Origin: Thermoleptolyngbya sichuanensis A183
GTDB lineage: Bacteria; Cyanobacteriota; Cyanobacteriia; Elainellales; Elainellaceae
Reading direction: 5' to 3'
DNA: 64,000 nt
Assembly (NCBI RefSeq): GCF_013177315.1
Contig: NZ_CP053661.1
Span: forward strand, 1,612,001 to 1,676,000
Part shown: in pieces, positions 1 to 64,000 of the stretch
How positions within the stretch are numbered: the first letter of the stretch is position 1
How the letters are laid out: each line of letters opens with the position of its first letter
The notes under the pieces: generated by a model
Told to the model about the DNA's origin: nothing
Seen by the model: the letters and a program-made list of their open reading frames with translations, nothing else
Database searches by the model: none
Translations under genes and position numbers: made by a program

Positions 1-1386
1 CGGCAGGTTGTAATCCACCTGCACCGTGCCTAGTTGCCACTCGCGATCGAGCGCATCCTGGAAGATAAAGTCCAGCTTTGGCCCGTAGAACGCCGCTTCG
101 CCAATGCCCAGGAAGTGATCCATACCCAGCGTTTCGACTGCGCGGCGAATCGCGCCCTCGGCCTTGTCCCAGACCTCATCGGAGCCGATGTATTTATCCT
201 GTTCTGGGTCGCGGAAGCTGAGGCGGGCGCGGAAGTTCTTAAGCTGGAGGCTCTTGAACACGTTGAGGATCAGATCCACCACGTTGAGGAATTCCTGATC
301 GAGCTGCTCCGGAGTGACGAACAGGTGCGAATCATCCACCGTGAAGCCGCGCACGCGGGTCAAGCCGCCCAGTTCGCCCGACTGCTCATAGCGATAGACC
401 GTGCCGAATTCTGCCAGCCGCATGGGCAGTTCTCGATAGGAGCGCAGTTGGCTTTTGTAAATCTGGATGTGGAAGGGGCAGTTCATCGGCTTGAGCACAA
501 AGCCCTCTTCGTCCTGACGGGCTTCGTCATCGTCCGCCATCATGGGGAACATGTCTTCTTTGTACTTTTGCCAGTGCCCGGAGGTTTTGAACAGGTCGAT
601 GCGGGCGATGTGGGGCGTGACGACGGGCAGGTAGCCGCGCTTGATTTGCTCCTGCTTGAGGAAGTCTTCGAGGAGCGATCGCAGCAGAGTTCCCTTCGGA
701 GTCCACAGGGGCAGCCCCGGCCCCACGATGTCGGTGAAGATGAACAGTCCCAGTTCTTTGCCCAGCTTGCGGTGGTCGCGGCGCAGGGCTTCTTCTTTGC
801 GGCGGTGATATTCCGCGAGTTGTTCTGGCGTTTCCCAGGCGGTGCCGTAGATGCGCTGGAGTTGGGCTTTGGTTTCATCGCCGCGCCAATAGGCTCCGGC
901 CACGCTTTCTAGGGCGATCGCATCTGGATTCAGCTCAGCGGTCGATTCCACATGGGGCCCAGCGCACAAATCCCACCACTGGTCGCCCAGATGATAAATC
1001 GTAATCGGTTCCTTCAAATCCGCCAGGATTTCTAGCTTATAGGGTTCGCCCAGTGCTTTGATGCGGCGCTCGGCCTCTTCCCGCGAGACCTCTTCGCGAA
1101 TCACGGGCAGCTTGCGATTGATGATTTTGGTCATCTCTTTTTTGATGGCCTTCAGATCCTTTTCGGTAAAGGGTTCTGGGCTATCAAAGTCGTAGTAAAA
1201 GCCGTTCTCGATCCAGGGCCCAATGGTGACTTGGGCTTTGGGAAAGAGCTTCTGCACGGCCATCGCCATCACATGGGAAGTCGTGTGCCGAATCTTCTTG
1301 AGCGTTTCCGATTCGCTGGTGCGAGGCAGATAAATCTTTTGGGCGGATTCGTCTTCGGGTTGTGCAGAAGGAACGGCGTTCGACAT
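1..1386 (-). CDS. thrS: Threonyl-tRNA synthetase, 3' end outside window
   Basis: Class II aminoacyl-tRNA synthetase that charges tRNA-Thr in the cytoplasm. The visible 462 codons cover the N-terminus, the editing domain and most of the catalytic core; the C-terminal anticodon domain lies off the left edge. The editing-domain zinc-like motifs HTTSH (about residue 34) and CAGPH are present, as are MNCPFH and the motif-2 region ending TRVRGFTVDDSH. The N-terminal TGS domain seen in many bacterial enzymes appears absent: only about 25 residues precede the editing domain. Start at the ATG complementary to 1384-1386. Identity is firm. Confidence 0.96.
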   Translation of the reverse strand, partial: MSNAVPSAQPEDESAQKIYLPRTSESETLKKIRHTTSHVMAMAVQKLFPKAQVTIGPWIENGFYYDFDSPEPFTEKDLKAIKKEMTKIINRKLPVIREEVSREEAERRIKALGEPYKLEILADLKEPITIYHLGDQWWDLCAGPHVESTAELNPDAIALESVAGAYWRGDETKAQLQRIYGTAWETPEQLAEYHRRKEEALRRDHRKLGKELGLFIFTDIVGPGLPLWTPKGTLLRSLLEDFLKQEQIKRGYLPVVTPHIARIDLFKTSGHWQKYKEDMFPMMADDDEARQDEEGFVLKPMNCPFHIQIYKSQLRSYRELPMRLAEFGTVYRYEQSGELGGLTRVRGFTVDDSHLFVTPEQLDQEFLNVVDLILNVFKSLQLKNFRARLSFRDPEQDKYIGSDEVWDKAEGAIRRAVETLGMDHFLGIGEAAFYGPKLDFIFQDALDREWQLGTVQVDYNLP

Positions 1387-1565
1387 GGATTGGCTGACGG
1401 TTTGAGTAAAAAAGCAGGAATGGAATGAACGCTTTCTATCTTACACGCGAGGCTGGCTGACCGAGGTTCTGCCGCAGTTCTGAGGCTGGGCGGAATCGGG
1501 GCGATCGCCTCCCTTGCTGCTTTCGAGATCAGCTTCCCAAGCCATCGCGACTTCCAAACCCGTCG

Positions 1566-1904
1566 CTACCCGCCACCGCCAGCATCGAGGGTCTGCCCCA
1601 AATAGCCATAGATGCCCAGCAATATCAGCAGAAACACCCCGTAGCCCAGGATCGTGCTGCGGAGAGGCGGCCCAATCGGTTGCTGCGTCGCGACCCAGCC
1701 CAGCCAGCCGAGCCACAGGGCAACTGGCACACTGACCCAGAGAAAAATTTGACCCAGCAGCTTTTTGGCGCGATCTAGCTCGGTCAAAAATCCGTCTGGA
1801 AAGCCCAATCCCTGCCCATCGAGGTAAATCATCCCCGACAGCGCGAGAACCAGAAACGCACAGAGAAAAGCAGCGACCCGGTTGCTGGCTGAGGACTGTC
1901 TCAT
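1566..1904 (-). CDS. Small two-TM membrane protein, unknown function
   Basis: A 112-residue protein if the ATG at 1904 is used (starting MRQSSASN); an upstream in-frame start at 1952 would add 16 polar residues. Two or three hydrophobic segments are visible: VAAFLCAFLVLALSGMIYL near the N-terminus, FLWVSVPVALWLGWLGWVA in the middle and ILGYGVFLLILLGIYGYL near the C-terminus, which ends in glycines. I do not recognise a family. It is co-oriented with thrS and with the next gene upstream. An overlapping longer minus-strand frame (1441-1923) lacks membrane logic and is treated as a shadow. Confidence 0.65.
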   Translation of the reverse strand: MRQSSASNRVAAFLCAFLVLALSGMIYLDGQGLGFPDGFLTELDRAKKLLGQIFLWVSVPVALWLGWLGWVATQQPIGPPLRSTILGYGVFLLILLGIYGYLGQTLDAGGGG

Positions 1905-1984
1905 GGGCGATCGCCCTTTGCATTCATTTGAATGATTTGAATGATTAAACACGCGATAAGCAAAGATGCGTCAAGCAGCGCACT

Positions 1985-2302
1985 CTACGAATTACTGGAA
2001 GATTGGTGCTGCGCGATGTATGCGTTGATGGCATCAACTGCCTCTCGCAGCGTTACGTTTGTCTCTTCTTTGTAGAGCCGAATCGCTTCGACTTTACGTT
2101 TGGGATCAAGCGCAATTTGTTTGATTCGCTCGGAAAGCTGAAACGGAGTGTCGATTTCCAAGCGATCGAGAATCAGATCCAGGCAAAGCTCCAGGCGTTT
2201 GGTGCGCCGATCGATCCGCTTGACGGTGGAATCCAAATCAAAAAACAGACCGACAACAACGAATGCAAACGCGAAGCTGGTGATTAGCTCTAGGGTGGTC
2301 AT
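1985..2302 (-). CDS. Small membrane-anchored protein with L7/L12-C-like tail
   Basis: A 105-residue protein. Residues about 5-22 (LITSFAFAFVVVGLFFDL) form one hydrophobic segment; the rest is charged and helical. The C-terminal half (KVEAIRLYKEETN, then LREAVDAINAY) resembles the C-terminal domain of ribosomal protein L7/L12, a fold also used in small cyanobacterial membrane proteins. The resemblance is by eye. ATG start complementary to 2300-2302. No partner can be named from context; it lies between two other small minus-strand genes. Confidence 0.7.
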   Translation of the reverse strand: MTTLELITSFAFAFVVVGLFFDLDSTVKRIDRRTKRLELCLDLILDRLEIDTPFQLSERIKQIALDPKRKVEAIRLYKEETNVTLREAVDAINAYIAQHQSSSNS

Positions 2303-2390
2303 AGCGCTGGTTTGACTGAGTGACCTTGACTTGTTAAACCCGGAATTTCAGAGTTCGCAAAGATTCCACCGATAGCTACAAAACCATGAC

Positions 2391-2705
2391 TTAATATTCC
2401 AAAAACACCATATCGAAACTGTCAGGAATGGGGTGAGCCAATCCGGGCACCGGACGAGACGACGGCTCCTCCTGTTCGCGCAGGGCCTCGACGCGGGTTT
2501 CAAGGGTGGCGATCTGGCTGTCCAGCGCCGCGAGGCGATCGCCAATTTGCTGACGGCGTGCGTCTAGCGACTGAAGCTCTTGCTGGAGCCGTTTCTTTTC
2601 GACCGATAGTTTATACAAATCCAGAAACGCGGCGGCTTCGGTTTTGGGGCGGGGCATCGTGCTGATTTTAGGGCGAATTGCGCCAGGGGTGGAGCGAGGA
2701 CGCAT
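2391..2705 (-). CDS. Small coiled-coil protein (possibly gas-vesicle-accessory-like)
   Basis: About 104 residues from the ATG at 2705 (MRPRSTPG) or 88 from the ATG at 2657 (MPRPKTEAAA). The core, starting LDLYKLSVEKKRLQQELQ and rich in Q, R, E and L with heptad spacing, is a clear coiled coil; the tail is proline-rich. The pattern basic/proline leader, ISTMPRPKTEAA, then a coiled coil reminds me of small accessory proteins in cyanobacterial gas-vesicle clusters (GvpV type), but no gvpA or other gvp gene is in this window, so that is only a suggestion. A further in-frame extension to 2837 runs through unlikely sequence and is not adopted. Confidence 0.6.
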   Translation of the reverse strand: MRPRSTPGAIRPKISTMPRPKTEAAAFLDLYKLSVEKKRLQQELQSLDARRQQIGDRLAALDSQIATLETRVEALREQEEPSSRPVPGLAHPIPDSFDMVFLEY

Positions 2706-2855
2706 AGGAATCACCAAGTGTGAATGGCTTGTGGGGTGTCTTTTGAAAGACTTCTGCTTAGTGTGCCCAGTCTGGTGCGGCGCTATCAGGGAACAGGCAC
2801 AGCAACAGAGCGATCGCCCCATCTCATCCCTCAACACACCCCAAGAACCCTCCCT

Positions 2856-2932
2856 CTTCCCTCTTCCCTCTTCGTTCTTCGTTCTTCCCTCTTCGTTCTT
2901 CGTTCTTCGTTCTTCCCTCTTCGTTCTTCCCT
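2856..2932. repeat. Heptamer short tandem repeat (STRR), 11 units
   Basis: Eleven consecutive 7-bp units, each CTTCCCT or CTTCGTT, without interruption. This is the classic form of cyanobacterial short tandemly repeated repetitive heptanucleotides. It lies between the divergent coiled-coil gene (left) and the RCK channel-like gene (right). The same two heptamers recur at 9437-9471. Confidence 0.9.
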
Positions 2933-3195
2933 CCTCCCCCCTGAGAACTGTAAACCTCCAAGTCCCAAAGCTTTACATTGGGTAAACATTTGCAGCATCG
3001 TGCTTGGGGCTACAGTTTGCCCGCACCGCCTGCCAAAGAATTGGTAGATCAGTAGATCAGAACTTGTGACTAAAGGCTGTTCTGGGCTGTTTTCGAGACT
3101 GGTTTTTGAGTTTGTTTTTCGAGACGTTGGAACGCAGCGGGCGATCGCCTGTTCAGGCATAAACCATCAACCCTTGCGTCCCGCTGACAGAGCGT

Positions 3196-4920
3196 ATGGC
3201 TGACAATCAGGAATTCATGAAACCAAGAATTATCGTTTGTGGTCTGGGTCGAGCGGGGTACAAGATCTTTTGCCTGCTAAAGCAGCAGGGTGCGGCAGTG
3301 GTGGGGATCAACAGTCGCCCGCTGGCTCAGGCAGAGCAGGGCGGGGCAGACATCATCGTGGGCGACATGCGATCGGCGGCAATTCTGCTAGAAGCAGGTG
3401 TGCAAGAGGCCCATACGCTGGTGCTGGCCAGCAGCGACGACGCGCAAAATCTGGCCGTGCTGACGCAGGCGCGAGTGCTAAATCCTCGCATTCGCATTAT
3501 CAACCGCTTGTTTAATACCAGCCTGGGCGATCGCCTCGATCACACGCTGCCCGATCACGTTAGCATGAGCGTGGCGGCGCTGGCGGCTCCGGTGTTTGCC
3601 TTTGCCGCGATGGGCAGTCGGGCGATTGGGCAACTGCGCCTGTTTGATCAGGTCTGGCCGATGCGGGAAGAATTTATCGACGAAACCCATCCCTGGCTGG
3701 GGCGGCCGCTGAGCGAACTCTGGGAAGACCGCTCGCGGATGCTGATCTATTACCTGCCAGAAAATAGCCGCATGGATCTGGTGTCGGGGGTGGTGCATGG
3801 GCAACTGCTGCAATGGGGCGATCGCCTGATTGTGGCCACCAAGCCCGAAGCCCAGGTTAGCGGGCGATCGCTCAGCGAAACGCTGCTGGTTTGGGGCAAC
3901 CACCTGCGCCAGTTTCAGCAGCATGTCCGCCCGACGGTAATGGCGATTCTGCTCCTGCTCGCGGCTATTCTGGGGGCCACCCTGCTCTACACCGAGCATG
4001 TCCGCGCAGATTTCATCGATGCCCTCTACTTTTCGGTGGGCATGATTACGGGGGCAGGCGGCAACGAAGGCGTGGCGGAAGGAGCGCAGCCCGAAATTAA
4101 GCTGTTCACCGTGTCGATGATGCTGATCGGTACGGGCGTGGTTGGCATCTGCTATGCCCTGCTGAATGACCTGGTGCTGGGGACGCGGCTGCGGCAGCTC
4201 TGGCAGTCTGCCCCCATTCCCCGCCGCAATCACTACATCGTCTGCGGGCTGGGCGGCGTGGGTATTCAGACTGTGCGCCAGCTCCACGCCAGCGGTGGCC
4301 GCGTGGTGGTAATCGAGAAAGATCCGGGCAATCGCTTTTTGAGCGCCGTGCGATCGCTGCGCGTGCCCGTGATTCTTGGCGATGCCAGTCTGGCCTGCAC
4401 GCTCCAGGATGCCCATATCGCCTCAGCGCGGGCCCTGATTGCTGTCACTAGCGATGACGTAGCCAATCTGGAAATTGCCCTGACGGCCAAAGGGATTGCG
4501 CCGCGCATTTCCGTCATCGTTCGCAATCAAGACCCCCAGTTCGCGCCGTTGGCAGAGCAGGTGTTTGATTTTGAAGCCGTGCTGAGTCCGGCGGATCTGG
4601 CGGCTCCCTCTTTTGCCGCCGCCGCGCTGGGCGGACGCATTCTGGGCAACGGTATGGCCGGCGATAGCCTGTGGGTGGCCCTGGCGACGCTGATCACGCC
4701 GGGTCATCCCTTCTGCGATCGCCCCCTCAAGGAAGCCGCGATGGATGTCGATTTTGTGCCGCTGTACCTGGAGGCCGAACGCAAAACCACCCACGGCTGG
4801 AACCTGCTGGATGTCACGCTGCAAGCCGGGGACGTGCTTTACCTGACCATGCCTGCTACCCATCTGGAACAACTCTGGCGCACAGTGCCCTCGGAGGTAG
4901 GGCTGAGGGGAAGAGCGTAG
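3196..4920 (+). CDS. Channel-like membrane protein with two RCK (TrkA-N) domains
   Basis: A 574-residue protein. An N-terminal Rossmann RCK domain with GLGRAG at residues 16-21 is followed by a linker, two membrane segments (about 248-266 and 302-322) with a pore-like re-entrant stretch between them (about 277-291), and a second RCK domain beginning HYIVCGLGGVG near residue 346. This order matches the ion-channel plus TrkA-N class of K+ conductance proteins, where nucleotides gate the pore. The canonical TVGYG-type filter is not visible; the matching stretch reads ITGAGGNEG, so ion selectivity is uncertain. Start at the ATG at 3196; MKPRIIV (3217) is an alternative. No adjacent transport partner. 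Confidence 0.85.
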   Translation: MADNQEFMKPRIIVCGLGRAGYKIFCLLKQQGAAVVGINSRPLAQAEQGGADIIVGDMRSAAILLEAGVQEAHTLVLASSDDAQNLAVLTQARVLNPRIRIINRLFNTSLGDRLDHTLPDHVSMSVAALAAPVFAFAAMGSRAIGQLRLFDQVWPMREEFIDETHPWLGRPLSELWEDRSRMLIYYLPENSRMDLVSGVVHGQLLQWGDRLIVATKPEAQVSGRSLSETLLVWGNHLRQFQQHVRPTVMAILLLLAAILGATLLYTEHVRADFIDALYFSVGMITGAGGNEGVAEGAQPEIKLFTVSMMLIGTGVVGICYALLNDLVLGTRLRQLWQSAPIPRRNHYIVCGLGGVGIQTVRQLHASGGRVVVIEKDPGNRFLSAVRSLRVPVILGDASLACTLQDAHIASARALIAVTSDDVANLEIALTAKGIAPRISVIVRNQDPQFAPLAEQVFDFEAVLSPADLAAPSFAAAALGGRILGNGMAGDSLWVALATLITPGHPFCDRPLKEAAMDVDFVPLYLEAERKTTHGWNLLDVTLQAGDVLYLTMPATHLEQLWRTVPSEVGLRGRA

Positions 4921-5009
4921 GAAAGCGGGGATGATGGGATGATGGGAGGTTGAGAAGCCCCCTCATCTCTGGTTTATCCCGTCTCTGGTTCATCCTGTCT
5001 CTGGTTAAA

Positions 5010-7511
5010 ATGCCTTTCCCCCTCACCGACCCCGCCTGGATCGAAACCCGCGATTTCCTGAAGCAACACGCCCGCGAACTCGATGCCATCCTTGCGCCAA
5101 ACGAGTTCATGGAGTTCTTTCCGGGCAACTATCACTACAACATCACCTACCTGCTGCCGCCGTCCCACTTTGACTATGTGGTGATACACAAGGGCATGGT
5201 GGCGGAAATCGAGCCGCCCTTTGCGCTGGAGGTGCTGCGGACGTTTCAGCCGCTCTTTGCAAACGCCGTGTTTGTGGTGTTTGCCAAACAGCCGCCGGAA
5301 AACGCGCCCAAAGCAGCAGGGGTGCATCTCCAGCCCTTGCTGAACCAGCTTGCGGTGGTGGAGGCGCAGCAGCGGGGCAAGGTAAAGCCGATTCGCTATG
5401 GCGTGACGATTACCACCTACAACCGACCGGAGAGCCTGGGGCGATCGCTCCCGCAGATCCGCCAGTTGGGTGCGCCCGTGGTGATTGTGGACGATGCCTC
5501 CAGTCCCGAAAACGCCGCCGCCAACCAGCGCATCGCCGACGAACACGGCGTTCCCCTCATCCGCATTCCCGAAAATCGCGGCCTGCCCAACGCCATGAAC
5601 GTCGGCATCGGCTACTGGCTAGCCGACCCCGCCATCGACTGGATTTCCTACTTCCAGGACGATGTGGACGTGCATCCCGACCTGTTCAAGATTCTGGAGA
5701 AAATCCAAGATCCCGTGGAGCGGCCGATTCTGGCGGGGCGTGACGCGCTGGAGCATCCCACCTTTGCCAAAGGCAGCATCGCGGGTTACGAGGTGTTGTT
5801 CAAGCGCTCTATGCCAGGGCAACACCTGCACGCCCACCGGGACTATTGGGCCGGGGTCATGCCCATTCCTACGCCGTATCTGGGCGCACCCAAGCCGACG
5901 GGCGGCAAGCCGGGCCAGGGCGCAGACGAAGACTGGTGGATTACTGCCTGGTCGCCCCATGCCATTCCCAAGCGGGGCAAGTACCTGATCTGCGTACCCG
6001 GACTGGTGCGAAGCTTCCAGATTACGGAGCAGGGGTCTACCTGGGGCAACATCAGCGAGCGGCAGGAAGACGGGCAGCCGATAATAGATGCGGCGCTGAA
6101 GGAACTGGCGGTGCCCGCAGTAGCCAAGGCGGATTCAGTGGAACGGGTGGAGCGCGATTCGCGAAGCGATCCCTGCGGGAATCGCCCTCCAGATCCGCCC
6201 CTAGCCGAACCCGTCCTCGCCGGCCTGAAAGTTCTCGTTGATGGATATAACCTGCAACTGACCACGGGCACGGGCATCCGCACCTACGCGGTGAACCTGA
6301 TTCGGGCGCTGACGGTGCTGGGGGCGGATGTGGACGTGCTGCTCAGCCGCAACAGCAACAAAAAAGACCCGATTTTGGACGAGGTGCTGTTCTTTGACGA
6401 GCAGGACGTGGGCGGGCGCAAACTGGTAGAAAACCTGATGCTGGTCAAAGACCTGCTGAAATCTTCTGTGCCGTCGCTCTATCGGGCGTGGCGGCGGGAA
6501 GCGGTGGGCGAGGTGGTGCTAAAGCAGGGCAAGTTTACCGAAGATTTCATTCAGCTTGCCCGGTCGTACAATTTGCCGAAGTGCTATAGCGTCGCCAATG
6601 CGGCGTTTAACCTGTTTGGACGGTCTACTCAGGTGACGATTCCCGAAAAAATCGACCTGTGGCACGCCACGTTTCCTCTGCCCGTCAGCATTCCCGGCGC
6701 AAAGAAAGTCACCACGATTCACGACCTGATTCCGCTGCGCCTGCCCTATACGACGCTGGACAACAAGAAGGATTTCTATAACAAGGTGAAGCGATCGCTC
6801 AAGGATTCCACCTTGACCATTGCTGTGTCGGAACACACCAAAAAAGATGTGCTGTCTTACTTTGATGCCGACCCCGACAAGATCGTCGTCACCTACCAGC
6901 CCGTGAATATCAAGCCGCTAGACGCAACGCCGGAGGAAATCGGCGACTTCCTGAAGCGCTATCGGCTGGGCTATCAGAACTATCTGCTGTTTGTGGGGGC
7001 GATCGAACCCAAGAAGAACGTCGGGCGCTTGCTGGAGGCCTATGCCGCGCTGGAAACTGACCTGCCGCTGGTCATCGTCGGCAAAAAGGCCTGGTCCTTT
7101 GAGGACGACCTGGGGCGACTGGATTACCTGTTTGACCCCGGCACAAAGCAGGACGTGCGCCTGCTGGAATATGTCCCCGGCGATGCCCTGCGCTATCTGT
7201 ATCAGGGGGCGTACTGTTTCGTTTTTCCGTCGCTCTACGAAGGCTTTGGGCTGCCGCCGATCGAGGCGATGACGATGGGCTGTCCGGTGGTCACGTCGAG
7301 CGCGTCCTGCCTGCCAGAGGTCTGCGGCCCGGCGGCGCTATACGTGAATCCCTACGATGTGGCAGATATTCAGGCCAAGCTGGAGCAAATTTTGGGCGAT
7401 CGCCCCCTGCGCGACCAGCTTGCCGAAACCGGAAAACAGGTTGCCCAGAACTTTAGCCTGAAGAACTACCTGAATCGACTCAGCGCCGCCTACCTGAGGG
7501 CGATCGGCTAA
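5010..7511 (+). CDS. Bifunctional glycosyltransferase, GT2 plus GT4 fusion
   Basis: An 833-residue protein from the ATG at 5010; upstream in-frame TTG sites are not convincing. After about 110 residues of unassigned sequence comes a GT2 (GT-A) domain starting YGVTITTYNRP near residue 130, with VIVDDAS and the metal-site-like FQDDVDVHPD near 217. A GT4 (GT-B) domain starts VLVDGYNL near 406, with TTIHDLIPLR, LFVGAIEPKKN and the donor-site motif EGFGLPPIEAM near 744. It probably adds two sugars in polysaccharide or glycolipid synthesis. No export or sugar-nucleotide genes are adjacent, so the product is unknown. The linker holds an in-frame dispersed mini-repeat (see 6154-6187). Confidence 0.88.
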   Translation: MPFPLTDPAWIETRDFLKQHARELDAILAPNEFMEFFPGNYHYNITYLLPPSHFDYVVIHKGMVAEIEPPFALEVLRTFQPLFANAVFVVFAKQPPENAPKAAGVHLQPLLNQLAVVEAQQRGKVKPIRYGVTITTYNRPESLGRSLPQIRQLGAPVVIVDDASSPENAAANQRIADEHGVPLIRIPENRGLPNAMNVGIGYWLADPAIDWISYFQDDVDVHPDLFKILEKIQDPVERPILAGRDALEHPTFAKGSIAGYEVLFKRSMPGQHLHAHRDYWAGVMPIPTPYLGAPKPTGGKPGQGADEDWWITAWSPHAIPKRGKYLICVPGLVRSFQITEQGSTWGNISERQEDGQPIIDAALKELAVPAVAKADSVERVERDSRSDPCGNRPPDPPLAEPVLAGLKVLVDGYNLQLTTGTGIRTYAVNLIRALTVLGADVDVLLSRNSNKKDPILDEVLFFDEQDVGGRKLVENLMLVKDLLKSSVPSLYRAWRREAVGEVVLKQGKFTEDFIQLARSYNLPKCYSVANAAFNLFGRSTQVTIPEKIDLWHATFPLPVSIPGAKKVTTIHDLIPLRLPYTTLDNKKDFYNKVKRSLKDSTLTIAVSEHTKKDVLSYFDADPDKIVVTYQPVNIKPLDATPEEIGDFLKRYRLGYQNYLLFVGAIEPKKNVGRLLEAYAALETDLPLVIVGKKAWSFEDDLGRLDYLFDPGTKQDVRLLEYVPGDALRYLYQGAYCFVFPSLYEGFGLPPIEAMTMGCPVVTSSASCLPEVCGPAALYVNPYDVADIQAKLEQILGDRPLRDQLAETGKQVAQNFSLKNYLNRLSAAYLRAIG
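6154..6187. repeat. In-frame dispersed mini-repeat, copy 1
   Basis: A HIP1-related interspersed repeat with inverted ends GCGATTC and GAATCGC around GCGAAGCGATCCCTGCG. It encodes roughly DSRSDPCGNRP between the GT2 and GT4 domains without breaking the frame. A close copy lies at 43797-43830 inside ftsI, read in the opposite orientation relative to that gene. Confidence 0.75.
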
Positions 7512-7617
7512 GGCACGTCCTGTTGTGAACGATTCCGGCACAGCGACTTGAAATGACAGGCAAAGGGGCAGGCTAAGGTTTCTTCAAATGACCCGCTCCT
7601 CTGCGACTGCCTCCTGG

Positions 7618-8469
7618 CTACGGATTCGGGATTCGCACCAGCAGCACGGGGCATGGCGCATACACCCGCACATAGTCCGACAGCGACTGCCCCAGCAGCC
7701 GATCCAGATCGGGCAATCCCTTGGCGATGGTGGGGCGGCGATCGGGCGAACCGAGCATCAGCAGGTCTACGTTCAGGTCTTCCGCAAGCTGACAGATGCG
7801 TTCGCCAGGTTTGCCTTCGGGGGCGACGGTTTTGTAGGAAATGCCGTATTTTTTGGCTTCGGCGATCGCCGGAATGAGCACCGGATCTTCGTCTGGGTTC
7901 GCCGCAATTTCACCCGGCTTGAGCTTCATCTCTGGGTTGGTATGCACTAGCACCAGTTGCCCGCCCTTGATGTCGCGCAGGAAGGTAATGGCCAGCTTCA
8001 GCGTTTCCTTTGCCGAGTCGGACTTGTCCATTGCTACCATGATGCGGTTGATTTTCTTGACGTAGAGATCATCCCGCACCAGCAGCATTGGCCGCGAAGC
8101 TAGCTGAAACACGTACTGGCTGACGGAATTTTCCAGAATCGACTGAATCCGCTTCAGGCCGCGAGATCCCATGATGATCAGGTCGGCATCCACTTCATCC
8201 GCCACCTTTAGCACTACGTCCTTGGGTTCGCCCTCCCGCAGCACTGCCGTCACCCGCGCCGAATCGAGCTTCAGATTTTGGATCGCCTGCGACAAAACCC
8301 GGCCGCCCTCTTCCCACTTGGCTACCATCTCATCGGAGGTGACCTGCGGTGGGACGACGTGCAGCACAGTCACCGTCGCCGCCTGAACAGTTGGGATTTC
8401 CATTAGGCTCTTGAGCATTTCCTCGGTATGCCCAGTGCCAGAATCTGCCAGCAAAATTTTCTCGATCAT
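7618..8469 (-). CDS. Tandem universal stress protein (UspA family)
   Basis: A 283-residue protein with two Usp folds in tandem (about 1-145 and 150-283). Each begins with a strand (MIEKILLADSG; INRIMVAMDKS) and ends with the nucleotide-binding loop region (IMGSRGLKRIQ; MLGSPDRR) followed by a C-terminal LLVR strand. Such proteins bind ATP or sense adenylates during stress; no specific target can be inferred. ATG start complementary to 8467-8469. It converges on the glycosyltransferase gene. Confidence 0.93.
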   Translation of the reverse strand: MIEKILLADSGTGHTEEMLKSLMEIPTVQAATVTVLHVVPPQVTSDEMVAKWEEGGRVLSQAIQNLKLDSARVTAVLREGEPKDVVLKVADEVDADLIIMGSRGLKRIQSILENSVSQYVFQLASRPMLLVRDDLYVKKINRIMVAMDKSDSAKETLKLAITFLRDIKGGQLVLVHTNPEMKLKPGEIAANPDEDPVLIPAIAEAKKYGISYKTVAPEGKPGERICQLAEDLNVDLLMLGSPDRRPTIAKGLPDLDRLLGQSLSDYVRVYAPCPVLLVRIPNP

Positions 8470-8915
8470 GCTTGCCTCTTAACAGCTTTTCAGTCAGAAC
8501 AAGTTAAGTCAGAACGGGTGTTTTAGGGGTGTCTTAAAGAGAATGTTTAGGTCAGTAGACCATTCAAGACCATTCGCAAAACATACATCGGAACGTTCTC
8601 CGAATCATTCCGACAATGCCCAATTGAATGAATCAGCGGGCGATCGCCCCAAAGCCCGAATCCCTTGCAATATCCGTATTCCAGCTTAAAATACGGCGGT
8701 CTGGGCTGCGGCGGAAATGATGTAAAAATTGACGTGGCAATACCGCCCGCCATGCCGAGCGCCTTATAATTCCACTGCTGAATATTTTGCAGTTTGTGCC
8801 CGTGTCAGGCTGCATTCTCTTGGCAAATCGCCCCAATCGCGTTGATAGCATAGAGGAGGCCGCGCCCAGCGCTCGGCCGCTTTCGGAAGACTTTTGATCT
8901 GTTTGCAGCCCATCC
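8470..8915. other. Intergenic region between divergent genes
   Basis: About 450 bp between the divergent stress-protein and thioesterase genes; it should hold both promoters. A TATAAT match lies at 8765-8770 on the plus strand, about 150 bp before the thioesterase start, without a good -35 at standard spacing. No convincing gene or RNA was seen. Confidence 0.5.
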
Positions 8916-9377
8916 ATGACCGAACTCCCCACCCACGCCATCCAGCCCGCCGTCGCCGCCAGCGATAGCTGGTTCGACTATCCTGTGCGCGTCCAGCCCC
9001 ACCACACCGACTATGCAGGCGTGGCCTGGCACGGCACCTACATCGCCTGGCTCGAAGAAGCCCGCATCGAGTATCTGCGCTCCATCGGCGTAAACTATGA
9101 AGACCTCGTGGCGATCGGCTGCGAACTGCCCGTCGTCGAACTCTCGCTGCGCTATCACCGGGCGATTCAGATGGGCGCAGGGGCGATCGTCCGCACTCGG
9201 TTGCAGATGGACGGCGTGCGCCTCAACTGCGACTATCGCATCCAGTCTCCCGATGGCGAAATCCTCTACGCCACAGCCCAGGTTACGCTTGTCGCCGTAG
9301 ATCGCGAAAAGGGCAAGATCATGCGCGTGCTGCCGCCAGCAGTGAAGAGTGCGCTGATGCGACTGGCGAGTCTGTGA
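8916..9377 (+). CDS. Hotdog-fold acyl-CoA thioesterase (probable DHNA-CoA hydrolase)
   Basis: A 153-residue single hotdog domain. The active-site stretch RVQPHHTDYAGVAWHGTYIAW carries the Asp of the 4-hydroxybenzoyl-CoA thioesterase class, and LEEARIEYLRSIG follows as expected. In Synechocystis the homologous type (Slr0204) hydrolyses 1,4-dihydroxy-2-naphthoyl-CoA in phylloquinone synthesis. Assignment to that role is by overall resemblance; a YbgC-type thioesterase is the alternative. ATG at 8916. The ribokinase gene follows about 110 bp downstream. Confidence 0.82.
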   Translation: MTELPTHAIQPAVAASDSWFDYPVRVQPHHTDYAGVAWHGTYIAWLEEARIEYLRSIGVNYEDLVAIGCELPVVELSLRYHRAIQMGAGAIVRTRLQMDGVRLNCDYRIQSPDGEILYATAQVTLVAVDREKGKIMRVLPPAVKSALMRLASL

Positions 9378-9436
9378 TCAAGGGTCAGGATGATAAGTTG
9401 CTCAACACAGCAAGGAACAATCCAAAAACGCAACCC

Positions 9437-9471
9437 CTTCCCTCTTCGTTCTTCCCTCTTCGTTCTTCCGT
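9437..9471. repeat. Heptamer short tandem repeat (STRR), 5 units
   Basis: Units CTTCCCT, CTTCGTT, CTTCCCT, CTTCGTT and CTTCCGT, followed by a degenerate CTTTCCC. Same heptamers as at 2856-2932. The run ends 13 bp before the ribokinase ATG, so it occupies the place of the ribosome-binding site and leader. Confidence 0.88.
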
Positions 9472-9484
9472 CTTTCCCCTCCCT

Positions 9485-10423
9485 ATGTCCGTCATCGTCT
9501 TTGGCAGCCTCAATATGGATCTCGTCGCCCGCACGCCGCGTCTGCCCAAACCGGGTGAAACGCTGACGGGGCATAGGTTTGAAACCGTGCCGGGGGGCAA
9601 GGGCGCAAATCAGGCGGTGGCGGTGGCGCGGCTGGGTGTGCCAACGGCGATGGTGGGGCGCGTGGGCGGCGACGGTTTTGGACAGGACTTGCTGCGGGGG
9701 TTGCAAGAGAGCGGCGTGACGTGCGATCGCATCTTGATTGACTCCAGCACTCACTCTGGCATCGCCATGATCGCTGTTGATGATGCTAGCGAGAACACCA
9801 TCATTCTGATTCCTGGCGCAAATGGTCGCGTCGATGAAACGGACGTGGCGCGGCTGACGGAGATTTTGCCCCAGGCGAAGGTGCTGCTGCTGCAACTGGA
9901 AATTCCCCTGCCGATGGTGGTTGCCGCAGCCAGGGCCGCTAAATCTGCTGGGGTGACGGTGCTATTCGACCCCGCCCCCGCCCGCACGGATCTGCCTGAC
10001 GAGCTATTTCCGCTGATCGACCTGATTACGCCCAACCAGGTGGAAACGGGCCAGCTTGTGGGGTTCCCGGTGACCGACCTAGAGTCGGCTCAAAAAGCGG
10101 CGGCCGTGCTGCACGAGCGGGGGGTGGGCACGGTTATTAGCAAGCTGGGCAAAGCCGGAGCAGTCTGCATGGCGGCGGACGAAACCTTTGAAATTCCCAG
10201 CTTTCCGGTGCAGGCTGTGGATACGGTGGCCGCAGGCGACTGCTTTAACGGCGGGCTGGCGGCCGGGCTGGCGGCTGGCCTAACGCTCCGACAGGCGACG
10301 ACTCAGGCGGCGGCGGCGGCGGCGATCTCGGTGACGCGACCCGGCGCACAGCCCTCCCTGCCCACCCGCGAAGAGTTACGCGCCTTTTTGCAGGCGCGAT
10401 CGGTCTCGCTGCCCGGTTTCTGA
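9485..10423 (+). CDS. rbsK: Ribokinase, PfkB family
   Basis: A 312-residue cytoplasmic sugar kinase that phosphorylates ribose at O5. PfkB signature 1 is seen as PGGKGANQAVAVARLG (about residues 36-51) and signature 2 as DTVAAGDCFNGGLAAGL near residue 240, with the catalytic Asp in AAGD; the usual GAGD is AAGD here, which occurs in the family. The ATG at 9485 (MSVIVFGSLNMD) is chosen because the in-frame extension to 9374 is translated heptamer repeat. Other PfkB sugars cannot be excluded. Confidence 0.9.
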   Translation: MSVIVFGSLNMDLVARTPRLPKPGETLTGHRFETVPGGKGANQAVAVARLGVPTAMVGRVGGDGFGQDLLRGLQESGVTCDRILIDSSTHSGIAMIAVDDASENTIILIPGANGRVDETDVARLTEILPQAKVLLLQLEIPLPMVVAAARAAKSAGVTVLFDPAPARTDLPDELFPLIDLITPNQVETGQLVGFPVTDLESAQKAAAVLHERGVGTVISKLGKAGAVCMAADETFEIPSFPVQAVDTVAAGDCFNGGLAAGLAAGLTLRQATTQAAAAAAISVTRPGAQPSLPTREELRAFLQARSVSLPGF

Positions 10424-10605
10424 GGGGCGAGGTTTTTCAGCGCCCGACTGATAGCAGCGCTACAGCAGCCTGTGCAAAACGTCTTAATCTGGGCATAGGC
10501 GTTTGCTGCGGGGGGCAAATTCTGGGCTGCGTTCCTCGCAGTTTCTGAACCTAGAAACCTACCCCCTCCTGCCCCTTGCCCTTCGATTCCCGACCTTTCT
10601 ATCCT

Positions 10606-11967
10606 ATGACCACTGCCTACGCCACGCCTTCTAGCGATGCGACGCTTCATGCCATTCGGGGCGCGTTTCTGGATTTTCTGGATGATCCATATTACGTGCC
10701 GGAGCCAGAAAGCGTCCGCTACATCCACGATGGGCTGATGGTCTTGGAGAACGGCTGCATCAAGGCGCTGGGCGACTATGCCACGGTGCGGGCGGAGTAT
10801 CCCCATGTGCCCGTGACCCATCAGCGCGATCGCCTCTTGGTTCCAGGATTCATCGATACCCATGTGCATTACCCCCAGACGGAGATGATCGGGGCCTACG
10901 GCGAGCAACTGCTGGAGTGGCTGAACAAATACACGTTTCCAACGGAGGCAAAGTTCAAAGACAAGAATTATGCCCGTCAGATGGCGGCCTTTTTCTTAGA
11001 GGAACTGGTAAAAAACGGCACGACGACGGCTCTGGTGCTGGCAGCGGTGTTTCCAGAGTCCGTGGATGCCTTTTTTGAAGAGGCGCAGCAGCGCAACCTG
11101 CGGATGGTAGCGGGCAAGGTGATGATGGATCGCCATGCGCCGGAGTATCTGACGGATACAGCCGAGAGCGCATATACAGACAGTCGGGCCCTGATTGAGC
11201 GCTGGCACAAGTGCGATCGCCTCCTCTATGCTATTACGCCGCGCTTCGCCATCACCTCTACGCCAGAGCAACTGCGGGCGGCGGGCAAGCTGCTGGAGGA
11301 GTTTCCTGATGTCTACCTACACACGCACCTGTCAGAAAATCTTAAAGAAGTAGCGTTTACTCTAGAGCTATTTCCAGAGTGTACCGATTACCTGAATGTG
11401 TATGAATCCTTTGGGCTAGTGCGCGATCGCTCGATTTTCGCCCACGGCATCCAGCTCAGCGATTCCGAATTTGAGCGGCTGTCGCGGTCGGGCGCAACGA
11501 TCGCCTTTTGCCCCACGTCGAACCTGTTTCTGGGCAGCGGACTCTTCAACTTGAAAAAGGCCAAATCGCCCGAAGCGCCTGTGCAGGTGGGGCTGGCGAC
11601 CGATGTGGGCGGCGGTACGAGCCTCTCGATGCTGCGGACGGCCAGCGAAGCCTATAAAGTGACCCAACTGCGGGGCGATCGCCTGTCTGCGTTCCAGACG
11701 TTTTACATGATGACGCTGGGGGGAGCGCGATCGCTGTTGCTAGACGACAAAATCGGCAACTTCCAGGTGGGCAAAGAAGCTGATTTGGTGGCGCTAGATC
11801 TGCAATCCACACCGCTCCTGGCGAAGCGAAACCCCGTCGCCGTGCCCGCTGATTTTCAGGAGATGGCGGATTCAGTCTTTGCCACAATGATCCTGGCAGA
11901 CGAGCGGGCGATCGCCGCGACCTATATTGCCGGACAGCTTGCCTACGAGCGAGATGCAAAACCGTAA
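10606..11967 (+). CDS. guaD: Guanine deaminase
   Basis: A 453-residue amidohydrolase that converts guanine to xanthine and ammonia. Metal-site motif PGFIDTHVHYPQ, YGEQLLEWLNKYTFPTE, later LHTHLSEN and GLATDVGGG(T) match the guanine deaminase subgroup closely. The ATG at 10606 (MTTAYATP) is preferred over an in-frame TTG at 10576. Its product xanthine is a substrate of the NCS2 permease class encoded at 19595-21034. Confidence 0.93.
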   Translation: MTTAYATPSSDATLHAIRGAFLDFLDDPYYVPEPESVRYIHDGLMVLENGCIKALGDYATVRAEYPHVPVTHQRDRLLVPGFIDTHVHYPQTEMIGAYGEQLLEWLNKYTFPTEAKFKDKNYARQMAAFFLEELVKNGTTTALVLAAVFPESVDAFFEEAQQRNLRMVAGKVMMDRHAPEYLTDTAESAYTDSRALIERWHKCDRLLYAITPRFAITSTPEQLRAAGKLLEEFPDVYLHTHLSENLKEVAFTLELFPECTDYLNVYESFGLVRDRSIFAHGIQLSDSEFERLSRSGATIAFCPTSNLFLGSGLFNLKKAKSPEAPVQVGLATDVGGGTSLSMLRTASEAYKVTQLRGDRLSAFQTFYMMTLGGARSLLLDDKIGNFQVGKEADLVALDLQSTPLLAKRNPVAVPADFQEMADSVFATMILADERAIAATYIAGQLAYERDAKP

Positions 11968-12522
11968 AGCTTTGCAACGGTTTTCGTCGCATTCGGGCAA
12001 AAATGCCTGTTGGTTACATAAAATACACCGACTGTCTGGTAACGGTGTTATTCCTAGTGTCAACTTAATACCCAACTAATACCCAACTAGTCCCCAATCT
12101 AATATTCAACTTAAAACGCAAACGTAGTAAACGCCTGGTTCAACGCCTGGGCGATCGCCCACAATCCACCTCTCCAACCCCAACCCAAAGCTCCAAAAAA
12201 AAGCGGAGCTACATGCATAGCCCCGCGTCCCACTAGTTGAAAAAGCCAGCAATTTCTGATGAAATTTGAAAACCGCTTGCTTTGATTTTCTCTAAGCTGT
12301 CTCAATTCATGCGCTTGCAGCTTTACAGGTTCTGATTCAAACTGCCCTGAGCATCCTTGCGATCGGGCTAGCAGGCTTTAGCTACTGATCTAGCTATTCG
12401 CTGATCTAGCTATTCGCCGCTTACGTTGATTGAACAGCGCCCGACACCTGAACGTTACAGGAGCTTTAGAGATGCGGATGAACGATTCAAACCACTTGCG
12501 CTAGCTGAGAACCGAAGCGAGA
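11968..12522. other. Intergenic region with 16-bp tandem duplication
   Basis: About 550 bp between the convergent guaD and DUF3155 genes. A perfect 16-bp unit, TGATCTAGCTATTCGC, is repeated head to tail at 12386-12417. A short AGCTCC/GGAGCT inverted repeat lies near 12190-12213. No credible gene seen. Confidence 0.6.
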
Positions 12523-12837
12523 CTACCGACTTGAAGCGAGTGAAAGCTCATCGGACTCATCTTCCGACAGCCGCAAACTGGGGAACAGGAAATGGTTTTC
12601 CTCAACATACTGTGCCCCAAAAAGCCCCTTTTCTGCCCAGAAATAGCGATCGGTAGTATGTTCGTTTCGCTTAACGAGCAGTAAGGCCGGTGGCGCAATG
12701 CCCTCAGCCTGAATGAACTTTCTAGCAGCCGTGACGGGTTTATCTTCGCCACTTTCAATACTGTACTGAGGCACCAACTCCAGGATTCTACGCCCCTCTA
12801 GGCGGCGACGACTCTTACGCTTACGTCTCCTTGCCAA
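12523..12837 (-). CDS. DUF3155-like conserved cyanobacterial protein
   Basis: A 104-residue soluble protein with a very basic start (ARRRKRKSRRRLEGRR) and a conserved-looking core including VPQYSIESGEDKPVTAARKF and LLVKRNEHTTDRYFWAEKGL, then an acidic serine-rich tail. It resembles the cyanobacterium-specific DUF3155 family from memory. Function unknown; the basic N-terminus could bind nucleic acid. ATG complementary to 12835-12837. Confidence 0.75.
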   Translation of the reverse strand: MARRRKRKSRRRLEGRRILELVPQYSIESGEDKPVTAARKFIQAEGIAPPALLLVKRNEHTTDRYFWAEKGLFGAQYVEENHFLFPSLRLSEDESDELSLASSR

Positions 12838-13603
12838 CCTCCTGACCTCCTCTCTCTCTAGGAATAGATGTAACTGTAGTTACAAAAAACTAAACCGTCG
12901 CCAGTATAGTGTCCTGGTCTCAAAATTTCAACTTCTTTTAACCTACCGACATAAAATCTTAGGGATGTCGGCTTAGAAGCCTCGATATTTCGCAGGATTG
13001 CTTAATTTATCTGCGGCGAGGCTTAATATTTCGTTATACTCTGCCACCCGTCCAAGGCACTATAAACTTGCCGAAGCCCTGCTCAGGCCTGGCTGTTTGT
13101 CATCTGTCTGATGGTACAGGTGCTTGGCACAGTCCCTGAGCAGATGCCTCCTTAAGATCCATCTAGAAGATCCAGCCAGATCCAGCCTTCTTGATCCAAC
13201 GTGTAAGCAAAGCCACTTGAGCGCATCCCAGTTCTGCAAGTTTGCCCTCATCCCCCAACCCCTTCTTCCAACAAGGGAGAAGGAAAGCCGGATTGGAAGT
13301 CCCTCTCTGGAGTTGTATGACTACCCTTGACAAAATTCCGTGACAGGGATTTGGGGTGAGGGTTATAACAGTGGGATCACCGAGCCAATTTGTTGATCGT
13401 GTGCTTGCATGTAAGTCAATTGGCAAGGCACTCCTAGAGCCTGCTCTACCCCGTTTTTAATCCGTCTGACGCTCATATCGCTTCTATAATGAGTGGCTAA
13501 TGGGGATCGAGCATCTGCAATCCCTTTTGAAACTGCATATCGCATTTCCTTGAGGGGTAAGGTACACACCACCCTAGAAAAGTTAGAGTTTTGTGCCCCT
13601 CTC
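12838..13603. other. Long non-coding spacer
   Basis: About 770 bp without a convincing gene. The left part is A+T-rich promoter-like DNA for the DUF3155 gene. A dispersed CCCTCATCCCC/GGGGTGAGGG repeat sits at 13244-13364. A 69-codon minus-strand frame at 13363-13572 overlaps it and was not accepted. Confidence 0.55.
13244..13364. repeat. Dispersed MITE-like repeat with CCCTCATCCCC ends
   Basis: Left end CCCTCATCCCCCAACCCC, right end TTTGGGGTGAGGG; the ends are inverted copies and the interior carries CTTCTTCCAACAAGGGAGAAG, also an inverted repeat. This matches a widespread cyanobacterial intergenic repeat pattern. Confidence 0.65.
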
Positions 13604-13767
13604 AGAGGGTGTTTGAAAAGGTATCGCCTGTAATGTTAAGCACTCAGAGATCCCCCCTAGCCCCCCTTGTTAAGGGGGGAAACCGCCTTAAAGTCCCCCT
13701 TTTTAAGGAGATTTAGGCGGATCTTGCACGCTTTGCTACAAACAGTAGGACTTTTCAAACATCCTCT
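13604..13767. mobile_element. MITE family A, copy 1
   Basis: A 164-bp element with terminal inverted repeats GAGGGTGTTTGAAAAGG and CTTTTCAAACATCCTC. The interior holds AGCACTCAGAGATCCCCC, a C/G-run hairpin and ATCTTGCACGCTTTGCTACA. A near-identical element is at 21214-21377. It carries no gene; it ends about 30 bp before the histidine kinase start and so forms its upstream region. Confidence 0.85.
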
Positions 13768-13798
13768 CAGCTTCAGAAATGCTGTAATAGCTTGCAAC

Positions 13799-15229
13799 AT
13801 GTTGATGCCAGCCAGCCCTGAGTTTGTTTTGCTTTGTCAGTCGCAGATTGCGGCCCTGACTCAGGGGCTTGGGGCTGCTTTGAGCGTGGTGTATTTAACA
13901 GATGACCCGGCAGCGGGCGGCGACGCTGATCTAACGCCCGTCGCTGCCTATCCCGAAGAAGCCGTGGATTGGAGCCAGGAACAGATTCTGCGGCTGTTAT
14001 CGGGCGGGCCGTCTAGCACCCCCTTACCCCCCCAACGGCTGTTGGCGGATGCAGAGCGATCGCCCGCCTCCCCTCCTAACTCTGCCTCAACGCCGCAGCA
14101 ATCGGAGCGCCCGTCAGGAACACCAAACCCTGCCTTTCAGCGTGCTGCCGGCCCTGCTGCCGAACCAGGGCTATACTCCCAGAAAATTGTCCTGCCGCTC
14201 GTCTATGAAGGCATGATGATGGGACTGTTGGTGACGGCGTGTTCGGATTGCCTCTGGGGAGAACAGGAGCAGAGCCAGGTCGAGCATATTGCCCAAACGC
14301 TGGCGATCGCCCGCTTGCTCGATCAGCGATCGCAGTGGGCTGAGTTTGAGCTACACCAGCGCCAGGTGTTGCAAAGCCAGCAGCGCGACCAGATGGATGA
14401 CCTGCTGCACCAGTTTCGCAATCCGCTGACGGCAGTTCGCACCTTTGGCAAACTGCTGCTGCGTCGCGTCCAGCCGGAAGACGAAAACCGCACCGTGGCA
14501 GAGGGCATCGTGCGTGAGAGCGATCGCCTGCAAGATCTGCTGCGCCAGTTTGATACTGTCATCGATCTCGACCCTGCTTCTCTGCCCGAAGCCAGTCCCG
14601 TATCGCCATCCCGTGATGCAGAGGTTCATTCTGGCAGAGCGCCCCTAGCGTTGCCATCCCAGGCAGCCCCCACTCCGTCAGAACCCCGCTCCGTGACCGG
14701 GCAAGTGCAGCTCGAAGCGCTGAATTTGGCGGCAGTGGTCGCGCCGCTGGTCAATTCTGCTAAGGTGATCGCCCAGGAGCGGGGTCTGACGCTGCACACT
14801 GACTTGCCGCCCGACTTGCCGCCCGTGTGGGGCGATCGCCGCGCCCTGCAAGAAGTTCTGAATAACCTGCTAGACAATGCGCTGAAATACACGCCATCGG
14901 GCGGCACGGTGCGATTGGTTGGCGGCATCGAGCGCCAGTCGGAGAGGGGGAACAGACAGCAGGCGATCGCCATTCTCGACACCGGCCCCGGCATTCCCAA
15001 AGCCGACTTTGAGCATCTGTTTGAACGACACTTTCGCGGCGTGCAGTCCCAGGGCGAGATTCCTGGAACGGGGCTAGGATTGGCGATCGCCCGCGATCTC
15101 ATGTCTCAAATGCAGGGCGAAATCCAGGTCTTTAGCCCAGCCGACGAGAGTGGATTAATCGAACCCAGCACTTCACCCGGCACTGCCTTTTTGGTTTGGC
15201 TTCCAATCCACGTCGCCAGCCAGGATTAA
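13799..15229 (+). CDS. Sensor histidine kinase, Hik2/CSK-like
   Basis: A 476-residue soluble kinase. An N-terminal GAF-like sensor part (about 1-190) precedes a DHp helix with the phospho-acceptor in LHQFRNPLTAVRTFGKLLL (His204) and an ATP-binding domain with N box LNNLLDNALKYTP, G1 DTGPGIP and G2 GTGLGLAIA. The DHp wording resembles cyanobacterial Hik2 and plastid CSK, which respond to plastoquinone redox state or salt; this is recognition from memory. The ATG at 13799 (or 13805) is chosen because the frame upstream runs into the MITE. A proline/serine-rich insert splits the GAF part. No response regulator is adjacent. Confidence 0.85.
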   Translation: MLMPASPEFVLLCQSQIAALTQGLGAALSVVYLTDDPAAGGDADLTPVAAYPEEAVDWSQEQILRLLSGGPSSTPLPPQRLLADAERSPASPPNSASTPQQSERPSGTPNPAFQRAAGPAAEPGLYSQKIVLPLVYEGMMMGLLVTACSDCLWGEQEQSQVEHIAQTLAIARLLDQRSQWAEFELHQRQVLQSQQRDQMDDLLHQFRNPLTAVRTFGKLLLRRVQPEDENRTVAEGIVRESDRLQDLLRQFDTVIDLDPASLPEASPVSPSRDAEVHSGRAPLALPSQAAPTPSEPRSVTGQVQLEALNLAAVVAPLVNSAKVIAQERGLTLHTDLPPDLPPVWGDRRALQEVLNNLLDNALKYTPSGGTVRLVGGIERQSERGNRQQAIAILDTGPGIPKADFEHLFERHFRGVQSQGEIPGTGLGLAIARDLMSQMQGEIQVFSPADESGLIEPSTSPGTAFLVWLPIHVASQD

Positions 15230-15483
15230 GCTTTCCAATGAGTTCCTTAAGCTATCAATATTTCCTGACGAAATTGCGACGTTTGTGTCGCACAACAACT
15301 TGTCTTTCCATGCGGTTACGTATATCCTGCTACCAAATGGAATGTTGTTGCTCTAAAGCAATCTGTTTTCCGCCTTATCGGGGTTGACACTAAGCGCAAT
15401 CTTGACTTTGCGCGATTCCGTTTAAATTCACAGATTAAGTGTCTAGATCTCTAGCCACATTCTTTTGAGGAGCTTGTGTAAAT

Positions 15484-16254
15484 ATGTCCCTTCCTGTTCC
15501 CCTTACAAAGCGGCTAATCGCCGAATTTATCGGCACTTTCTGGCTGGTGCTGGGCGGTTGCGGCAGCGCCGTGCTGGCAGCAAACTTTCCCTATGGTGAC
15601 GGCGGCAACGCCCTCGGCTTGGGCTTTCTGGGTGTTTCCCTGGCCTTCGGTCTAACGGTGTTCACCCTGGCCTATGGCTTCGGCCACATTTCTGGCGCAC
15701 ACTTCAACCCCGCCGTGTCCTTTGGTCTGTGGGCGGGCAAGCGCTTCTCTGGTGCAGACCTGCTGCCCTACATCATTTCTCAAGTGCTGGGTGCAATTCT
15801 AGCTGGCGGCGTGATTTACCTAATCGCCCAAGACCGTCCCGGCTTTGGGCTCTCCGGTTCCAACCCGCTCGCAACGAATGGCTGGGGTGTGCATTCCCCC
15901 GGTGGCTATGGCTTCTGGTCGGCTCTATTAATCGAAGTTGTGCTGACCTTTGTGTTCCTGCTGGTCATCCTGGGTTCCACCGATCGCCGCGCCCCCAAAG
16001 GCTTTGCCCCCGCTGCCATCGGTCTGGCGCTAACGCTGATTCACCTGATCAGCATCCCCGTCACGAATACCTCGGTCAACCCTGCTCGAAGCACGGGTGT
16101 TGCCCTGTTTGCGGGTTTGTCTCACGTTTCCCAACTGTGGCTTTTCTGGCTGGCTCCCATCGGTGGTGCTGTTCTGGCTGGATGGCTCTACTACAGCGTG
16201 TTTGAGCCTTCTGTAACAACGGAAGAGTACGCGCGCGAGCGGGAAGTCGTGTAG
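15484..16254 (+). CDS. aqpZ: Aquaporin Z-type water channel
   Basis: A 256-residue MIP-family channel with six membrane segments and both half-helix motifs: HFNPAVSFG near residue 73 and [10 protein letters not shown] near residue 197. The length and N-terminus ([20 protein letters not shown]) fit AqpZ rather than glycerol facilitators. It moves water across the plasma membrane. A purine-rich GAGGAGC precedes the ATG. A hairpin follows the gene at 16315-16344. Confidence 0.95.
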
Positions 16255-16314
16255 GAAATGGGAACTGCTGAAGCAGGCTAACCCCTGCTGACGACTCTTA
16301 AACACCTTCAAGAC

Positions 16315-16344
16315 AAATGCCTGGGGCCTGGCTCCGGGCATTTT
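16315..16344 (+). terminator. Probable Rho-independent terminator after aqpZ
   Basis: AAATGCC and GGGCATTTT form a stem about a G/C-rich loop and end in TTTT, 60 bp after the aquaporin stop. Confidence 0.6.
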
Positions 16345-16397
16345 ACGTTTGAAAGTCTTGGCTCACGTCTTGGCTCACATTGATTCTCAATTTTGGT

Positions 16398-16488
16398 CAG
16401 ACTTACGCATTTGCGATAGGTTTTCTGGGTTTTGGACGATTTCTCGCGGGCTGCGCCCACGAGAAATCGCCCAACTGCGTAAGTCCTA
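16398..16488. mobile_element. Hairpin MITE family C, copy 1
   Basis: A 91-bp element with ends ACTTACGCA and TGCGTAAGTCCTA and a long internal hairpin, CGATTTCTCGCGGGC against GCCCACGAGAAATCG. Further copies are at 32022-32112 (degenerate) and 61219-62180 (split by an IS630 element). Confidence 0.8.
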
Positions 16489-16523
16489 TTTGGATTTGCG
16501 ATTTTGGATTTGCGATTTTGGAT
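16489..16523. repeat. Short tandem repeat, 14-bp unit
   Basis: Two and a half units of TTTGGATTTGCGAT. Related arrays at 35721-35768 and, more distantly, 33401-33446. Confidence 0.65.
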
Positions 16524-16736
16524 AGTCGAGCGTCTGCAGAGCTTCCAGCGATTTCAGGTGTCGCACCACTTAGAAGTTAGAAGATTAGAAGAATTGATAT
16601 TACAGACCGTGGTGTTTGTCCACAGGCTGTGTCAGCGGGTTTTGACAGCTCGAACCAGAGGAGTAGCCACGTATCCGCCAGTCCTTTACTCTTAAAGAAA
16701 TCTTGCGAAGAAACCTCGTAACCCCAGAAACTGCCC

Positions 16737-18029
16737 ATGAACCTTCTGTTTGGCTCTGTCCAATCAGCCAACCAATTTGTCTGGATTCAGGCAATTGGTC
16801 GGCTGCTCTGCCAGATTGCCTACGGACTAATCAGCTTTTATATCCCAATTCTGTTTGTGAATCACATTGGCCTGTCGGCGGCTTCTGTGGGTTTTGCAGT
16901 GGGACTGAGTGCCGTCAGCGAGGTCAGCGGTCACTTCATCGGCGGCACGCTGGCAGATTTGTCTGGCGGGGGACGCAAGCGGGTGCTGGTTTTGGCGGCG
17001 GCGCTGGGGATTGGGGTATCGCTGATGCTGAGCGTGGCCACGACCTTGCCGCTGCTGATTGTGGCGAGCTTGGTGCTGGGCATTAGTTTGGGGTTTTATT
17101 GGACGGCTTCTAATGCAGCGGTTATGGATGCTGCGCCGCCAGAAGAGCGTCATCACGCCTTTGCGCTGATGGGCGTTTCGGAATATGTCGGCGTGGGGGC
17201 TGGGGTGTTTGGCGGCAGCCTTCTGCTGGGCGTGATTCAGGACATGCCGCAGACCATTTTTCTAGGCTGCGCGGCGATTTTCCTAGCTTATCTGCTGCTA
17301 ATGCAGTTCACCATGCAGCCAGGACAACAGCCCCAGGCAAAACCGGGCGCGGCAGAACAGGGCATTCTGGTTGCGTTAAAAGATAAGCTGCTGCTGGTGT
17401 TTATGGCGGCGAATGTGTTTTTTACAACCTATGTGGCGCTGGTTACCAGCACTATTCCGCTCTACTTCACGAATTTTGTGGCAGGGGCTGACCCTACACC
17501 AGGGGTGTCGGTGTCGAGTACGGCCAATCTATTTACCTGGTGCTATATCGGCGTGGGGGCGGTGTTGCAACTGCCGCTGGCGCAACTGCTCACGCCCTAT
17601 CCCAGGGTGCGGGTGCTGATGGCGGCGATGCTGCTGTGGGGGGCGGGGTTTTCGCTGCTGTGGGCGACGGGTTCCTTTGTGGAGGGTCAGTTTATCTGGG
17701 GAGTGGTGGCGCTGTGTCTATTGTCGATTGGCTCAGTGGCTTACAAGCCGTTCTTTTCAGCGATTGTGTCTGATCTGGCTCCCGATACGCTACGAGGGGC
17801 GTATATGGCCGTTAGCTCTCAGTGCTGGACGATTGGGTATTTTATTGGGCCGGTGCTGGGCGGCTGGGCAATGGATCAATCAGCATCGGTGGCTCATGTG
17901 TTTTGGCTCGTTGTGGGGGCGAGTTCGCTGCTGTGTGTGGGAATTTTGTGGGTTTTTGAGGCAATGAATCCGGCGATCGCCCATTCCACAGTCACCCCCT
18001 CAGCGCTCTCGTCCAAGCCCGAATCCTAA
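16737..18029 (+). CDS. MFS transporter, 12 TM
   Basis: A 430-residue major facilitator protein with about twelve hydrophobic segments in two halves around a polar loop (about residues 200-215). The first loop motif reads GGTLADLSGGGRKR, equivalent to the family's GxLaDrxGrrr motif. The substrate cannot be told. ATG at 16737. It converges on the secreted ABM-domain gene, with about 40 bp between stops. Confidence 0.85.
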   Translation: MNLLFGSVQSANQFVWIQAIGRLLCQIAYGLISFYIPILFVNHIGLSAASVGFAVGLSAVSEVSGHFIGGTLADLSGGGRKRVLVLAAALGIGVSLMLSVATTLPLLIVASLVLGISLGFYWTASNAAVMDAAPPEERHHAFALMGVSEYVGVGAGVFGGSLLLGVIQDMPQTIFLGCAAIFLAYLLLMQFTMQPGQQPQAKPGAAEQGILVALKDKLLLVFMAANVFFTTYVALVTSTIPLYFTNFVAGADPTPGVSVSSTANLFTWCYIGVGAVLQLPLAQLLTPYPRVRVLMAAMLLWGAGFSLLWATGSFVEGQFIWGVVALCLLSIGSVAYKPFFSAIVSDLAPDTLRGAYMAVSSQCWTIGYFIGPVLGGWAMDQSASVAHVFWLVVGASSLLCVGILWVFEAMNPAIAHSTVTPSALSSKPES

Positions 18030-18070
18030 TCACAGAATTTTTCAGAATTGGTTGCAGAACGGGTTCAACC

Positions 18071-18994
18071 CTAGTAGGACTTCTTGCTGTACTGCTTGGG
18101 CGGCTTGGGCGCGATTACGTTCACGACTTTATAGAGGTGTTGATCGACTGTGGGAGGGGCGTGAAGGGCGATCGCCCCTGCCTCACCATCCTCAGCCTCC
18201 ACAGTTCCTAATCCAGACAGCGCATCCACCGCTGGAACCTGGGTCAGGTCTTGAAATTCCTCTGCATAGCCCCAATAGGCCATCAGCAAGGCTTCCGAAT
18301 TATCAACAGACTTCAGCAGCATGACTGATCGCGGGGCAGGATACATTTTGGTGACGGCTGGCAGCGCTTGCTCTACCTCAGACAGCACCTCTGGCAAATC
18401 CTCTGTGTCTGCTACGGAGACCTCGCCCAGTTGCACCAGCGCCCCCTGCCCGCGAATCACAGGCACCATGCCGCTGGGAATCTGCATATCCGCGAGTTCA
18501 AACACTTCTGTCTTGGCAGGCGTTACCGCAATAGGAGGTTGACCGCCTTTGGAAGACTCTTTCTGATACTCCTTCTGGTACTTGGTATAGTCTTCTACGG
18601 GCTGGGACATAAACGCTTCATAGCTAGCGGCATCCGTCCACTGAGTCAGGGCAACCACGCGAGAACCGTCCTCGCTCTGCAACACCGATAGCCCCTTAAA
18701 ACCTTCTGCACCCTTGAAGAACGCCTTGCTGGACTTGAGTACGGTAGAAACGGCGTTGATCTGGGTGTCAGGTGTGGTTTCGTAAACCGACAGGACGCTA
18801 ACCGCCTCTGGCTCTGTGTCAAACAGAAGCACCTGGGGCGCTTTGTCGGCATAGGCGGCGATCGCCCCACCAAACCCGAACCACAGCACCAGCCCTATCG
18901 CCAATACACCCCGAACCCAACCCCCTCCCCACAATCGACGGATTAGATCGAACAAAACACCTTGCATTACGACGCTATGCATCACGCCTCCCAA
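18071..18994 (-). CDS. Secreted protein with two ABM-like (dimeric a/b barrel) domains
   Basis: A 307-residue protein with a basic start, a hydrophobic segment (about 28-46) and a probable cleavage after AIAAYADKA, implying export. Two ferredoxin-like ABM-type repeats follow: one around SVLSVYETTPDTQINAVSTV to ALTQWTDAASYEAFM, a second around the ALVQLGEVSV region to LLKSVDNSEALLMAYW. Such domains range from haem-degrading to structural roles; no catalytic residue can be assigned. The tail is basic (PKQYSKKSY). Function unknown. Confidence 0.75.
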   Translation of the reverse strand: MGGVMHSVVMQGVLFDLIRRLWGGGWVRGVLAIGLVLWFGFGGAIAAYADKAPQVLLFDTEPEAVSVLSVYETTPDTQINAVSTVLKSSKAFFKGAEGFKGLSVLQSEDGSRVVALTQWTDAASYEAFMSQPVEDYTKYQKEYQKESSKGGQPPIAVTPAKTEVFELADMQIPSGMVPVIRGQGALVQLGEVSVADTEDLPEVLSEVEQALPAVTKMYPAPRSVMLLKSVDNSEALLMAYWGYAEEFQDLTQVPAVDALSGLGTVEAEDGEAGAIALHAPPTVDQHLYKVVNVIAPKPPKQYSKKSY

Positions 18995-19594
18995 AACATC
19001 TATTCGCTTGCGCCATCAAGCTCAGTATCGTAGCCGCAGGTTTTGGCGATCTTTTGTATTGCGAGATACCCGGCTGTAGGCAGGGTTCTATCTCCCAACC
19101 GCATCCGATGAGCGTCCAACCGTGGCTTTGTAGGAAGGAGGCAAGCTTTCGTATCTGAAGCTACAGCGTCTAGGCGATCGCTCGATTACAGTTATAGCCG
19201 TGGGCTGTATACAGTATTTTGTATGCAATTCTCTCGCGCCTTGATGACAAGTATCATCGGTAAGCCTTTGCCTGCATGGCGCTTTCTTCAAGAGGTAGCG
19301 GGATACGTCGTGCAAGCTTCTGTGTACAGGTCTTGGGGAACAGTCCTGACAGCAGTTTTTGTTGGACAAAGGTCTGATTGCCCCAATTTTTTTAAGGTTC
19401 TATGCTGCCCTGTCAAAAGCCGGTTTTCGACTCCGTTTTCGACTCCATCTGTCTACACCTATCTCAGGTGATTTACAGATGAATTTCGTATCTTTTGAGA
19501 CAAATAAAATTCTGATTGATTGCGAATCTTTGATGCAAACCCTTGTTTTATAAATTTCTGTTCTAGCTTTTATTTCAGGAGATGTGGAAGGGGA
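18995..19594. other. Intergenic region upstream of the permease
   Basis: About 600 bp between divergent genes. I looked for a purine riboswitch core and for an NtcA palindrome (GTA-N8-TAC) and saw neither. Moderately A+T-rich before the permease. No credible gene. Confidence 0.5.
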
Positions 19595-21034
19595 ATGACA
19601 CAAGCAGATCATGATTTAACGCTGGAGGAAGCCTCCGCATCGGGCGAGCCAATTATCAAATCGGAATTGCTCTATGGACTAAACGACAAGCCTCCGGTTG
19701 GGGAGTCCCTATTTGTGGCACTTCAGCATGTGCTGGCATCATTCGTCGGAATCATTACGCCACCGCTGATTATTGCAGGCGCTTTGGGGTTAGATCCCGT
19801 CAATACAAGCTACCTCGTGAGCATGTCGCTCTTTGCGTCCGGTCTTTGCACCTTTATTCAGTGCCGCAGAATCGGCCCCGTCGGCTCTGGACTGCTCAGC
19901 TTGCAGGGAACGAGTTTTGCCTTCTTGGGCCCCATCATCGGCGCGGGCACAGGCGCAATTCAGGGCGGAAGCACCCCAGAGCAAGCGCTGGCGCTTGTTT
20001 TTGGCGTGTGCTTTTTTGGCTCTGCGGTGGAAATTATCCTGAGCCGTTTTCTGCACTTGCTCAGCAAGATCATTACCCCGGTGGTTTCGGGCACAGTAGT
20101 GATGATTATTGGTCTAGGGCTGATCCGAACTGGGATTGTGAGCTTGGCGGGTGGTGCTGCGGCCCAGAGAGCAGCGGACGGCAGTTTTGGAAGCTGGCAA
20201 AATCTAGCGCTCGGTGGACTGGTGATGGCGATCGTGGTTATTCTCACCGTCTCTGGGAATCGGTTCCTGAGAATGGGGGCGATCGCCATTGGTTTGCTGG
20301 TGGGCTACATCATCGCTGCTTTCATGGGTCTGGTCAATTTCAGCGCCCTGAGCAATCTGTCATTCTTCAGCCTGCCCATTCCGTTCCGCTATGGGATGCG
20401 CTTTGACCTGGGGACGTTCCTGCCCTTTATTTTGCTGTACGTTTTGACGGCAATTGAAACCGTGGGCGACTTGACTGCGACTTCGGCCGTATCTGGCGAA
20501 CCCGTGAAGGGGCCGCTCTATGTTCGCCGGATCAAGGGCGGCGTTTTGGGAGATGGGGTCAACTCGGCGATCGCCGCTTTGCTAAACACCTTCCCCAACA
20601 CCACCTTCAGCCAAAACAACGGCGTGATTCAGATGACAGGTGTGGGCAGCCGCTATGTGGGCTTCTTTGTCGCTGGTATCTTCGCTATCCTGGGTCTGCT
20701 GCCCATCGTAGGGGGCGTGTTCCAGGCCATTCCTCAGCCTGTGCTGGGCGGTGCAACGCTGATTATGTTTGGCTCAATCGCCGTTGCAGGCTTGAACATC
20801 GTATCTTCTGCAAATCTGGATCGTCGGTCGATGATCATTGTTGCCGTTTCTCTGGCGCTGGGCTTGGGTGTGCTGTATGCCCCAGAGATTTTTGATGGCA
20901 AGCCGCCTCTTTTCAGAAATCTCTTTGGTTCCAGCATTTCCACAGGCGGCTTGACGGCAATCCTGCTAAGCTGGTTGCTGCCTCGCAAGGATGATGCAGA
21001 GGAAATTTCGCAGGGCTTCGTTGAAGAATCATAG
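19595..21034 (+). CDS. NCS2/NAT permease, xanthine (XanQ) type
   Basis: A 479-residue inner-membrane nucleobase:H+ symporter with about 14 membrane segments. The NAT signature reads QNNGVIQMTGVGSRYVG, the form found in XanQ-like xanthine permeases rather than uracil permeases, and ETVGDLTATSAVSGEPV carries the conserved acidic TM8 residue. ATG at 19595 (MTQADHDLT) preceded by GGAAGGGGA; an earlier in-frame start at 19520 lacks support. It could import xanthine or related purines, joining guanine deaminase in scavenging. Exact substrate is inferred. Confidence 0.9.
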   Translation: MTQADHDLTLEEASASGEPIIKSELLYGLNDKPPVGESLFVALQHVLASFVGIITPPLIIAGALGLDPVNTSYLVSMSLFASGLCTFIQCRRIGPVGSGLLSLQGTSFAFLGPIIGAGTGAIQGGSTPEQALALVFGVCFFGSAVEIILSRFLHLLSKIITPVVSGTVVMIIGLGLIRTGIVSLAGGAAAQRAADGSFGSWQNLALGGLVMAIVVILTVSGNRFLRMGAIAIGLLVGYIIAAFMGLVNFSALSNLSFFSLPIPFRYGMRFDLGTFLPFILLYVLTAIETVGDLTATSAVSGEPVKGPLYVRRIKGGVLGDGVNSAIAALLNTFPNTTFSQNNGVIQMTGVGSRYVGFFVAGIFAILGLLPIVGGVFQAIPQPVLGGATLIMFGSIAVAGLNIVSSANLDRRSMIIVAVSLALGLGVLYAPEIFDGKPPLFRNLFGSSISTGGLTAILLSWLLPRKDDAEEISQGFVEES

Positions 21035-21213
21035 GCTTGATGCTCTATTTTGATTCGAGTTTGATTTGAGTAGGCGAAGCAGTTTAGCCCTCGCAAAAGT
21101 GTTTCTAGAGAAGGCATGGTTGTCGTGAAGTAAGCGCGCGCCATGCCTTCTTTTTCAAGCAGATTACGAATTGATTGAAAAGCCTCGAAAGAGGTCTTTT
21201 CTAAGGATTCTTA

Positions 21214-21377
21214 GAGGGTGTTTGAGGAGGTACTGCCTGTAATATTAAGCACTCAGAGATTCCCCCTAGCCCCACTTAACAAGGGGGGAAACTGCCTTAA
21301 AGTCTCCCTTTTTAAAGGAGAATTTAGGGGGATCTTGCACGCTTTGCTACAAACAGTAAGACTTTTCAAACATCCTC
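21214..21377. mobile_element. MITE family A, copy 2
   Basis: Same length and ends as the copy at 13604-13767 with only scattered differences. It lies between the permease and the porin gene. Confidence 0.85.
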
Positions 21378-21790
21378 TTAAATCCATCCCTGACTCTGAA
21401 AGGTTCTTTCAGCAAGTGTCTTGAACAACATTGGGATTGGGCTTTTCGTCAATTACTTTTGTCGATGCCTTGATCTGAAATCACGACGCAATTTAACGTT
21501 TCGGATTTGGATTAGTAAACCGGAATATTCTTTTGCAAATGTGACTCGGAATACAAATTCGAGATTCGGCTGAGATTAGCCTATATGAAATGTTTCTGGC
21601 TTGCTTGAAAGTTATATCTCTAAGTCTTCATGTCTCGATTTCTATTGGGTGTGGATATTTAGAAAAAATGCATTGCAAGGATACATGAAATGCTTTAAGT
21701 CCAACAGAAATGCATTAAGACGTACTTAATTTCTAGCAAGCTATCAGACCGTTCTCGACCGTTCATCGTGGTGCTTGAGGAGCTTTTGAA
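21378..21790. other. A+T-rich leader upstream of the porin gene
   Basis: About 410 bp, distinctly A+T-rich compared with the surrounding genes, with no gene. Expected to hold the porin promoter. A Shine-Dalgarno-like GAGGAG lies about 8 bp before the porin ATG. Confidence 0.5.
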
Positions 21791-22799
21791 ATGAGATTTG
21801 AGGTGTTTAGACCTCTGCTAGCGGCGTTGGTCGTGGCGGGGGCATTTGGAATGGATCACCGGGCGATCGCCAGCCCAGTTGCACCCTCCGAAGCTGAGAC
21901 GCAGCCCGCTCTGGATACCCCAGTTGCCGGTGCAGCCGTCGATTCCAGCCTGCCTATGCCAGACCTGGGAAGGGTAAGGTTGGCCGACGCAAATTTGGAC
22001 GCAACTTTGGATGCAAGTTTGGACACAGCTTTGTCTGAGCCGTCTCCAGTCGCCGATCTGGAGTCCGCCCCTGCAACGACTGACCTACTCGAAGTTTCAC
22101 CAGAGCTATCTCCAGAGGTAGAGCCGCTGGAGGCTCCTTCGACGCTGCCCCCCGAAATGGACGGCGCATCCAGTGCCGCAGACCTGTCGGCCTCAGAGAT
22201 CACCAGCGAGGCGATCGCCATCCCAGTAGACATGCTACTGAGCGGTACACTGCCAGTGGATGTCAGCCCTGCGATGGCGCAGGTCACCTCAGTTCAGCAG
22301 TTTTCCGATGTACAGCCGAGCGACTGGGCCTACGAAGCCCTGGCCTACTTGGCAAACTCTGAGGCAGAAGGTGGACTAGATTGCTTGGAAGGCTACCCTG
22401 ACGGCACGTTTCGAGGCGGCCGCGCCATGACTCGTTATGAATTTGCTGCGGGTCTGGCCTCTTGCCTGGATGCGGTCGTGGGCCGGCTCGACTCCCTCGA
22501 CCCAGAAGCCCTGGCACGAATCGAAGCCCTCCAGCGAGAGTTTGCCGCAGAATTGGCTGTGCTGCGGGGTCGGGTAGACGCGCTGGAGGAAGCCGTTGCC
22601 GCACTCGAAGCCAACCAGTTTTCAACCACCACCGTTCTGCGCGGCAATGCCTGGATGAACCTGACCCAGGCATTCCCCGATGGCCGCATTTTGACAGAGC
22701 GCAACCCCTTCGCGCCCAACGCCTTTGCGCCGCCCATTCGAGATGCCAACGGTCGCCCCAGCCGCGTTTTCCGCGACCAGCCCCAACTCACCTTCAGCT

Positions 22800-24316
22800 A
22801 CTTTAGTTTGGACTAACTGGCATCACAATAATGCTCAACAGGATGCCATAAAGAATCTGCTCAACCGTTCATAACAGTTGAACTTAAGGAATTGGATACA
22901 ATCCTGCTCGCAGTTAAGCTGCTGTTGCAACCGGACTGTTCAGGGATTGTTCGGATGTCTTGCGTTTCGAGGCTCGTTTTTTGACCATCGGATAGCAGGG
23001 ACGAGGAGTTGGCTTGTGCCCCTTGCCTCGTCCTGGCGATTTACCACGAGGTTTAGGCGCAGGAGCAGGGGTGCCAATCGCTGCCAAAATGCCTGCAACC
23101 GCTTGTGCGACCCGACCCGGAGTCAACGTTTCTTGCGGTGCCTGCCAGGGCAAGGGGTGGTCAGTACAGTCCTTTCGCGCTAACCACAACTGCCAACTGA
23201 GCAACGGCATCAGGCTGCTCCACTGTTCGGTTGCCGATACAGAACTGAACTGGGGATGTGTCCAATAGAGCCTCTGCTTGGCAAAGCGATACCAGTGTTC
23301 AATGGCAAAGCGACGGAGGTAGTGCAACCACAGGGTTTCTAACGGAGGCATCTGCTCACCCAGCCAAACTAACCACAAAGGAGCCAAGCGTCGCGTGCTG
23401 CTCTGTGTCTCCAGCACCTCCACGCGCAACACTTCCATTGCCCGTTTGGGGGATTTGCGGAAATGGTATGCACTCCAACGACTGACCCGCACTCGTCCCC
23501 AGTTGGGATCATCGACTTCAACGGTTTCGACCGGGACACTCCAAGTGTCAGGGTCATTGAGTTTCATCTTATGTCCATGCTTGGCAGGTGCGCCTCGCCC
23601 TCGATCCGCTGGGGGCGCGCCATAGACACATCGATTGGATGTAACCCGCAGCAGCAAGTCTGCCTCAATCCCTGCCGTTTGGTTGACAAAACTGGCATTG
23701 CCGTACCCTCGGTCGTAGATCGCCAACGGACGCACCGCTAACTGCCGAGTCACTTGTTTGAGTTGGAATGCCGCTTTACTGGCGGGTGTTTCAAAGCTGG
23801 TGATGCGCTCATGCCGCAATGGTAATGCCCAACTGCCCCTGTCTTCAGCAATCCAGGCTAAGGTACTGTAGTTTTGTCCGGCTATCGGGGCATGTCCTGT
23901 TCTGCCTGATAAGGTGCGGTCTTTCAAACGCCTGGCAGCAGAAGAGCACACGACTCGCATCACCTGCCAACAACGGTTGCTGCTGAGTCGGTATCTGCTG
24001 CACCAACAGCTTCAGCACCTTTGATCGGGGTAGGCGGCTATCGCGCAACGCTTCATAGGTGCTCGACCACTGGCGACGAAAGACAGGACTCTGCGATAGC
24101 CTCACAAACGACACGATGCACGCACTCACTAACACGGCATCCATCAGATCAAACAGGGCATCTCTGGCGTTTCCCAAGCTGGCATACAACGTTTGGCGAA
24201 ATTGCTGAAGTTCGTTGAAAATCATGGGGTCAATGTTGGTTGTACTTCATTGACCTTACGGCAGTCGGTGCTTCTCATTGACTGCCTTCCTCTTCACCAT
24301 TAGTCCAAACTAAAGT
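22800..24316 (-). mobile_element. IS copy 1 (IS701-like), 1517 bp, transposase frameshifted
   Basis: Ends ACTTTAGTTTGGACTAA and its inverse. Same element as the 1519-bp copies but 2 bp shorter. The loss falls inside the transposase gene. Confidence 0.9.
22914..24225 (-). pseudogene. IS701-like DDE transposase, frameshifted
   Basis: Compared with the intact 437-residue copies, reading breaks just after GDASR. The stretch encoding WNRP is replaced: GTGGAACCGTCC in intact copies reads TGTGCTCTTC here, a local substitution plus a 2-bp loss near 23945-23960. The first catalytic Asp remains in the 5' frame while the rest of the catalytic core (YDRGYGN, IEHWYRF) is in another frame (22914-23963). 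It should not give an active protein but its ends can be mobilised in trans. Confidence 0.9.
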
Positions 24317-24340
24317 TATTAATAGCTGATAGGCCTTCGT

Positions 24341-24379
24341 ATTGTGGCTGTAGATTGTGGCTGTAGATTGTGGCTGTAG
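24341..24379. repeat. Tandem repeat, three 13-bp units
   Basis: Unit ATTGTGGCTGTAG three times in a row, in the leader of the passenger gene within the composite transposon. Confidence 0.85.
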
Positions 24380-24476
24380 ATAGTAAGGCAACGTTTTACA
24401 GCGATGTCGTATTGGTATTCTTCGGGCTAACAATATCTTGATTTCTATCTTCTAAAACTCTTAGCTGTTGCTGTAT

Positions 24477-25217
24477 ATGGGGCTGAATCTCTACGTCTTG
24501 TCTGAAAATTCTCCTGATAATCAACATGTAGGTTGGTCAGTCAGTCAGAATCTAGAAGAAGTTCTATCCAGTGTTTTTAAGCCTGTCTTTCTCTACCCCA
24601 CTCATAACCAGTCAATTCGGCTGGGTTCGCTGAAAGTTTCCGATCGCTATGTGTCTTTTACTCGACGATATCGGCATCGCCTGTTTCGCTCCTGGTATGA
24701 GTTAGAGCAGTTGCCCAGTTTGGATTCTGGGATAAATGTATTGCTTATTGTAGGGCTTGGGTCGCAGTTCCTACTGTCGATGCATACGCTCGGCCCTCTG
24801 CTGAAACGGTTTGATGTCAGAATTGGTTACCTGTTGGATGGGTTTAGCGCAAATCACCTCAATCCTGCCGCCATTTCTTGCCTGGACTATCTGTTTACAA
24901 TCAGTCAGGATATGGCTGATTCTGTGAGAGAGACGCACGGCATTAATGCGATGTACTTGCCGCTTGCGACAAATACGTTGAGGGTGGAACTCAATCGGCA
25001 GCATCGCTGGATTGATATCTTGAGCTATGGTCGGCGAAATGAAGCGATCCATCGACAGCTTCATGCGCGATTTGGAGGAGCAGAGAGCGATCGCTTTTAT
25101 TTGTATTCCACCTTTTCCAAGCCTGATCTGCTTGACCGAGGCGAGCATGTGATGCTCCATTCGAGGTTGCTCAATCATGCAAAAATCAGCCTTTGCTTTG
25201 ACTTTAGTTTGGACTAA
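24477..25217 (+). pseudogene. Glycosyltransferase-like gene, 3' end missing (transposon passenger)
   Basis: About 240 native residues from the ATG at 24477 (TTG at 24468 possible); the last residues (SLD and stop) come from the IS end. The sequence has SWYELEQLPSLDSGINVLLI, CLDYLFTISQDMADSVRE, YLPLATNT and a final SRLLNHAKISLCFDF, a layout like GT4/CgeB-type glycosyltransferases, where the C-terminal half would hold the donor site. That half is absent and not found elsewhere in the window. G+C looks lower than in the neighbouring host genes, consistent with foreign origin. Family assignment is moderate. Confidence 0.65.
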
Positions 25218-26719
25218 TGGTGAAGAGGAAGGCAGTCAATGAGAAGCACCGACTGCCGTAAGGTCAATGAAGTACAACCAACATTGACCCCATGATTTTC
25301 AACGAACTTCAGCAATTTCGCCAAACGTTGTATGCCAGCTTGGGAAACGCCAGAGATGCCCTGTTTGATCTGATGGATGCCGTGTTAGTGAGTGCGTGCA
25401 TCGTGTCGTTTGTGAGGCTATCGCAGAGTCCTGTCTTTCGTCGCCAGTGGTCGAGCACCTATGAAGCGTTGCGCGATAGCCGCCTACCCCGATCAAAGGT
25501 GCTGAAGCTGTTGGTGCAGCAGATACCGACTCAGCAGCAACCGTTGTTGGCAAGTGATGCGAGTCGGTGGAACCGTCCTGCTGCCAGGCGTTTGAAAGAC
25601 CGCACCTTATCAGGCAGAACAGGACATGCCCCGATAGCCGGACAAAACTACAGTACCTTAGCCTGGATTGCTGAAGACAGGGGCAGTTGGGCATTACCAT
25701 TGCGGCATGAGCGCATCACCAGCTTTGAAACACCCGCCAGTAAAGCGGCATTCCAACTCAAACAAGTGACTCGGCAGTTAGCGGTGCGTCCGTTGGCGAT
25801 CTACGACCGAGGGTACGGCAATGCCAGTTTTGTCAACCAAACGGCAGGGATTGAGGCAGACTTGCTGCTGCGGGTTACATCCAATCGATGTGTCTATGGC
25901 GCGCCCCCAGCGTATCGAGGGCGAGGCGCACCTGCCAAGCATGGACATAAGATGAAACTCAATGACCCTGACACTTGGAGTGTCCCGGTCGAAACCGTTG
26001 AAGTCGATGATCCCAACTGGGGACGAGTGCGGGTCAGTCGTTGGAGTGCATACCATTTCCGCAAATCCCCCAAACGGGCAATGGAAGTGTTGCGCGTGGA
26101 GGTGCTGGAGACACAGAGCAGCACGCGACGCTTGGCTCCTTTGTGGTTAGTTTGGCTGGGTGAGCAGATGCCTCCGTTAGAAACCCTGTGGTTGCACTAC
26201 CTCTGTCGCTTTGCCATTGAACACTGGTATCGCTTTGCCAAGCAGAGGCTATATTGGACACATCCCCAGTTCAGTTCTGTATCGGCAACCGAACAGTGGA
26301 GCAGCCTGATGCCGTTGCTCAGTTGGCAGTTGTGGTTAGCGCGAAAGGACTGTACTGACCACCCCTTGCCCTGGCAGGCACCGCAAGAAACGTTGACTCC
26401 GGGTCGGGTCGCACAAGCGTTTGCAGGCATTTTGGCAGCGATTGGCCCCCCTGCTCCTGCGCCTAAACCTCGTGGTAAATCGCCAGGACGAGGCAAGGGG
26501 CACAAGCCAACTCCTCGTCCCTGCTATCCGATGGTCAAAAAACGAGCCTCGAAACGCAAGACATCCGAACAATCCCTGAACAGTCCGGTTGCAACAGCAG
26601 CTTAACTGCGAGCAGGATTGTATCCAATTCCTTAAGTTCAACTGTTATGAACGGTTGAGCAGATTCTTTATGGCATCCTGTTGAGCATTATTGTGATGCC
26701 AGTTAGTCCAAACTAAAGT
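25201..26719 (+). mobile_element. IS copy 2 (IS701-like), 1519 bp
   Basis: Full-length element, inverted ends ACTTTAGTTTGGACTAA, transposase intact. Right-hand arm of the composite transposon; its left end cuts the passenger gene. Confidence 0.92.
25292..26605 (+). CDS. IS701-like DDE transposase, intact (variant)
   Basis: A 437-residue transposase. Catalytic residues by pattern: Asp in LASDASRWNRP, Asp in AIYDRGYGN and Glu in FAIEHWYRFAKQRLYW. The C-terminus is basic and proline-rich. It differs from copies 3 and 4 at three residues: Gly to Ser just before the first catalytic Asp, Arg to Cys four residues before the catalytic Glu (LCRFAIE) and Thr to Pro in IGPPAP. The first two lie close to the active site and could weaken it. 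Confidence 0.92.
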   Translation: MIFNELQQFRQTLYASLGNARDALFDLMDAVLVSACIVSFVRLSQSPVFRRQWSSTYEALRDSRLPRSKVLKLLVQQIPTQQQPLLASDASRWNRPAARRLKDRTLSGRTGHAPIAGQNYSTLAWIAEDRGSWALPLRHERITSFETPASKAAFQLKQVTRQLAVRPLAIYDRGYGNASFVNQTAGIEADLLLRVTSNRCVYGAPPAYRGRGAPAKHGHKMKLNDPDTWSVPVETVEVDDPNWGRVRVSRWSAYHFRKSPKRAMEVLRVEVLETQSSTRRLAPLWLVWLGEQMPPLETLWLHYLCRFAIEHWYRFAKQRLYWTHPQFSSVSATEQWSSLMPLLSWQLWLARKDCTDHPLPWQAPQETLTPGRVAQAFAGILAAIGPPAPAPKPRGKSPGRGKGHKPTPRPCYPMVKKRASKRKTSEQSLNSPVATAA

Positions 26720-28096
26720 CAGCTACTACGTCAACCTGAACCTGAATACTTCCTTCACAGGACGCGATTCACTCGTCACGCAGCTTGCGGTTGGAAACGG
26801 CAACTCGCCTGCCAATGAGCTGGTGTCGTCTGGCTTTTTCAATAGCTGGGGGGTTCCTTTTACCGACCAAGGCGCTGGTACACCCAACAACGTCGTCGTG
26901 CGGGAACTGTTCTACTCATTCCCCATTGGCGACGCAGTACAGGTGGATATCGGCCCCCGCCTCAACTACTATCGCTATTTTGATGGCAACCGCTTTACCT
27001 TCTTCCAGACAGGTGCTTCTAGTTTCAACTCTTCGGGCAGCACCCTGCTGAGCGCCATCGACCGGGGCAGCGGCATTGTCATTCGGTGGAAAATTATTGA
27101 CCCACTGCAACTCACTGTGGGCTATCTGGCCGAAAACGCTGAGTTCTTGAACCCTGCCCTTGGGTTCAATACGTCCAGTAATCCTGGTGATGGCCTGTTC
27201 AACAGCAGCAACATTATCACGGCTCAGCTTGCTTTCTCCCCATCCCGAAACTTCAACCTGCGTTTGCTCTATGCCCGCTCTAGCCTGAAGCCTTATAACG
27301 GCTTTATTGGCGGGGCCGTGGGTGAGCCAGTGCCCTACGGCTATATCGACGATGGCTTTGGTGGATTTTTGAATGATTCTGGCGCAGACACGCTGATGGC
27401 CAATTTTGACTGGCAGATTGCCGACTGGATTGGCTTGTTTGCCCGCTACTCTTGGGGACGGGTGGATGTGAACCCGGTCGCCCGCGAGGAAGGCCGACAG
27501 GTGCGGGTACAGTCCTTCCAGGTCGGTCTGGGCTTCCCTGATTTGTTCAAGCGGGGTGCGCTGGGCGTGATTTCGTTCCTGATTCCCCATGACTATTTGG
27601 CGGGTGAGCAGTTTTTGCTGTCGGGCGGCGGCGATGGGGGCACCCAGGCAGAGCTTGAGGTGTCTTATCGCTATCCTGTGAGCGACAACATCTCTCTGGT
27701 TCCGGCCTTTTATGCCATCTGGAACGCCAATAACTTCGACAGCAACCCGACTGTGTATGTCGGCAACCTGCGATTCCAGTTCTCGTTCTAGCGGTTTTCT
27801 AATTTCTTCCGTGAGTTTTTTCATGCACTGATGGACTGACCGCTTCGCTATTAGTTCGCTATTAGAGCGCTGTGGCAGGACAGTTCTACGAATCGGGTCT
27901 TTCCGAGCTTCCTGAAGTGGAAGCTTGTGGAGGTCCGTTTTTCTGTCCTCGGAGCGTCGCCATAAAGCCGTCTGCTAGGATAGGCTGCAAAATGTGAGGC
28001 TGTGAAGCGCAGACTCGCTATGATTTGAGCCGTAGCGTTTACGGAATTTCTGTGCCTGTTATTGCGCCTGCTATTGCGCCTGTCATTACAAACTTC

Positions 28097-29038
28097 ATGC
28101 CCATCCCCCCCCGATTTTTCCAGTTTTTCACTCACCTGCGTCCGGCTGTGGTGCGCCGAGTCGCCCAGCGGGCCGCGGCTCATCGCCTGCCGGGTTTATC
28201 CGCAGAGATGGCCTACAACGCCATGCTGGCTTTGTTCCCAGCGATTTTGGCAATTTTAACGGCGATTGGCTTGTTTCAGCCGCTAAACACGACCTTTCTG
28301 CGCCTGATGGAGCAGGTCAGCGAAGTGGTGCCTGTGGAGGCGTGGCGGATTATCCAGTCTTTTACTGAGGAACTGAGTACCTCCCGCGATCGCACTCTAT
28401 TCTCTCTCAGCTTTTTGGTGGCGATTTGGGCGGCATCGGGGGCGGCGAGTGCGGCTATGACCGCCCTGGATCAGATTCATCAAATTCCGCGCGATCGCCT
28501 CCGTCCCTTTTGGAAAGCCAAGCTTGTTTCTCTGGGGCTGACCGTTAGCGGATTGGTGCTGCTGATGCTGGCGCTGGCGATTGTGTTTATCGGGGATCTG
28601 CTGGTGCGCCAGGTGTCGATTCAGGCTCCTACGCTGCGACCCTGGCTGCTGACGCTATGGCAACTGCTGCCGCTGCCAGTGGCCCTCCTGCTGATTTCCC
28701 TGACATTTGCAGCGGTCTATCGCTTTGGCCCCAGCCGTTGGGACAAGCGGCGGCCCATTCTGCCGGGGGCGCTGCTGGCGGCAATTTTCTGGGCTGTGTT
28801 GTCCAATCTATTTCGGCTATACGTTGCAAATTTTGCCGACTATAACCGCGTCTATGGAGCAGTGGGTGCGGTGATTATTCTGCTGCTGTGGCTATATCTC
28901 ACATCGCTGGTCATGCTGCTGGGGGACGAGATCAACGTCACCGTGGGCGAAGCGATGGAGCAATATGAGCAGCGGCGACAGCTACACTTCGAGGAAATGC
29001 GGGAAGAAATGCAGCGGAGCGCAGAGGTAAGAGATTAG
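28097..29038 (+). CDS. YihY/BrkB-family membrane protein
   Basis: A 313-residue inner-membrane protein with six hydrophobic segments. Typical pieces are LSAEMAYNAMLALFPAILAIL near the start, the central LFSLSFLVAIWAASGAASA, and near the end YNRVYGAVGAVIILLLWLYLT followed by LGDEIN. The family was once called ribonuclease BN, which is not supported; its function is unknown. The ATG at 28097 (MPIPPRFFQ) is preferred; the frame is open upstream to 28025. The tail is charged and helical. Confidence 0.88.
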   Translation: MPIPPRFFQFFTHLRPAVVRRVAQRAAAHRLPGLSAEMAYNAMLALFPAILAILTAIGLFQPLNTTFLRLMEQVSEVVPVEAWRIIQSFTEELSTSRDRTLFSLSFLVAIWAASGAASAAMTALDQIHQIPRDRLRPFWKAKLVSLGLTVSGLVLLMLALAIVFIGDLLVRQVSIQAPTLRPWLLTLWQLLPLPVALLLISLTFAAVYRFGPSRWDKRRPILPGALLAAIFWAVLSNLFRLYVANFADYNRVYGAVGAVIILLLWLYLTSLVMLLGDEINVTVGEAMEQYEQRRQLHFEEMREEMQRSAEVRD

Positions 29039-29367
29039 CAGAGCCAGTTGCTCCTCTAGTGGCTCAGCCAGTGGCTTAGCCAATTGCTCAACCAATTGCT
29101 CAACCAAGGTTTATCCAGGTTGTTGATTTAAATCGCTGTTCGGATTGCTTGAATCGCCTCGTATCAGAAGTGTTGAACGCAATGTTAGCAGGGCAAGTTC
29201 ATAGCTGAATCCAGTACAAAAGATCTATAATTCTGCCTGTAATGACCTACTTATTGCTTCCATTCTCAATAATCCGCCTCTTGAGAGTGCTTTTTGTAAA
29301 GTTTTACCATCAAGATTCAACACTTCTGGCCTCGTATAAGAAACCGAATTAAGAAACCAAAACCGAA
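29039..29367. other. A+T-rich spacer
   Basis: About 330 bp with several short direct repeats: CTCAACCAA and CAATTGCTCAACCAA variants at 29085-29108 and AAACCGAATTA twice at 29341-29370. No gene seen. Confidence 0.5.
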
Positions 29368-29466
29368 TTAGATCAGGCAAATCAGCAGCAGGAAGCCCAG
29401 AATGCCCAGGCTAGATTCCAGGAAAAAGGGAAATTCGGCTTTGGTTTGGGGGGTGGTGGGTTGCAT
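29368..29466 (-). CDS. Candidate 32-residue single-TM protein
   Basis: Short ORF starting MQPTTPQTKAEFPFFLES and ending in a hydrophobic helix, LGILGFLLLICLI, then TAA. GGAG lies 7 bp before the ATG, a good Shine-Dalgarno. The N-terminus is polar and the helix abuts the stop, a layout seen in small photosynthetic-complex and NDH subunits, but I cannot match it to a named one. It is co-oriented with, and 65 bp downstream of, the Mo-nitrogenase C-terminal-like gene. Confidence 0.6.
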   Translation of the reverse strand: MQPTTPQTKAEFPFFLESSLGILGFLLLICLI

Positions 29467-29530
29467 AGTGAAACTCCGGGGTGAAGTGTTGGGAGATTGG
29501 GGGGGGGTTAACGTCTAGACGCTGTTCGAC

Positions 29531-29839
29531 CTAGCAGTAGGCGCTGATGTCTTCGCCGCATTGATCGGCCAAATAGCACAGTGAGCGGAATCGCAGCCCG
29601 ACAAACTGTTCGTATAGCGGGTTTAGCTTGCACAGGGGCGGAATGTGCCCGACTTTGCGACCTAGCACGATGATGTCGCGCTCGAAGGGGCACTGGGCGG
29701 GAATGAGCCGAGAAATGAAGTGGGCAGTTTGGCGATCGCGGATTTGCAGGTTATCCAGCCAGTTGCGGAGGGGCTGGAGCCACGAGGGGCGATCGCTACC
29801 TTGATGACTACCTTGATGAAGAGAGGATGTGGCGTTCAT
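29531..29839 (-). CDS. Mo-dependent nitrogenase C-terminal-domain protein
   Basis: A 102-residue protein from the ATG at 29839. The conserved run RLIPAQCPFERDI, IPPLCKLNPLYEQFVGLRFR and CYLADQCGEDISAYC matches the stand-alone cyanobacterial family annotated as Mo-dependent nitrogenase C-terminal. Despite the name it is found without nitrogenase, and no nif gene is in the window. Five cysteines suggest metal or disulfide chemistry. Function unknown. Confidence 0.85.
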   Translation of the reverse strand: MNATSSLHQGSHQGSDRPSWLQPLRNWLDNLQIRDRQTAHFISRLIPAQCPFERDIIVLGRKVGHIPPLCKLNPLYEQFVGLRFRSLCYLADQCGEDISAYC

Positions 29840-29879
29840 AGGACTCACAGGTTCGATGCAGTTCTCTACTGATTACTAC

Positions 29880-30203
29880 TCAGTTCCATCCGCCAATTTC
29901 ACGCAGCATTCGGTAAGAAATGATGAACTTTTCTGAGAAATCTTGATCCGATTGCCGAAAGCGGCTCTGAGAGAGCAGTTCTGCTGTTGGAATTGCCCTC
30001 ATCTCAAGCTTAGGAAGCGCAACTTGGGGATCAATGAAGGAATTGAGAAGCTCTCTGAGAGTTGACTGAAGCTGAGGTGAATTTGTTGCTCGTTTGCCGT
30101 ACTGTGGAGCAAGAATACCCATCGGCTGAGGCTGCTCAGAAGTTGTCCGCCCGACTTTTTCAGCAGATTTTTCAGCAGATTTTTCAGCAACCTGATTCAG
30201 CAC
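29880..30203 (-). CDS. Hypothetical protein
   Basis: About 107 residues from a GTG start at 30203; an internal ATG gives about 80. The first 17 residues contain repeated AEKS units from a DNA repeat (GCAGATTTTTCA) and may be non-native. The C-terminal part, LLSQSRFRQSDQDFSEKFI then YRMLREIGGWN, looks like real protein. No family recognised. It is divergent from the SWIM remnant. Confidence 0.5.
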   Translation of the reverse strand: MLNQVAEKSAEKSAEKVGRTTSEQPQPMGILAPQYGKRATNSPQLQSTLRELLNSFIDPQVALPKLEMRAIPTAELLSQSRFRQSDQDFSEKFIISYRMLREIGGWN

Positions 30204-30256
30204 CTTGAGATTCAGCGCCTCGAAATGTGCGCCGACGCTTGACGCAGGGAAATTCC

Positions 30257-30412
30257 ATGACGCAGCTATCGCTTTCGGAAGACGAGATTCGCCAAGCCGC
30301 CACTGAAAAATCCTTTGAGCGGGGTGAGGACTATTACGACCAAGGTGCAGTTCTAGAGATCGTTCGGCGTGGGCGAACCGTTTATGCAGCGTTGGAGGAA
30401 AGCGAGGCTGAT
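30257..30412 (+). pseudogene. SWIM zinc-finger protein, N-terminal remnant
   Basis: Only about 52 codons remain: MTQLSLSEDEIRQAA, SFERGEDYYDQGAVLEIVRR. This is the usual opening of cyanobacterial SWIM zinc-finger proteins, which normally continue for several hundred residues and often neighbour an SNF2 helicase. The gene stops where a MITE (family E) begins, and no downstream part is found. Family call is by resemblance of the opening only. Confidence 0.7.
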
Positions 30413-30466
30413 CCTTAGAGCTAATTTGTAAAGGAGCCTGAAAGCTTTGTTAATCAAGGATTTCCG
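30411..30466. mobile_element. MITE family E, copy 2, truncated
   Basis: Fifty-odd bases matching, with about one mismatch, the inverse of the right end of the MITE at 62181-62320 (AGAGCTAATTTGTAAAGGAG onward). It ends abruptly where IS copy 3 starts; the remaining part is not found on the other side of the IS. Confidence 0.85.
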
Positions 30467-31985
30467 ACTTTAGTTTGGACTAATGGTGAAGAGGAAGGCA
30501 GTCAATGAGAAGCACCGACTGCCGTAAGGTCAATGAAGTACAACCAACATTGACCCCATGATTTTCAACGAACTTCAGCAATTTCGCCAAACGTTGTATG
30601 CCAGCTTGGGAAACGCCAGAGATGCCCTGTTTGATCTGATGGATGCCGTGTTAGTGAGTGCGTGCATCGTGTCGTTTGTGAGGCTATCGCAGAGTCCTGT
30701 CTTTCGTCGCCAGTGGTCGAGCACCTATGAAGCGTTGCGCGATAGCCGCCTACCCCGATCAAAGGTGCTGAAGCTGTTGGTGCAGCAGATACCGACTCAG
30801 CAGCAACCGTTGTTGGCAGGTGATGCGAGTCGGTGGAACCGTCCTGCTGCCAGGCGTTTGAAAGACCGCACCTTATCAGGCAGAACAGGACATGCCCCGA
30901 TAGCCGGACAAAACTACAGTACCTTAGCCTGGATTGCTGAAGACAGGGGCAGTTGGGCATTACCATTGCGGCATGAGCGCATCACCAGCTTTGAAACACC
31001 CGCCAGTAAAGCGGCATTCCAACTCAAACAAGTGACTCGGCAGTTAGCGGTGCGTCCGTTGGCGATCTACGACCGAGGGTACGGCAATGCCAGTTTTGTC
31101 AACCAAACGGCAGGGATTGAGGCAGACTTGCTGCTGCGGGTTACATCCAATCGATGTGTCTATGGCGCGCCCCCAGCGTATCGAGGGCGAGGCGCACCTG
31201 CCAAGCATGGACATAAGATGAAACTCAATGACCCTGACACTTGGAGTGTCCCGGTCGAAACCGTTGAAGTCGATGATCCCAACTGGGGACGAGTGCGGGT
31301 CAGTCGTTGGAGTGCATACCATTTCCGCAAATCCCCCAAACGGGCAATGGAAGTGTTGCGCGTGGAGGTGCTGGAGACACAGAGCAGCACGCGACGCTTG
31401 GCTCCTTTGTGGTTAGTTTGGCTGGGTGAGCAGATGCCTCCGTTAGAAACCCTGTGGTTGCACTACCTCCGTCGCTTTGCCATTGAACACTGGTATCGCT
31501 TTGCCAAGCAGAGGCTATATTGGACACATCCCCAGTTCAGTTCTGTATCGGCAACCGAACAGTGGAGCAGCCTGATGCCGTTGCTCAGTTGGCAGTTGTG
31601 GTTAGCGCGAAAGGACTGTACTGACCACCCCTTGCCCTGGCAGGCACCGCAAGAAACGTTGACTCCGGGTCGGGTCGCACAAGCGTTTGCAGGCATTTTG
31701 GCAGCGATTGGCACCCCTGCTCCTGCGCCTAAACCTCGTGGTAAATCGCCAGGACGAGGCAAGGGGCACAAGCCAACTCCTCGTCCCTGCTATCCGATGG
31801 TCAAAAAACGAGCCTCGAAACGCAAGACATCCGAACAATCCCTGAACAGTCCGGTTGCAACAGCAGCTTAACTGCGAGCAGGATTGTATCCAATTCCTTA
31901 AGTTCAACTGTTATGAACGGTTGAGCAGATTCTTTATGGCATCCTGTTGAGCATTATTGTGATGCCAGTTAGTCCAAACTAAAGT
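30467..31985 (+). mobile_element. IS copy 3 (IS701-like), 1519 bp
   Basis: Full length with intact inverted ends. The flanks (left ...TTCCG, right TCAAA...) show no target duplication, and the MITE it entered is missing on its right side, implying a deletion or recombination at this copy. Confidence 0.92.
30558..31871 (+). CDS. IS701-like DDE transposase, intact
   Basis: 437 residues, predicted protein identical to that of copy 4 and therefore the best guess for the active form. First catalytic Asp in AGDASRWNRP, second in AIYDRGYGN, Glu in FAIEHWYRF. Confidence 0.94.
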   Translation: MIFNELQQFRQTLYASLGNARDALFDLMDAVLVSACIVSFVRLSQSPVFRRQWSSTYEALRDSRLPRSKVLKLLVQQIPTQQQPLLAGDASRWNRPAARRLKDRTLSGRTGHAPIAGQNYSTLAWIAEDRGSWALPLRHERITSFETPASKAAFQLKQVTRQLAVRPLAIYDRGYGNASFVNQTAGIEADLLLRVTSNRCVYGAPPAYRGRGAPAKHGHKMKLNDPDTWSVPVETVEVDDPNWGRVRVSRWSAYHFRKSPKRAMEVLRVEVLETQSSTRRLAPLWLVWLGEQMPPLETLWLHYLRRFAIEHWYRFAKQRLYWTHPQFSSVSATEQWSSLMPLLSWQLWLARKDCTDHPLPWQAPQETLTPGRVAQAFAGILAAIGTPAPAPKPRGKSPGRGKGHKPTPRPCYPMVKKRASKRKTSEQSLNSPVATAA

Positions 31986-32413
31986 TCAAAGCATCCAGCC
32001 CTGAATCATTTTTTGAAACGCTAGGACTTATGCAGTGGGACGAGTTCTCACGGGCTGCACCTGCGAGAGATCTTCCAAAATCCAGAAAACTGATCGCAAA
32101 TGCGTCAATCCTGAACGTGCTGGATATGCGTTCGATAGCAAATGGCAGCGCCAAGTCGAGTCTTGTCGCGCTGCTTTGTTGCAGACCAGGAGCTTCAGTT
32201 TGACAGGACGCAGAGATTCAGCAGTGAAGCCTGGACTATATCAAACGGTGCGGCTGGGTCTTGCTTCATCCGGGCTGTCCAACGCTACCGTCTGGTGCTG
32301 CATCAGATCGGCCAAGACAGTAAAATACGCCCCGTTTCCGGCATTCCAGAAAAGGCTTGCTCTTGCCTGATAAACAGTATTCTGGGCCTGCCTCAAAGAT
32401 TTCCTGAGATTTT
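31986..32413. other. Non-coding region with degraded repeat
   Basis: About 430 bp. A degenerate copy of hairpin MITE family C is at 32022-32112. The rest holds open frames without recognisable content. Confidence 0.5.
32022..32112. mobile_element. Hairpin MITE family C, copy 2, degenerate
   Basis: Ends TAGGACTTATGCA and TGCGTCAATCCT; the central hairpin is mutated (TTCTCACGGGCTGCACCTGCGAGAG). Older than the other two copies. Confidence 0.75.
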
Positions 32414-33235
32414 CTACGCCTGAATTTGACCGTCTTCGAGATGGGCGATCGCATCTCCAAATTCCCTCACGCGGGGGTCGTGCGTGGCGATCAGCACGGT
32501 GCTGCCCTGCTCTCGCGCCAGCCGACAGAGCAACTCCATGACCTTGCGCCCGTTGGCCGAATCCAGCGCCGAAGTCGGCTCGTCGGCAATAATCAGGTCG
32601 GGGCGGCCCACCAGCGCCCGCGCCACGGCGACCCGCTGCTGCTGTCCGCCCGAAAGCTGCCGGGGCAAAACGTTTGCGCGGCTTTCTAGCCCTACGGCAT
32701 CGAGGAGCGATCGCGCTTCGGTGCGGGCACTGGGGCCAAAAACTCCTTTGATATTCAGCGCCAGTTCCACATTTTCCAGCGCCGTCAGGCTGCGGAGCAG
32801 ATTGTAATCCTGAAACACGATGCCGAGATGCCGATTGCGGAAGTGGGCCTGGGCGGCGCGGGACAACTGGGTCAGATTGGTGCCTAGCAGTTCGACCTGT
32901 CCTGCGGTGGGCGAGAGCAACCCTGCTACGACTTGCAGCAGCGTGGTTTTGCCTGCGCCTGCTGGGCCCATAATCAACTGCACTGAGCCACGGGGAATTT
33001 CTAGATTAATGTGCCGAAGCGCCTGAAACGGCTCTCCTTCGCTGCGAAAGACCAGATCGATGTCGCGCAGGGCGATCGCCACTGGAGAAGTCGCCACTGG
33101 AGAGGTCGCCACTGGAGAGGTCGCCACTGGAGAGGTTGCCACCTGAGGCGCGGCCAGCAGAGGGGCGATCGCAGTGCTATCTGCCCTGAAAAAAGGAGCT
33201 GACTCGGCAGCGGATTTGGCAAGTCGAAGCAGCAT
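32414..33235 (-). CDS. ABC transporter ATP-binding protein, LolD/MacB-like
   Basis: A 273-residue ATPase from the ATG at 33235. Walker A GPAGAGKTT, signature LSGGQQQRVAVARAL, Walker B LIIADEPTSALD and the H-loop in LIATHDPRV are all present. The pattern NRHLGIVFQDYNLLRSLTALENV is like LolD/MacB/DevA ATPases that serve FtsX-type permeases. No permease is next to it. The N-terminus has a 5-fold VATSP repeat (see 33073-33147) ahead of the ABC domain, absent from the family norm. Confidence 0.9.
   Translation of the reverse strand: MLLRLAKSAAESAPFFRADSTAIAPLLAAPQVATSPVATSPVATSPVATSPVAIALRDIDLVFRSEGEPFQALRHINLEIPRGSVQLIMGPAGAGKTTLLQVVAGLLSPTAGQVELLGTNLTQLSRAAQAHFRNRHLGIVFQDYNLLRSLTALENVELALNIKGVFGPSARTEARSLLDAVGLESRANVLPRQLSGGQQQRVAVARALVGRPDLIIADEPTSALDSANGRKVMELLCRLAREQGSTVLIATHDPRVREFGDAIAHLEDGQIQA
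33073..33147. repeat. In-frame 15-bp tandem repeat in the ABC ATPase gene
   Basis: About five units of GTCGCCACTGGAGAG read on the minus strand as VATSP repeats. In-frame by unit length, so repeat-number change would not break the gene. Confidence 0.85.
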
Positions 33236-33400
33236 AACCCAGCTTTCCTTGTTGCGAATGAATCTGTGGTGAATAAACTGCCTGAATGCTCCCCACGCCC
33301 ATATTCTCGCGAATTTACAAATTTCCAGCGCTAGCTCGTAATGAATCGTTGGGAGTTTGCAAACAGATTGTATGACCTGTTTTGTATTCTGCAACTCGTG

Positions 33401-33446
33401 TTTGCAATTTGCGTTTGCAATTTGCGTTTGCGATTTGCGTTTGCAA
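33401..33446. repeat. Tandem repeat of TTTGCAA/TTTGCG units
   Basis: Alternating TTTGCAA and TTTGCG blocks, about 13-bp period, three to four periods. Confidence 0.75.
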
Positions 33447-33606
33447 GGAGTGGCTGCAATCATCGCCCCTATGTAGCCGCCCTAAAAAGTACCCGATGGG
33501 GGAAGTGTGCCTGTTGGGGGGAATCGATAGGCTGAGAAGGCACGGGCTGTAGTGCTTTTGTGGTGAATTGTATTACATCTGGGTGCATTGAGAGCCGATC
33601 TTTTTA

Positions 33607-33662
33607 GCGCATTTTTTCTGGCGCATTTTTTCTGGCGCATTTTTTCTGGCGCTTTTTTTTGG
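33607..33662. repeat. Tandem repeat, four 14-bp units
   Basis: Three exact GCGCATTTTTTCTG units and a fourth degenerate one, ending about 30 bp before the small secreted-protein ATG. T-runs every 14 bp could bend DNA or alter leader transcription. Confidence 0.85.
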
Positions 33663-33691
33663 TGCATTTATTTTTGAGAGGAATCTGACCC

Positions 33692-33922
33692 ATGAAACGT
33701 GACTCTGGTGTGCGGCTCGGTGTGCAGCTTGGTGTGCGGTTTGGTGTCTGGCTCACCTACGCTGCTGCGGTTTTCATCAGTTTGCAAGGAGCGGCGATCG
33801 CCCGTCCGGTTCAGCTTGCCGCTCGACAGGATTCAGCGCAAACGGTGCAGCGGTCTGACCTGATTCGTCCTATTACGCCCATCGACCGGATTGACTTGCC
33901 AAGAGATACCTCGCGGCGCTAG
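33692..33922 (+). CDS. Small secreted protein, unknown
   Basis: A 76-residue protein. A basic, slightly repetitive start (VRLGVQLGVRFGVWL) leads into a hydrophobic segment and an AIARPVQ-like cleavage region, leaving about 40 polar residues with repeated isoleucine-proline/arginine-aspartate (IRPITPIDRIDLPRD). GAGAGGA precedes the ATG by about 10 bp. No family recognised. Confidence 0.55.
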   Translation: MKRDSGVRLGVQLGVRFGVWLTYAAAVFISLQGAAIARPVQLAARQDSAQTVQRSDLIRPITPIDRIDLPRDTSRR

Positions 33923-34151
33923 GAGATGGCAGGGGGTTGAGGATCGCTCACTTCAGCCCTCCAAATACGCCAGCAACCTTTAATACCCGGCCTGTATCAG
34001 ATCCGACCTGTATCAGAATAGAAGCAGGCTATAGGGGCGATCGCCCGAATTGCCTTGTCAGTGCCTTGCCATTGCCTTGCGAGTGCATGATTCAGTGCAT
34101 TCTCCGGATGCTTTCGCTCTGGCCGTCTGTCTTCTACCTGCTGTTTTTCTC

Positions 34152-35108
34152 ATGCCTTCTCTCAAACCGCCCCGCTATCAGCCTGCCAACTCGCTCGAAT
34201 CGCCGCGTTTTTCGGGGGTTCGCACCTTTGCCCGACTGCCCTACGTGCAAGATCCGGCGGATGTAGATGTGGCCATTGTCGGGCTGCCGTTTGATACGGG
34301 AGCGACGTTCAAGGTGGGGGCGCGGTTTGGACCAGAGGCGGTGCGCGGTGCGTCGGCGCTGCTGCGGCCCTACAACCCTGAGCTAGACGTGATGGTATTT
34401 GAAACACTGTCCTGTGTGGACTACGGTGATGCGCCCGTGGTGCCGGGGTTTATTGAGGACAGCTTGGGGGCGATCGCCCGCACGATCCAACCTCTGGCCG
34501 AAGCGGGCGTGGTGACGCTCAGCATTGGCGGCGACCATAGCGTGGCGCTGGGGGAACTGCGGGCGCTGGCTGCGGCTCATGGGCCGCTGGCGCTGGTGCA
34601 TTTCGACGCACACGGCGACTATTGGGACAGCTACTTTGGACATAAGTACACCCACGGCACGCCGTTTCGCCGCGCTGTGGAGGAAGGGCTAATCCTTCCC
34701 GAAGCCTCGGTGCAACTGGGAATGCGCGGCCCGCTCTACGATTCCGACGATCTGGATACGCCGCGCCACGCCGGGTTCACCGTGCTGACCACCACGCAAC
34801 TGATGCACCACACGCCGGAGGAAATCGGGGCGCTGGTGCGGGAAAAAGTGGGCGATCGCAAGGCGTTTCTCTCCTTCGATGTGGACTTCTTTGACCCTGC
34901 CTTTGCCCCCGGCACGGGCACCCCCGAAGTCGGCGGGCCCACGAGCTTTCAGGGACTCGGCTATCTGCGAGCCTGCACGGGACTCACCTGGGTCGGCGGC
35001 GACGTGGTAGAAGTGCTGCCTGCGATGGATCATTCCCAGGTGACAGCCCACCTCGGCGCACAAATCGGCTACGAGTTCCTGTCGCTGGTGGCTCTGTCAA
35101 AGCGTTAG
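34152..35108 (+). CDS. Ureohydrolase (arginase/agmatinase family)
   Basis: A 318-residue dinuclear-metal hydrolase. Metal ligands sit in GGDHS (near 126), DAHGD (near 152) and SFDVDFFDPAFAPGTGTPE (near 243). Wording is agmatinase-like, which would give putrescine and urea. Cyanobacteria also use members of this family on guanidine (nickel-dependent, Sll1077 type) and other guanidino compounds, so the substrate is open. The ATG at 34152 (MPSLKPPRY) is preferred; the open frame upstream has no family content. No hypA/hypB-type nickel gene or guanidine riboswitch is visible nearby. CCTGTATCAGA occurs twice upstream (about 33990-34016). Confidence 0.88.
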   Translation: MPSLKPPRYQPANSLESPRFSGVRTFARLPYVQDPADVDVAIVGLPFDTGATFKVGARFGPEAVRGASALLRPYNPELDVMVFETLSCVDYGDAPVVPGFIEDSLGAIARTIQPLAEAGVVTLSIGGDHSVALGELRALAAAHGPLALVHFDAHGDYWDSYFGHKYTHGTPFRRAVEEGLILPEASVQLGMRGPLYDSDDLDTPRHAGFTVLTTTQLMHHTPEEIGALVREKVGDRKAFLSFDVDFFDPAFAPGTGTPEVGGPTSFQGLGYLRACTGLTWVGGDVVEVLPAMDHSQVTAHLGAQIGYEFLSLVALSKR

Positions 35109-35324
35109 TTTGTCGGATTGGGTTCCGGTGTTCCGTCTTCTAATACGCCTTTAGGACTGCTGCCCCCTGCATGGCGCAACTCTCGCAGTCTGCTCCGCTT
35201 GTGTTGCCTGATTGACGCTAGTTTCTACAACCCGTAGGCTACAAAAGGGTAGCGGTGTCGCTGTTGCCGTTTGCAGTCTTTGAATTTAGCGGATTTAGCG
35301 CAGAGTTTAACGCGAGAGGAATTC

Positions 35325-35699
35325 ATGGCAGACGCAAGAAATGTACTGGGCAGCAAGCTGGAGGTTTGCTCGATTTCGCCGATGACGGGTTTCTATCGGG
35401 ATGGTTGTTGCAGCACGGGGGCGGGCGATTTTGGGGCCCATGTCGTGTGCGCTGAGGTGACTCAGGAATTCCTCGACTACACCAAAGCCCAAGGCAATGA
35501 CCTGTGTACGCCCATGCCTGCCTACGGGTTTCCTGGCCTCAAACCGGGCGATCGCTGGTGTCTCTGTGCTTCCCGCTGGAAAGAAGCGCTGGATGCTGGC
35601 GTTGCGCCGCCGGTCGTGCTAGCTGCGACTCATGCTTCGGCGCTGGAGTATGTGTCGATGGCCGAGTTGGAGAAACATGCGCTGGACTTGGCGGGGTGA
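35325..35699 (+). CDS. DUF2237 family protein
   Basis: A 124-residue soluble protein: NVLGSKLEVCSISPMTGFYRDG at the start, GDFGAHVVCAEVTQEFL, YGFPGLKPGDRWCLCASRW in the middle and PPVVLAATHASALEYV near the end. This is the complete DUF2237 pattern with conserved cysteines. Function unknown. ATG at 35325 with GAGAGGA about 6 bp upstream. Confidence 0.88.
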   Translation: MADARNVLGSKLEVCSISPMTGFYRDGCCSTGAGDFGAHVVCAEVTQEFLDYTKAQGNDLCTPMPAYGFPGLKPGDRWCLCASRWKEALDAGVAPPVVLAATHASALEYVSMAELEKHALDLAG

Positions 35700-36066
35700 T
35701 GGGGCGTTTGGCTGGTATTGATTTTGGATTTTGGATTTGCAATTTTGGATTTGCGATTCTGAATTTTGGGCGATCAGGGAAGTCTTATTGGGGCTTGCGG
35801 CAGCTTCACTTGTCGCGCCATTGGGGGAGTTGGCGCTAGGGGCGATCGCCCGCACCCAAACCTGAAGCTTCTGCCCCTGAAGTTTCTACAATGAAGTTTC
35901 GCGGAAGTTTCACGAATCGGGTCAGAATGGTTAATCATTAAATACCTCAGAAAATGCGTCAGATCGACGGGTGAAAGACATTGGGGTCTTGGATTTAACC
36001 CCTGCTCCATCCCGACATTCCCTCACCTCCAGCATTCCGCGCTCCCTGTTCCCCCTCCCTCACCCC
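35700..36066. other. Spacer with short tandem repeat
   Basis: About 370 bp between DUF2237 and the helicase gene. An array of GGATTTTGGATTTGC-like units is at 35721-35768, related to the one at 16489-16523. No gene seen; the helicase promoter is expected here. Confidence 0.55.
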
Positions 36067-38418
36067 ATGCCCAAAACCGCCGACTTCCTCGCCCACCTCA
36101 ATCCGTCCCAGCGCCGTGCCGTCGAGCATTACTGTGGACCGCTGCTGGTGGTGGCGGGCGCTGGCTCTGGCAAAACGCGGGCGCTGACCTACCGCATCGC
36201 CAACTTGGTGCTGACCCATCGGGTAGACCCCGAAAATATTCTGGCGGTGACGTTTACCAACAAAGCCGCCCGCGAAATGAAGGAGCGGATTGAAAAGCTG
36301 TTTGCCGAGCGCGAGGCCCAGAGCAAGCACGGTAAACCCCTGGAGGCACTGCCCGAACATGAGCAAACGCGGCTGAAGTCTTTTGTTTATAAAACGATTA
36401 CCAAAGACCTGTGGATCGGTACGTTTCACGCGCTCTGTTCCCGCATTTTGCGATTTGACATTGAAAAGTTTCGGCATCCTGGTGGCTATTCCTGGAACCG
36501 CAATTTTTCCATCTTTGACGAATCCGACGCGCAGGCATTGGTGAAGGATATTGTCATCAATCAGCTCAATCTAGATGACAAGAAATTTGATCCGCGCTCG
36601 GTCCGTTACGCCATTAGCAATGCCAAAAACCAGGGCTGGTCGCCCGCTGATTTGGAACGGGAACAGCCCAACTTTCGCGGCCGGACGATCGCCAATGTGT
36701 ATGCTGAATATCAAAAAGCACTCGCCGCAAATAACGCGCTTGACTTCGACGATTTGATCCTGATCCCCGTCCAGCTATTCCGCCAAAATGAACAGGTTTT
36801 GGCATACTGGCACAAACGCTTCAGACACATCCTGGTGGATGAGTATCAGGATACAAACCGCACGCAGTATGACCTGATTCGACTATTGGTGACGAACGGC
36901 GAAGAGACGGAAAATTTCAAAGACTGGGAATACCGCTCTGTATTTGTTGTGGGCGATGCGGACCAGTCGATTTATTCCTTTAGAGCAGCGGATTTTCGGA
37001 TTTTGCTGGAGTTTCAGGACGATTTTGGCGATGGGCTGCCGGATGACGACACGCGGACGATGGTAAAGCTGGAGGAAAACTATCGCTCGACGGCGAACAT
37101 TCTGGAAGCGGCTAATGAGCTAATTGAAAACAACACCGAGCGGATCGACAAGGTGCTGCGGGCGACGCGGGGCGCGGGCGAGTCAATCTTTCTGTTTCGG
37201 GCGGAAGACGAAACCGATGAGGCGCGATTCGTGATCGACCAGATCCGCCAACTGGAGCAAAATAACCCGGAGTTGCACTGGGGCAGTTTTGCAATTCTCT
37301 ATCGCACGAACGCGCAGTCGCGGGCGTTTGAGGAATTTTTAGGGCGCTACGGCATTCCCTACAACATCGTCGGCGGGCTGCGGTTCTATGACCGCAAGGA
37401 AATTAAGGATGTGCTGGGGTATTTGAGGGCGATCGCCAATCCGCAAGACACCGTGAGCCTCAAGCGCGTTATCAACACGCCCCGGCGCGGCATCGGCAAG
37501 ACCACGATCGATCGGCTGGAGTCTGCTGCCCGCGACCTCGATCGCACGCTCTGGGAGGTATTGACCGATGAAACCCTAGTCAGCACGCTGGCGGGGCGCT
37601 CTGCCAAGGCGGTCAGCGGCTTTACCAACACTATCCAGACCTGGCAAGCGAAGCTGGAAGACACGCCGCCCGCGGAAATCGTGCAGGGGGTGCTAGAGGA
37701 TTCGGGCTATGTAGCAGACCTGAAGGCGCAAGGCACGAACGAAGCGGACGATCGCCTGCAAAACGTGCAGGAACTCTATAACGCGGTGCTGCAATTTGAG
37801 GAAGAGAACGAAGGCGCGACGCTACTGATGTTTCTGGCCAATGCGTCCCTCGCCTCTGACCTGGACAATACGAAGGAAGACCAGCGCCAGGTGTCGCTGA
37901 TGACGCTGCATTCGTCCAAAGGACTGGAGTTTCCCGTGGTGTTCCTCGTTGGCGTAGAGCAGGGCCTGTTTCCCAACTTCCGCTCGATGGAAGACCCCGC
38001 CTCGCTGGAGGAAGAGCGCCGCCTCTGCTACGTCGGCATTACCCGCGCCAAGGAGCGTTTGTTCATCAGCTATGCCCGTGAGCGGCGACTATATGGCACG
38101 CGGGAACCCGCCGCACCATCGCTGTTTTTGGCAGAACTGCCCAAAGAACTGCTGCTAACCAGCGCGGTGGGCGCATTGCCCAAGAAACTGGCAACCCCCA
38201 TCCGCGAGGTGAAGGCGAAGCGGGCCCAGGAAAGCTTGCTCAACACCCACGCGGATGATTGGAAAGTGGGCGATCGCGTCGTTCACAAAGCCTACGGCGC
38301 GGGCCAGGTGACTCACATCTTCGGCGCAGGCAACAAAATCTGCCTTGCTATCAAGTTTCCGGGGCAGGGGCAGAAGATCATTGACCCGAAGATCACAACC
38401 TTGCAGCGAGTGATTTAA
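36067..38418 (+). CDS. pcrA: UvrD/PcrA/Rep superfamily 1 DNA helicase
   Basis: A 783-residue 3'-5' helicase for repair and replication restart. Motifs in order: Q motif region LNPSQRRAV, Walker A GAGSGKT (about 36), VTFTNKAAREM, Walker B DEYQDTNR, GDADQSIYSFR, motif IV YRTNAQSRAFE, TLHSSKGLEFPVVF and VGITRAKERLF. The C-terminal stretch WKVGDRVVHKAYGAGQV matches the Tudor-like tail of PcrA that contacts RNA polymerase. ATG at 36067 (MPKTADFL); the open upstream frame reads low-complexity sequence. Confidence 0.95.
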   Translation: MPKTADFLAHLNPSQRRAVEHYCGPLLVVAGAGSGKTRALTYRIANLVLTHRVDPENILAVTFTNKAAREMKERIEKLFAEREAQSKHGKPLEALPEHEQTRLKSFVYKTITKDLWIGTFHALCSRILRFDIEKFRHPGGYSWNRNFSIFDESDAQALVKDIVINQLNLDDKKFDPRSVRYAISNAKNQGWSPADLEREQPNFRGRTIANVYAEYQKALAANNALDFDDLILIPVQLFRQNEQVLAYWHKRFRHILVDEYQDTNRTQYDLIRLLVTNGEETENFKDWEYRSVFVVGDADQSIYSFRAADFRILLEFQDDFGDGLPDDDTRTMVKLEENYRSTANILEAANELIENNTERIDKVLRATRGAGESIFLFRAEDETDEARFVIDQIRQLEQNNPELHWGSFAILYRTNAQSRAFEEFLGRYGIPYNIVGGLRFYDRKEIKDVLGYLRAIANPQDTVSLKRVINTPRRGIGKTTIDRLESAARDLDRTLWEVLTDETLVSTLAGRSAKAVSGFTNTIQTWQAKLEDTPPAEIVQGVLEDSGYVADLKAQGTNEADDRLQNVQELYNAVLQFEEENEGATLLMFLANASLASDLDNTKEDQRQVSLMTLHSSKGLEFPVVFLVGVEQGLFPNFRSMEDPASLEEERRLCYVGITRAKERLFISYARERRLYGTREPAAPSLFLAELPKELLLTSAVGALPKKLATPIREVKAKRAQESLLNTHADDWKVGDRVVHKAYGAGQVTHIFGAGNKICLAIKFPGQGQKIIDPKITTLQRVI

Positions 38419-38458
38419 TCCCTTTATCTGATTACCGAATCCCTCGACCTGCTAGACC

Positions 38459-39607
38459 CTAAACCTGCACCATATCGGCATAGCCCGTCAGCAGTTCCTC
38501 GCGGCTGAGGCTGTCGGTGGGGTCTTGGGGAGTCCACAGCAGTTCGTAGATGGCGAGGTATTCGGGCGGAATGGCCCCCAGGCGGCGCAGGGCAAGCTTC
38601 AGTTCCTCGACCGTGTGGATGGGGCCAAATAGGGGGCGGTCGTCTTCTGTGCCGACAATCAGCGTCACCACGATGTAGGCGGCGGGGTCATCGTTGGGGT
38701 TGAGGTCAAGCGGCTGTCGGCGAATTTTGCCGCCCACGTTCACCAGGGTTTCGGAGGTGAATTTGCCTCGCTCTTCGATAGACCATTGTTCAAACAGGCG
38801 GGCAGCTTCCTCGCGGCTGGAAACGGTCTTGGATAGGGCGCGGGCGTGGGTCCAGTTTTCGGGCGATCGCAGCAGCACCAGCACCGTTTCTCGCAGCGCC
38901 TCCGACAGCCCTGCCTTCGTGTCGGTATTGATGCCTGCCACTAACTGGTTCAGCCGTTCCTGGATATATCGCGCCTGGGACAACAGCGCCACTTGGAGCA
39001 GCGTCACCGTCACAATGTCGTTCTCCAGTTCGCCGCGCCCCGGACGAGCCGCCGGAATGCGCGATCGCCCCGTGCGCTGCATGGCCGACATCACGGTGGA
39101 AAAAATCATCAGCCCCGCAGGCAGCAGGAAAAACAGCAGAAACAGCCCACCCCCGCCCCCGCCGCCAACGGGCGTGACATAGCCGCCGCCGGGGGCAACG
39201 ATCACGGGTGGCCGATTGGACGGAATATAAATGGGGCCGGGCGGCGGATAGTAGCGCCCCGGTACGGGGAAATAGTCAGGCGAGGTGTAGCCACCGCCAT
39301 AGCCCCCGGAATAGCCACCGCCAGAGTAGCCGCCGCCCGAATACCCCCCGCCGGAATAGCCGCCCCCAGCCGATCCGCCGCCCGACGGACGGTTGAATGT
39401 GCCGCCGCGATAGCGACCACCCGAAGCCGCCTCAGCGCGTCGAGCAAAGCCCTGCCGCAGGGGATTGCCCGTTAGAAACTCTCGCCCGCTTAGCCCGCCT
39501 GTCCCGTCTACGCTTAGGCCATTGACCAGCGCCAGTGCCAGCAGCGTCGTTGCGCCAAATTGAACCGTCTGGCGAATCTTGCGAAACCGGGTCATGTGTT
39601 TAGCCAT
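38459..39607 (-). CDS. DUF1517 membrane protein (FLAP1-like)
   Basis: A 382-residue protein. An N-terminal hydrophobic segment (about 18-35) is followed by a glycine-rich stretch with repeated GGGYS units, a proline/tyrosine segment, a membrane helix (GLFLLFFLLPAGLMIFSTVM near 155-175) and a soluble domain of about 200 residues. This is the DUF1517 layout; the plant relative FLAP1 acts in acclimation to fluctuating light, so a thylakoid role is possible. ATG complementary to 39605-39607; ATG at 39595 is an alternative. MITE family D lies directly upstream. Confidence 0.85.
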   Translation of the reverse strand: MAKHMTRFRKIRQTVQFGATTLLALALVNGLSVDGTGGLSGREFLTGNPLRQGFARRAEAASGGRYRGGTFNRPSGGGSAGGGYSGGGYSGGGYSGGGYSGGYGGGYTSPDYFPVPGRYYPPPGPIYIPSNRPPVIVAPGGGYVTPVGGGGGGGLFLLFFLLPAGLMIFSTVMSAMQRTGRSRIPAARPGRGELENDIVTVTLLQVALLSQARYIQERLNQLVAGINTDTKAGLSEALRETVLVLLRSPENWTHARALSKTVSSREEAARLFEQWSIEERGKFTSETLVNVGGKIRRQPLDLNPNDDPAAYIVVTLIVGTEDDRPLFGPIHTVEELKLALRRLGAIPPEYLAIYELLWTPQDPTDSLSREELLTGYADMVQV

Positions 39608-39640
39608 GATGTTTGTCTTTGGCGAATTCTTGGCCGCGTC

Positions 39641-39802
39641 TAGGGCGTGTTCGTGTTTTAAAGCCTTTTGATCCCCCCTTAGCCCCCTTAAAAAAGGGGG
39701 GAACCGAGCCGAAACACTCCGGAGGTCCCCCTTAATAAGGGGGATTTAGGGGGATCGACTCAAGGCAATCAACGACCTAGAAAGTTTTAAGACACTGCCT
39801 AG
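39641..39802. mobile_element. MITE family D
   Basis: About 160 bp with imperfect inverted ends (GGGCGTGTTCGTGTTTTAAA and the inverse of AGTTTTAAGACACTGCC), and inside it the C/G-run hairpins CCCCTTAAAAAAGGGGGG and CCCCCTTAATAAGGGGG. Starts 34 bp before the DUF1517 gene and so provides its leader. Confidence 0.7.
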
Positions 39803-40249
39803 CCGAGGGGAGTCAGCGAAGCGCGGAGCCTGGGATGTCTCGCATAATCCTACGAGCCAGAGAGAACGTCAAGTAATCTCAAACTAATGTCAATTCTGAA
39901 TTTTAGATTGGCGATTTTAGATTACCAGCCAAAGCGTCTGGAAGCCGCTTGGGTCGGTCTTTTTATTAGGGCTTACAACGGTTACAAGCAATTTTTAGAT
40001 TACCAGCCAAAGCGTCTGGAAGGCTTGCAGCGATTTTATCCGTAGCGCTTTTGGGAAGAATGGAGGTAGGCGACGATGGGCGTTGGGCAACATTCTCTAC
40101 CCATGCTGCCTGCTTCCGTAGAATCGGCAGAATCGGCCGCCAATTCGTCATAGGTCTCGTAATCTGATAAGTATGAACTGATAAAAGAACGGATAAAAGA
40201 ACGGATTTTACGCGGTTATCTTGCGGCTGAGTGCCCTACCCAAACGCCT
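39803..40249. other. Spacer with direct repeat
   Basis: About 450 bp. TTTTAGATTACCAGCCAAAG followed by CGTCTGGAAG occurs twice, at about 39913-39943 and 39991-40021; a relative is near 16527-16550. No gene seen. Confidence 0.6.
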
Positions 40250-41677
40250 ATGTCTCAGAAAAATGAAACGCTTCCTCTGATTTTGTCGCTGCTGGTGACG
40301 CTGTTGCTGCTAGCAGGCGGCATTTGGTGGTTTGGCAGAAATCTGGGTTTTGGTGGCGTGGGCATCGGGCAGGGCGGTTCTCCCTCCACAAGCAGTCCAG
40401 GGCAGGGCGGCGGGGCAGGGCGTATTAGCGATCGCCTCAGCACCGGGGCGCAACTGCTGTTTCCCGAAGGAGCCTCCTCTCAGAAGCAGGCGGCCGTGCA
40501 AGCCCTGGCCAATCGAGACTATCAGGGGGCGATCGCCAACTTGGAGGCCTCCCTCCAGGCAAACCGCAACGACCCGGAGGCGCTGATCTATCTAAACAAT
40601 GCCCGCATTGGGGATCAAAATTCCTACACTATTGCTGTGGCCGTCCCAACTGCCACCTCCGCAAATTCGGCTTTGGAAATCTTGCGGGGCGTGGCCCAGG
40701 CTCAGGATGAGGTGAATCGTGCAGGCGGCATCGACGGCGTGCCCGTCAAGGTGATGATTGTCAACGACGACAATAGCCCCGATGTGACTCCGCAGGTGGC
40801 GGATGCGCTGGTCAAAGATCGCTCGGTGCTGGGCGTGATTGGGCACTTTGGCAGCGATGCCACGCTGGCGGCTGCCCCGGTTTATGAAGCCGGTCGACTG
40901 GTCATGATCTCGCCCACCAGCACGTCGGTTCAGCTTTCGGGCGCAGGGCAGTACATCTTTCGCACCGTGCCGAGCGATCGCTTTACTGCTGCGGCCCTGT
41001 CTCGGCATATGCTAGAGCGGCTGCGGGTTCAGCGGGCTGCGGTTTTCTACAATTCCCAAAGCGCCTACAGCACCTCCCTCAAAAATGAATTTACGACGGC
41101 TGTCTTTAGCGATGGGGGGCAGGTTGTGGGCGAATTTGACCTGTCGGCTGCGGGGTTCGATTCGGTGGCTTCGTTTGACCAAGCTGCCCAGCAGGGTGCA
41201 GAGGTGCTGGTGCTGGCGGCCAACACAGCCACGCTCGACCCGGCGCTGCAAGTTGTGGCGATTAATCGACGGCGGCTGCCGATTTTGGGGGGCGATAGCC
41301 TTTACAATCCCCGCGTGTTGCAGGTCGGCGGCGAGTCGGCGGTGGGCATGGTGGTCGCCGTGCCGTGGATCTTGCTGGCAGACCCCAATGCGCCCTTTGT
41401 GCGCTCCTCGCGGCAATATTGGGGGGGTGACGTGAACTGGCGCACCGCTATGGCCTACGATGCGGCGATCGCCCTTATAAGGGCCATTTCTATTGGCAAA
41501 ACCAATCGCGCTGCCATTGCGGAATCTCTGCGCTCCAACGCTGATACCATTGAAGGGGCGACGGGTGTGGTGCGGTTCCTACCATCGGGCGATCGCAACC
41601 AGGCCATGCAGCTCGTGGAAATCGTCCCCAGTCAGTCCCAGTTTGGGTATAGCTTTTATCCCGTGTCTCAGCCGTGA
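40250..41677 (+). CDS. Membrane-anchored periplasmic binding protein, LivK-like
   Basis: A 475-residue protein. Residues about 8-28 form an uncleaved-looking anchor (LILSLLVTLLLLAGGIWWF). Then a Ser/Gly linker, a short helical repeat with TPR character (AVQALANRDYQGAIANLEASLQ) and a type I periplasmic-binding fold from about residue 125 (IAVAVPTATS, VIGHFGSDATLAAAPVYEAG, LGGDSLYNP). This class binds branched-chain amino acids, urea or amides; fused TPR-like repeats are common in cyanobacterial versions. No permease or ATPase is adjacent, so it may sense rather than transport. Confidence 0.82.
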   Translation: MSQKNETLPLILSLLVTLLLLAGGIWWFGRNLGFGGVGIGQGGSPSTSSPGQGGGAGRISDRLSTGAQLLFPEGASSQKQAAVQALANRDYQGAIANLEASLQANRNDPEALIYLNNARIGDQNSYTIAVAVPTATSANSALEILRGVAQAQDEVNRAGGIDGVPVKVMIVNDDNSPDVTPQVADALVKDRSVLGVIGHFGSDATLAAAPVYEAGRLVMISPTSTSVQLSGAGQYIFRTVPSDRFTAAALSRHMLERLRVQRAAVFYNSQSAYSTSLKNEFTTAVFSDGGQVVGEFDLSAAGFDSVASFDQAAQQGAEVLVLAANTATLDPALQVVAINRRRLPILGGDSLYNPRVLQVGGESAVGMVVAVPWILLADPNAPFVRSSRQYWGGDVNWRTAMAYDAAIALIRAISIGKTNRAAIAESLRSNADTIEGATGVVRFLPSGDRNQAMQLVEIVPSQSQFGYSFYPVSQP

Positions 41678-41749
41678 AGGGGAATGGACGCGCCATTTGC
41701 GCCACTCACATTTGCGCCACTCATTATTGCGCTACTGCTCCACATTGCG

Positions 41750-44044
41750 CTACTGCTCCACGACCGTCGTATCCGGAGCCTTGCTGGGAGAAATCAGGTC
41801 AATGCGGATCAGCGCTTCCATCACGTCGCGGGCGATGGGCGCGGCAACGGTGGAGCCGTAGGCATTGTCGCCCTGGGGTTCATCGATGACCACCAGCACC
41901 GCATAGCGGGGAGCCTCAACCGGAAACAGGCTGACGAAGCTGGTGATTCGGGCAACGTTGTCGTAGCCGCCCGTGGCGCTGGCTTTTTGAGCCGTCCCCG
42001 TTTTGCCAGCAATGCGATAGCCAGGAATTTGGGCGGGCGTGCCTGTGCCTTCTTCGACGGCCTTTTCCATCATGCCCAGCACGGCCTGCGCCGTTTCACG
42101 CGAGAAAACCTGCTTGGGCGGCGCGTATTGGGGCTGCCAGTGGAGCTTGCCGCTGCTGTCAAAGAGGCCTTCGACGACGTGGGGCGTGACCAGGAAACCG
42201 CCGTTGGCGATCGCCCCTTGCAGCCGCAGCAGTTGCACCGGGGTCAGGCTAAAGCCTTGCCCAAAAGCAGTCACTGCCACCTCCACCGGATCGCCTAGGA
42301 ACTGATCCCGTTTTTTCACCTGGCCGGCTGTTTCAAACGGCAGATCGATCCCCGTGGGCTTGGCCAGTTCGATCTTTGCCAGCCAGTCGTAATAAATCTC
42401 TGGCTTCAGCGTTTGCATGATTCGCACCATGCCGACGTTGCTAGAGTGGGCGACGATTTCCCCGACGGTTTGGGAACCCCGCGCCGCGCCGTCGCTGTTC
42501 TGAATCGGCCAAGGGCCGATGTAGATTCGCCCTTCGTCATAGAAGCTGTCGTTGGGGCGGACGGTGCCGGCTTCTAGGGCGATCGCCACGTTGATTGGCT
42601 TGAAGGTTGAACCCGGCTCGTAGGGATCGGTCAGCAGCCAGTTGCGGAGCTGATCCATCGGGTAGGTGTAGTACTGGTTGGGGTCAAAGGATGGCTCTAT
42701 TGCCATCACTCGCAGCGCCCCCGTCTGTACCTCCATCACTAGCACCGCGCCCCGCTTTGCGCTAAACTCAGCCATTTTTTGTTTAAGCGCTTTGCGAGCA
42801 GCTTGCTGGAGCCGTCGATCAACCGTGATTTTTAGCCGCAGGTCGTCCTGTTTCAGCATATAGTTGGGAATTTCGCCAGGCTTAACGAGATCCTGTCCGC
42901 GGCGCAAAAAGCGAGCCACTTGGTTCGACCGCTCCAGGGCCGCCCGCTGGGTATACTCCACACCCGCCTGCGCTTCTCGATCTAGATTGACATAGCCCAC
43001 TACCTCCGCCAGTAGGTCTTGCTGCGGGTAGAAGCGCTGCTGTCGGGGAAGCAGTTCTAGCCCGTCCAGCCGCAGGGCCCGAATCCGGTCGGCGGCATCT
43101 TCCGAGAGTCCGAAGGTAACCTCGATGCCGCTGTCCTGCTCGTCGAACAGATTAGCCAAATCTACCGAGGACTGGTTGAGGATGGGGGCGATCGCCTCGG
43201 CCACCTCATCCTTGGACTTTTTGAACAGCTTGGGATGGGCGTAGAGCATGTAAACCAGCCGATCCACCGCCAGCGACGTACCCTGATGATCGACAATTGG
43301 GCGGCGCGGCAAAATCGGCTGCAACCTCACCGTCTGCTGAGCTTGGGCGCGGCTGGACAAGACATCTGCCTGAAGCACCTGCAAGCGAAACAGATTGGCC
43401 GTCAGCCCGATTGCGCCAAGGGTCAACACGCCCCACACCAATAGCATCCGCGCCGCTGAGGGATGGCTGGCGGGATCGACCCGATGCAGACGCACAGACT
43501 TCGACGCTGGGCGAACCGCCGATCGAGGGGCTGTCTGCCGTTTCCCCCGCTGGGGGCGCGATCCCGACGGGTTCACACGGGGTTGGGGGAATCGAGCAGA
43601 ACGGCCCGGACTTGCTGGACCAGGTGTTCTCTGACGGGGCGATCGCCCCTGGGACGCACCCCCCAGAGATGCACCCCCCAGAGATGCGCCTGCCAGAGAT
43701 GGGCCCGCCAGCGATGCACGCCGCAACGGCCGCTGAGGCGATACGACTGAACGGGCCGTCCGCTGGGCAGCAGACCGAGTTGCCCCTTGTCCGGGAGATT
43801 TGCGAAGCGATCCCTGTGGGAATCGCCCCTCGCCCAGATCATGGAGAACCTGCCAGGCTGCGTTCAGCGATCGCCCCCACTGTCGCAGCAGGCGGCGGAC
43901 AGAGACGGCAGGAGAACGACGGGGCGGATTGGTAGCTGGTCGTCCCGTCGTCTTTGCAGGTTTACTTGCAGGACTAGAAGAACGCTTACCAGCCGCACGC
44001 TGGGATCGTCGAAGACCAGAGGGTGGGGGAACCGATTGGGTCAT
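41750..44044 (-). CDS. ftsI: Penicillin-binding protein FtsI (division transpeptidase)
   Basis: A 764-residue class B PBP that cross-links septal peptidoglycan. After a very long basic, serine/proline-rich cytoplasmic segment (about 210 residues; usual length is 20-50) comes a membrane helix (LLVWGVLTLGAIGLTANLF), the PBP dimer domain and the transpeptidase domain with STFK, SSN (AHSSNVGMV) and KTGT (IAGKTGTAQK). The cytoplasmic segment carries pentapeptide-like SLAGA/SLGGA repeats and the in-frame mini-repeat (43797-43830). ATG at 44044 (MTQSVPPPSG); a longer frame to 44131 is less likely. Follows the FtsL-like gene. Confidence 0.93.
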   Translation of the reverse strand: MTQSVPPPSGLRRSQRAAGKRSSSPASKPAKTTGRPATNPPRRSPAVSVRRLLRQWGRSLNAAWQVLHDLGEGRFPQGSLRKSPGQGATRSAAQRTARSVVSPQRPLRRASLAGPSLAGASLGGASLGGASQGRSPRQRTPGPASPGRSARFPQPRVNPSGSRPQRGKRQTAPRSAVRPASKSVRLHRVDPASHPSAARMLLVWGVLTLGAIGLTANLFRLQVLQADVLSSRAQAQQTVRLQPILPRRPIVDHQGTSLAVDRLVYMLYAHPKLFKKSKDEVAEAIAPILNQSSVDLANLFDEQDSGIEVTFGLSEDAADRIRALRLDGLELLPRQQRFYPQQDLLAEVVGYVNLDREAQAGVEYTQRAALERSNQVARFLRRGQDLVKPGEIPNYMLKQDDLRLKITVDRRLQQAARKALKQKMAEFSAKRGAVLVMEVQTGALRVMAIEPSFDPNQYYTYPMDQLRNWLLTDPYEPGSTFKPINVAIALEAGTVRPNDSFYDEGRIYIGPWPIQNSDGAARGSQTVGEIVAHSSNVGMVRIMQTLKPEIYYDWLAKIELAKPTGIDLPFETAGQVKKRDQFLGDPVEVAVTAFGQGFSLTPVQLLRLQGAIANGGFLVTPHVVEGLFDSSGKLHWQPQYAPPKQVFSRETAQAVLGMMEKAVEEGTGTPAQIPGYRIAGKTGTAQKASATGGYDNVARITSFVSLFPVEAPRYAVLVVIDEPQGDNAYGSTVAAPIARDVMEALIRIDLISPSKAPDTTVVEQ
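43797..43830. repeat. In-frame dispersed mini-repeat, copy 2
   Basis: TGCGAAGCGATCCCTGTGGG then AATCGCCC; near-identical to 6154-6187. On the ftsI coding strand it reads GRFPQGSLRKSP. It keeps the frame. Confidence 0.75.
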
Positions 44045-44188
44045 GACAATGCCAAAAAATACTGAGCCAAAAAATACTGACAAAACACTGAAAATGAAAA
44101 TGCCCTGTTGGGACGGGAAGCCAGATTGCATCAGCCTGAGTCTGTCCAGCGATCCCGCGCCAACCCAAGTCGCCTTGGCTCATATCGG

Positions 44189-44893
44189 CTAATAGGCCAT
44201 TGGCACTTCTGCGGGCAGGGGTGCAGCAGGCTCCGAGGCTGGACTTTGGACTGGGCTTTGGGCAGGAGCGGGCGACGGTGCAGGCAGGAAAATCGCGCTT
44301 TCGGGCGTGGGCAAGATCAGCCCAGAGTCGGGGCGCTCAGCCTGGTTTGCGAGATGCTGCCGCAGGGTTTCGCTGGCTGCCGTTAGCTGGCGTTCTTGTC
44401 GTTCTAGCGCTTGCATCCGGTCAAATTCGCCGCGCCAGAGATGCTGGATATAGACCGTCCAGCCGTACATTGCGAAACTCAGCGTCACCAGCCCTGTGGT
44501 AATCACTGTCGAGGCCCGCTGCGTCCGCAACAGCTGATTGAGCCAGCGCGGTTTTCGAGCCACCGGAATGGACTGAACCACTGGGCGATCGCCCTGCCGC
44601 TGCGCCGATCGAGCCAGCCGCCGCGCAGTTCGTTGAAGCCTCGGCGGCGGATTGAGGGAAGCAGGCTGGAGTGTTGCCCCAGATCGGGGTGACGCAATCA
44701 ACTCCACTGGCGGCGATTTTCGGACAGGACGCGGAGGCAGCGGAGCCAGTTCTCCCTGCTGGGGAAATGGGGCAAGCTTGCCACCGCTATGGGCCGATGC
44801 TGCGTCAAACCGCCTGGAAATTGGACGACGGGCCGTTTGAGTAGGCACAGGAGGGCGACGGCTTCTGGCAGGAGGACGGGGTGCAGCGGTCAT
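44189..44893 (-). CDS. FtsL-like bitopic membrane protein
   Basis: A 234-residue protein directly upstream of ftsI, same strand, about 145 bp between genes. Residues 1-125 are basic and proline-rich, 127-149 a single membrane helix (STVITTGLVTLSFAMYGWTV), 155-185 a short coiled coil (ALERQERQLTAASETLRQH) and the tail is proline/alanine-rich. Topology and position match the divisome protein FtsL, which is poorly conserved in sequence. Family identity is inferred from context and layout. Its long cytoplasmic part resembles that of FtsI in composition. Confidence 0.65.
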   Translation of the reverse strand: MTAAPRPPARSRRPPVPTQTARRPISRRFDAASAHSGGKLAPFPQQGELAPLPPRPVRKSPPVELIASPRSGATLQPASLNPPPRLQRTARRLARSAQRQGDRPVVQSIPVARKPRWLNQLLRTQRASTVITTGLVTLSFAMYGWTVYIQHLWRGEFDRMQALERQERQLTAASETLRQHLANQAERPDSGLILPTPESAIFLPAPSPAPAQSPVQSPASEPAAPLPAEVPMAY

Positions 44894-45975
44894 AACTCAA
44901 GTACAGGCGATCCAAGCGCGGCGTTGTTCCAATCATAGTGGAAGAATTCGGGAGCGGAACAAGCCCCACTCAAGAAAATCTCCCTGCATCTCTCTAAAAA
45001 TTCCATTCCGAAAATCGCGATTCTGACTCTGTGACTCCAAGCTTTGCCTTTGAGCCTGACTGCCTGACACATCTCTGGAAACCCCTGATTTCTCGTAGGG
45101 GACGCTGGCCCAAAAGCTCCTCTGACCAAGCCCTCCGGCTCCAACTCAGGAGCTATGGGCTTCGATCCCAAGACAACGAATTTTCTGGGCTTTCGGGACT
45201 TGTGTCAGGCAACCAGCCTTTGAGCTGTTACTTTGAGCATTACTTTGAGTTGTTACAAAGTTCGACGCGACATTCATCAATCTTGCTAAGAGTTGCTATA
45301 CCTAAGATATGGTGTGTGGAATTTGCTCAGTAGCACACTCGCAGACGGTCTTCATTTTCTCCGTTACCTCTGAATCTATTGCCTTCGATTTGATCTGTTG
45401 CCTTTGATCCTCAGGTCTTAGAAGCTTTAGGTTCAGAGGCTATTCGTCCTTACCGCCTGTCACCCTGCTGCTTCCTTTCAGTTGCTTAAAGTCTGACAAA
45501 GGTTTTTGCCGAAAATCTAACAGACTAATAGAGAGGATTCACGCGCTTGAAATTAGTGCTTAAGGTTTGAAAGATTGCTCACGGATTGCTCACAGGCTGT
45601 GCCTGCCAGAAATCATTCAATCGTGTTAGGTCTAACAAACCCTAAAGCCTGAGTACACCTGAGCTTTTGCTCCAAGTGGGTTGAACCTGTATGGGTTTGA
45701 ACCCGGCATTCTTGTACTTTTTATTAACCCAATTTGTTTAATCCAACTGGACAAATCGTTGATGCTGGGACTGGATTTGGATCAGGTTCAAGCAGCGATT
45801 TGATTGCAGCCCCATGCTGACACTTGTGCTAACAAGTGCTTGCGGCGCTGGGTTAAAACAGGCAATCATCCGGACTTCTCTATTGAATTGTGATTCAGCA
45901 GTTTGCTCCTTTTTTAAGGAATTGCCTTTTTGAATTGCCTTTTTGAAAACACCGTTTTTGAGTTGCTTGCCCACC
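44894..45975. other. Large gene-free region
   Basis: Nearly 1.1 kb between the FtsL-like gene and the divergent 45976 gene, A+T-richer than the flanks. I see no credible protein gene, no tRNA and no mobile-element end. Short inverted matches such as GGGTTGAACC/GGGTTTGAACCC (about 45678-45706) are present. Open frames at 45031-45333 and 45738-46082 have no protein-like character. Confidence 0.5.
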
Positions 45976-46665
45976 ATGAACCAACCGCCTGTCCAGCTTG
46001 ACCCGATCGACAGCCCCTTTCCCGTCCCCTGGAACTGGGTGCTGACGACCCAAACCGAAGCGCCAGCCGCCAGTCTACACACCTATCGCACGTCGGCGCT
46101 GCTGTCGCCAGATGGTCAGTACATCGCCTATAGCCGATTGCAAATGCAGGTCGGCACGGATATCAGCCGCAGCCGGGTCAGCAGCGCCCTGTTTGTGGAA
46201 AATTTGCAGACCCGCGAGCTGCGAACCGTATCGCCGACTTCGCCCCTGTCGAATAATCCTTTTGCTGAGCAGGGTGAGTCGGATCTGGCGGGCAGTATTG
46301 CGATCGCCATTCCAATTGCCTGGTCAGAAACGGGCGATCGCCTCCTGTGTCGAGAGTTTGAATCGCGCTTTGCTGCCAGCCATGCATCGGACTATGCCGT
46401 GGTGTGGGAGCAGTTTTCGGGCAATGTCTACACGCTTGCGCCCAGCTTTGTGAACTATACCAATGCAGTGTTGCTGGGCTGGAGTCAGCAATATCCTGAT
46501 CGAGCGCTGTTTCGCTGCTGCAATTTGGGCGATCCCGAAGTTCACTACTGCACGGTCGATCTGCGGGGACGAACGCACGTCGCCACGGAAGATCAGCCTC
46601 TGACCTTTGGGCTGATCAAGACGCATCTCTGGGCGGGGCCGCAGGTTAGCTCACGGGCCAGCTAG
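45976..46665 (+). CDS. Conserved-looking protein with beta-propeller-like segments
   Basis: A 229-residue soluble protein from the ATG at 45976 (MNQPPVQLDP). Phrases such as ALLSPDGQYIAYSRLQMQ and IAWSETGDRLLCREFES have the SPDG...A/L character of WD40 or TolB-type blades, but only about three are visible, so a full propeller is unlikely. I do not know a function. An in-frame start at 45943 is possible. Confidence 0.7.
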   Translation: MNQPPVQLDPIDSPFPVPWNWVLTTQTEAPAASLHTYRTSALLSPDGQYIAYSRLQMQVGTDISRSRVSSALFVENLQTRELRTVSPTSPLSNNPFAEQGESDLAGSIAIAIPIAWSETGDRLLCREFESRFAASHASDYAVVWEQFSGNVYTLAPSFVNYTNAVLLGWSQQYPDRALFRCCNLGDPEVHYCTVDLRGRTHVATEDQPLTFGLIKTHLWAGPQVSSRAS

Positions 46666-46699
46666 GGTTCAACCGCGTTGAACTGCAACTGCGCTTGAT

Positions 46700-49033
46700 T
46701 TAAGAAGCCTCGCGATCGCCCCGTGGGACGGTATCCATCACCGGGACACTGAGCGTGGGCGGAGACAGCGCAGGCAAGATGGGCGAGGCGGCAGTGATCC
46801 ACTGGTAGGCGTGGTTGAGGTGATAGAGCGTGCCGCAGAGCAACAGGCGATCGCCCGCCTGAATTTCAATGGAGCCGTCGGGAAAGCGGATGAACTGTCC
46901 CTCTCGGCGCACCGCCTGCACTTGCACAGCGTAGGTCTGCGTCAAATCCAGGTCGCCCAGGGTCTGCCCCGCTAGCGGACTGGCATCGGGTACGGCAACC
47001 CACTGGCAGGAGAGGTCTTTGGCGGGCACGGGCACTTCCCCGGTGGCCAGATCCTTGAAGGTGGCAATTTCTGACGCATCGCCCACCAGCAGCAGGCGAT
47101 CGCCCGATTGCAGAACGGTTTGCGCGTCGGGATAGTCGATGCGATCGCCCTCTCGCCGCTGAATCGCCATCAGGCTCACGCCTGCAATCCGCCGCAGGTC
47201 TGCCTCTTCGAGCGTCATACCCGTCAGCGGAGACTGGTCAGGCAGGGCATACCACCTGCTGTTCATGTCCTGTGTGGCGGCCTGGAGATCGCGAGATACG
47301 TCTTTGGAATCCTGCTGGGGGCGCAGTTCTCGATAGTGGCTATTGCGAATTTCGGTTACTTCCTGAAGCACCTCGGTCGTGGATCGCCCTGTGCCAATGA
47401 GCAGGTGCGCCGAAAGCTCCAGGCTGGCCTCAAACTCTGGCTGCACGACTTCTCGCGCCCCAAGCTGATACAGCAGTTCAATGTCTTTGTCCTGCGCGGC
47501 GCGAACCACCACGTCTAAATCGGGCGCTAGTTCGAGCGCTCGCTTCAGGCAAAGGCGTGTACTCATGGCATCCGGCAGGGCGATCGCCATCCCCCGCGCC
47601 TGCTCTACGCCCGCCGCCGTCATTACATGCACACTGGCCGCATTGCCATAGACATAGGGAATCTGCTCCTCTCGCAGTTTCTGAATCCGCTGCTCCGACT
47701 GGTCAATCACCACCACGGGGTAGTTGTTCTCCCGCAGCAGGCGGACGATGGTGCGACCCACCCGCCCATAGCCACAGACCACGACGTGATCTTTTTGCGG
47801 CAGCGCCTCGGAAATCTCCTGGGGGCCTTCGCCGCCCTCCAGCCAGTTGCGAAGCGCCGGAACCGACTCTGCCCAGGCAAACACTTTGGGCACCAGCCGC
47901 AGCACAAACGGCGTAAACACCAGCGTGACCGCGGTCGTGCCCAAAATCAGCAGATACACCCGGCGCGACACCAGACCCAGCACCTGCCCTTTGCTTGCCA
48001 GCACGAAGGAAAATTCGCCAATCTGCGCCAGCCCCAGGCCGGTGATCAGCGCTGTCTTCAGCGGATAGCGAAAGGCGCGAACCAGGGGCGCAATAATTAA
48101 AAACTTGCCAACAAAGACCAGCGCCACCAGCCCCAAAATTAGCTCCAGATTCTCCCAAATGAAGCGGGGATCGATCAACATGCCCACGGCTGCAAAAAAC
48201 AGCGTGGCGAAGATATCTCGAATCGGCTCTACGTAGGTGAGGGTCTGGTCGGCGTATTCCACCTCAGAGATCATCAGACCCGCGATGAACGCGCCCATCT
48301 CAATCGACAGCCCCAGATACTCCGTCAGTAGGGCAATGCCCAAACACAGCGCCACCACGCCCAGCAGAAACAGTTCGCGGCTTTCGGTGCGGGCTAGCAG
48401 GCGCAGCAGCGGTGGAATTAGCCAGATCCCAGCGGCGATCGCCCCGCCCGCAATCATCGCGGTCTTCAGCAGCGCCACGCCCACCGCCGCGCCAATTTCG
48501 CCCGATGGAGCCTCCAGCGCAGGCAGCACTGCCAGCATCAACCCCAAGGCCAAATCCTGCACCACCAAAATACCCAGCATGACGCGCCCATGCAGGGTTT
48601 CGGTTTCGTTGCGCTCCATCAAGCACTTCAGCACGACCGCCGTGGAAGACAGAGACAGAATCGAGCCGAGGAAAATGCCCTGCGTCGGCGAGGTGACCCA
48701 GCCAATGCCAACTGACACCAGCGCCGTAATGCCAATCGTAGACAGAATTTGCAGCGCCCCACCGCCAAGGCTAATGGCCTGCACCTTCCGCAGTTCGTTT
48801 AGCGAAAACTCCACCCCCAGCGCAAACAGCAAAAACGCCGCGCCAAACTGGGCCAGCGTTTCCACCTGGATCAGTTCCTTCACCAGCCCTAGCCCTGCAG
48901 GCCCGACGATTGCCCCACCCAGCAGGTATCCCAGCAGTACGGGCTGTCGCAGAAGCGCCGCCAGCAGACCACCCCCGGCTGCCGCCGCCAGCACCACGAC
49001 TAAATCCACAATGAGACGAAAATCTTCTTGCAC
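46700..49033 (-). CDS. CPA2 cation:proton antiporter with RCK domains (KefB type)
   Basis: A 777-residue protein. An N-terminal membrane domain of about 12 helices (LLAALLRQPVLLGYLLGGAIVGPAGLG, then LEFSLNELRKV) is the CPA2 exchanger; a Rossmann RCK-N domain follows (HVVVCGYGRVGRTIVRLL near 420), then two RCK-C domains (about 620-700 and 700-760). It likely exchanges K+ or Na+ for H+. Start is GTG complementary to 49031-49033; the first residues MQEDFRLIVDLVVVLAAAAGG run straight into the membrane domain. Confidence 0.92.
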   Translation of the reverse strand: MQEDFRLIVDLVVVLAAAAGGGLLAALLRQPVLLGYLLGGAIVGPAGLGLVKELIQVETLAQFGAAFLLFALGVEFSLNELRKVQAISLGGGALQILSTIGITALVSVGIGWVTSPTQGIFLGSILSLSSTAVVLKCLMERNETETLHGRVMLGILVVQDLALGLMLAVLPALEAPSGEIGAAVGVALLKTAMIAGGAIAAGIWLIPPLLRLLARTESRELFLLGVVALCLGIALLTEYLGLSIEMGAFIAGLMISEVEYADQTLTYVEPIRDIFATLFFAAVGMLIDPRFIWENLELILGLVALVFVGKFLIIAPLVRAFRYPLKTALITGLGLAQIGEFSFVLASKGQVLGLVSRRVYLLILGTTAVTLVFTPFVLRLVPKVFAWAESVPALRNWLEGGEGPQEISEALPQKDHVVVCGYGRVGRTIVRLLRENNYPVVVIDQSEQRIQKLREEQIPYVYGNAASVHVMTAAGVEQARGMAIALPDAMSTRLCLKRALELAPDLDVVVRAAQDKDIELLYQLGAREVVQPEFEASLELSAHLLIGTGRSTTEVLQEVTEIRNSHYRELRPQQDSKDVSRDLQAATQDMNSRWYALPDQSPLTGMTLEEADLRRIAGVSLMAIQRREGDRIDYPDAQTVLQSGDRLLLVGDASEIATFKDLATGEVPVPAKDLSCQWVAVPDASPLAGQTLGDLDLTQTYAVQVQAVRREGQFIRFPDGSIEIQAGDRLLLCGTLYHLNHAYQWITAASPILPALSPPTLSVPVMDTVPRGDREAS

Positions 49034-49344
49034 GGACTGAAGGGTTCCTCGTGTGTTCGAGTGTGTCTGAGTTCTTAACCTAATACTCAGAAAAATAAAA
49101 AACTTAACCTTCTTTCACTTTAAGGCAATCTCCGATTTCGCGGAACGGCGATCGCCCAATGCCCACAGATTCCTAATGCAGATTTCTAACATCTTTCTAA
49201 GATCGCTTTAGACGGAGCCTTTTGGCATGGCTTCTAAGACTCTGGGATCAGCCAGACGCAATCTTTTTAGACTCGGACTTAGACTTGGACGGGCGATCGA
49301 TGGTAACCTTCTGGGCAACCACTGTCGAGTTTTAGCGCCTTGCC
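49034..49344. other. Intergenic region between divergent genes
   Basis: About 310 bp; A+T-rich near 49080-49130 with a CCTTCTTTCACTTTAAGG inverted repeat. No gene seen. Confidence 0.5.
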
Positions 49345-50262
49345 ATGACTCCTCTCTTCAAAGTCCGGTCGCTTTCGGTAACCGCAGCCTTTCGCAAGCT
49401 CCGTCAGGGCCGTCAGATGCTTCTGGGGGCTGGGCTAGGGGCGATCGCCCTGCTCATCCTTCTAATCGCGCCTGCCCAGGCAACCGATTTGCAAATCGCG
49501 CCGACCAATCCCCGCCTGGGAGATACCATCGCCGTTGTGCTGCGGCCCACGGTTCCTGGTGAGGTCGCACCCACTGTGACGATGGACGGCACGGCCTATC
49601 CCGTGTTTCCACTGAGTGGAAATCGCTATCGGGCGCTGCTGCCCACCACGCCGCTCGACCGGCCGGGGCGCAAGGTGATCCAGGTGTCGGGTATGGGGGA
49701 ACCGCGAAATGTGGCGATCACGCTGCGCGATCGCTCGTTTCCTGTGCAGCGGATTCGGGTGCGAGGCGGCGGCTCTGGCGGCACCGAGTACGAGTTTTCT
49801 CGCGTGGATGCGCTAAAGCAAATCGTATCGCCGGAGAAATACTGGCGTGGCGCATTTGCGCGTCCCGCCAGTGGACGGGTGAGTTCAGAATATGGCGTGC
49901 GGCGCTACTATAATGGCGTGTTTGCCGAGAACTACTATCATCGCGGCGTGGACTATGCAGGTGGGCAGGGTTCACCCGTGGTGGCTCCGGCGGCGGGACG
50001 GGTGGTGCTGGTGGGGCGCGTAGAGGATGGCTTTGTGCTGCACGGCAACTCGGTTGGGATTGACCACGGCCAGGGCGTTAGCAGCATCTTCATCCACCTT
50101 AGCCGCATCGACGTGCGGGAGGGCGACTTTGTGCAGCCGGGCCAGCGAATTGGGGCGATCGGCGCGACGGGTTCTGCGACCGGGCCCAACTTGCACTGGG
50201 GGCTGTTTGTCAATGGCAAGTCCGTCGATCCGGTGCCCTGGCGCAATCAGGGGTTTGAATAG
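49345..50262 (+). CDS. M23-family peptidoglycan endopeptidase
   Basis: A 305-residue exported enzyme. A hydrophobic segment (about 26-46, ending APAQATD) is the signal or anchor; an Ig-like N-terminal domain (about 50-140) precedes the LytM/M23 domain. Zinc ligands are seen in HRGVDYAG (HxxxD) and NLHWGLFVN (HxH variant LHW), with HLSRIDV supplying the third conserved His. It probably cleaves peptide cross-links during growth. ATG at 49345. A strong terminator follows. Confidence 0.9.
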   Translation: MTPLFKVRSLSVTAAFRKLRQGRQMLLGAGLGAIALLILLIAPAQATDLQIAPTNPRLGDTIAVVLRPTVPGEVAPTVTMDGTAYPVFPLSGNRYRALLPTTPLDRPGRKVIQVSGMGEPRNVAITLRDRSFPVQRIRVRGGGSGGTEYEFSRVDALKQIVSPEKYWRGAFARPASGRVSSEYGVRRYYNGVFAENYYHRGVDYAGGQGSPVVAPAAGRVVLVGRVEDGFVLHGNSVGIDHGQGVSSIFIHLSRIDVREGDFVQPGQRIGAIGATGSATGPNLHWGLFVNGKSVDPVPWRNQGFE

Positions 50263-50904
50263 TCCTGCCGTGCAGCCTGATTTTCTGCAAAATTGACCAG
50301 AAAATTGGCGAGATTGGCCTCGTTTTCTCCGGATAGGCTGCCCTGAACTCTGAAGCTATAGGTAGATGCACCCTGATTGAACCCTCCGGCTTCGGCCGGG
50401 GGTTTCTTTCTTTTTATGAGGTTTTTGTAGGGTTTTTACAGGATTTTTGCAGGATTTTTGTGGACGTTCCGGTGGCAATTTGCGGTGTTCAAGTAGCAGA
50501 TTTCAAGGCAAATTTCAGAACATGAAAAAAGGCTGACCCAATGAGCCAGCCCCTACCATGTTTGATGACGTTGTCTTTTTAGCTTGGAGAAAACCCGAAC
50601 TGCGCGTTCCCAATTCGTGCAGAAGGGCGTGAGAATACAGCCGGAAACATTCCGAGCAGTCTGCCCTGAAATAAGCTATCCCAAACAGGCTATCTCAAAA
50701 CAGGCACGGAATATTTCGCTTTCCTCCCTATAGGAGATTGTAACAAGAGACACAGCAATTTTGTTATAAAACTTTACGCCAATCCCTGCCTTTAGACATA
50801 ACCCTACTTAATCAATGGACGAGTGAATCGGTGAGAAGCCGGTTTGTAAGGGCGATCGCCCTCTCCAAAGCGCTTCTCCAGGCTTAAGCCCTGTGAACAA
50901 AGTT
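50263..50904. other. Non-coding region between M23 gene and IS copy 4
   Basis: About 640 bp containing the terminator at 50379-50418 and an inverted repeat (GGCTGACCC/AGCCAGCC, 50531-50551). The rest is A+T-rich without a gene. Confidence 0.55.
50379..50418 (+). terminator. Rho-independent terminator after the M23 gene
   Basis: AACCCTCCGGC, a TTCG tetraloop and GCCGGGGGTTT, followed by CTTTCTTTTT. Textbook form, about 115 bp after the stop. Confidence 0.9.
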
Positions 50905-52423
50905 TCTTTAGTTTGGACTAATGGTGAAGAGGAAGGCAGTCAATGAGAAGCACCGACTGCCGTAAGGTCAATGAAGTACAACCAACATTGACCCCATGAT
51001 TTTCAACGAACTTCAGCAATTTCGCCAAACGTTGTATGCCAGCTTGGGAAACGCCAGAGATGCCCTGTTTGATCTGATGGATGCCGTGTTAGTGAGTGCG
51101 TGCATCGTGTCGTTTGTGAGGCTATCGCAGAGTCCTGTCTTTCGTCGCCAGTGGTCGAGCACCTATGAAGCGTTGCGCGATAGCCGCCTACCCCGATCAA
51201 AGGTGCTGAAGCTGTTGGTGCAGCAGATACCGACTCAGCAGCAACCGTTGTTGGCAGGTGATGCGAGTCGGTGGAACCGTCCTGCTGCCAGGCGTTTGAA
51301 AGACCGCACCTTATCAGGCAGAACAGGACATGCCCCGATAGCCGGACAAAACTACAGTACCTTAGCCTGGATTGCTGAAGACAGGGGCAGTTGGGCATTA
51401 CCATTGCGGCATGAGCGCATCACCAGCTTTGAAACACCCGCCAGTAAAGCGGCATTCCAACTCAAACAAGTGACTCGGCAGTTAGCGGTGCGTCCGTTGG
51501 CGATCTACGACCGAGGGTACGGCAATGCCAGTTTTGTCAACCAAACGGCAGGGATTGAGGCAGACTTGCTGCTGCGGGTTACATCCAATCGATGTGTCTA
51601 TGGCGCGCCCCCAGCGTATCGAGGGCGAGGCGCACCTGCCAAGCATGGACATAAGATGAAACTCAATGACCCTGACACTTGGAGTGTCCCGGTCGAAACC
51701 GTTGAAGTCGATGATCCCAACTGGGGACGAGTGCGGGTCAGTCGTTGGAGTGCATACCATTTCCGCAAATCCCCCAAACGGGCAATGGAAGTGTTGCGCG
51801 TGGAGGTGCTGGAGACACAGAGCAGCACGCGACGCTTGGCTCCTTTGTGGTTAGTTTGGCTGGGTGAGCAGATGCCTCCGTTAGAAACCCTGTGGTTGCA
51901 CTACCTCCGTCGCTTTGCCATTGAACACTGGTATCGCTTTGCCAAGCAGAGGCTATATTGGACACATCCCCAGTTCAGTTCTGTATCGGCAACCGAACAG
52001 TGGAGCAGCCTGATGCCGTTGCTCAGTTGGCAGTTGTGGTTAGCGCGAAAGGACTGTACTGACCACCCCTTGCCCTGGCAGGCACCGCAAGAAACGTTGA
52101 CTCCGGGTCGGGTCGCACAAGCGTTTGCAGGCATTTTGGCAGCGATTGGCACCCCTGCTCCTGCGCCTAAACCTCGTGGTAAATCGCCAGGACGAGGCAA
52201 GGGGCACAAGCCAACTCCTCGTCCCTGCTATCCGATGGTCAAAAAACGAGCCTCGAAACGCAAGACATCCGAACAATCCCTGAACAGTCCGGTTGCAACA
52301 GCAGCTTAACTGCGAGCAGGATTGTATCCAATTCCTTAAGTTCAACTGTTATGAACGGTTGAGCAGATTCTTTATGGCATCCTGTTGAGCATTATTGTGA
52401 TGCCAGTTAGTCCAAACTAAAGT
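50905..52423 (+). mobile_element. IS copy 4 (IS701-like), 1519 bp
   Basis: Full length; its left outermost base differs from the other copies (TCTTTAG rather than ACTTTAG). It ends about 50 bp before the 52471 gene and may have replaced that gene's upstream region. Confidence 0.92.
50996..52309 (+). CDS. IS701-like DDE transposase, intact
   Basis: 437 residues, identical prediction to that of copy 3, with all three catalytic residues (AGDAS, YDRGYGN, IEHWYRF). Identity of the two proteins suggests recent transposition. Confidence 0.94.
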   Translation: MIFNELQQFRQTLYASLGNARDALFDLMDAVLVSACIVSFVRLSQSPVFRRQWSSTYEALRDSRLPRSKVLKLLVQQIPTQQQPLLAGDASRWNRPAARRLKDRTLSGRTGHAPIAGQNYSTLAWIAEDRGSWALPLRHERITSFETPASKAAFQLKQVTRQLAVRPLAIYDRGYGNASFVNQTAGIEADLLLRVTSNRCVYGAPPAYRGRGAPAKHGHKMKLNDPDTWSVPVETVEVDDPNWGRVRVSRWSAYHFRKSPKRAMEVLRVEVLETQSSTRRLAPLWLVWLGEQMPPLETLWLHYLRRFAIEHWYRFAKQRLYWTHPQFSSVSATEQWSSLMPLLSWQLWLARKDCTDHPLPWQAPQETLTPGRVAQAFAGILAAIGTPAPAPKPRGKSPGRGKGHKPTPRPCYPMVKKRASKRKTSEQSLNSPVATAA

Positions 52424-52470
52424 TTGAACGTTGAGATGAAAATGGATTTGGCAATGTCTGTACAGCTTCT

Positions 52471-54813
52471 ATGAAGAAACTTTCGATTTTTAGTCATCAT
52501 TTATTCCCTATGCGATCGCCCTTTTTTCAATCCTCTAGATGGCTCAAGTCCAGCGGATTTTTGTTGATTTTAGTGTTTGGAAACTTGCACCAATTTGCCC
52601 TTGCTCCAGCGCAGGCACAGCCACAGCCCACCCGCGCCATGACTGGGTTTTGTTTGCAAGAGCAGGACACAGAGAGCGATCGCCACTTTTTTAGCCGGAT
52701 GCGCCGCCTGGAAGCAGATTTGGCAGCCGAACGGCTGGAGTCCGCCAGCGACCAGATGACTGCCCTGCTGAAGTTGGCTGGCAGCCTGCCCGCACCCCAA
52801 AAAGCGCTGCGTCTGGCGGGCTTGATTACCGAAGAACCGGGCTATAACCCCAATCCCTGGCGAACCCTGATCGAGAAGGCTGACGAGCGCGACCAGCCCG
52901 GTCTGGTGTTGCCGATGCTGGCAGAAGCCGTGCGGGAAACCCGGACGTTGGGAGCAGGCTACAGCTTTTTGAAATCGCAAACCCTGCTGGCGATCGCCCG
53001 TGCTTATCTGGCGCTAGACCAGTTGGAGGCGGCGGGGGCAACGCTGGAACTGGCGGCTCGGGCAGTGCAGACAGTGCAAGGCGACGAATTTAAGGTCAAT
53101 GCGCTAGTGCCGATTGCCGATGCGGCGGTATCGGCCGGACGGGTAGACCGGGCGATCGCGCTGCTGAATCAGGCAAACCGTCACGCCAGCGCCATTGTTC
53201 ACCCCAACCCAACCCGCCGCCGCAGCGCCCTGGCCAAAGTCGCGGCCAGCTATGCCAAAGCCGGACAGATTACACTGGCGCAGCAAATTGCCCAGCGCCT
53301 TACTGACGTGCCCTATGCCCAGGGGCAGGCCAAGCTGGAGATTGTGCGGATGCAACTGACGCAAAGCCAGTGGGAGTCTGCGGCGGCCACAGCCCGGAGC
53401 ATTGCCGACCCCAGCGCGAGGGCGATCGCCCTGGCCGAAGTCGCCAGTGCCTACACCGCCCGCAACCTGACCGGGGGCGAGGCCCTGTTTCAGGAAGCCG
53501 TGACCGTTGCAAAATCAGTCAATGATACCGAATTCACGCTAGAAACCGTGGTCAACACCTACGCGGGCGTTCGCATCGACCCGGCGCTGGCGGTGGCGCA
53601 GGCAATGACGGATGCCGAGAAGCGATCGAGCGTGCTGACCAACCTGGCGCTGCAACTCTGGGGACAGCAGCAGACAGACCAAGCAGCCGCCGTGATGCAG
53701 CAGGTGGAGACTGCACTACGGCAGGTTCCGTCCGATTGGCAAGCCTTTCAGGTTCGCCACCTGGTGCAGCGGGCGATCGCCGTTTCGGCCTATGACCCTG
53801 CCATCCGCATCGCCACTGCGCCAACCGATCCTTTTCTGGCGGGCGATCGCGATATCGTTCTCTTGCTGATTGTGCAGCGGGCTGCCGAACGACAAGCCCT
53901 GGCCGCCGCAGACCAGGCATGGATGAGCATTGCGCCAGAAAATCTGGAGATTCGCAGTCAGGCTATGATGGCGCTGGCAACAGCCTATGTGAATGCGAAC
54001 CAGGCAGACCGGGCACTGGAATTGCGTCAGGCGGTTCACCCAACCGATGGGCTAACGCAGGTGCGGCTGACGGCGGCGATCGCTCGTCAACTCCTGCTCA
54101 CGGGCAATATTGACCCCGCCACGGACTTATTTAACGAGGCACGAACCACTGCCGCCGGGCTAGCGACCCCGATCGATCGCCTGCAAGCAGCCTCAGCGGT
54201 GGCGCTGGAAGTGGCCAATGCCCGCCAGCCTGTAGATCCGTCCATGCTCAACCTGGTTCGGCGCAGCGCAGTTGAAATCAACGACTTTTCCACCAGCAGC
54301 TATTATCTATGGTCGCTAGTGGAGCAAACCGTGGCCCTGCGCCATTTCGATCTGGCCTTGCAGCTTGCCCTGGCCACGCCCGACCCCGACCGCCGGGAGA
54401 TGTCGCTGGGAACGGTGGCAGAGGCCGCCCTGCGGGACGGGCACACAGATCAGGTGCTAAAGGTCATCGACCAGAGCCGCACGCCCGAAATCCGCGTTGG
54501 GTTGCTGCTGTCTTTGGTGGAGCGGGCCCGCCAGGACGGCCAGCCGCAAGAGGCGATCGCCTACCTCGCTCGCGCCCTAGAACTCGCCCGCACGATTCCC
54601 GACCCCGAAATCCGCACCTTCACCTTTGGCAATGAAGGCGGCACAGTTGTAGACGACGACCGCGATCGCGCCAGCGCCTACGAGGCGATTGCCATCCACT
54701 ATGCCCAACTGGCTCGTCAGGCAGAGGCGCTGCGAGTGGCCGGGCTGATTCAACATCCTCAAGAGCGCGATCGCGTCAGGCGGCGGGTGCTGTGCTACGA
54801 GACGCGGACGTAG
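52471..54813 (+). CDS. Large secreted helical-repeat (TPR-like) protein
   Basis: About 780 residues (767 from the ATG at 52510, which begins MRSPFFQSS). A signal segment (SGFLLILVFGNLHQFALAPAQAQ) predicts export. The mature part is a chain of alpha-hairpin repeats: ALVPIADAAVSAGRVDRAI, ALAKVAASYAKAGQI, AIALAEVASAYTARN, SQAMMALATAYVNANQADRAL and so on, each about 35-40 residues, as in TPR or SEL1-like solenoids. Likely a scaffold in the periplasm or outside; partner unknown. IS copy 4 sits just upstream. Confidence 0.8.
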   Translation: MKKLSIFSHHLFPMRSPFFQSSRWLKSSGFLLILVFGNLHQFALAPAQAQPQPTRAMTGFCLQEQDTESDRHFFSRMRRLEADLAAERLESASDQMTALLKLAGSLPAPQKALRLAGLITEEPGYNPNPWRTLIEKADERDQPGLVLPMLAEAVRETRTLGAGYSFLKSQTLLAIARAYLALDQLEAAGATLELAARAVQTVQGDEFKVNALVPIADAAVSAGRVDRAIALLNQANRHASAIVHPNPTRRRSALAKVAASYAKAGQITLAQQIAQRLTDVPYAQGQAKLEIVRMQLTQSQWESAAATARSIADPSARAIALAEVASAYTARNLTGGEALFQEAVTVAKSVNDTEFTLETVVNTYAGVRIDPALAVAQAMTDAEKRSSVLTNLALQLWGQQQTDQAAAVMQQVETALRQVPSDWQAFQVRHLVQRAIAVSAYDPAIRIATAPTDPFLAGDRDIVLLLIVQRAAERQALAAADQAWMSIAPENLEIRSQAMMALATAYVNANQADRALELRQAVHPTDGLTQVRLTAAIARQLLLTGNIDPATDLFNEARTTAAGLATPIDRLQAASAVALEVANARQPVDPSMLNLVRRSAVEINDFSTSSYYLWSLVEQTVALRHFDLALQLALATPDPDRREMSLGTVAEAALRDGHTDQVLKVIDQSRTPEIRVGLLLSLVERARQDGQPQEAIAYLARALELARTIPDPEIRTFTFGNEGGTVVDDDRDRASAYEAIAIHYAQLARQAEALRVAGLIQHPQERDRVRRRVLCYETRT

Positions 54814-54828
54814 CGGGGTTCAATCTGT

Positions 54829-54867
54829 TCAATCGACTAGCTCAATCAACTAGCTCAATCGACTAGC
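54829..54867. repeat. Tandem repeat, three 13-bp units
   Basis: TCAATCGACTAGC, TCAATCAACTAGC, TCAATCGACTAGC. The third unit overlaps the nagZ stop codon; the array lies between convergent genes. Confidence 0.85.
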
Positions 54868-56501
54868 AAGGTTTGCAGGGCGATCGACTGGGCCTGCGCC
54901 ATCTGCCCATAGGTGAACACATAGGGAACCTCAACGGGTAACTGCGGCAAAAACTGCTCCAGGATATACGGACTGCCGTAGACCACCAGCCCCGCCAACT
55001 GCTGCGTGTCTAGCAAATGCTGAAACCACCCTGCTGCAAGCTGGCTCAGTCCAGCGCTGCCGCGAAACGGGTTGCCCCGCACAAAGAGTTGCAGCAGTGT
55101 GGGCGTGGGCGACGGTTCCTGAAGCGCTAGACCGGCCGGTGTGTGCCCATCGACGATTTCCACCCGAAAGCCGCGCTGTCTGGGGAGGGCGATCGCTGGC
55201 GCGGTGCGGTTCAAAAACTCTCGCTCCAGCACATCATCCAGCACAATGAGCGTGCGGCGCGGCGCGGCAAGGGTCAGATTCTGCAACCGGGAGCGCGTAG
55301 GCACATGAACCCGCATCGACCCTTGCAGCAGGTCGGTCGCCAAGTGCTGGGTTTGGGGTTGGGCCAGATGCGCCATCAGCGGCTCGATGTCGAACCCAGC
55401 AGGCGGCAAATTTTCCCAGGCGTGGGACGTGCCGCCCGTGGGCATTTGGGGACGCAGCTTGCGCTTGGCCTGCTGAATGCGGGCGAGGGAGTCCTGAATC
55501 CGCGCTGGGGCAATGCGACCCGACGCGACAGCATCGCAGACGGCCTGAATTGCGCCCTCTGGGTCAGCAGGCATTAGCAAAATGTCGGCTCCCGCTTCCA
55601 CGGCCAGCACGGCGGCTTCGTTGGGGCCATAGTGATTGGCGATCGCTCCCATGACCAGCGCATCCGTTGAAACCAGCCCGTCAAAGCCCAGGCGATCGCG
55701 CAGTTGCCTGGTCAAAATCCGGCGCGACAGCGTGGCGGGCCAGCGTTCATCCAGCGCCGGAATCAGCAGGTGGGCGCTCATGATGGAATCGACCCCCTGG
55801 GCGATCGCCGCCTGAAACGGAGGAAATTCAACCTGCTCTAGTCGAGTCAATCCGTGGGGGATCAGCGGCAAATCTAGATGCGAATCGGTGGCCGTGTCGC
55901 CGTGGCCGGGGAAGTGCTTGGCACAGGTCAGCACCGGAAACTGCTGTGCGCCTCGAATAAAGGCGGTGGCCAGCTTGCTGACGATCTCTGGTGTATCGCC
56001 AAAGGCCCGCACGTTGATCACTGGATTCGCCGGGTTGTTGTTCACATCCACCACTGGAGCCAGCACCCAGTTAATGCCCACGGCAAGGGCTTCCTGCGCC
56101 AGGGCCGCGCCCATCGCCTCGGCATCGCGCAAGGCCGCAGGCAAATCCCGCTTGGCAAGTTCACCCAGCGCCATCGGCGGGGGAAACCAGGTCGCGCCTG
56201 CAAATCGCTGCCCCACGCCCTCTTCCACATCGGCAGCAATCAGCAGCGGCAACTCTGCCCAAGACTGGAGCCAGTGCGATCGCCCGGCCACCTCCGCCGC
56301 ACTGCCGCCCAGCAAAATCACACCACCCACGCCCAAATCCTCCACCCAGTAGCGCAGTGTTTCCAGGGGTGGCTCCCAGGCGGGATACTGAATCTGATGG
56401 TCAAACCAGTAGCCGGAGGCTCGCACGACCACCATCTGCGCCACCTGCTGCGGCAGCGACAGGTCTTCCCACTGGGGACGAAGCTGGGCGCGAGTCGTCA
56501 T
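54855..56501 (-). CDS. nagZ: Beta-N-acetylglucosaminidase, GH3 family
   Basis: A 548-residue glycosidase, likely for muropeptide recycling. The GH3 signature LTCAKHFPGHGDTATDSHLDLP carries the catalytic His/Asp dyad of NagZ-type enzymes, and DGLVSTDALVMGAIANHYG holds the nucleophile Asp. The C-terminal 190 residues form the second GH3-C-like domain, longer than in enterobacterial NagZ (about 340 residues). Starts 21 bp after the rbfA stop, so probably co-transcribed. Confidence 0.9.
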   Translation of the reverse strand: MTTRAQLRPQWEDLSLPQQVAQMVVVRASGYWFDHQIQYPAWEPPLETLRYWVEDLGVGGVILLGGSAAEVAGRSHWLQSWAELPLLIAADVEEGVGQRFAGATWFPPPMALGELAKRDLPAALRDAEAMGAALAQEALAVGINWVLAPVVDVNNNPANPVINVRAFGDTPEIVSKLATAFIRGAQQFPVLTCAKHFPGHGDTATDSHLDLPLIPHGLTRLEQVEFPPFQAAIAQGVDSIMSAHLLIPALDERWPATLSRRILTRQLRDRLGFDGLVSTDALVMGAIANHYGPNEAAVLAVEAGADILLMPADPEGAIQAVCDAVASGRIAPARIQDSLARIQQAKRKLRPQMPTGGTSHAWENLPPAGFDIEPLMAHLAQPQTQHLATDLLQGSMRVHVPTRSRLQNLTLAAPRRTLIVLDDVLEREFLNRTAPAIALPRQRGFRVEIVDGHTPAGLALQEPSPTPTLLQLFVRGNPFRGSAGLSQLAAGWFQHLLDTQQLAGLVVYGSPYILEQFLPQLPVEVPYVFTYGQMAQAQSIALQTLLVD

Positions 56502-56522
56502 GAAACCGGGCTAAAAATTGGG

Positions 56523-57107
56523 CTAATCCTCAGCGCGAATGAGGGAATTGTCCTCATCCTCATCCAGTTCGTCATCGAAGTCATCATCGAGTTCGTCGGC
56601 AAATTCGTCGTCCAGTTCGTCGTCGAACTCGTCATCTAGTTCATCCTCTAGTTCGTCGTCGAGTTCATCGTCAAATTCATCTTCCGGTTCGTCGGAAAAG
56701 TCTGACTCAGCCCGGTTCTCAGACGACTGGAGGGCTTCCAAAGTCTCTGGCTTGCGCTCGGCGCTGAGGCGGTTAAGCAACGACAGGACTTGAGTGCCCC
56801 GCTCGATGGAGCGATCTTCCACAAACACAACTTCCGGCGTGCGACGCAGGCGAATCCGCTGACCCAGCGTGCTGCGGACATAACCCGTAGCAGACTTTAG
56901 CCCCGCCATCGTCTCTGCGCGGGCCTCGTCCGAACCGTAAATACTGACGAAGATCTTGGCGTGCTGCAAATCTCCCGACACATCGACCTCGGTAACACTG
57001 ACCATGCCCACGCCAACGCGATCGTCCTTGATGCCAGAGATCAGAAGCTGGCTCACTTCGCGCTTGATTAATTCTGAGACGCGGGAAACCCGCCGATCGG
57101 TTGCCAT
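56523..57107 (-). CDS. rbfA: Ribosome-binding factor A with long acidic tail
   Basis: A 194-residue protein. The first about 120 residues are standard RbfA, a KH-like factor for 30S maturation and cold adaptation ([55 protein letters not shown]). Residues about 138-190 are almost wholly Asp/Glu with regularly spaced Phe or Leu ([10 protein letters not shown] units), encoded by short DNA repeats. Typical RbfA ends near residue 120-135. Sits between the DUF751 gene and nagZ. Confidence 0.94.
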
Positions 57108-57210
57108 AGGGTTGCAAAAGAATCAGGGTTCATGGGTGAAGGAGCGGGGTCAGGGATCAGGCGGTATCTGGTGATTGCGACCTAGCACCCGACACCGAGC
57201 GTCTGAATCC

Positions 57211-57405
57211 CTAAAGCTCCAGCATAGCGCGGAGGGTAAAGGCAATGAAGGCGAAGCCAGAGAGGAGCAGAAGAGACGTGGCGATCGCCGTCGTGGGCCT
57301 TTGAAACAGCGGCAACAGCGGCTTGACGAATGTGTATAGCACGCCCAGCGAAAAGCTAATTAAATAGCGGGGGTAGCGAGAAACGTTGGTAAAAAAGTCC
57401 TGCAT
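57211..57405 (-). CDS. DUF751 small membrane protein
   Basis: A 64-residue protein: MQDFFTNVSRYPRYLISFSL, one helix continuing to LLPLFQ, then RPTTAIATSLLLLSGFAFIAF and LRAMLEL. This fits the cyanobacterial and plastid DUF751 (Ycf33-like) family with two membrane helices. Function unknown. About 100 bp upstream of rbfA on the same strand and divergent from the methylase with 51 bp between starts. Confidence 0.85.
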   Translation of the reverse strand: MQDFFTNVSRYPRYLISFSLGVLYTFVKPLLPLFQRPTTAIATSLLLLSGFAFIAFTLRAMLEL

Positions 57406-57456
57406 TGGAGTTGCAAATAAGAAAATGCGCCGAAATTTTTCTCGTCATCTATTCTA

Positions 57457-58332
57457 ATGGGTAATTTCATCTGTACCCGCACCGTCTCCCCGGATAGTTC
57501 CTTGGTTACTAGCGTTTCGCCCACTCTCTTGCCGCGCCCCTTTCTCAAGTGGGCCGGGGGCAAGGGACAACTGATTTCGCAATATCTCCCCTACTTTCCC
57601 GATTCCTTTGAAACCTATCACGAGCCGTTTTTGGGGGGCGGCGCGATTTTTTTTCGGCTGCAACCGGCGCGGTCGGTGCTGATGGATATTAACGATGAGC
57701 TGGTGAACGTCTATCGCTGTGTGCGCGATCGCGTGATGGATGTGATAGTGCTGCTGGAAGAACACCAGCTTCATCACGGTCAGGACTATTACTACTGGGT
57801 GCGGAGCAATCCGGGAACGACGGATGTGGAGCGGGCGGCACGGCTGATCTACCTGAACCGAACCTGCTTTAACGGACTATACCGAGAGAACTCGCGGGGT
57901 CAGTTCAACGTGCCGATGGGGCGCTACAAAAACCCTAAGATTTGCCACGTAGACTTGCTGCAAGCAGCGGCGATCGCCCTCCGCCACACGGAACTATTCG
58001 CCCATCCCTTTGAGATGGTGCTGGAACACGCCCGCACGCCGCAGGATTTTGTCTACCTCGACCCGCCCTACTACCCCATCAGCGCCACCAGCCGCTTCAC
58101 GTCTTACAACCGCTACGCCTTTAACCGAGACGACCAAATTCGCCTGCGGGATGTGTTTGCAGAACTGGCGCGGCGCGGGGTCAAGGCAATGCTGTCCAAC
58201 TCTGACTGCGAGTTTATCCGCGACCTCTACGCAGACTTTCCCACCCACACCATCACTGCCGCCCGCTCAATCAACTCCAACGCCCGTCGCCGGGGAAAAA
58301 TTACCGAAGTGTTGGTGACTTCTTATCGCTAG
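57457..58332 (+). CDS. Solitary Dam-type N6-adenine DNA methyltransferase
   Basis: A 291-residue class alpha (D12) methylase. SAM-binding FLKWAGGKGQL and EPFLGGGAIFF (motifs X and I), catalytic DPPY in FVYLDPPYYPIS, and RENSRGQFNVPMGRYKNP in the target-recognition region match GATC-specific Dam/DpnM enzymes. Synechocystis has a similar GATC methylase. GATC lies in the centre of HIP1, so every HIP1 would be a target. No restriction gene is adjacent. Start at the ATG at 57457; the first about 28 residues are not conserved. A terminator follows. Confidence 0.9.
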   Translation: MGNFICTRTVSPDSSLVTSVSPTLLPRPFLKWAGGKGQLISQYLPYFPDSFETYHEPFLGGGAIFFRLQPARSVLMDINDELVNVYRCVRDRVMDVIVLLEEHQLHHGQDYYYWVRSNPGTTDVERAARLIYLNRTCFNGLYRENSRGQFNVPMGRYKNPKICHVDLLQAAAIALRHTELFAHPFEMVLEHARTPQDFVYLDPPYYPISATSRFTSYNRYAFNRDDQIRLRDVFAELARRGVKAMLSNSDCEFIRDLYADFPTHTITAARSINSNARRRGKITEVLVTSYR

Positions 58333-58383
58333 CTGGTTTGTCGCCAGATTTAACCAGCCAGATTTAACCAGATTTAAAAAGAA

Positions 58384-58415
58384 AAACGGGGCAAGCCCCC
58401 TTAGCCCCGTTTCTC
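58384..58415 (+). terminator. Probable terminator after the methylase gene
   Basis: ACGGGGC and GCCCCGT pair around an 11-base loop and are followed by TTTCTC. Confidence 0.7.
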
Positions 58416-58556
58416 AAACAAGAGGTGCCTGTCATCAGGCAACTGAGAGTTAACCTCTATGCTTCTTAGAATAATCGCTGAAACAGAGCTAAAACCTCAC
58501 CCAACTTGCGTAAAACTATCTGCTCATCCTGGAGGATCTGACTGGGCGACCGCCCC

Positions 58557-59760
58557 TCACCCAGGAGTAGGAGAAGGCTTGCGGGCCCACAGCAGCGCGA
58601 TCGCCACCAGCAGCGCCGCCGCACCCAGCAGCGACAGCCTACCCAGGCTGAGTGACAGCAGACCCGCCTGCAACGCATTTTGCAGGAGATTGGCCGCCGA
58701 AACGCCGCCGAGGTATAGCCCCACGCCCAGCCCAGCACGGCTCACGGGCACTTGGGCAAGGGCTACAGGCAAGCCGCCGTTTTGAATCAGCGCCAGCGCC
58801 AAAATCAGCACTAGAATACCCAGCGCTACAATCGCCGCCGAGGGCACCAGCCCCCACAGCGTCGCCACCAGCACTGCCCCCACTACGCCAGCCGTCAGGG
58901 CTAGTCGATTGCCCAGGCGAGTGGCGATCGCCCCCAAGGGCACGGCAACGACGGCAATGGCGATCGCCACCCAGAGCATGATTTGATTCGAGTTTTGACC
59001 CGGCAGATGGGTCGAGGTCATGCCGCGCACCGCATCCATCATTAGCCGCTGCCCCCCAGCCCAGACAAAGCCCCACCGCCGCCAAAAAGCTGAGGCTGCC
59101 CAGCGAGGGCAACGGTGACGCATCCGTGGCGATCGCCCCTGACAGGGTGAAGGAAACTGGCGCATCCAGCCGCCTCAGCAGCGCCGCCGCCAGCAGCAGC
59201 ACTGTAGATCCCACCAAGAAAGTGGCCAGCGGCCCCAGGTTCAAGATCATCTGGTTGACCACAGGCACCAGAGTCCCCACAATGCCACTGGCCACCGTGA
59301 GGAAGCTGGCGGCCAGCGGCAGATGCGAAACCGTCGTGTAGTGCCCTAAAAGCGACAGCACGGGACTATGAAACACCGTCATCGCCAGCGACCACGCCAC
59401 CAGCACGAACAGCATCAGACCCCGCAGCGCCGTGCCCGTGTCCAGCACCGTGATGCCAGGAATCGCCAAAAAGAGCGCCGCCGTTAACACGACCCCGACG
59501 GCAATGAAGGGGAAGCGGGTGCCCGTCCAGCGCTGCGCCCGGTCAGACAGGCTCCCCATGAGCGGCTGGAAGGCGATCGCCAGCGCATTTTCCAGGGCGG
59601 CGATCGCCACCCCCAGGCTGATCGGTAGCCCAAATTGCTCCAGCAGTTGAGGGACGTAGGCTCCATACATCACCCACATCAGCGTAATAGCCGACTGCAC
59701 TGCAGCCAGCCCCAAAACCTGCCGCCACAAAACGGGCGATCGCCCCACGGGAGAGGTCAT
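58557..59760 (-). pseudogene. MFS transporter with frameshift at a G6 run
   Basis: The N-terminal frame (59760 down to about 59055) encodes SAITLMWVMYGAYVPQLLEQF and onward through about six helices; the C-terminal frame (to 58557) continues with QRLMMDAVRG and about five more. They would join in frame if the six-C run at 59052-59057 (G6 on the coding strand) were five, giving 400 residues. It could be a real defect, a phase-variable run or a sequencing error. The loop GSLSDRAQRWTGTRFPF is the usual MFS motif A region. Substrate unknown. Confidence 0.82.
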
Positions 59761-59783
59761 CGGTTGACCTAGTGTTCCATGAC

Positions 59784-60959
59784 CTAGTATTCCGGCACGG
59801 AGGGATCAACCTCGCGGCTCCAGGCAGTAATGCCGCCCTTCACATTGATGCCGTCGATCCCGGCCCGCTCTTTCAAAATCGCCAGCGCCTTGGCCGAGCG
59901 CCCGCCCATCTTGCAGTGGGCAATCAGCTTGTGCCCGTTCAGCAACTCCTGCACCTTGGCCACGCCGTCGCCGTTTTCAATTTCCGGCAGCGGAATCAGC
60001 GTCGTACCGGGAATTTTGGCAATTTCGTATTCATTGGGATTGCGAACATCAATCACCACGTAGCCATCTGCACCACTGTCGAGCAGTTGCTTTAGCTCAG
60101 TCACGGTCATTTCCTGCATTTCAGACTGTTGCTGTGCTTCCATTGCTTTGGCCTGGGGAATTCCACAAAACTCTTCGTAGTCGATCAGTTTCTCAATCAC
60201 CGGACGCTCTGGATTGGGGCGCAGCTTTAGCTCTCGGAAGGTCATGTTAAGCGCGTTGAACAGCAGCAGCCGCCCGTTCAGGGTTTGCCCCTGCCCCAGA
60301 ATAATCTTCACCGTTTCCGTCGCCTGGATCACGCCAATAATGCCAGGGAGAATGCCCAGCACGCCACCCTCGGCGCAGGAGGGCACCAGACCCGGTGGTG
60401 GGGGTTCGGGATAGAGGTCGCGGTAGTTGGGCCCGTCCTGGTAGTTAAACACCGTCGCCTGCCCCTCAAACCGGAAGATAGAGCCGTAGACATTGGGCTT
60501 GCCCGACAGGACACAGGCATCGTTCACCAGATAGCGCGTTGGGAAGTTGTCGGTGCCGTCTACCACAATGTCGTAGGGTTCCATAATGCTCAACGCATTC
60601 TCGGAACTGAGGCGGGTTTCGTAAAGATCCACCTGGCAGTAGGGGTTGATTTCCAAAATCCGGTTTTTGGCGGACTGAATTTTAGGTTTGCCGACCCAGG
60701 AGGTGCCGTGAATCACCTGCCGTTGCAGGTTGGAGTGATCCACCACGTCAAAATCTACAATGCCGATGCGGCCAATGCCCGCCGCCGCCAGGTACAGCAG
60801 CAACGGGGAACCTAGCCCACCTGTACCGATGCAGAGAACACTAGCCGCTTTCAGCCGCTTTTGTCCCTCTACACCGACCTCCGGCAGGATCAGGTGTCTG
60901 GAATATCGTTCGTAGTCGTCTTTGGTTAACTGGATCTCGTCCAGATTGGGATTGAGCAT
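59784..60959 (-). CDS. moeB: MoeB-type E1-like enzyme fused to rhodanese
   Basis: A 391-residue protein. The adenylation domain has GTGGLGSPLLLYLAAAG (ATP loop), DFDVVDHSNLQRQ and VDGTDNFPTRYLVND, with the catalytic Cys in PSCAEGG. The C-terminal rhodanese domain (about 285-391) has active Cys in HCKMGGRS. It activates the C-terminal glycine of small sulfur carriers (MoaD/ThiS type) and passes sulfur to them. The paired CxxC zinc motifs of E. coli MoeB are not visible. The likely partner, a JAMM peptidase, lies upstream at 62319-62807 beyond inserted mobile DNA. Confidence 0.94.
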   Translation of the reverse strand: MLNPNLDEIQLTKDDYERYSRHLILPEVGVEGQKRLKAASVLCIGTGGLGSPLLLYLAAAGIGRIGIVDFDVVDHSNLQRQVIHGTSWVGKPKIQSAKNRILEINPYCQVDLYETRLSSENALSIMEPYDIVVDGTDNFPTRYLVNDACVLSGKPNVYGSIFRFEGQATVFNYQDGPNYRDLYPEPPPPGLVPSCAEGGVLGILPGIIGVIQATETVKIILGQGQTLNGRLLLFNALNMTFRELKLRPNPERPVIEKLIDYEEFCGIPQAKAMEAQQQSEMQEMTVTELKQLLDSGADGYVVIDVRNPNEYEIAKIPGTTLIPLPEIENGDGVAKVQELLNGHKLIAHCKMGGRSAKALAILKERAGIDGINVKGGITAWSREVDPSVPEY

Positions 60960-61218
60960 AGGGGTTTGGGTATCAGGGTTTAGAGGTTAGGAGCTAGGAC
61001 AGGATATTAAGGTTTTTGGGTAACGGAGTGATAGATTCAGGCGGAATGAGGAAGGATTTAGATTTATCTTCCTCATGTCTGTTCCTCCTTAAAACTAATT
61101 CAATCGATTCGTCGGAATCTTTTCAATCTTTTCATCAGACTACGACTCCAATACTCCAAAATATTCCAACATCCCGCTACACTTCATCTCGACATCACAA
61201 TTATTCAGAACAGATTAT
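60960..61218. other. moeB upstream region
   Basis: About 260 bp of A+T-rich DNA before the repeat cluster. No gene seen. Confidence 0.5.
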
Positions 61219-61305
61219 AGGACTTACACAGTTGGACGATTTCTCGCGGGCGCAGCCCGCGAGAAATCGTCCAAAACCCAGAAAACTTAATCGCAAGTGC
61301 GTAAG

Positions 61306-62170
61306 TACTCTGTAAATTAAGTATCTGACGGTTTTACTCCCACTGGTGCAGGTCGAATGTTGTCGTAGTGACGACTAAGTTTGCTCCTGGCAGTTTCAGC
61401 TAGACGGTTTCCCGTTCAGGGTTTAATTGCCGCTAACAAGGCACAAGAGCCATTTTTTTCATAACTGTAGTGTTCTTTGTAGACATGACCCGCTTGCATC
61501 AGCAACGGGGCAACCACCTCACCGATGAGGAAACAGGGACGCTCATCGAAGCAGACTACCGGGTAGGCAGGGTCATAAGGTTGGGCGTACAACCAAAGGA
61601 TCTGTTCCATTTGAGCAATAAAGCGGCTATCCAATTGACCCAGACACCACGTCTGCTTGAGGTGAGGCTTCAACTCGTTTTTTTGAAAATCTTCGCGACT
61701 TGCGTATGTGAAATACTCTAGCAATAGTTCAGTTCAACCGCCTTATCCGCCAGCAGACGCAAGTCCCAGCGGTCATGACCGACTGGGGCTTCACTACAGG
61801 CTAAAGCCGTAATATTGGCTCGTTGCTCACCATCAAACTCGATTGGACGACCCGAGCGGGGCTTGTCATGCAGCATCTGCAATCCTTCCTGTTCATAGCG
61901 CTCGCGCCATGCCTGCACCGTCGTCTCTGAGACACTTAAGGTCATCGCAACGGCACTTACGGGTTTGCCTCGGTCAAGTTCCAGTAAACCAGTTGCCTGC
62001 TTAAACTGCCGGGCTCCCAGTTGACCCTTACGCAACAAATTCTTTAGGTAATCGCGGTCGGTTGGACGCAGTTCGACTTGGCACTTTTTCATCTCTACTC
62101 AACTAACAATAGGACTGTGAACAGTCTACTACTCACTCGCTTGAGTCCAAAAAACTTAATTTACAGAGTA
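61306..62170 (-). mobile_element. IS630-family remnant, about 865 bp
   Basis: Perfect 16-bp inverted ends, TACTCTGTAAATTAAG and its inverse. GTAAG flanks both sides; as IS630 elements duplicate TA, the true duplication may be the TA within it. The transposase is broken and shortened, so the element is a relic though its ends are intact. Confidence 0.88.
61416..62092 (-). pseudogene. IS630 transposase, interrupted and 3'-truncated
   Basis: The N-terminal frame (62092-61718) gives an HTH region (GKPVSAVAMTLSVSETTVQAW). It ends in a stop right after ELNYC, where SISHTQVAKIF continues in the same frame; then an A7 run near 61685 shifts to the frame of NELKPHLKQTWCLGQ. The first DDE Asp is present (CFDERPCFL), but the sequence ends after CALLAAIKP, before the second and third catalytic residues. 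Nonsense change, frameshift and deletion together show decay. Confidence 0.88.
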
Positions 62171-62180
62171 GTAAGTCCTA

Positions 62181-62320
62181 AGAGCTAATTTATGAAGCAA
62201 ATCTTAAGAAGCCTGAAACTCTTGGCATGTGTGGCTTTGAGGTCATGTTTGCCCAGGAAAAGCGGTTTCTCGGAAATCCTTGATTAACAAGGCTTTCAGG
62301 CTCCTTTACAAATTAGCTCT
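62181..62320. mobile_element. MITE family E, copy 1
   Basis: 140 bp with ends AGAGCTAATTT and AAATTAGCTCT and TAA on both sides as a likely target duplication. The right arm contains CCTTGATTAACAAGG. Its terminal 20 bases resemble the end of the IS5-family element at 62864 (17 of 20), so that IS type may mobilise it. It abuts, and its flanking TAA supplies, the stop codon of the JAMM gene. Confidence 0.85.
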
Positions 62321-62807
62321 AAGATGATTCAGAATAGATGAGGGGTTCTGCCTGAAAGGCATGGTCTTGATCCAAATTCCAGGATAGTAAATCCTGGGCG
62401 CTTCTTTGGGAAACAGACACGATGATATAGGAATAGTGTGGCCAGGCGATCGCCCGGTCGCATTCTGAGGGCACAGCGGGATGGTCGGGATGGGAGTGAT
62501 ACACGCCGATAATGTCGAGCTGGCGATCGCGCCCATATTTCATCGCAGCCAGCATTTCTTGGGGATCAATCCAGTAGCGATCGCGCTTGCTGTTTGCGAG
62601 TTGAGGCTGGCTCAGCAGGTCTGAAATCAGCGCAGCGGCTTCTGGGTTCCAGGCATTTTCAGCCGTCCACAGTTCTACCACCGTCCGAATCGTTTCGTCG
62701 CCTGTCGATGCTGTCTGTCCTAGCAGCAGCCCACAGCATTCTTGCGGGTAGGTTTGTTCGGCATGGGCGCGGATCGCCTGCCAGTGGGCTTTGGCTAAAT
62801 GCAGCAT
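62319..62807 (-). CDS. JAMM/MPN+ (M67) metallopeptidase
   Basis: A 162-residue protein from the ATG at 62807 (a TTG at 62816 is possible). JAMM zinc ligands appear in VYHSHPDHPAVPSECDRAIAW (HxHx-S-x2-D) with the upstream Glu in QECCGLLLG. Bacterial members trim small ubiquitin-like sulfur carriers to expose their GG end, the step before MoeB-type activation. It points toward moeB, 1.36 kb away past three mobile elements. The stop codon lies at the edge of MITE E, so the native C-terminus may have been a little different. Confidence 0.88.
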   Translation of the reverse strand: MLHLAKAHWQAIRAHAEQTYPQECCGLLLGQTASTGDETIRTVVELWTAENAWNPEAAALISDLLSQPQLANSKRDRYWIDPQEMLAAMKYGRDRQLDIIGVYHSHPDHPAVPSECDRAIAWPHYSYIIVSVSQRSAQDLLSWNLDQDHAFQAEPLIYSESS

Positions 62808-62863
62808 CGGTTGCAATGGGTTTAGGGATTGCTCAAACCAGCGTGTGAATACTTGCTTGTTTA

Positions 62864-63720
62864 GAGCTGATTTATAAAGTAGCTAAGCTGCCAAGCGCTT
62901 GAGCATCAATTGAATCATGGCACCGTAGATCATGGCTTCACTCATTTCGCAATACAATTCGTAGTCTTTGCTCAAGCGTCGATAGCGATTCAACCAGCCA
63001 AAAGTTCGCTCCACAATCCAGCGCTTAGGCAGAATTTCAAACGACTTGGAGGTTCGTTTGATGACTTCTACGCGGACAGGTTCCCCACAGACCTGTTGGA
63101 CTGCATGGGCAAACTTCTTGCTGCTATACCCCTGGTCTACCCACACCACCTCAAGCCGGGAGAGTTTATCGCTGGCTTCATCGAGCGTGACCACGGCTCC
63201 AAGCCGTTCTGAGGCATTCGCTTCGGTGACTAATACCCCAATTAAAAGCCCTTGGGAGTCTACAACGAGGTGGCGCTTACGCCCCTTAACCTTTTTGCCA
63301 CCGTCGAAACCGTAGATGCCCCCCTTTTTTCGGTGGTCTTGACCGATTGGGAATCAGCAATTGCCACACTGGAGTCTATGGTTCTGCCCATTTTCTGCCG
63401 CAGGTCTGCTCGGCGTTGGTCGTGCATCTGCTGCCAAATCCCCTTGCGATGCCATTTGCAAAAGTAGAAGTACACCGTTGTATACGGGGGAAGGTCATGC
63501 GGTAGCATTTCCCACTGGCATCCAGTACGCTGCACGTAGAAGATTGCGTTGAGGATTTCTCGAAAGTCCACTTCACGGGGACGACCAAAGCCTTTACCGG
63601 CAGGTATCAGCGGTTGCAAAACGCTCCATTCTGCATCTCTCATATCACTGGGATAGGCTTTGCGCTTGGGATTGGCGATTTCCGGTAGGCGACTCATAGG
63701 CGGGCTTCAGAAGCATCTCT
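62864..63720 (-). mobile_element. IS5-family element
   Basis: One end starts GAGCTGATTTATAAAGTAGC at 62864 after TTA; the other is less clear, near 63720 (inverse reads GAGATGCTTCTGAAGCC). It carries a two-frame transposase and sits in the upstream region of the JAMM gene. Confidence 0.75.
62883..63697 (-). CDS. IS5-family transposase in two frames
   Basis: The first frame (63697-63260) opens MSRLPEIANPKRKAYPSDM and contains GKGFGRPREVDFREILNAI and the first catalytic Asp in VAIADSQSVKTTEK. A -1 shift at AAAAAAGGGGGG (63311-63322) joins the second frame, which starts KKGGIYGFDGGKKVKGRKRH and ends with the DRGY-like VWVDQGYSSKKF and the Glu in IVERTFGWLNRYRRL. All three catalytic residues are thus present across the frames. 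Programmed frameshifting is usual in some IS5 groups; a disabling indel is the alternative. Confidence 0.82.
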
Positions 63721-63761
63721 TTCAGACTAAAGTTCACCCTCAGGTTCGCCTGCCTCTATTT

Positions 63762-64000
63762 ACTTTAGTTTGGACTAACTGGCATCACAATAATGCTCAA
63801 CAGGATGCCATAAAGAATCTGCTCAACCGTTCATAACAGTTGAACTTAAGGAATTGGATACAATCCTGCTCGCAGTTAAGCTGCTGTTGCAACCGGACTG
63901 TTCAGGGATTGTTCGGATGTCTTGCGTTTCGAGGCTCGTTTTTTGACCATCGGATAGCAGGGACGAGGAGTTGGCTTGTGCCCCTTGCCTCGTCCTGGCG
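63762..64000 (-). mobile_element. IS copy 5 (IS701-like), cut by window edge
   Basis: Begins with ACTTTAGTTTGGACTAAC and matches the 3' end of the other copies base for base as far as visible. The transposase C-terminus (stop at 63876-63878) reads to the right edge. Confidence 0.92.
63876..64000 (-). CDS. IS701-like transposase, C-terminal part only
   Basis: The last about 40 codons of the transposase, ending LNSPVATAA; the remainder lies beyond the window. Whether it is intact cannot be judged. Confidence 0.9.
   Translation of the reverse strand, partial: PGRGKGHKPTPRPCYPMVKKRASKRKTSEQSLNSPVATAA

Follow-up and report, generated by a model that had tools for sequence, protein, structure and literature searches.

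The genome of the hot-spring cyanobacterium Thermoleptolyngbya sichuanensis A183 is dotted with copies of a 32-nt repeat, which consists of the octamer HIP1 (GCGATCGC), a word strongly over-represented in many cyanobacterial genomes, interrupted by exactly 24 bp. This is very probably an SDR5-type mobile repeat. Its double mini-hairpin of 24 bp is inserted at a fixed point of HIP1, is dispersed, and preserves the reading frame of the genes that it enters. The window analysed here is a stretch of 64,000 nucleotides (positions 1612001-1676000 of the single 5,525,100-base A183 contig). The genome is described as one circular chromosome of 5,525,100 bases (PMC8461337). An earlier note on this DNA had pointed to two near-identical repeats in the window, and both are real, being copies of one 32-nt sequence at 6154-6185 and 43795-43826; the start of the first had been placed correctly, and the second, given as 43797-43830, was shifted by 2 and slightly long. 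Its description of the repeat as palindromic and HIP1-related is borne out by the octamer split by two mini-hairpins.

The consensus can be written as GCGAT + TCGC GAA GCGA + TCCC TRC GGGA + ATCGC. Between the HIP1 halves GCGAT and ATCGC lie two adjacent 11-nt mini-hairpins with loops of three bases each, such that insertion, at a constant position within the octamer and in either orientation, converts GCGATCGC into GCGAT-22 nt-ATCGC. The length is nearly invariant: the pattern GCGATTCN{4,34}GAATCGC was found at 59 places, and at 47 of the 50 listed the repeat measured 32 nt. Spacings between GCGAT and ATCGC peak at 22 (81 cases, with 7 and 5 at spacings 21 and 23), and the count at 22 falls to 6 when the known copies are removed. 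No second insert length was evident in the 504,921 fetched bases except a peak at spacing 10, which vanishes once the known copies are removed. Scanning the window and a 50-kb Fischerella plasmid for double hairpins of any sequence within a split HIP1 gave scattered matches and nothing usable (reversed controls, 3 and 0; one sequence was repeated in an IS-like copy).

Copy 1 (6154..6185, + strand; GCGATTCGCGAAGCGATCCCTGCGGGAATCGC) is identical to the consensus and represents a net insertion of 24 bp, or eight amino acids (SRSDPCGN). Its left and right HIP1 halves, GCGAT (6154..6158) and ATCGC (6181..6185), are defined by sequence and by comparison with the empty site. Hairpin 1 (TCGC-GAA-GCGA, 6159..6169) is backed by other genomes, in which columns 9:13 have changed together from CG to TA, and hairpin 2 (TCCC-TGC-GGGA, 6170..6180) by compensatory changes in the column pairs 19:25 and 20:24. 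The host gene (4950..7511, + strand) encodes a two-domain GT2-GT4 glycosyltransferase. Numbered from a start at 5010, the copy corresponds to residues 382-392, in the linker between the domains; Pfam places GT2 at residues 132-235 and GT4 above the cut-off from residue 545, with a sub-threshold match from 421. The protein reads ERD-SRSDPCGN-RPP in A183 vs ERDRPP in the congener, the DNA being GAG CGC GAT CGC CCC (E R D R P) in the congener and ERDSRSDPCGNRP in A183; the orthologous empty site is thus an intact GCGATCGC.

Copy 2 (43795..43826, + strand) has three mismatches and lies antisense to its host gene, an FtsI/PBP ORF (41750..44131, - strand), in the N-terminal region. It retains hairpin 1 as TTGC-GAA-GCGA with one G.T wobble (43800..43810) and hairpin 2 as TCCC-TGT-GGGA (43811..43821). 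As had been proposed, both copies are in frame and leave their genes unbroken: the peptide ERDSRSDPCGNRPP is present in the translation of the + strand ORF 4950-7511 and GRFPQGSLRKSP in that of the - strand ORF 41750-44131. By eye, the surroundings of copy 2 are a basic, low-complexity region. The true start of FtsI is likely to be 44044, where the predicted sequence MTQSVPPPSG resembles MSTGVPPSSG of a family relative; copy 2 would then precede a single hydrophobic segment. Were the first ATG (44131) used, another hydrophobic stretch would come before the copy (both topologies judged by eye). Our dicodon gene caller classed this N-terminal part as non-coding because it trimmed the low-complexity region; given the resemblance between the upstream start region and its counterpart in the relative, we believe copy 2 to be coding. 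The congener contig starts past this region and the other orthologues are unalignable there by eye, so that, of the two protein additions originally proposed, the eight residues at the glycosyltransferase site are observed and an insertion at the FtsI site in particular is inferred.

Further pairs of filled and empty sites were sought by querying the congener with the flanks of 64 A183 copies, and A183 with the flanks of 22 congener copies. One locus per site was aligned, additional matches to a site already represented were dropped along with low-complexity or repeat matches, and pairs whose 60-nt flanks were at least 60% identical on both sides were considered well aligned. The A183 copies yielded 34 aligned pairs, 21 of them well aligned; 13 of these differ by exactly 24 nt, six are of equal length, and the remaining two have nets of 27 and -3. 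The 13 empty alleles carry an exact HIP1 in 11 cases, one mismatch in one and two mismatches in another. From the congener copies came 18 aligned pairs, 15 well aligned, comprising five differences of exactly 24, six equal lengths, and nets of 25, 3, 19 and -15; all five exact-24 empty alleles are exact HIP1. Combined, an exact 24-nt difference occurs in 18 of 36 well-aligned comparisons, in which two shared sites were counted from both sides, and HIP1 is intact in 16 of the 18 empty alleles, with a single mismatch in one more, compared to 3.4% of random 24-nt windows. The misfits to the fixed length among well-aligned sites are the six nets of 27, 25, 19, 3, -3 and -15. At the equal-length site 1303505 no clear copy is seen in the congener. 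The mobility suggested in the earlier note is demonstrated, site by site, by these exact presence/absence pairs.

Taken alone, two congeners give no polarity, and the same pairs could have arisen if the element were ancestral and had been lost by precise excisions restoring HIP1; a hairpin-forming insert could conceivably be removed by slippage. Against such deletions, each congener holds copies absent from the other, and a search of 34 further family genomes at ≤3 mismatches found no copy. Conservation of the residues in distant orthologues, named at the outset as a sign of descent, is not seen for the glycosyltransferase: among 21 same-family genomes searched, 11 had both domains in one match and could be aligned, and the insert residues occur in none of them, nor in the congener. 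Because of the 34 genomes and the 11 orthologues, gain appears the likelier direction, and we consider ancestral presence with excision very unlikely.

A search for variants throughout the A183 genome, as the earlier note had advised, detected 77 copies when up to 3 mismatches were allowed (43 and 34 on the two strands); the pattern read backwards gave 0 matches at the same threshold. A covariance model (E≤0.001) returned 127 matches, seven of which duplicate another match on the opposite strand, leaving about 120 copies. In 353,491 fetched bases, which had been chosen around copies, 93 copies were found at ≤9 mismatches; reversing these bases gave 0 even at ≤10. Six copies are identical over all 32 nt. 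The element is made of HIP1-like pieces (GCGA, ATCGC), and might in principle represent local expansion or slippage of HIP1-like sequence, independent at each site and involving no dispersed module. This explanation is already contradicted by the shared core, for the same 24 nt recur; the identical copies, the nearly fixed length and the identical sequence in distant cyanobacteria also speak against it, and it must be viewed as extremely improbable.

Within the class, the repeat is present in 24 of 388 sampled genomes, A183 and the congener included, and in six of 160 genera; outside these two, no sampled genome has more than 11 copies. An exact scan of named genomes matched Tildeniella torsiva, J069, a Leptolyngbya MAG, the filamentous cyanobacterium CCT1 and one pond MAG. 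Viral spread was rejected as an explanation, as neither IMG/VR contigs (searched with a degenerate pattern) nor phage records gave a match. A plasmid of Planktothrix agardhii carries one copy in an annotated methylase; in a protein comparison with the Fischerella and Chroococcidiopsis homologues, this enzyme has eight extra residues immediately ahead of the NPPY motif. In the Geoalkalibacter homologue the gap is placed differently and covers ten columns. On this protein alignment, we count the Planktothrix methylase as a probable independent case of an eight-residue insertion. Other weak plasmid matches (E 0.2 to 9), nearly all outside the cyanobacteria, were treated as chance. A Cylindrospermopsis plasmid matched the repeat at E 0.7.

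Variation among copies supports the double hairpin. The most variable column is loop position 22, which differs in 44 of 93 copies, and stem changes affecting both sides of a pair restore pairing in 6/6 cells among 77 distinct A183 copies and in 9/9 among 67 distinct sequences from other genomes. The changes CGCGAAGCG -> CGTGAAACG and CCCTGCGGG -> CCGTCCCGG preserve the double hairpin; the CGTGAAACG form was seen in two genomes belonging to a single genus. CCGNNCCGG forms are most frequent in a different genus and also occur in A183. Relative to shuffles, the other genomes have an excess of double changes in both hairpins, and the A183 copies have one in hairpin 2; hairpin 1 shows no such excess in the A183 copies (1 vs 1.6 shuffled), and its pair 6:14 is C.A in 12 of the 77 distinct copies. 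For a set of 38 distinct sequences, partly picked for diversity, ten double-changed cells were counted vs 1.7 in shuffles that ignore kinship among copies (0/500 as high), and sliding the pairing by 1-3 columns gave at most six. The number of pairs changed on both sides in this set (3 vs 1.4) was not significant (63/500). Free folding of the consensus, as DNA and RNA alike, prefers one long hairpin. Maintenance of the hairpin pairing is supported statistically.

Eleven copies common to both congeners, picked by hand (2329500 and 4459654 from outside the well-aligned equal-length rows, 1303505 omitted), differ at 25 of 286 stem positions (8.7%) and 16 of 66 loop positions (24%). Five pairs have changed on both sides vs 1.09 expected (Poisson p=0.005); three were re-paired and two, both in the outer HIP1 stem, were not. 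Two of the re-paired sites, 2557016 and 1986838, are in called CDS, where the double changes alter two residues each (P-S and G-R; P-L and R-Q; codons read by eye). Either the hairpin is still under selection at these sites, or the copies have been overwritten by other members of the family. The low stem divergence, and compensation at the cost of amino acids, would also be expected if the copies were functional nucleic-acid hairpins, such as signals for mRNA stability or recombination, that selection maintains and whose mobility is incidental or long past. Their presence in both orientations, in coding and non-coding DNA and in varied gene classes, speaks against such a role, as do the exact 24-nt absences in half of the well-aligned comparisons; we think it unlikely.

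The distribution over genes and frames, which the earlier note had proposed to tally, was obtained for 125 copies using a dicodon gene caller whose training set was the long ORFs in the fetched stretches. One hundred copies (80%) are in called CDSs and 25 outside, vs 883 coding and 141 non-coding HIP1 octamers in the same stretches (86%; p=0.08). Genes are, on these counts, not specially targeted, but are hit roughly in proportion to the HIP1 sites that they contain. Since 24 is a multiple of three and the consensus is free of stops in all six reading frames, an insertion adds eight residues in frame. We do not press the six-frame openness as evidence: 64 of the 125 individual copies lack stops in every frame, and chance alone frequently leaves a short GC-rich word open.

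All six classes of frame and orientation occur among the copies in CDSs, with counts of 18/31/5/16/17/13 vs 24.5/15.9/9.6/24.5/15.9/9.6 expected from the phases of HIP1 in CDSs (chi-square p=0.0004). The same-strand frame giving the hydrophilic peptide (G)DSRSDPxGNR is found twice as often as expected (31 vs 15.9), and the pair of frames that begin with A-I is underrepresented (34 vs 48.9). This bias points to selection on the peptide: a filter at the protein level favouring the D-S-R-S-D-P-x-G-N frame and disfavouring the A-I frames is supported statistically, as a post hoc result on our own gene caller. Disordered linkers, the setting proposed for the two window copies, are not the rule, since inserts are found inside domains as well as between them. 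Pfam was run on 40 of 59 listed host proteins, and in 15 of the 35 with matches at least one insert falls within a domain envelope (tallied by hand from the tables). The domains concerned include GAF, HisKA, class I methyltransferase, hydantoinase A, the ATP-grasp domain of PurK, PfkB, peptidase C39 and peptidase U32, and the inserts presumably occupy surface loops.

Elhai is said to have described, in 2008, families of small dispersed repeats of 21-27 nt, among which SDR4, SDR5 and SDR6 reportedly share a predicted secondary structure, with RNA intermediates suggested. At 24 nt the A183 repeat fits this size range, and it fits the compensated secondary structure as well, more weakly for hairpin 1 within A183. 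The host differs, the A183 lineage being thermophilic; it is also non-heterocystous. SDR5 of Nostoc and relatives is characterized as a very small repeat inserted precisely inside HIP1 (PMC4390886), which is equally true of the A183 repeat, the likeness being one of description. The Rickettsia palindromic elements are described as palindromes of 105-146 bp whose reading frames are open and which became part, in frame, of conserved protein genes (PMC2229807). The A183 repeat shares their in-frame presence in conserved protein genes; unlike them, it is cyanobacterial, only 24 bp long, has a consensus open in six frames, and targets HIP1, where that account of the Rickettsia elements gives no fixed target octamer. 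By analogy, the A183 repeat appears to work like SDR5, and in its behaviour towards proteins like the Rickettsia elements. MITEs such as Correia, ERIC and Nezha are non-autonomous and dispersed, some being fused to ORFs, and are given as about 70-300 bp with terminal inverted repeats of the transposase type (PMC2229807, PMC3733652); the A183 repeat is also dispersed and ORF-fused, but its insert is only 24 bp. The 20-nt core of the repeat did not occur in the open-licence papers searched, and no title or abstract found in the open-licence literature describes in-frame HIP1 repeats.

REPs and the GTAG- and CGTC-tagged palindromes are reported as hairpin-forming sequences of 20-40 bp in high copy number (PMC3733652), and the A183 repeat is similarly short, hairpin-forming and abundant. 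It could accordingly be imagined as a REP/RAYT-type element that moves through single-stranded DNA under the action of a Y1 tyrosine transposase, as is thought for REPs, and A183 does possess one Y1 (RAYT-like) ORF (426653-426988). However, the 3.3-kb locus around this gene contains no copy (best match, 12/32 mismatches), and no Y1 match was obtained in the congener, whose assembly is 85% complete; being unlinked in the one genome and missing from the other assembly, Y1 is not a good candidate and was rejected as a partner. Terminal GTAG or CGTC tags are also lacking: a TAC-loop variant spells GTAG on the other strand, but in the loop. Unlike REPs, the copies are mostly intragenic and no linked RAYT was found, and their orientation does not switch with replichore along the chromosome (two-breakpoint test, 89 copies, p=0.64). 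We regard a REP/RAYT-type origin as quite unlikely.

How the SDR5-type repeat spreads can be suggested tentatively, at somewhat less than even confidence. A folded single-stranded intermediate, either RNA or ssDNA, with ends matching HIP1, might enter a HIP1 site that is broken or nicked, by copying or joining, through machinery probably acting in trans. Directed cutting at HIP1 has been suggested as a partial explanation of SDR5 insertion (Elhai 2015, PMC4390886), and would by analogy fit the A183 repeat likewise.

A bolder reading, about which we are more doubtful still, is that of a self-spreading 24-bp module which uses HIP1 as its landing pad and is built for tolerated landing in genes, by virtue of its length of 24, its stop-free consensus and the hydrophilic character of the favoured frame. 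It would perhaps be the smallest mobile element to give recurrent in-frame peptide loops, and would be under hairpin selection within host genes despite the resulting amino acid changes. A precise insertion process with clean filled and empty pairs is now tied to HIP1. The copies also constitute a countable natural experiment on the tolerance of proteins to eight-residue insertions, by frame, domain and survival, and a concrete test case for how an element with no room for a gene of its own can spread.

The HIP1-inserted repeat, a double mini-hairpin that measures 32 nt with its flanking HIP1 halves, is found three times within a single called gene at four places in the A183 genome (G000, contig C1), namely G000:C1:470648-472733, G000:C1:1307617-1308289, G000:C1:3439098-3442290, and G000:C1:3557263-3559786. 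The N-terminal region of FtsI, where copy 2 of this repeat resides, also carries a tandem repeat of a 15-bp unit (4.3 copies; window 43656-43719), which lies approximately 75 bp from copy 2.

A solitary RAYT-like Y1 transposase ORF is located at G000:C1:426653-426988, with a 292-aa open frame. The HIP1-inserted repeat was not found in the 3.3-kb locus surrounding this ORF (L231).

The window contains four copies, 99-100% identical, of an IS-like repeat of approximately 1.52 kb (22796-24316, 25200-26719, 30466-31985, and 50906-52424), and a fifth (63761-64000) that is truncated by the window end. A total of 186 ISs has been reported for A183 (PMC8461337). Rfam NsiR1, nitrogen stress-induced RNA 1, has a match at window 50360-50410 (+ strand; 47.3 bits against a gathering score of 39), and an IS-like copy lies approximately 0.5 kb away from it. 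An inverted pair of approximately 90 bp (window 16401-16489 and 61217-61306; 93% identity) is possibly another small repeat, and window segments 13600-13767 and 21209-21378 share 90% identity.

A lone copy of the HIP1-inserted repeat, with one mismatch to the consensus, is present on Planktothrix agardhii plasmid p1 (L228; NZ_LR882935.1) at 3001-3032. It lies in frame within a methylase, directly ahead of the NPPY motif, and the methylase gene that bears it adjoins a gene for a XamI-family endonuclease.
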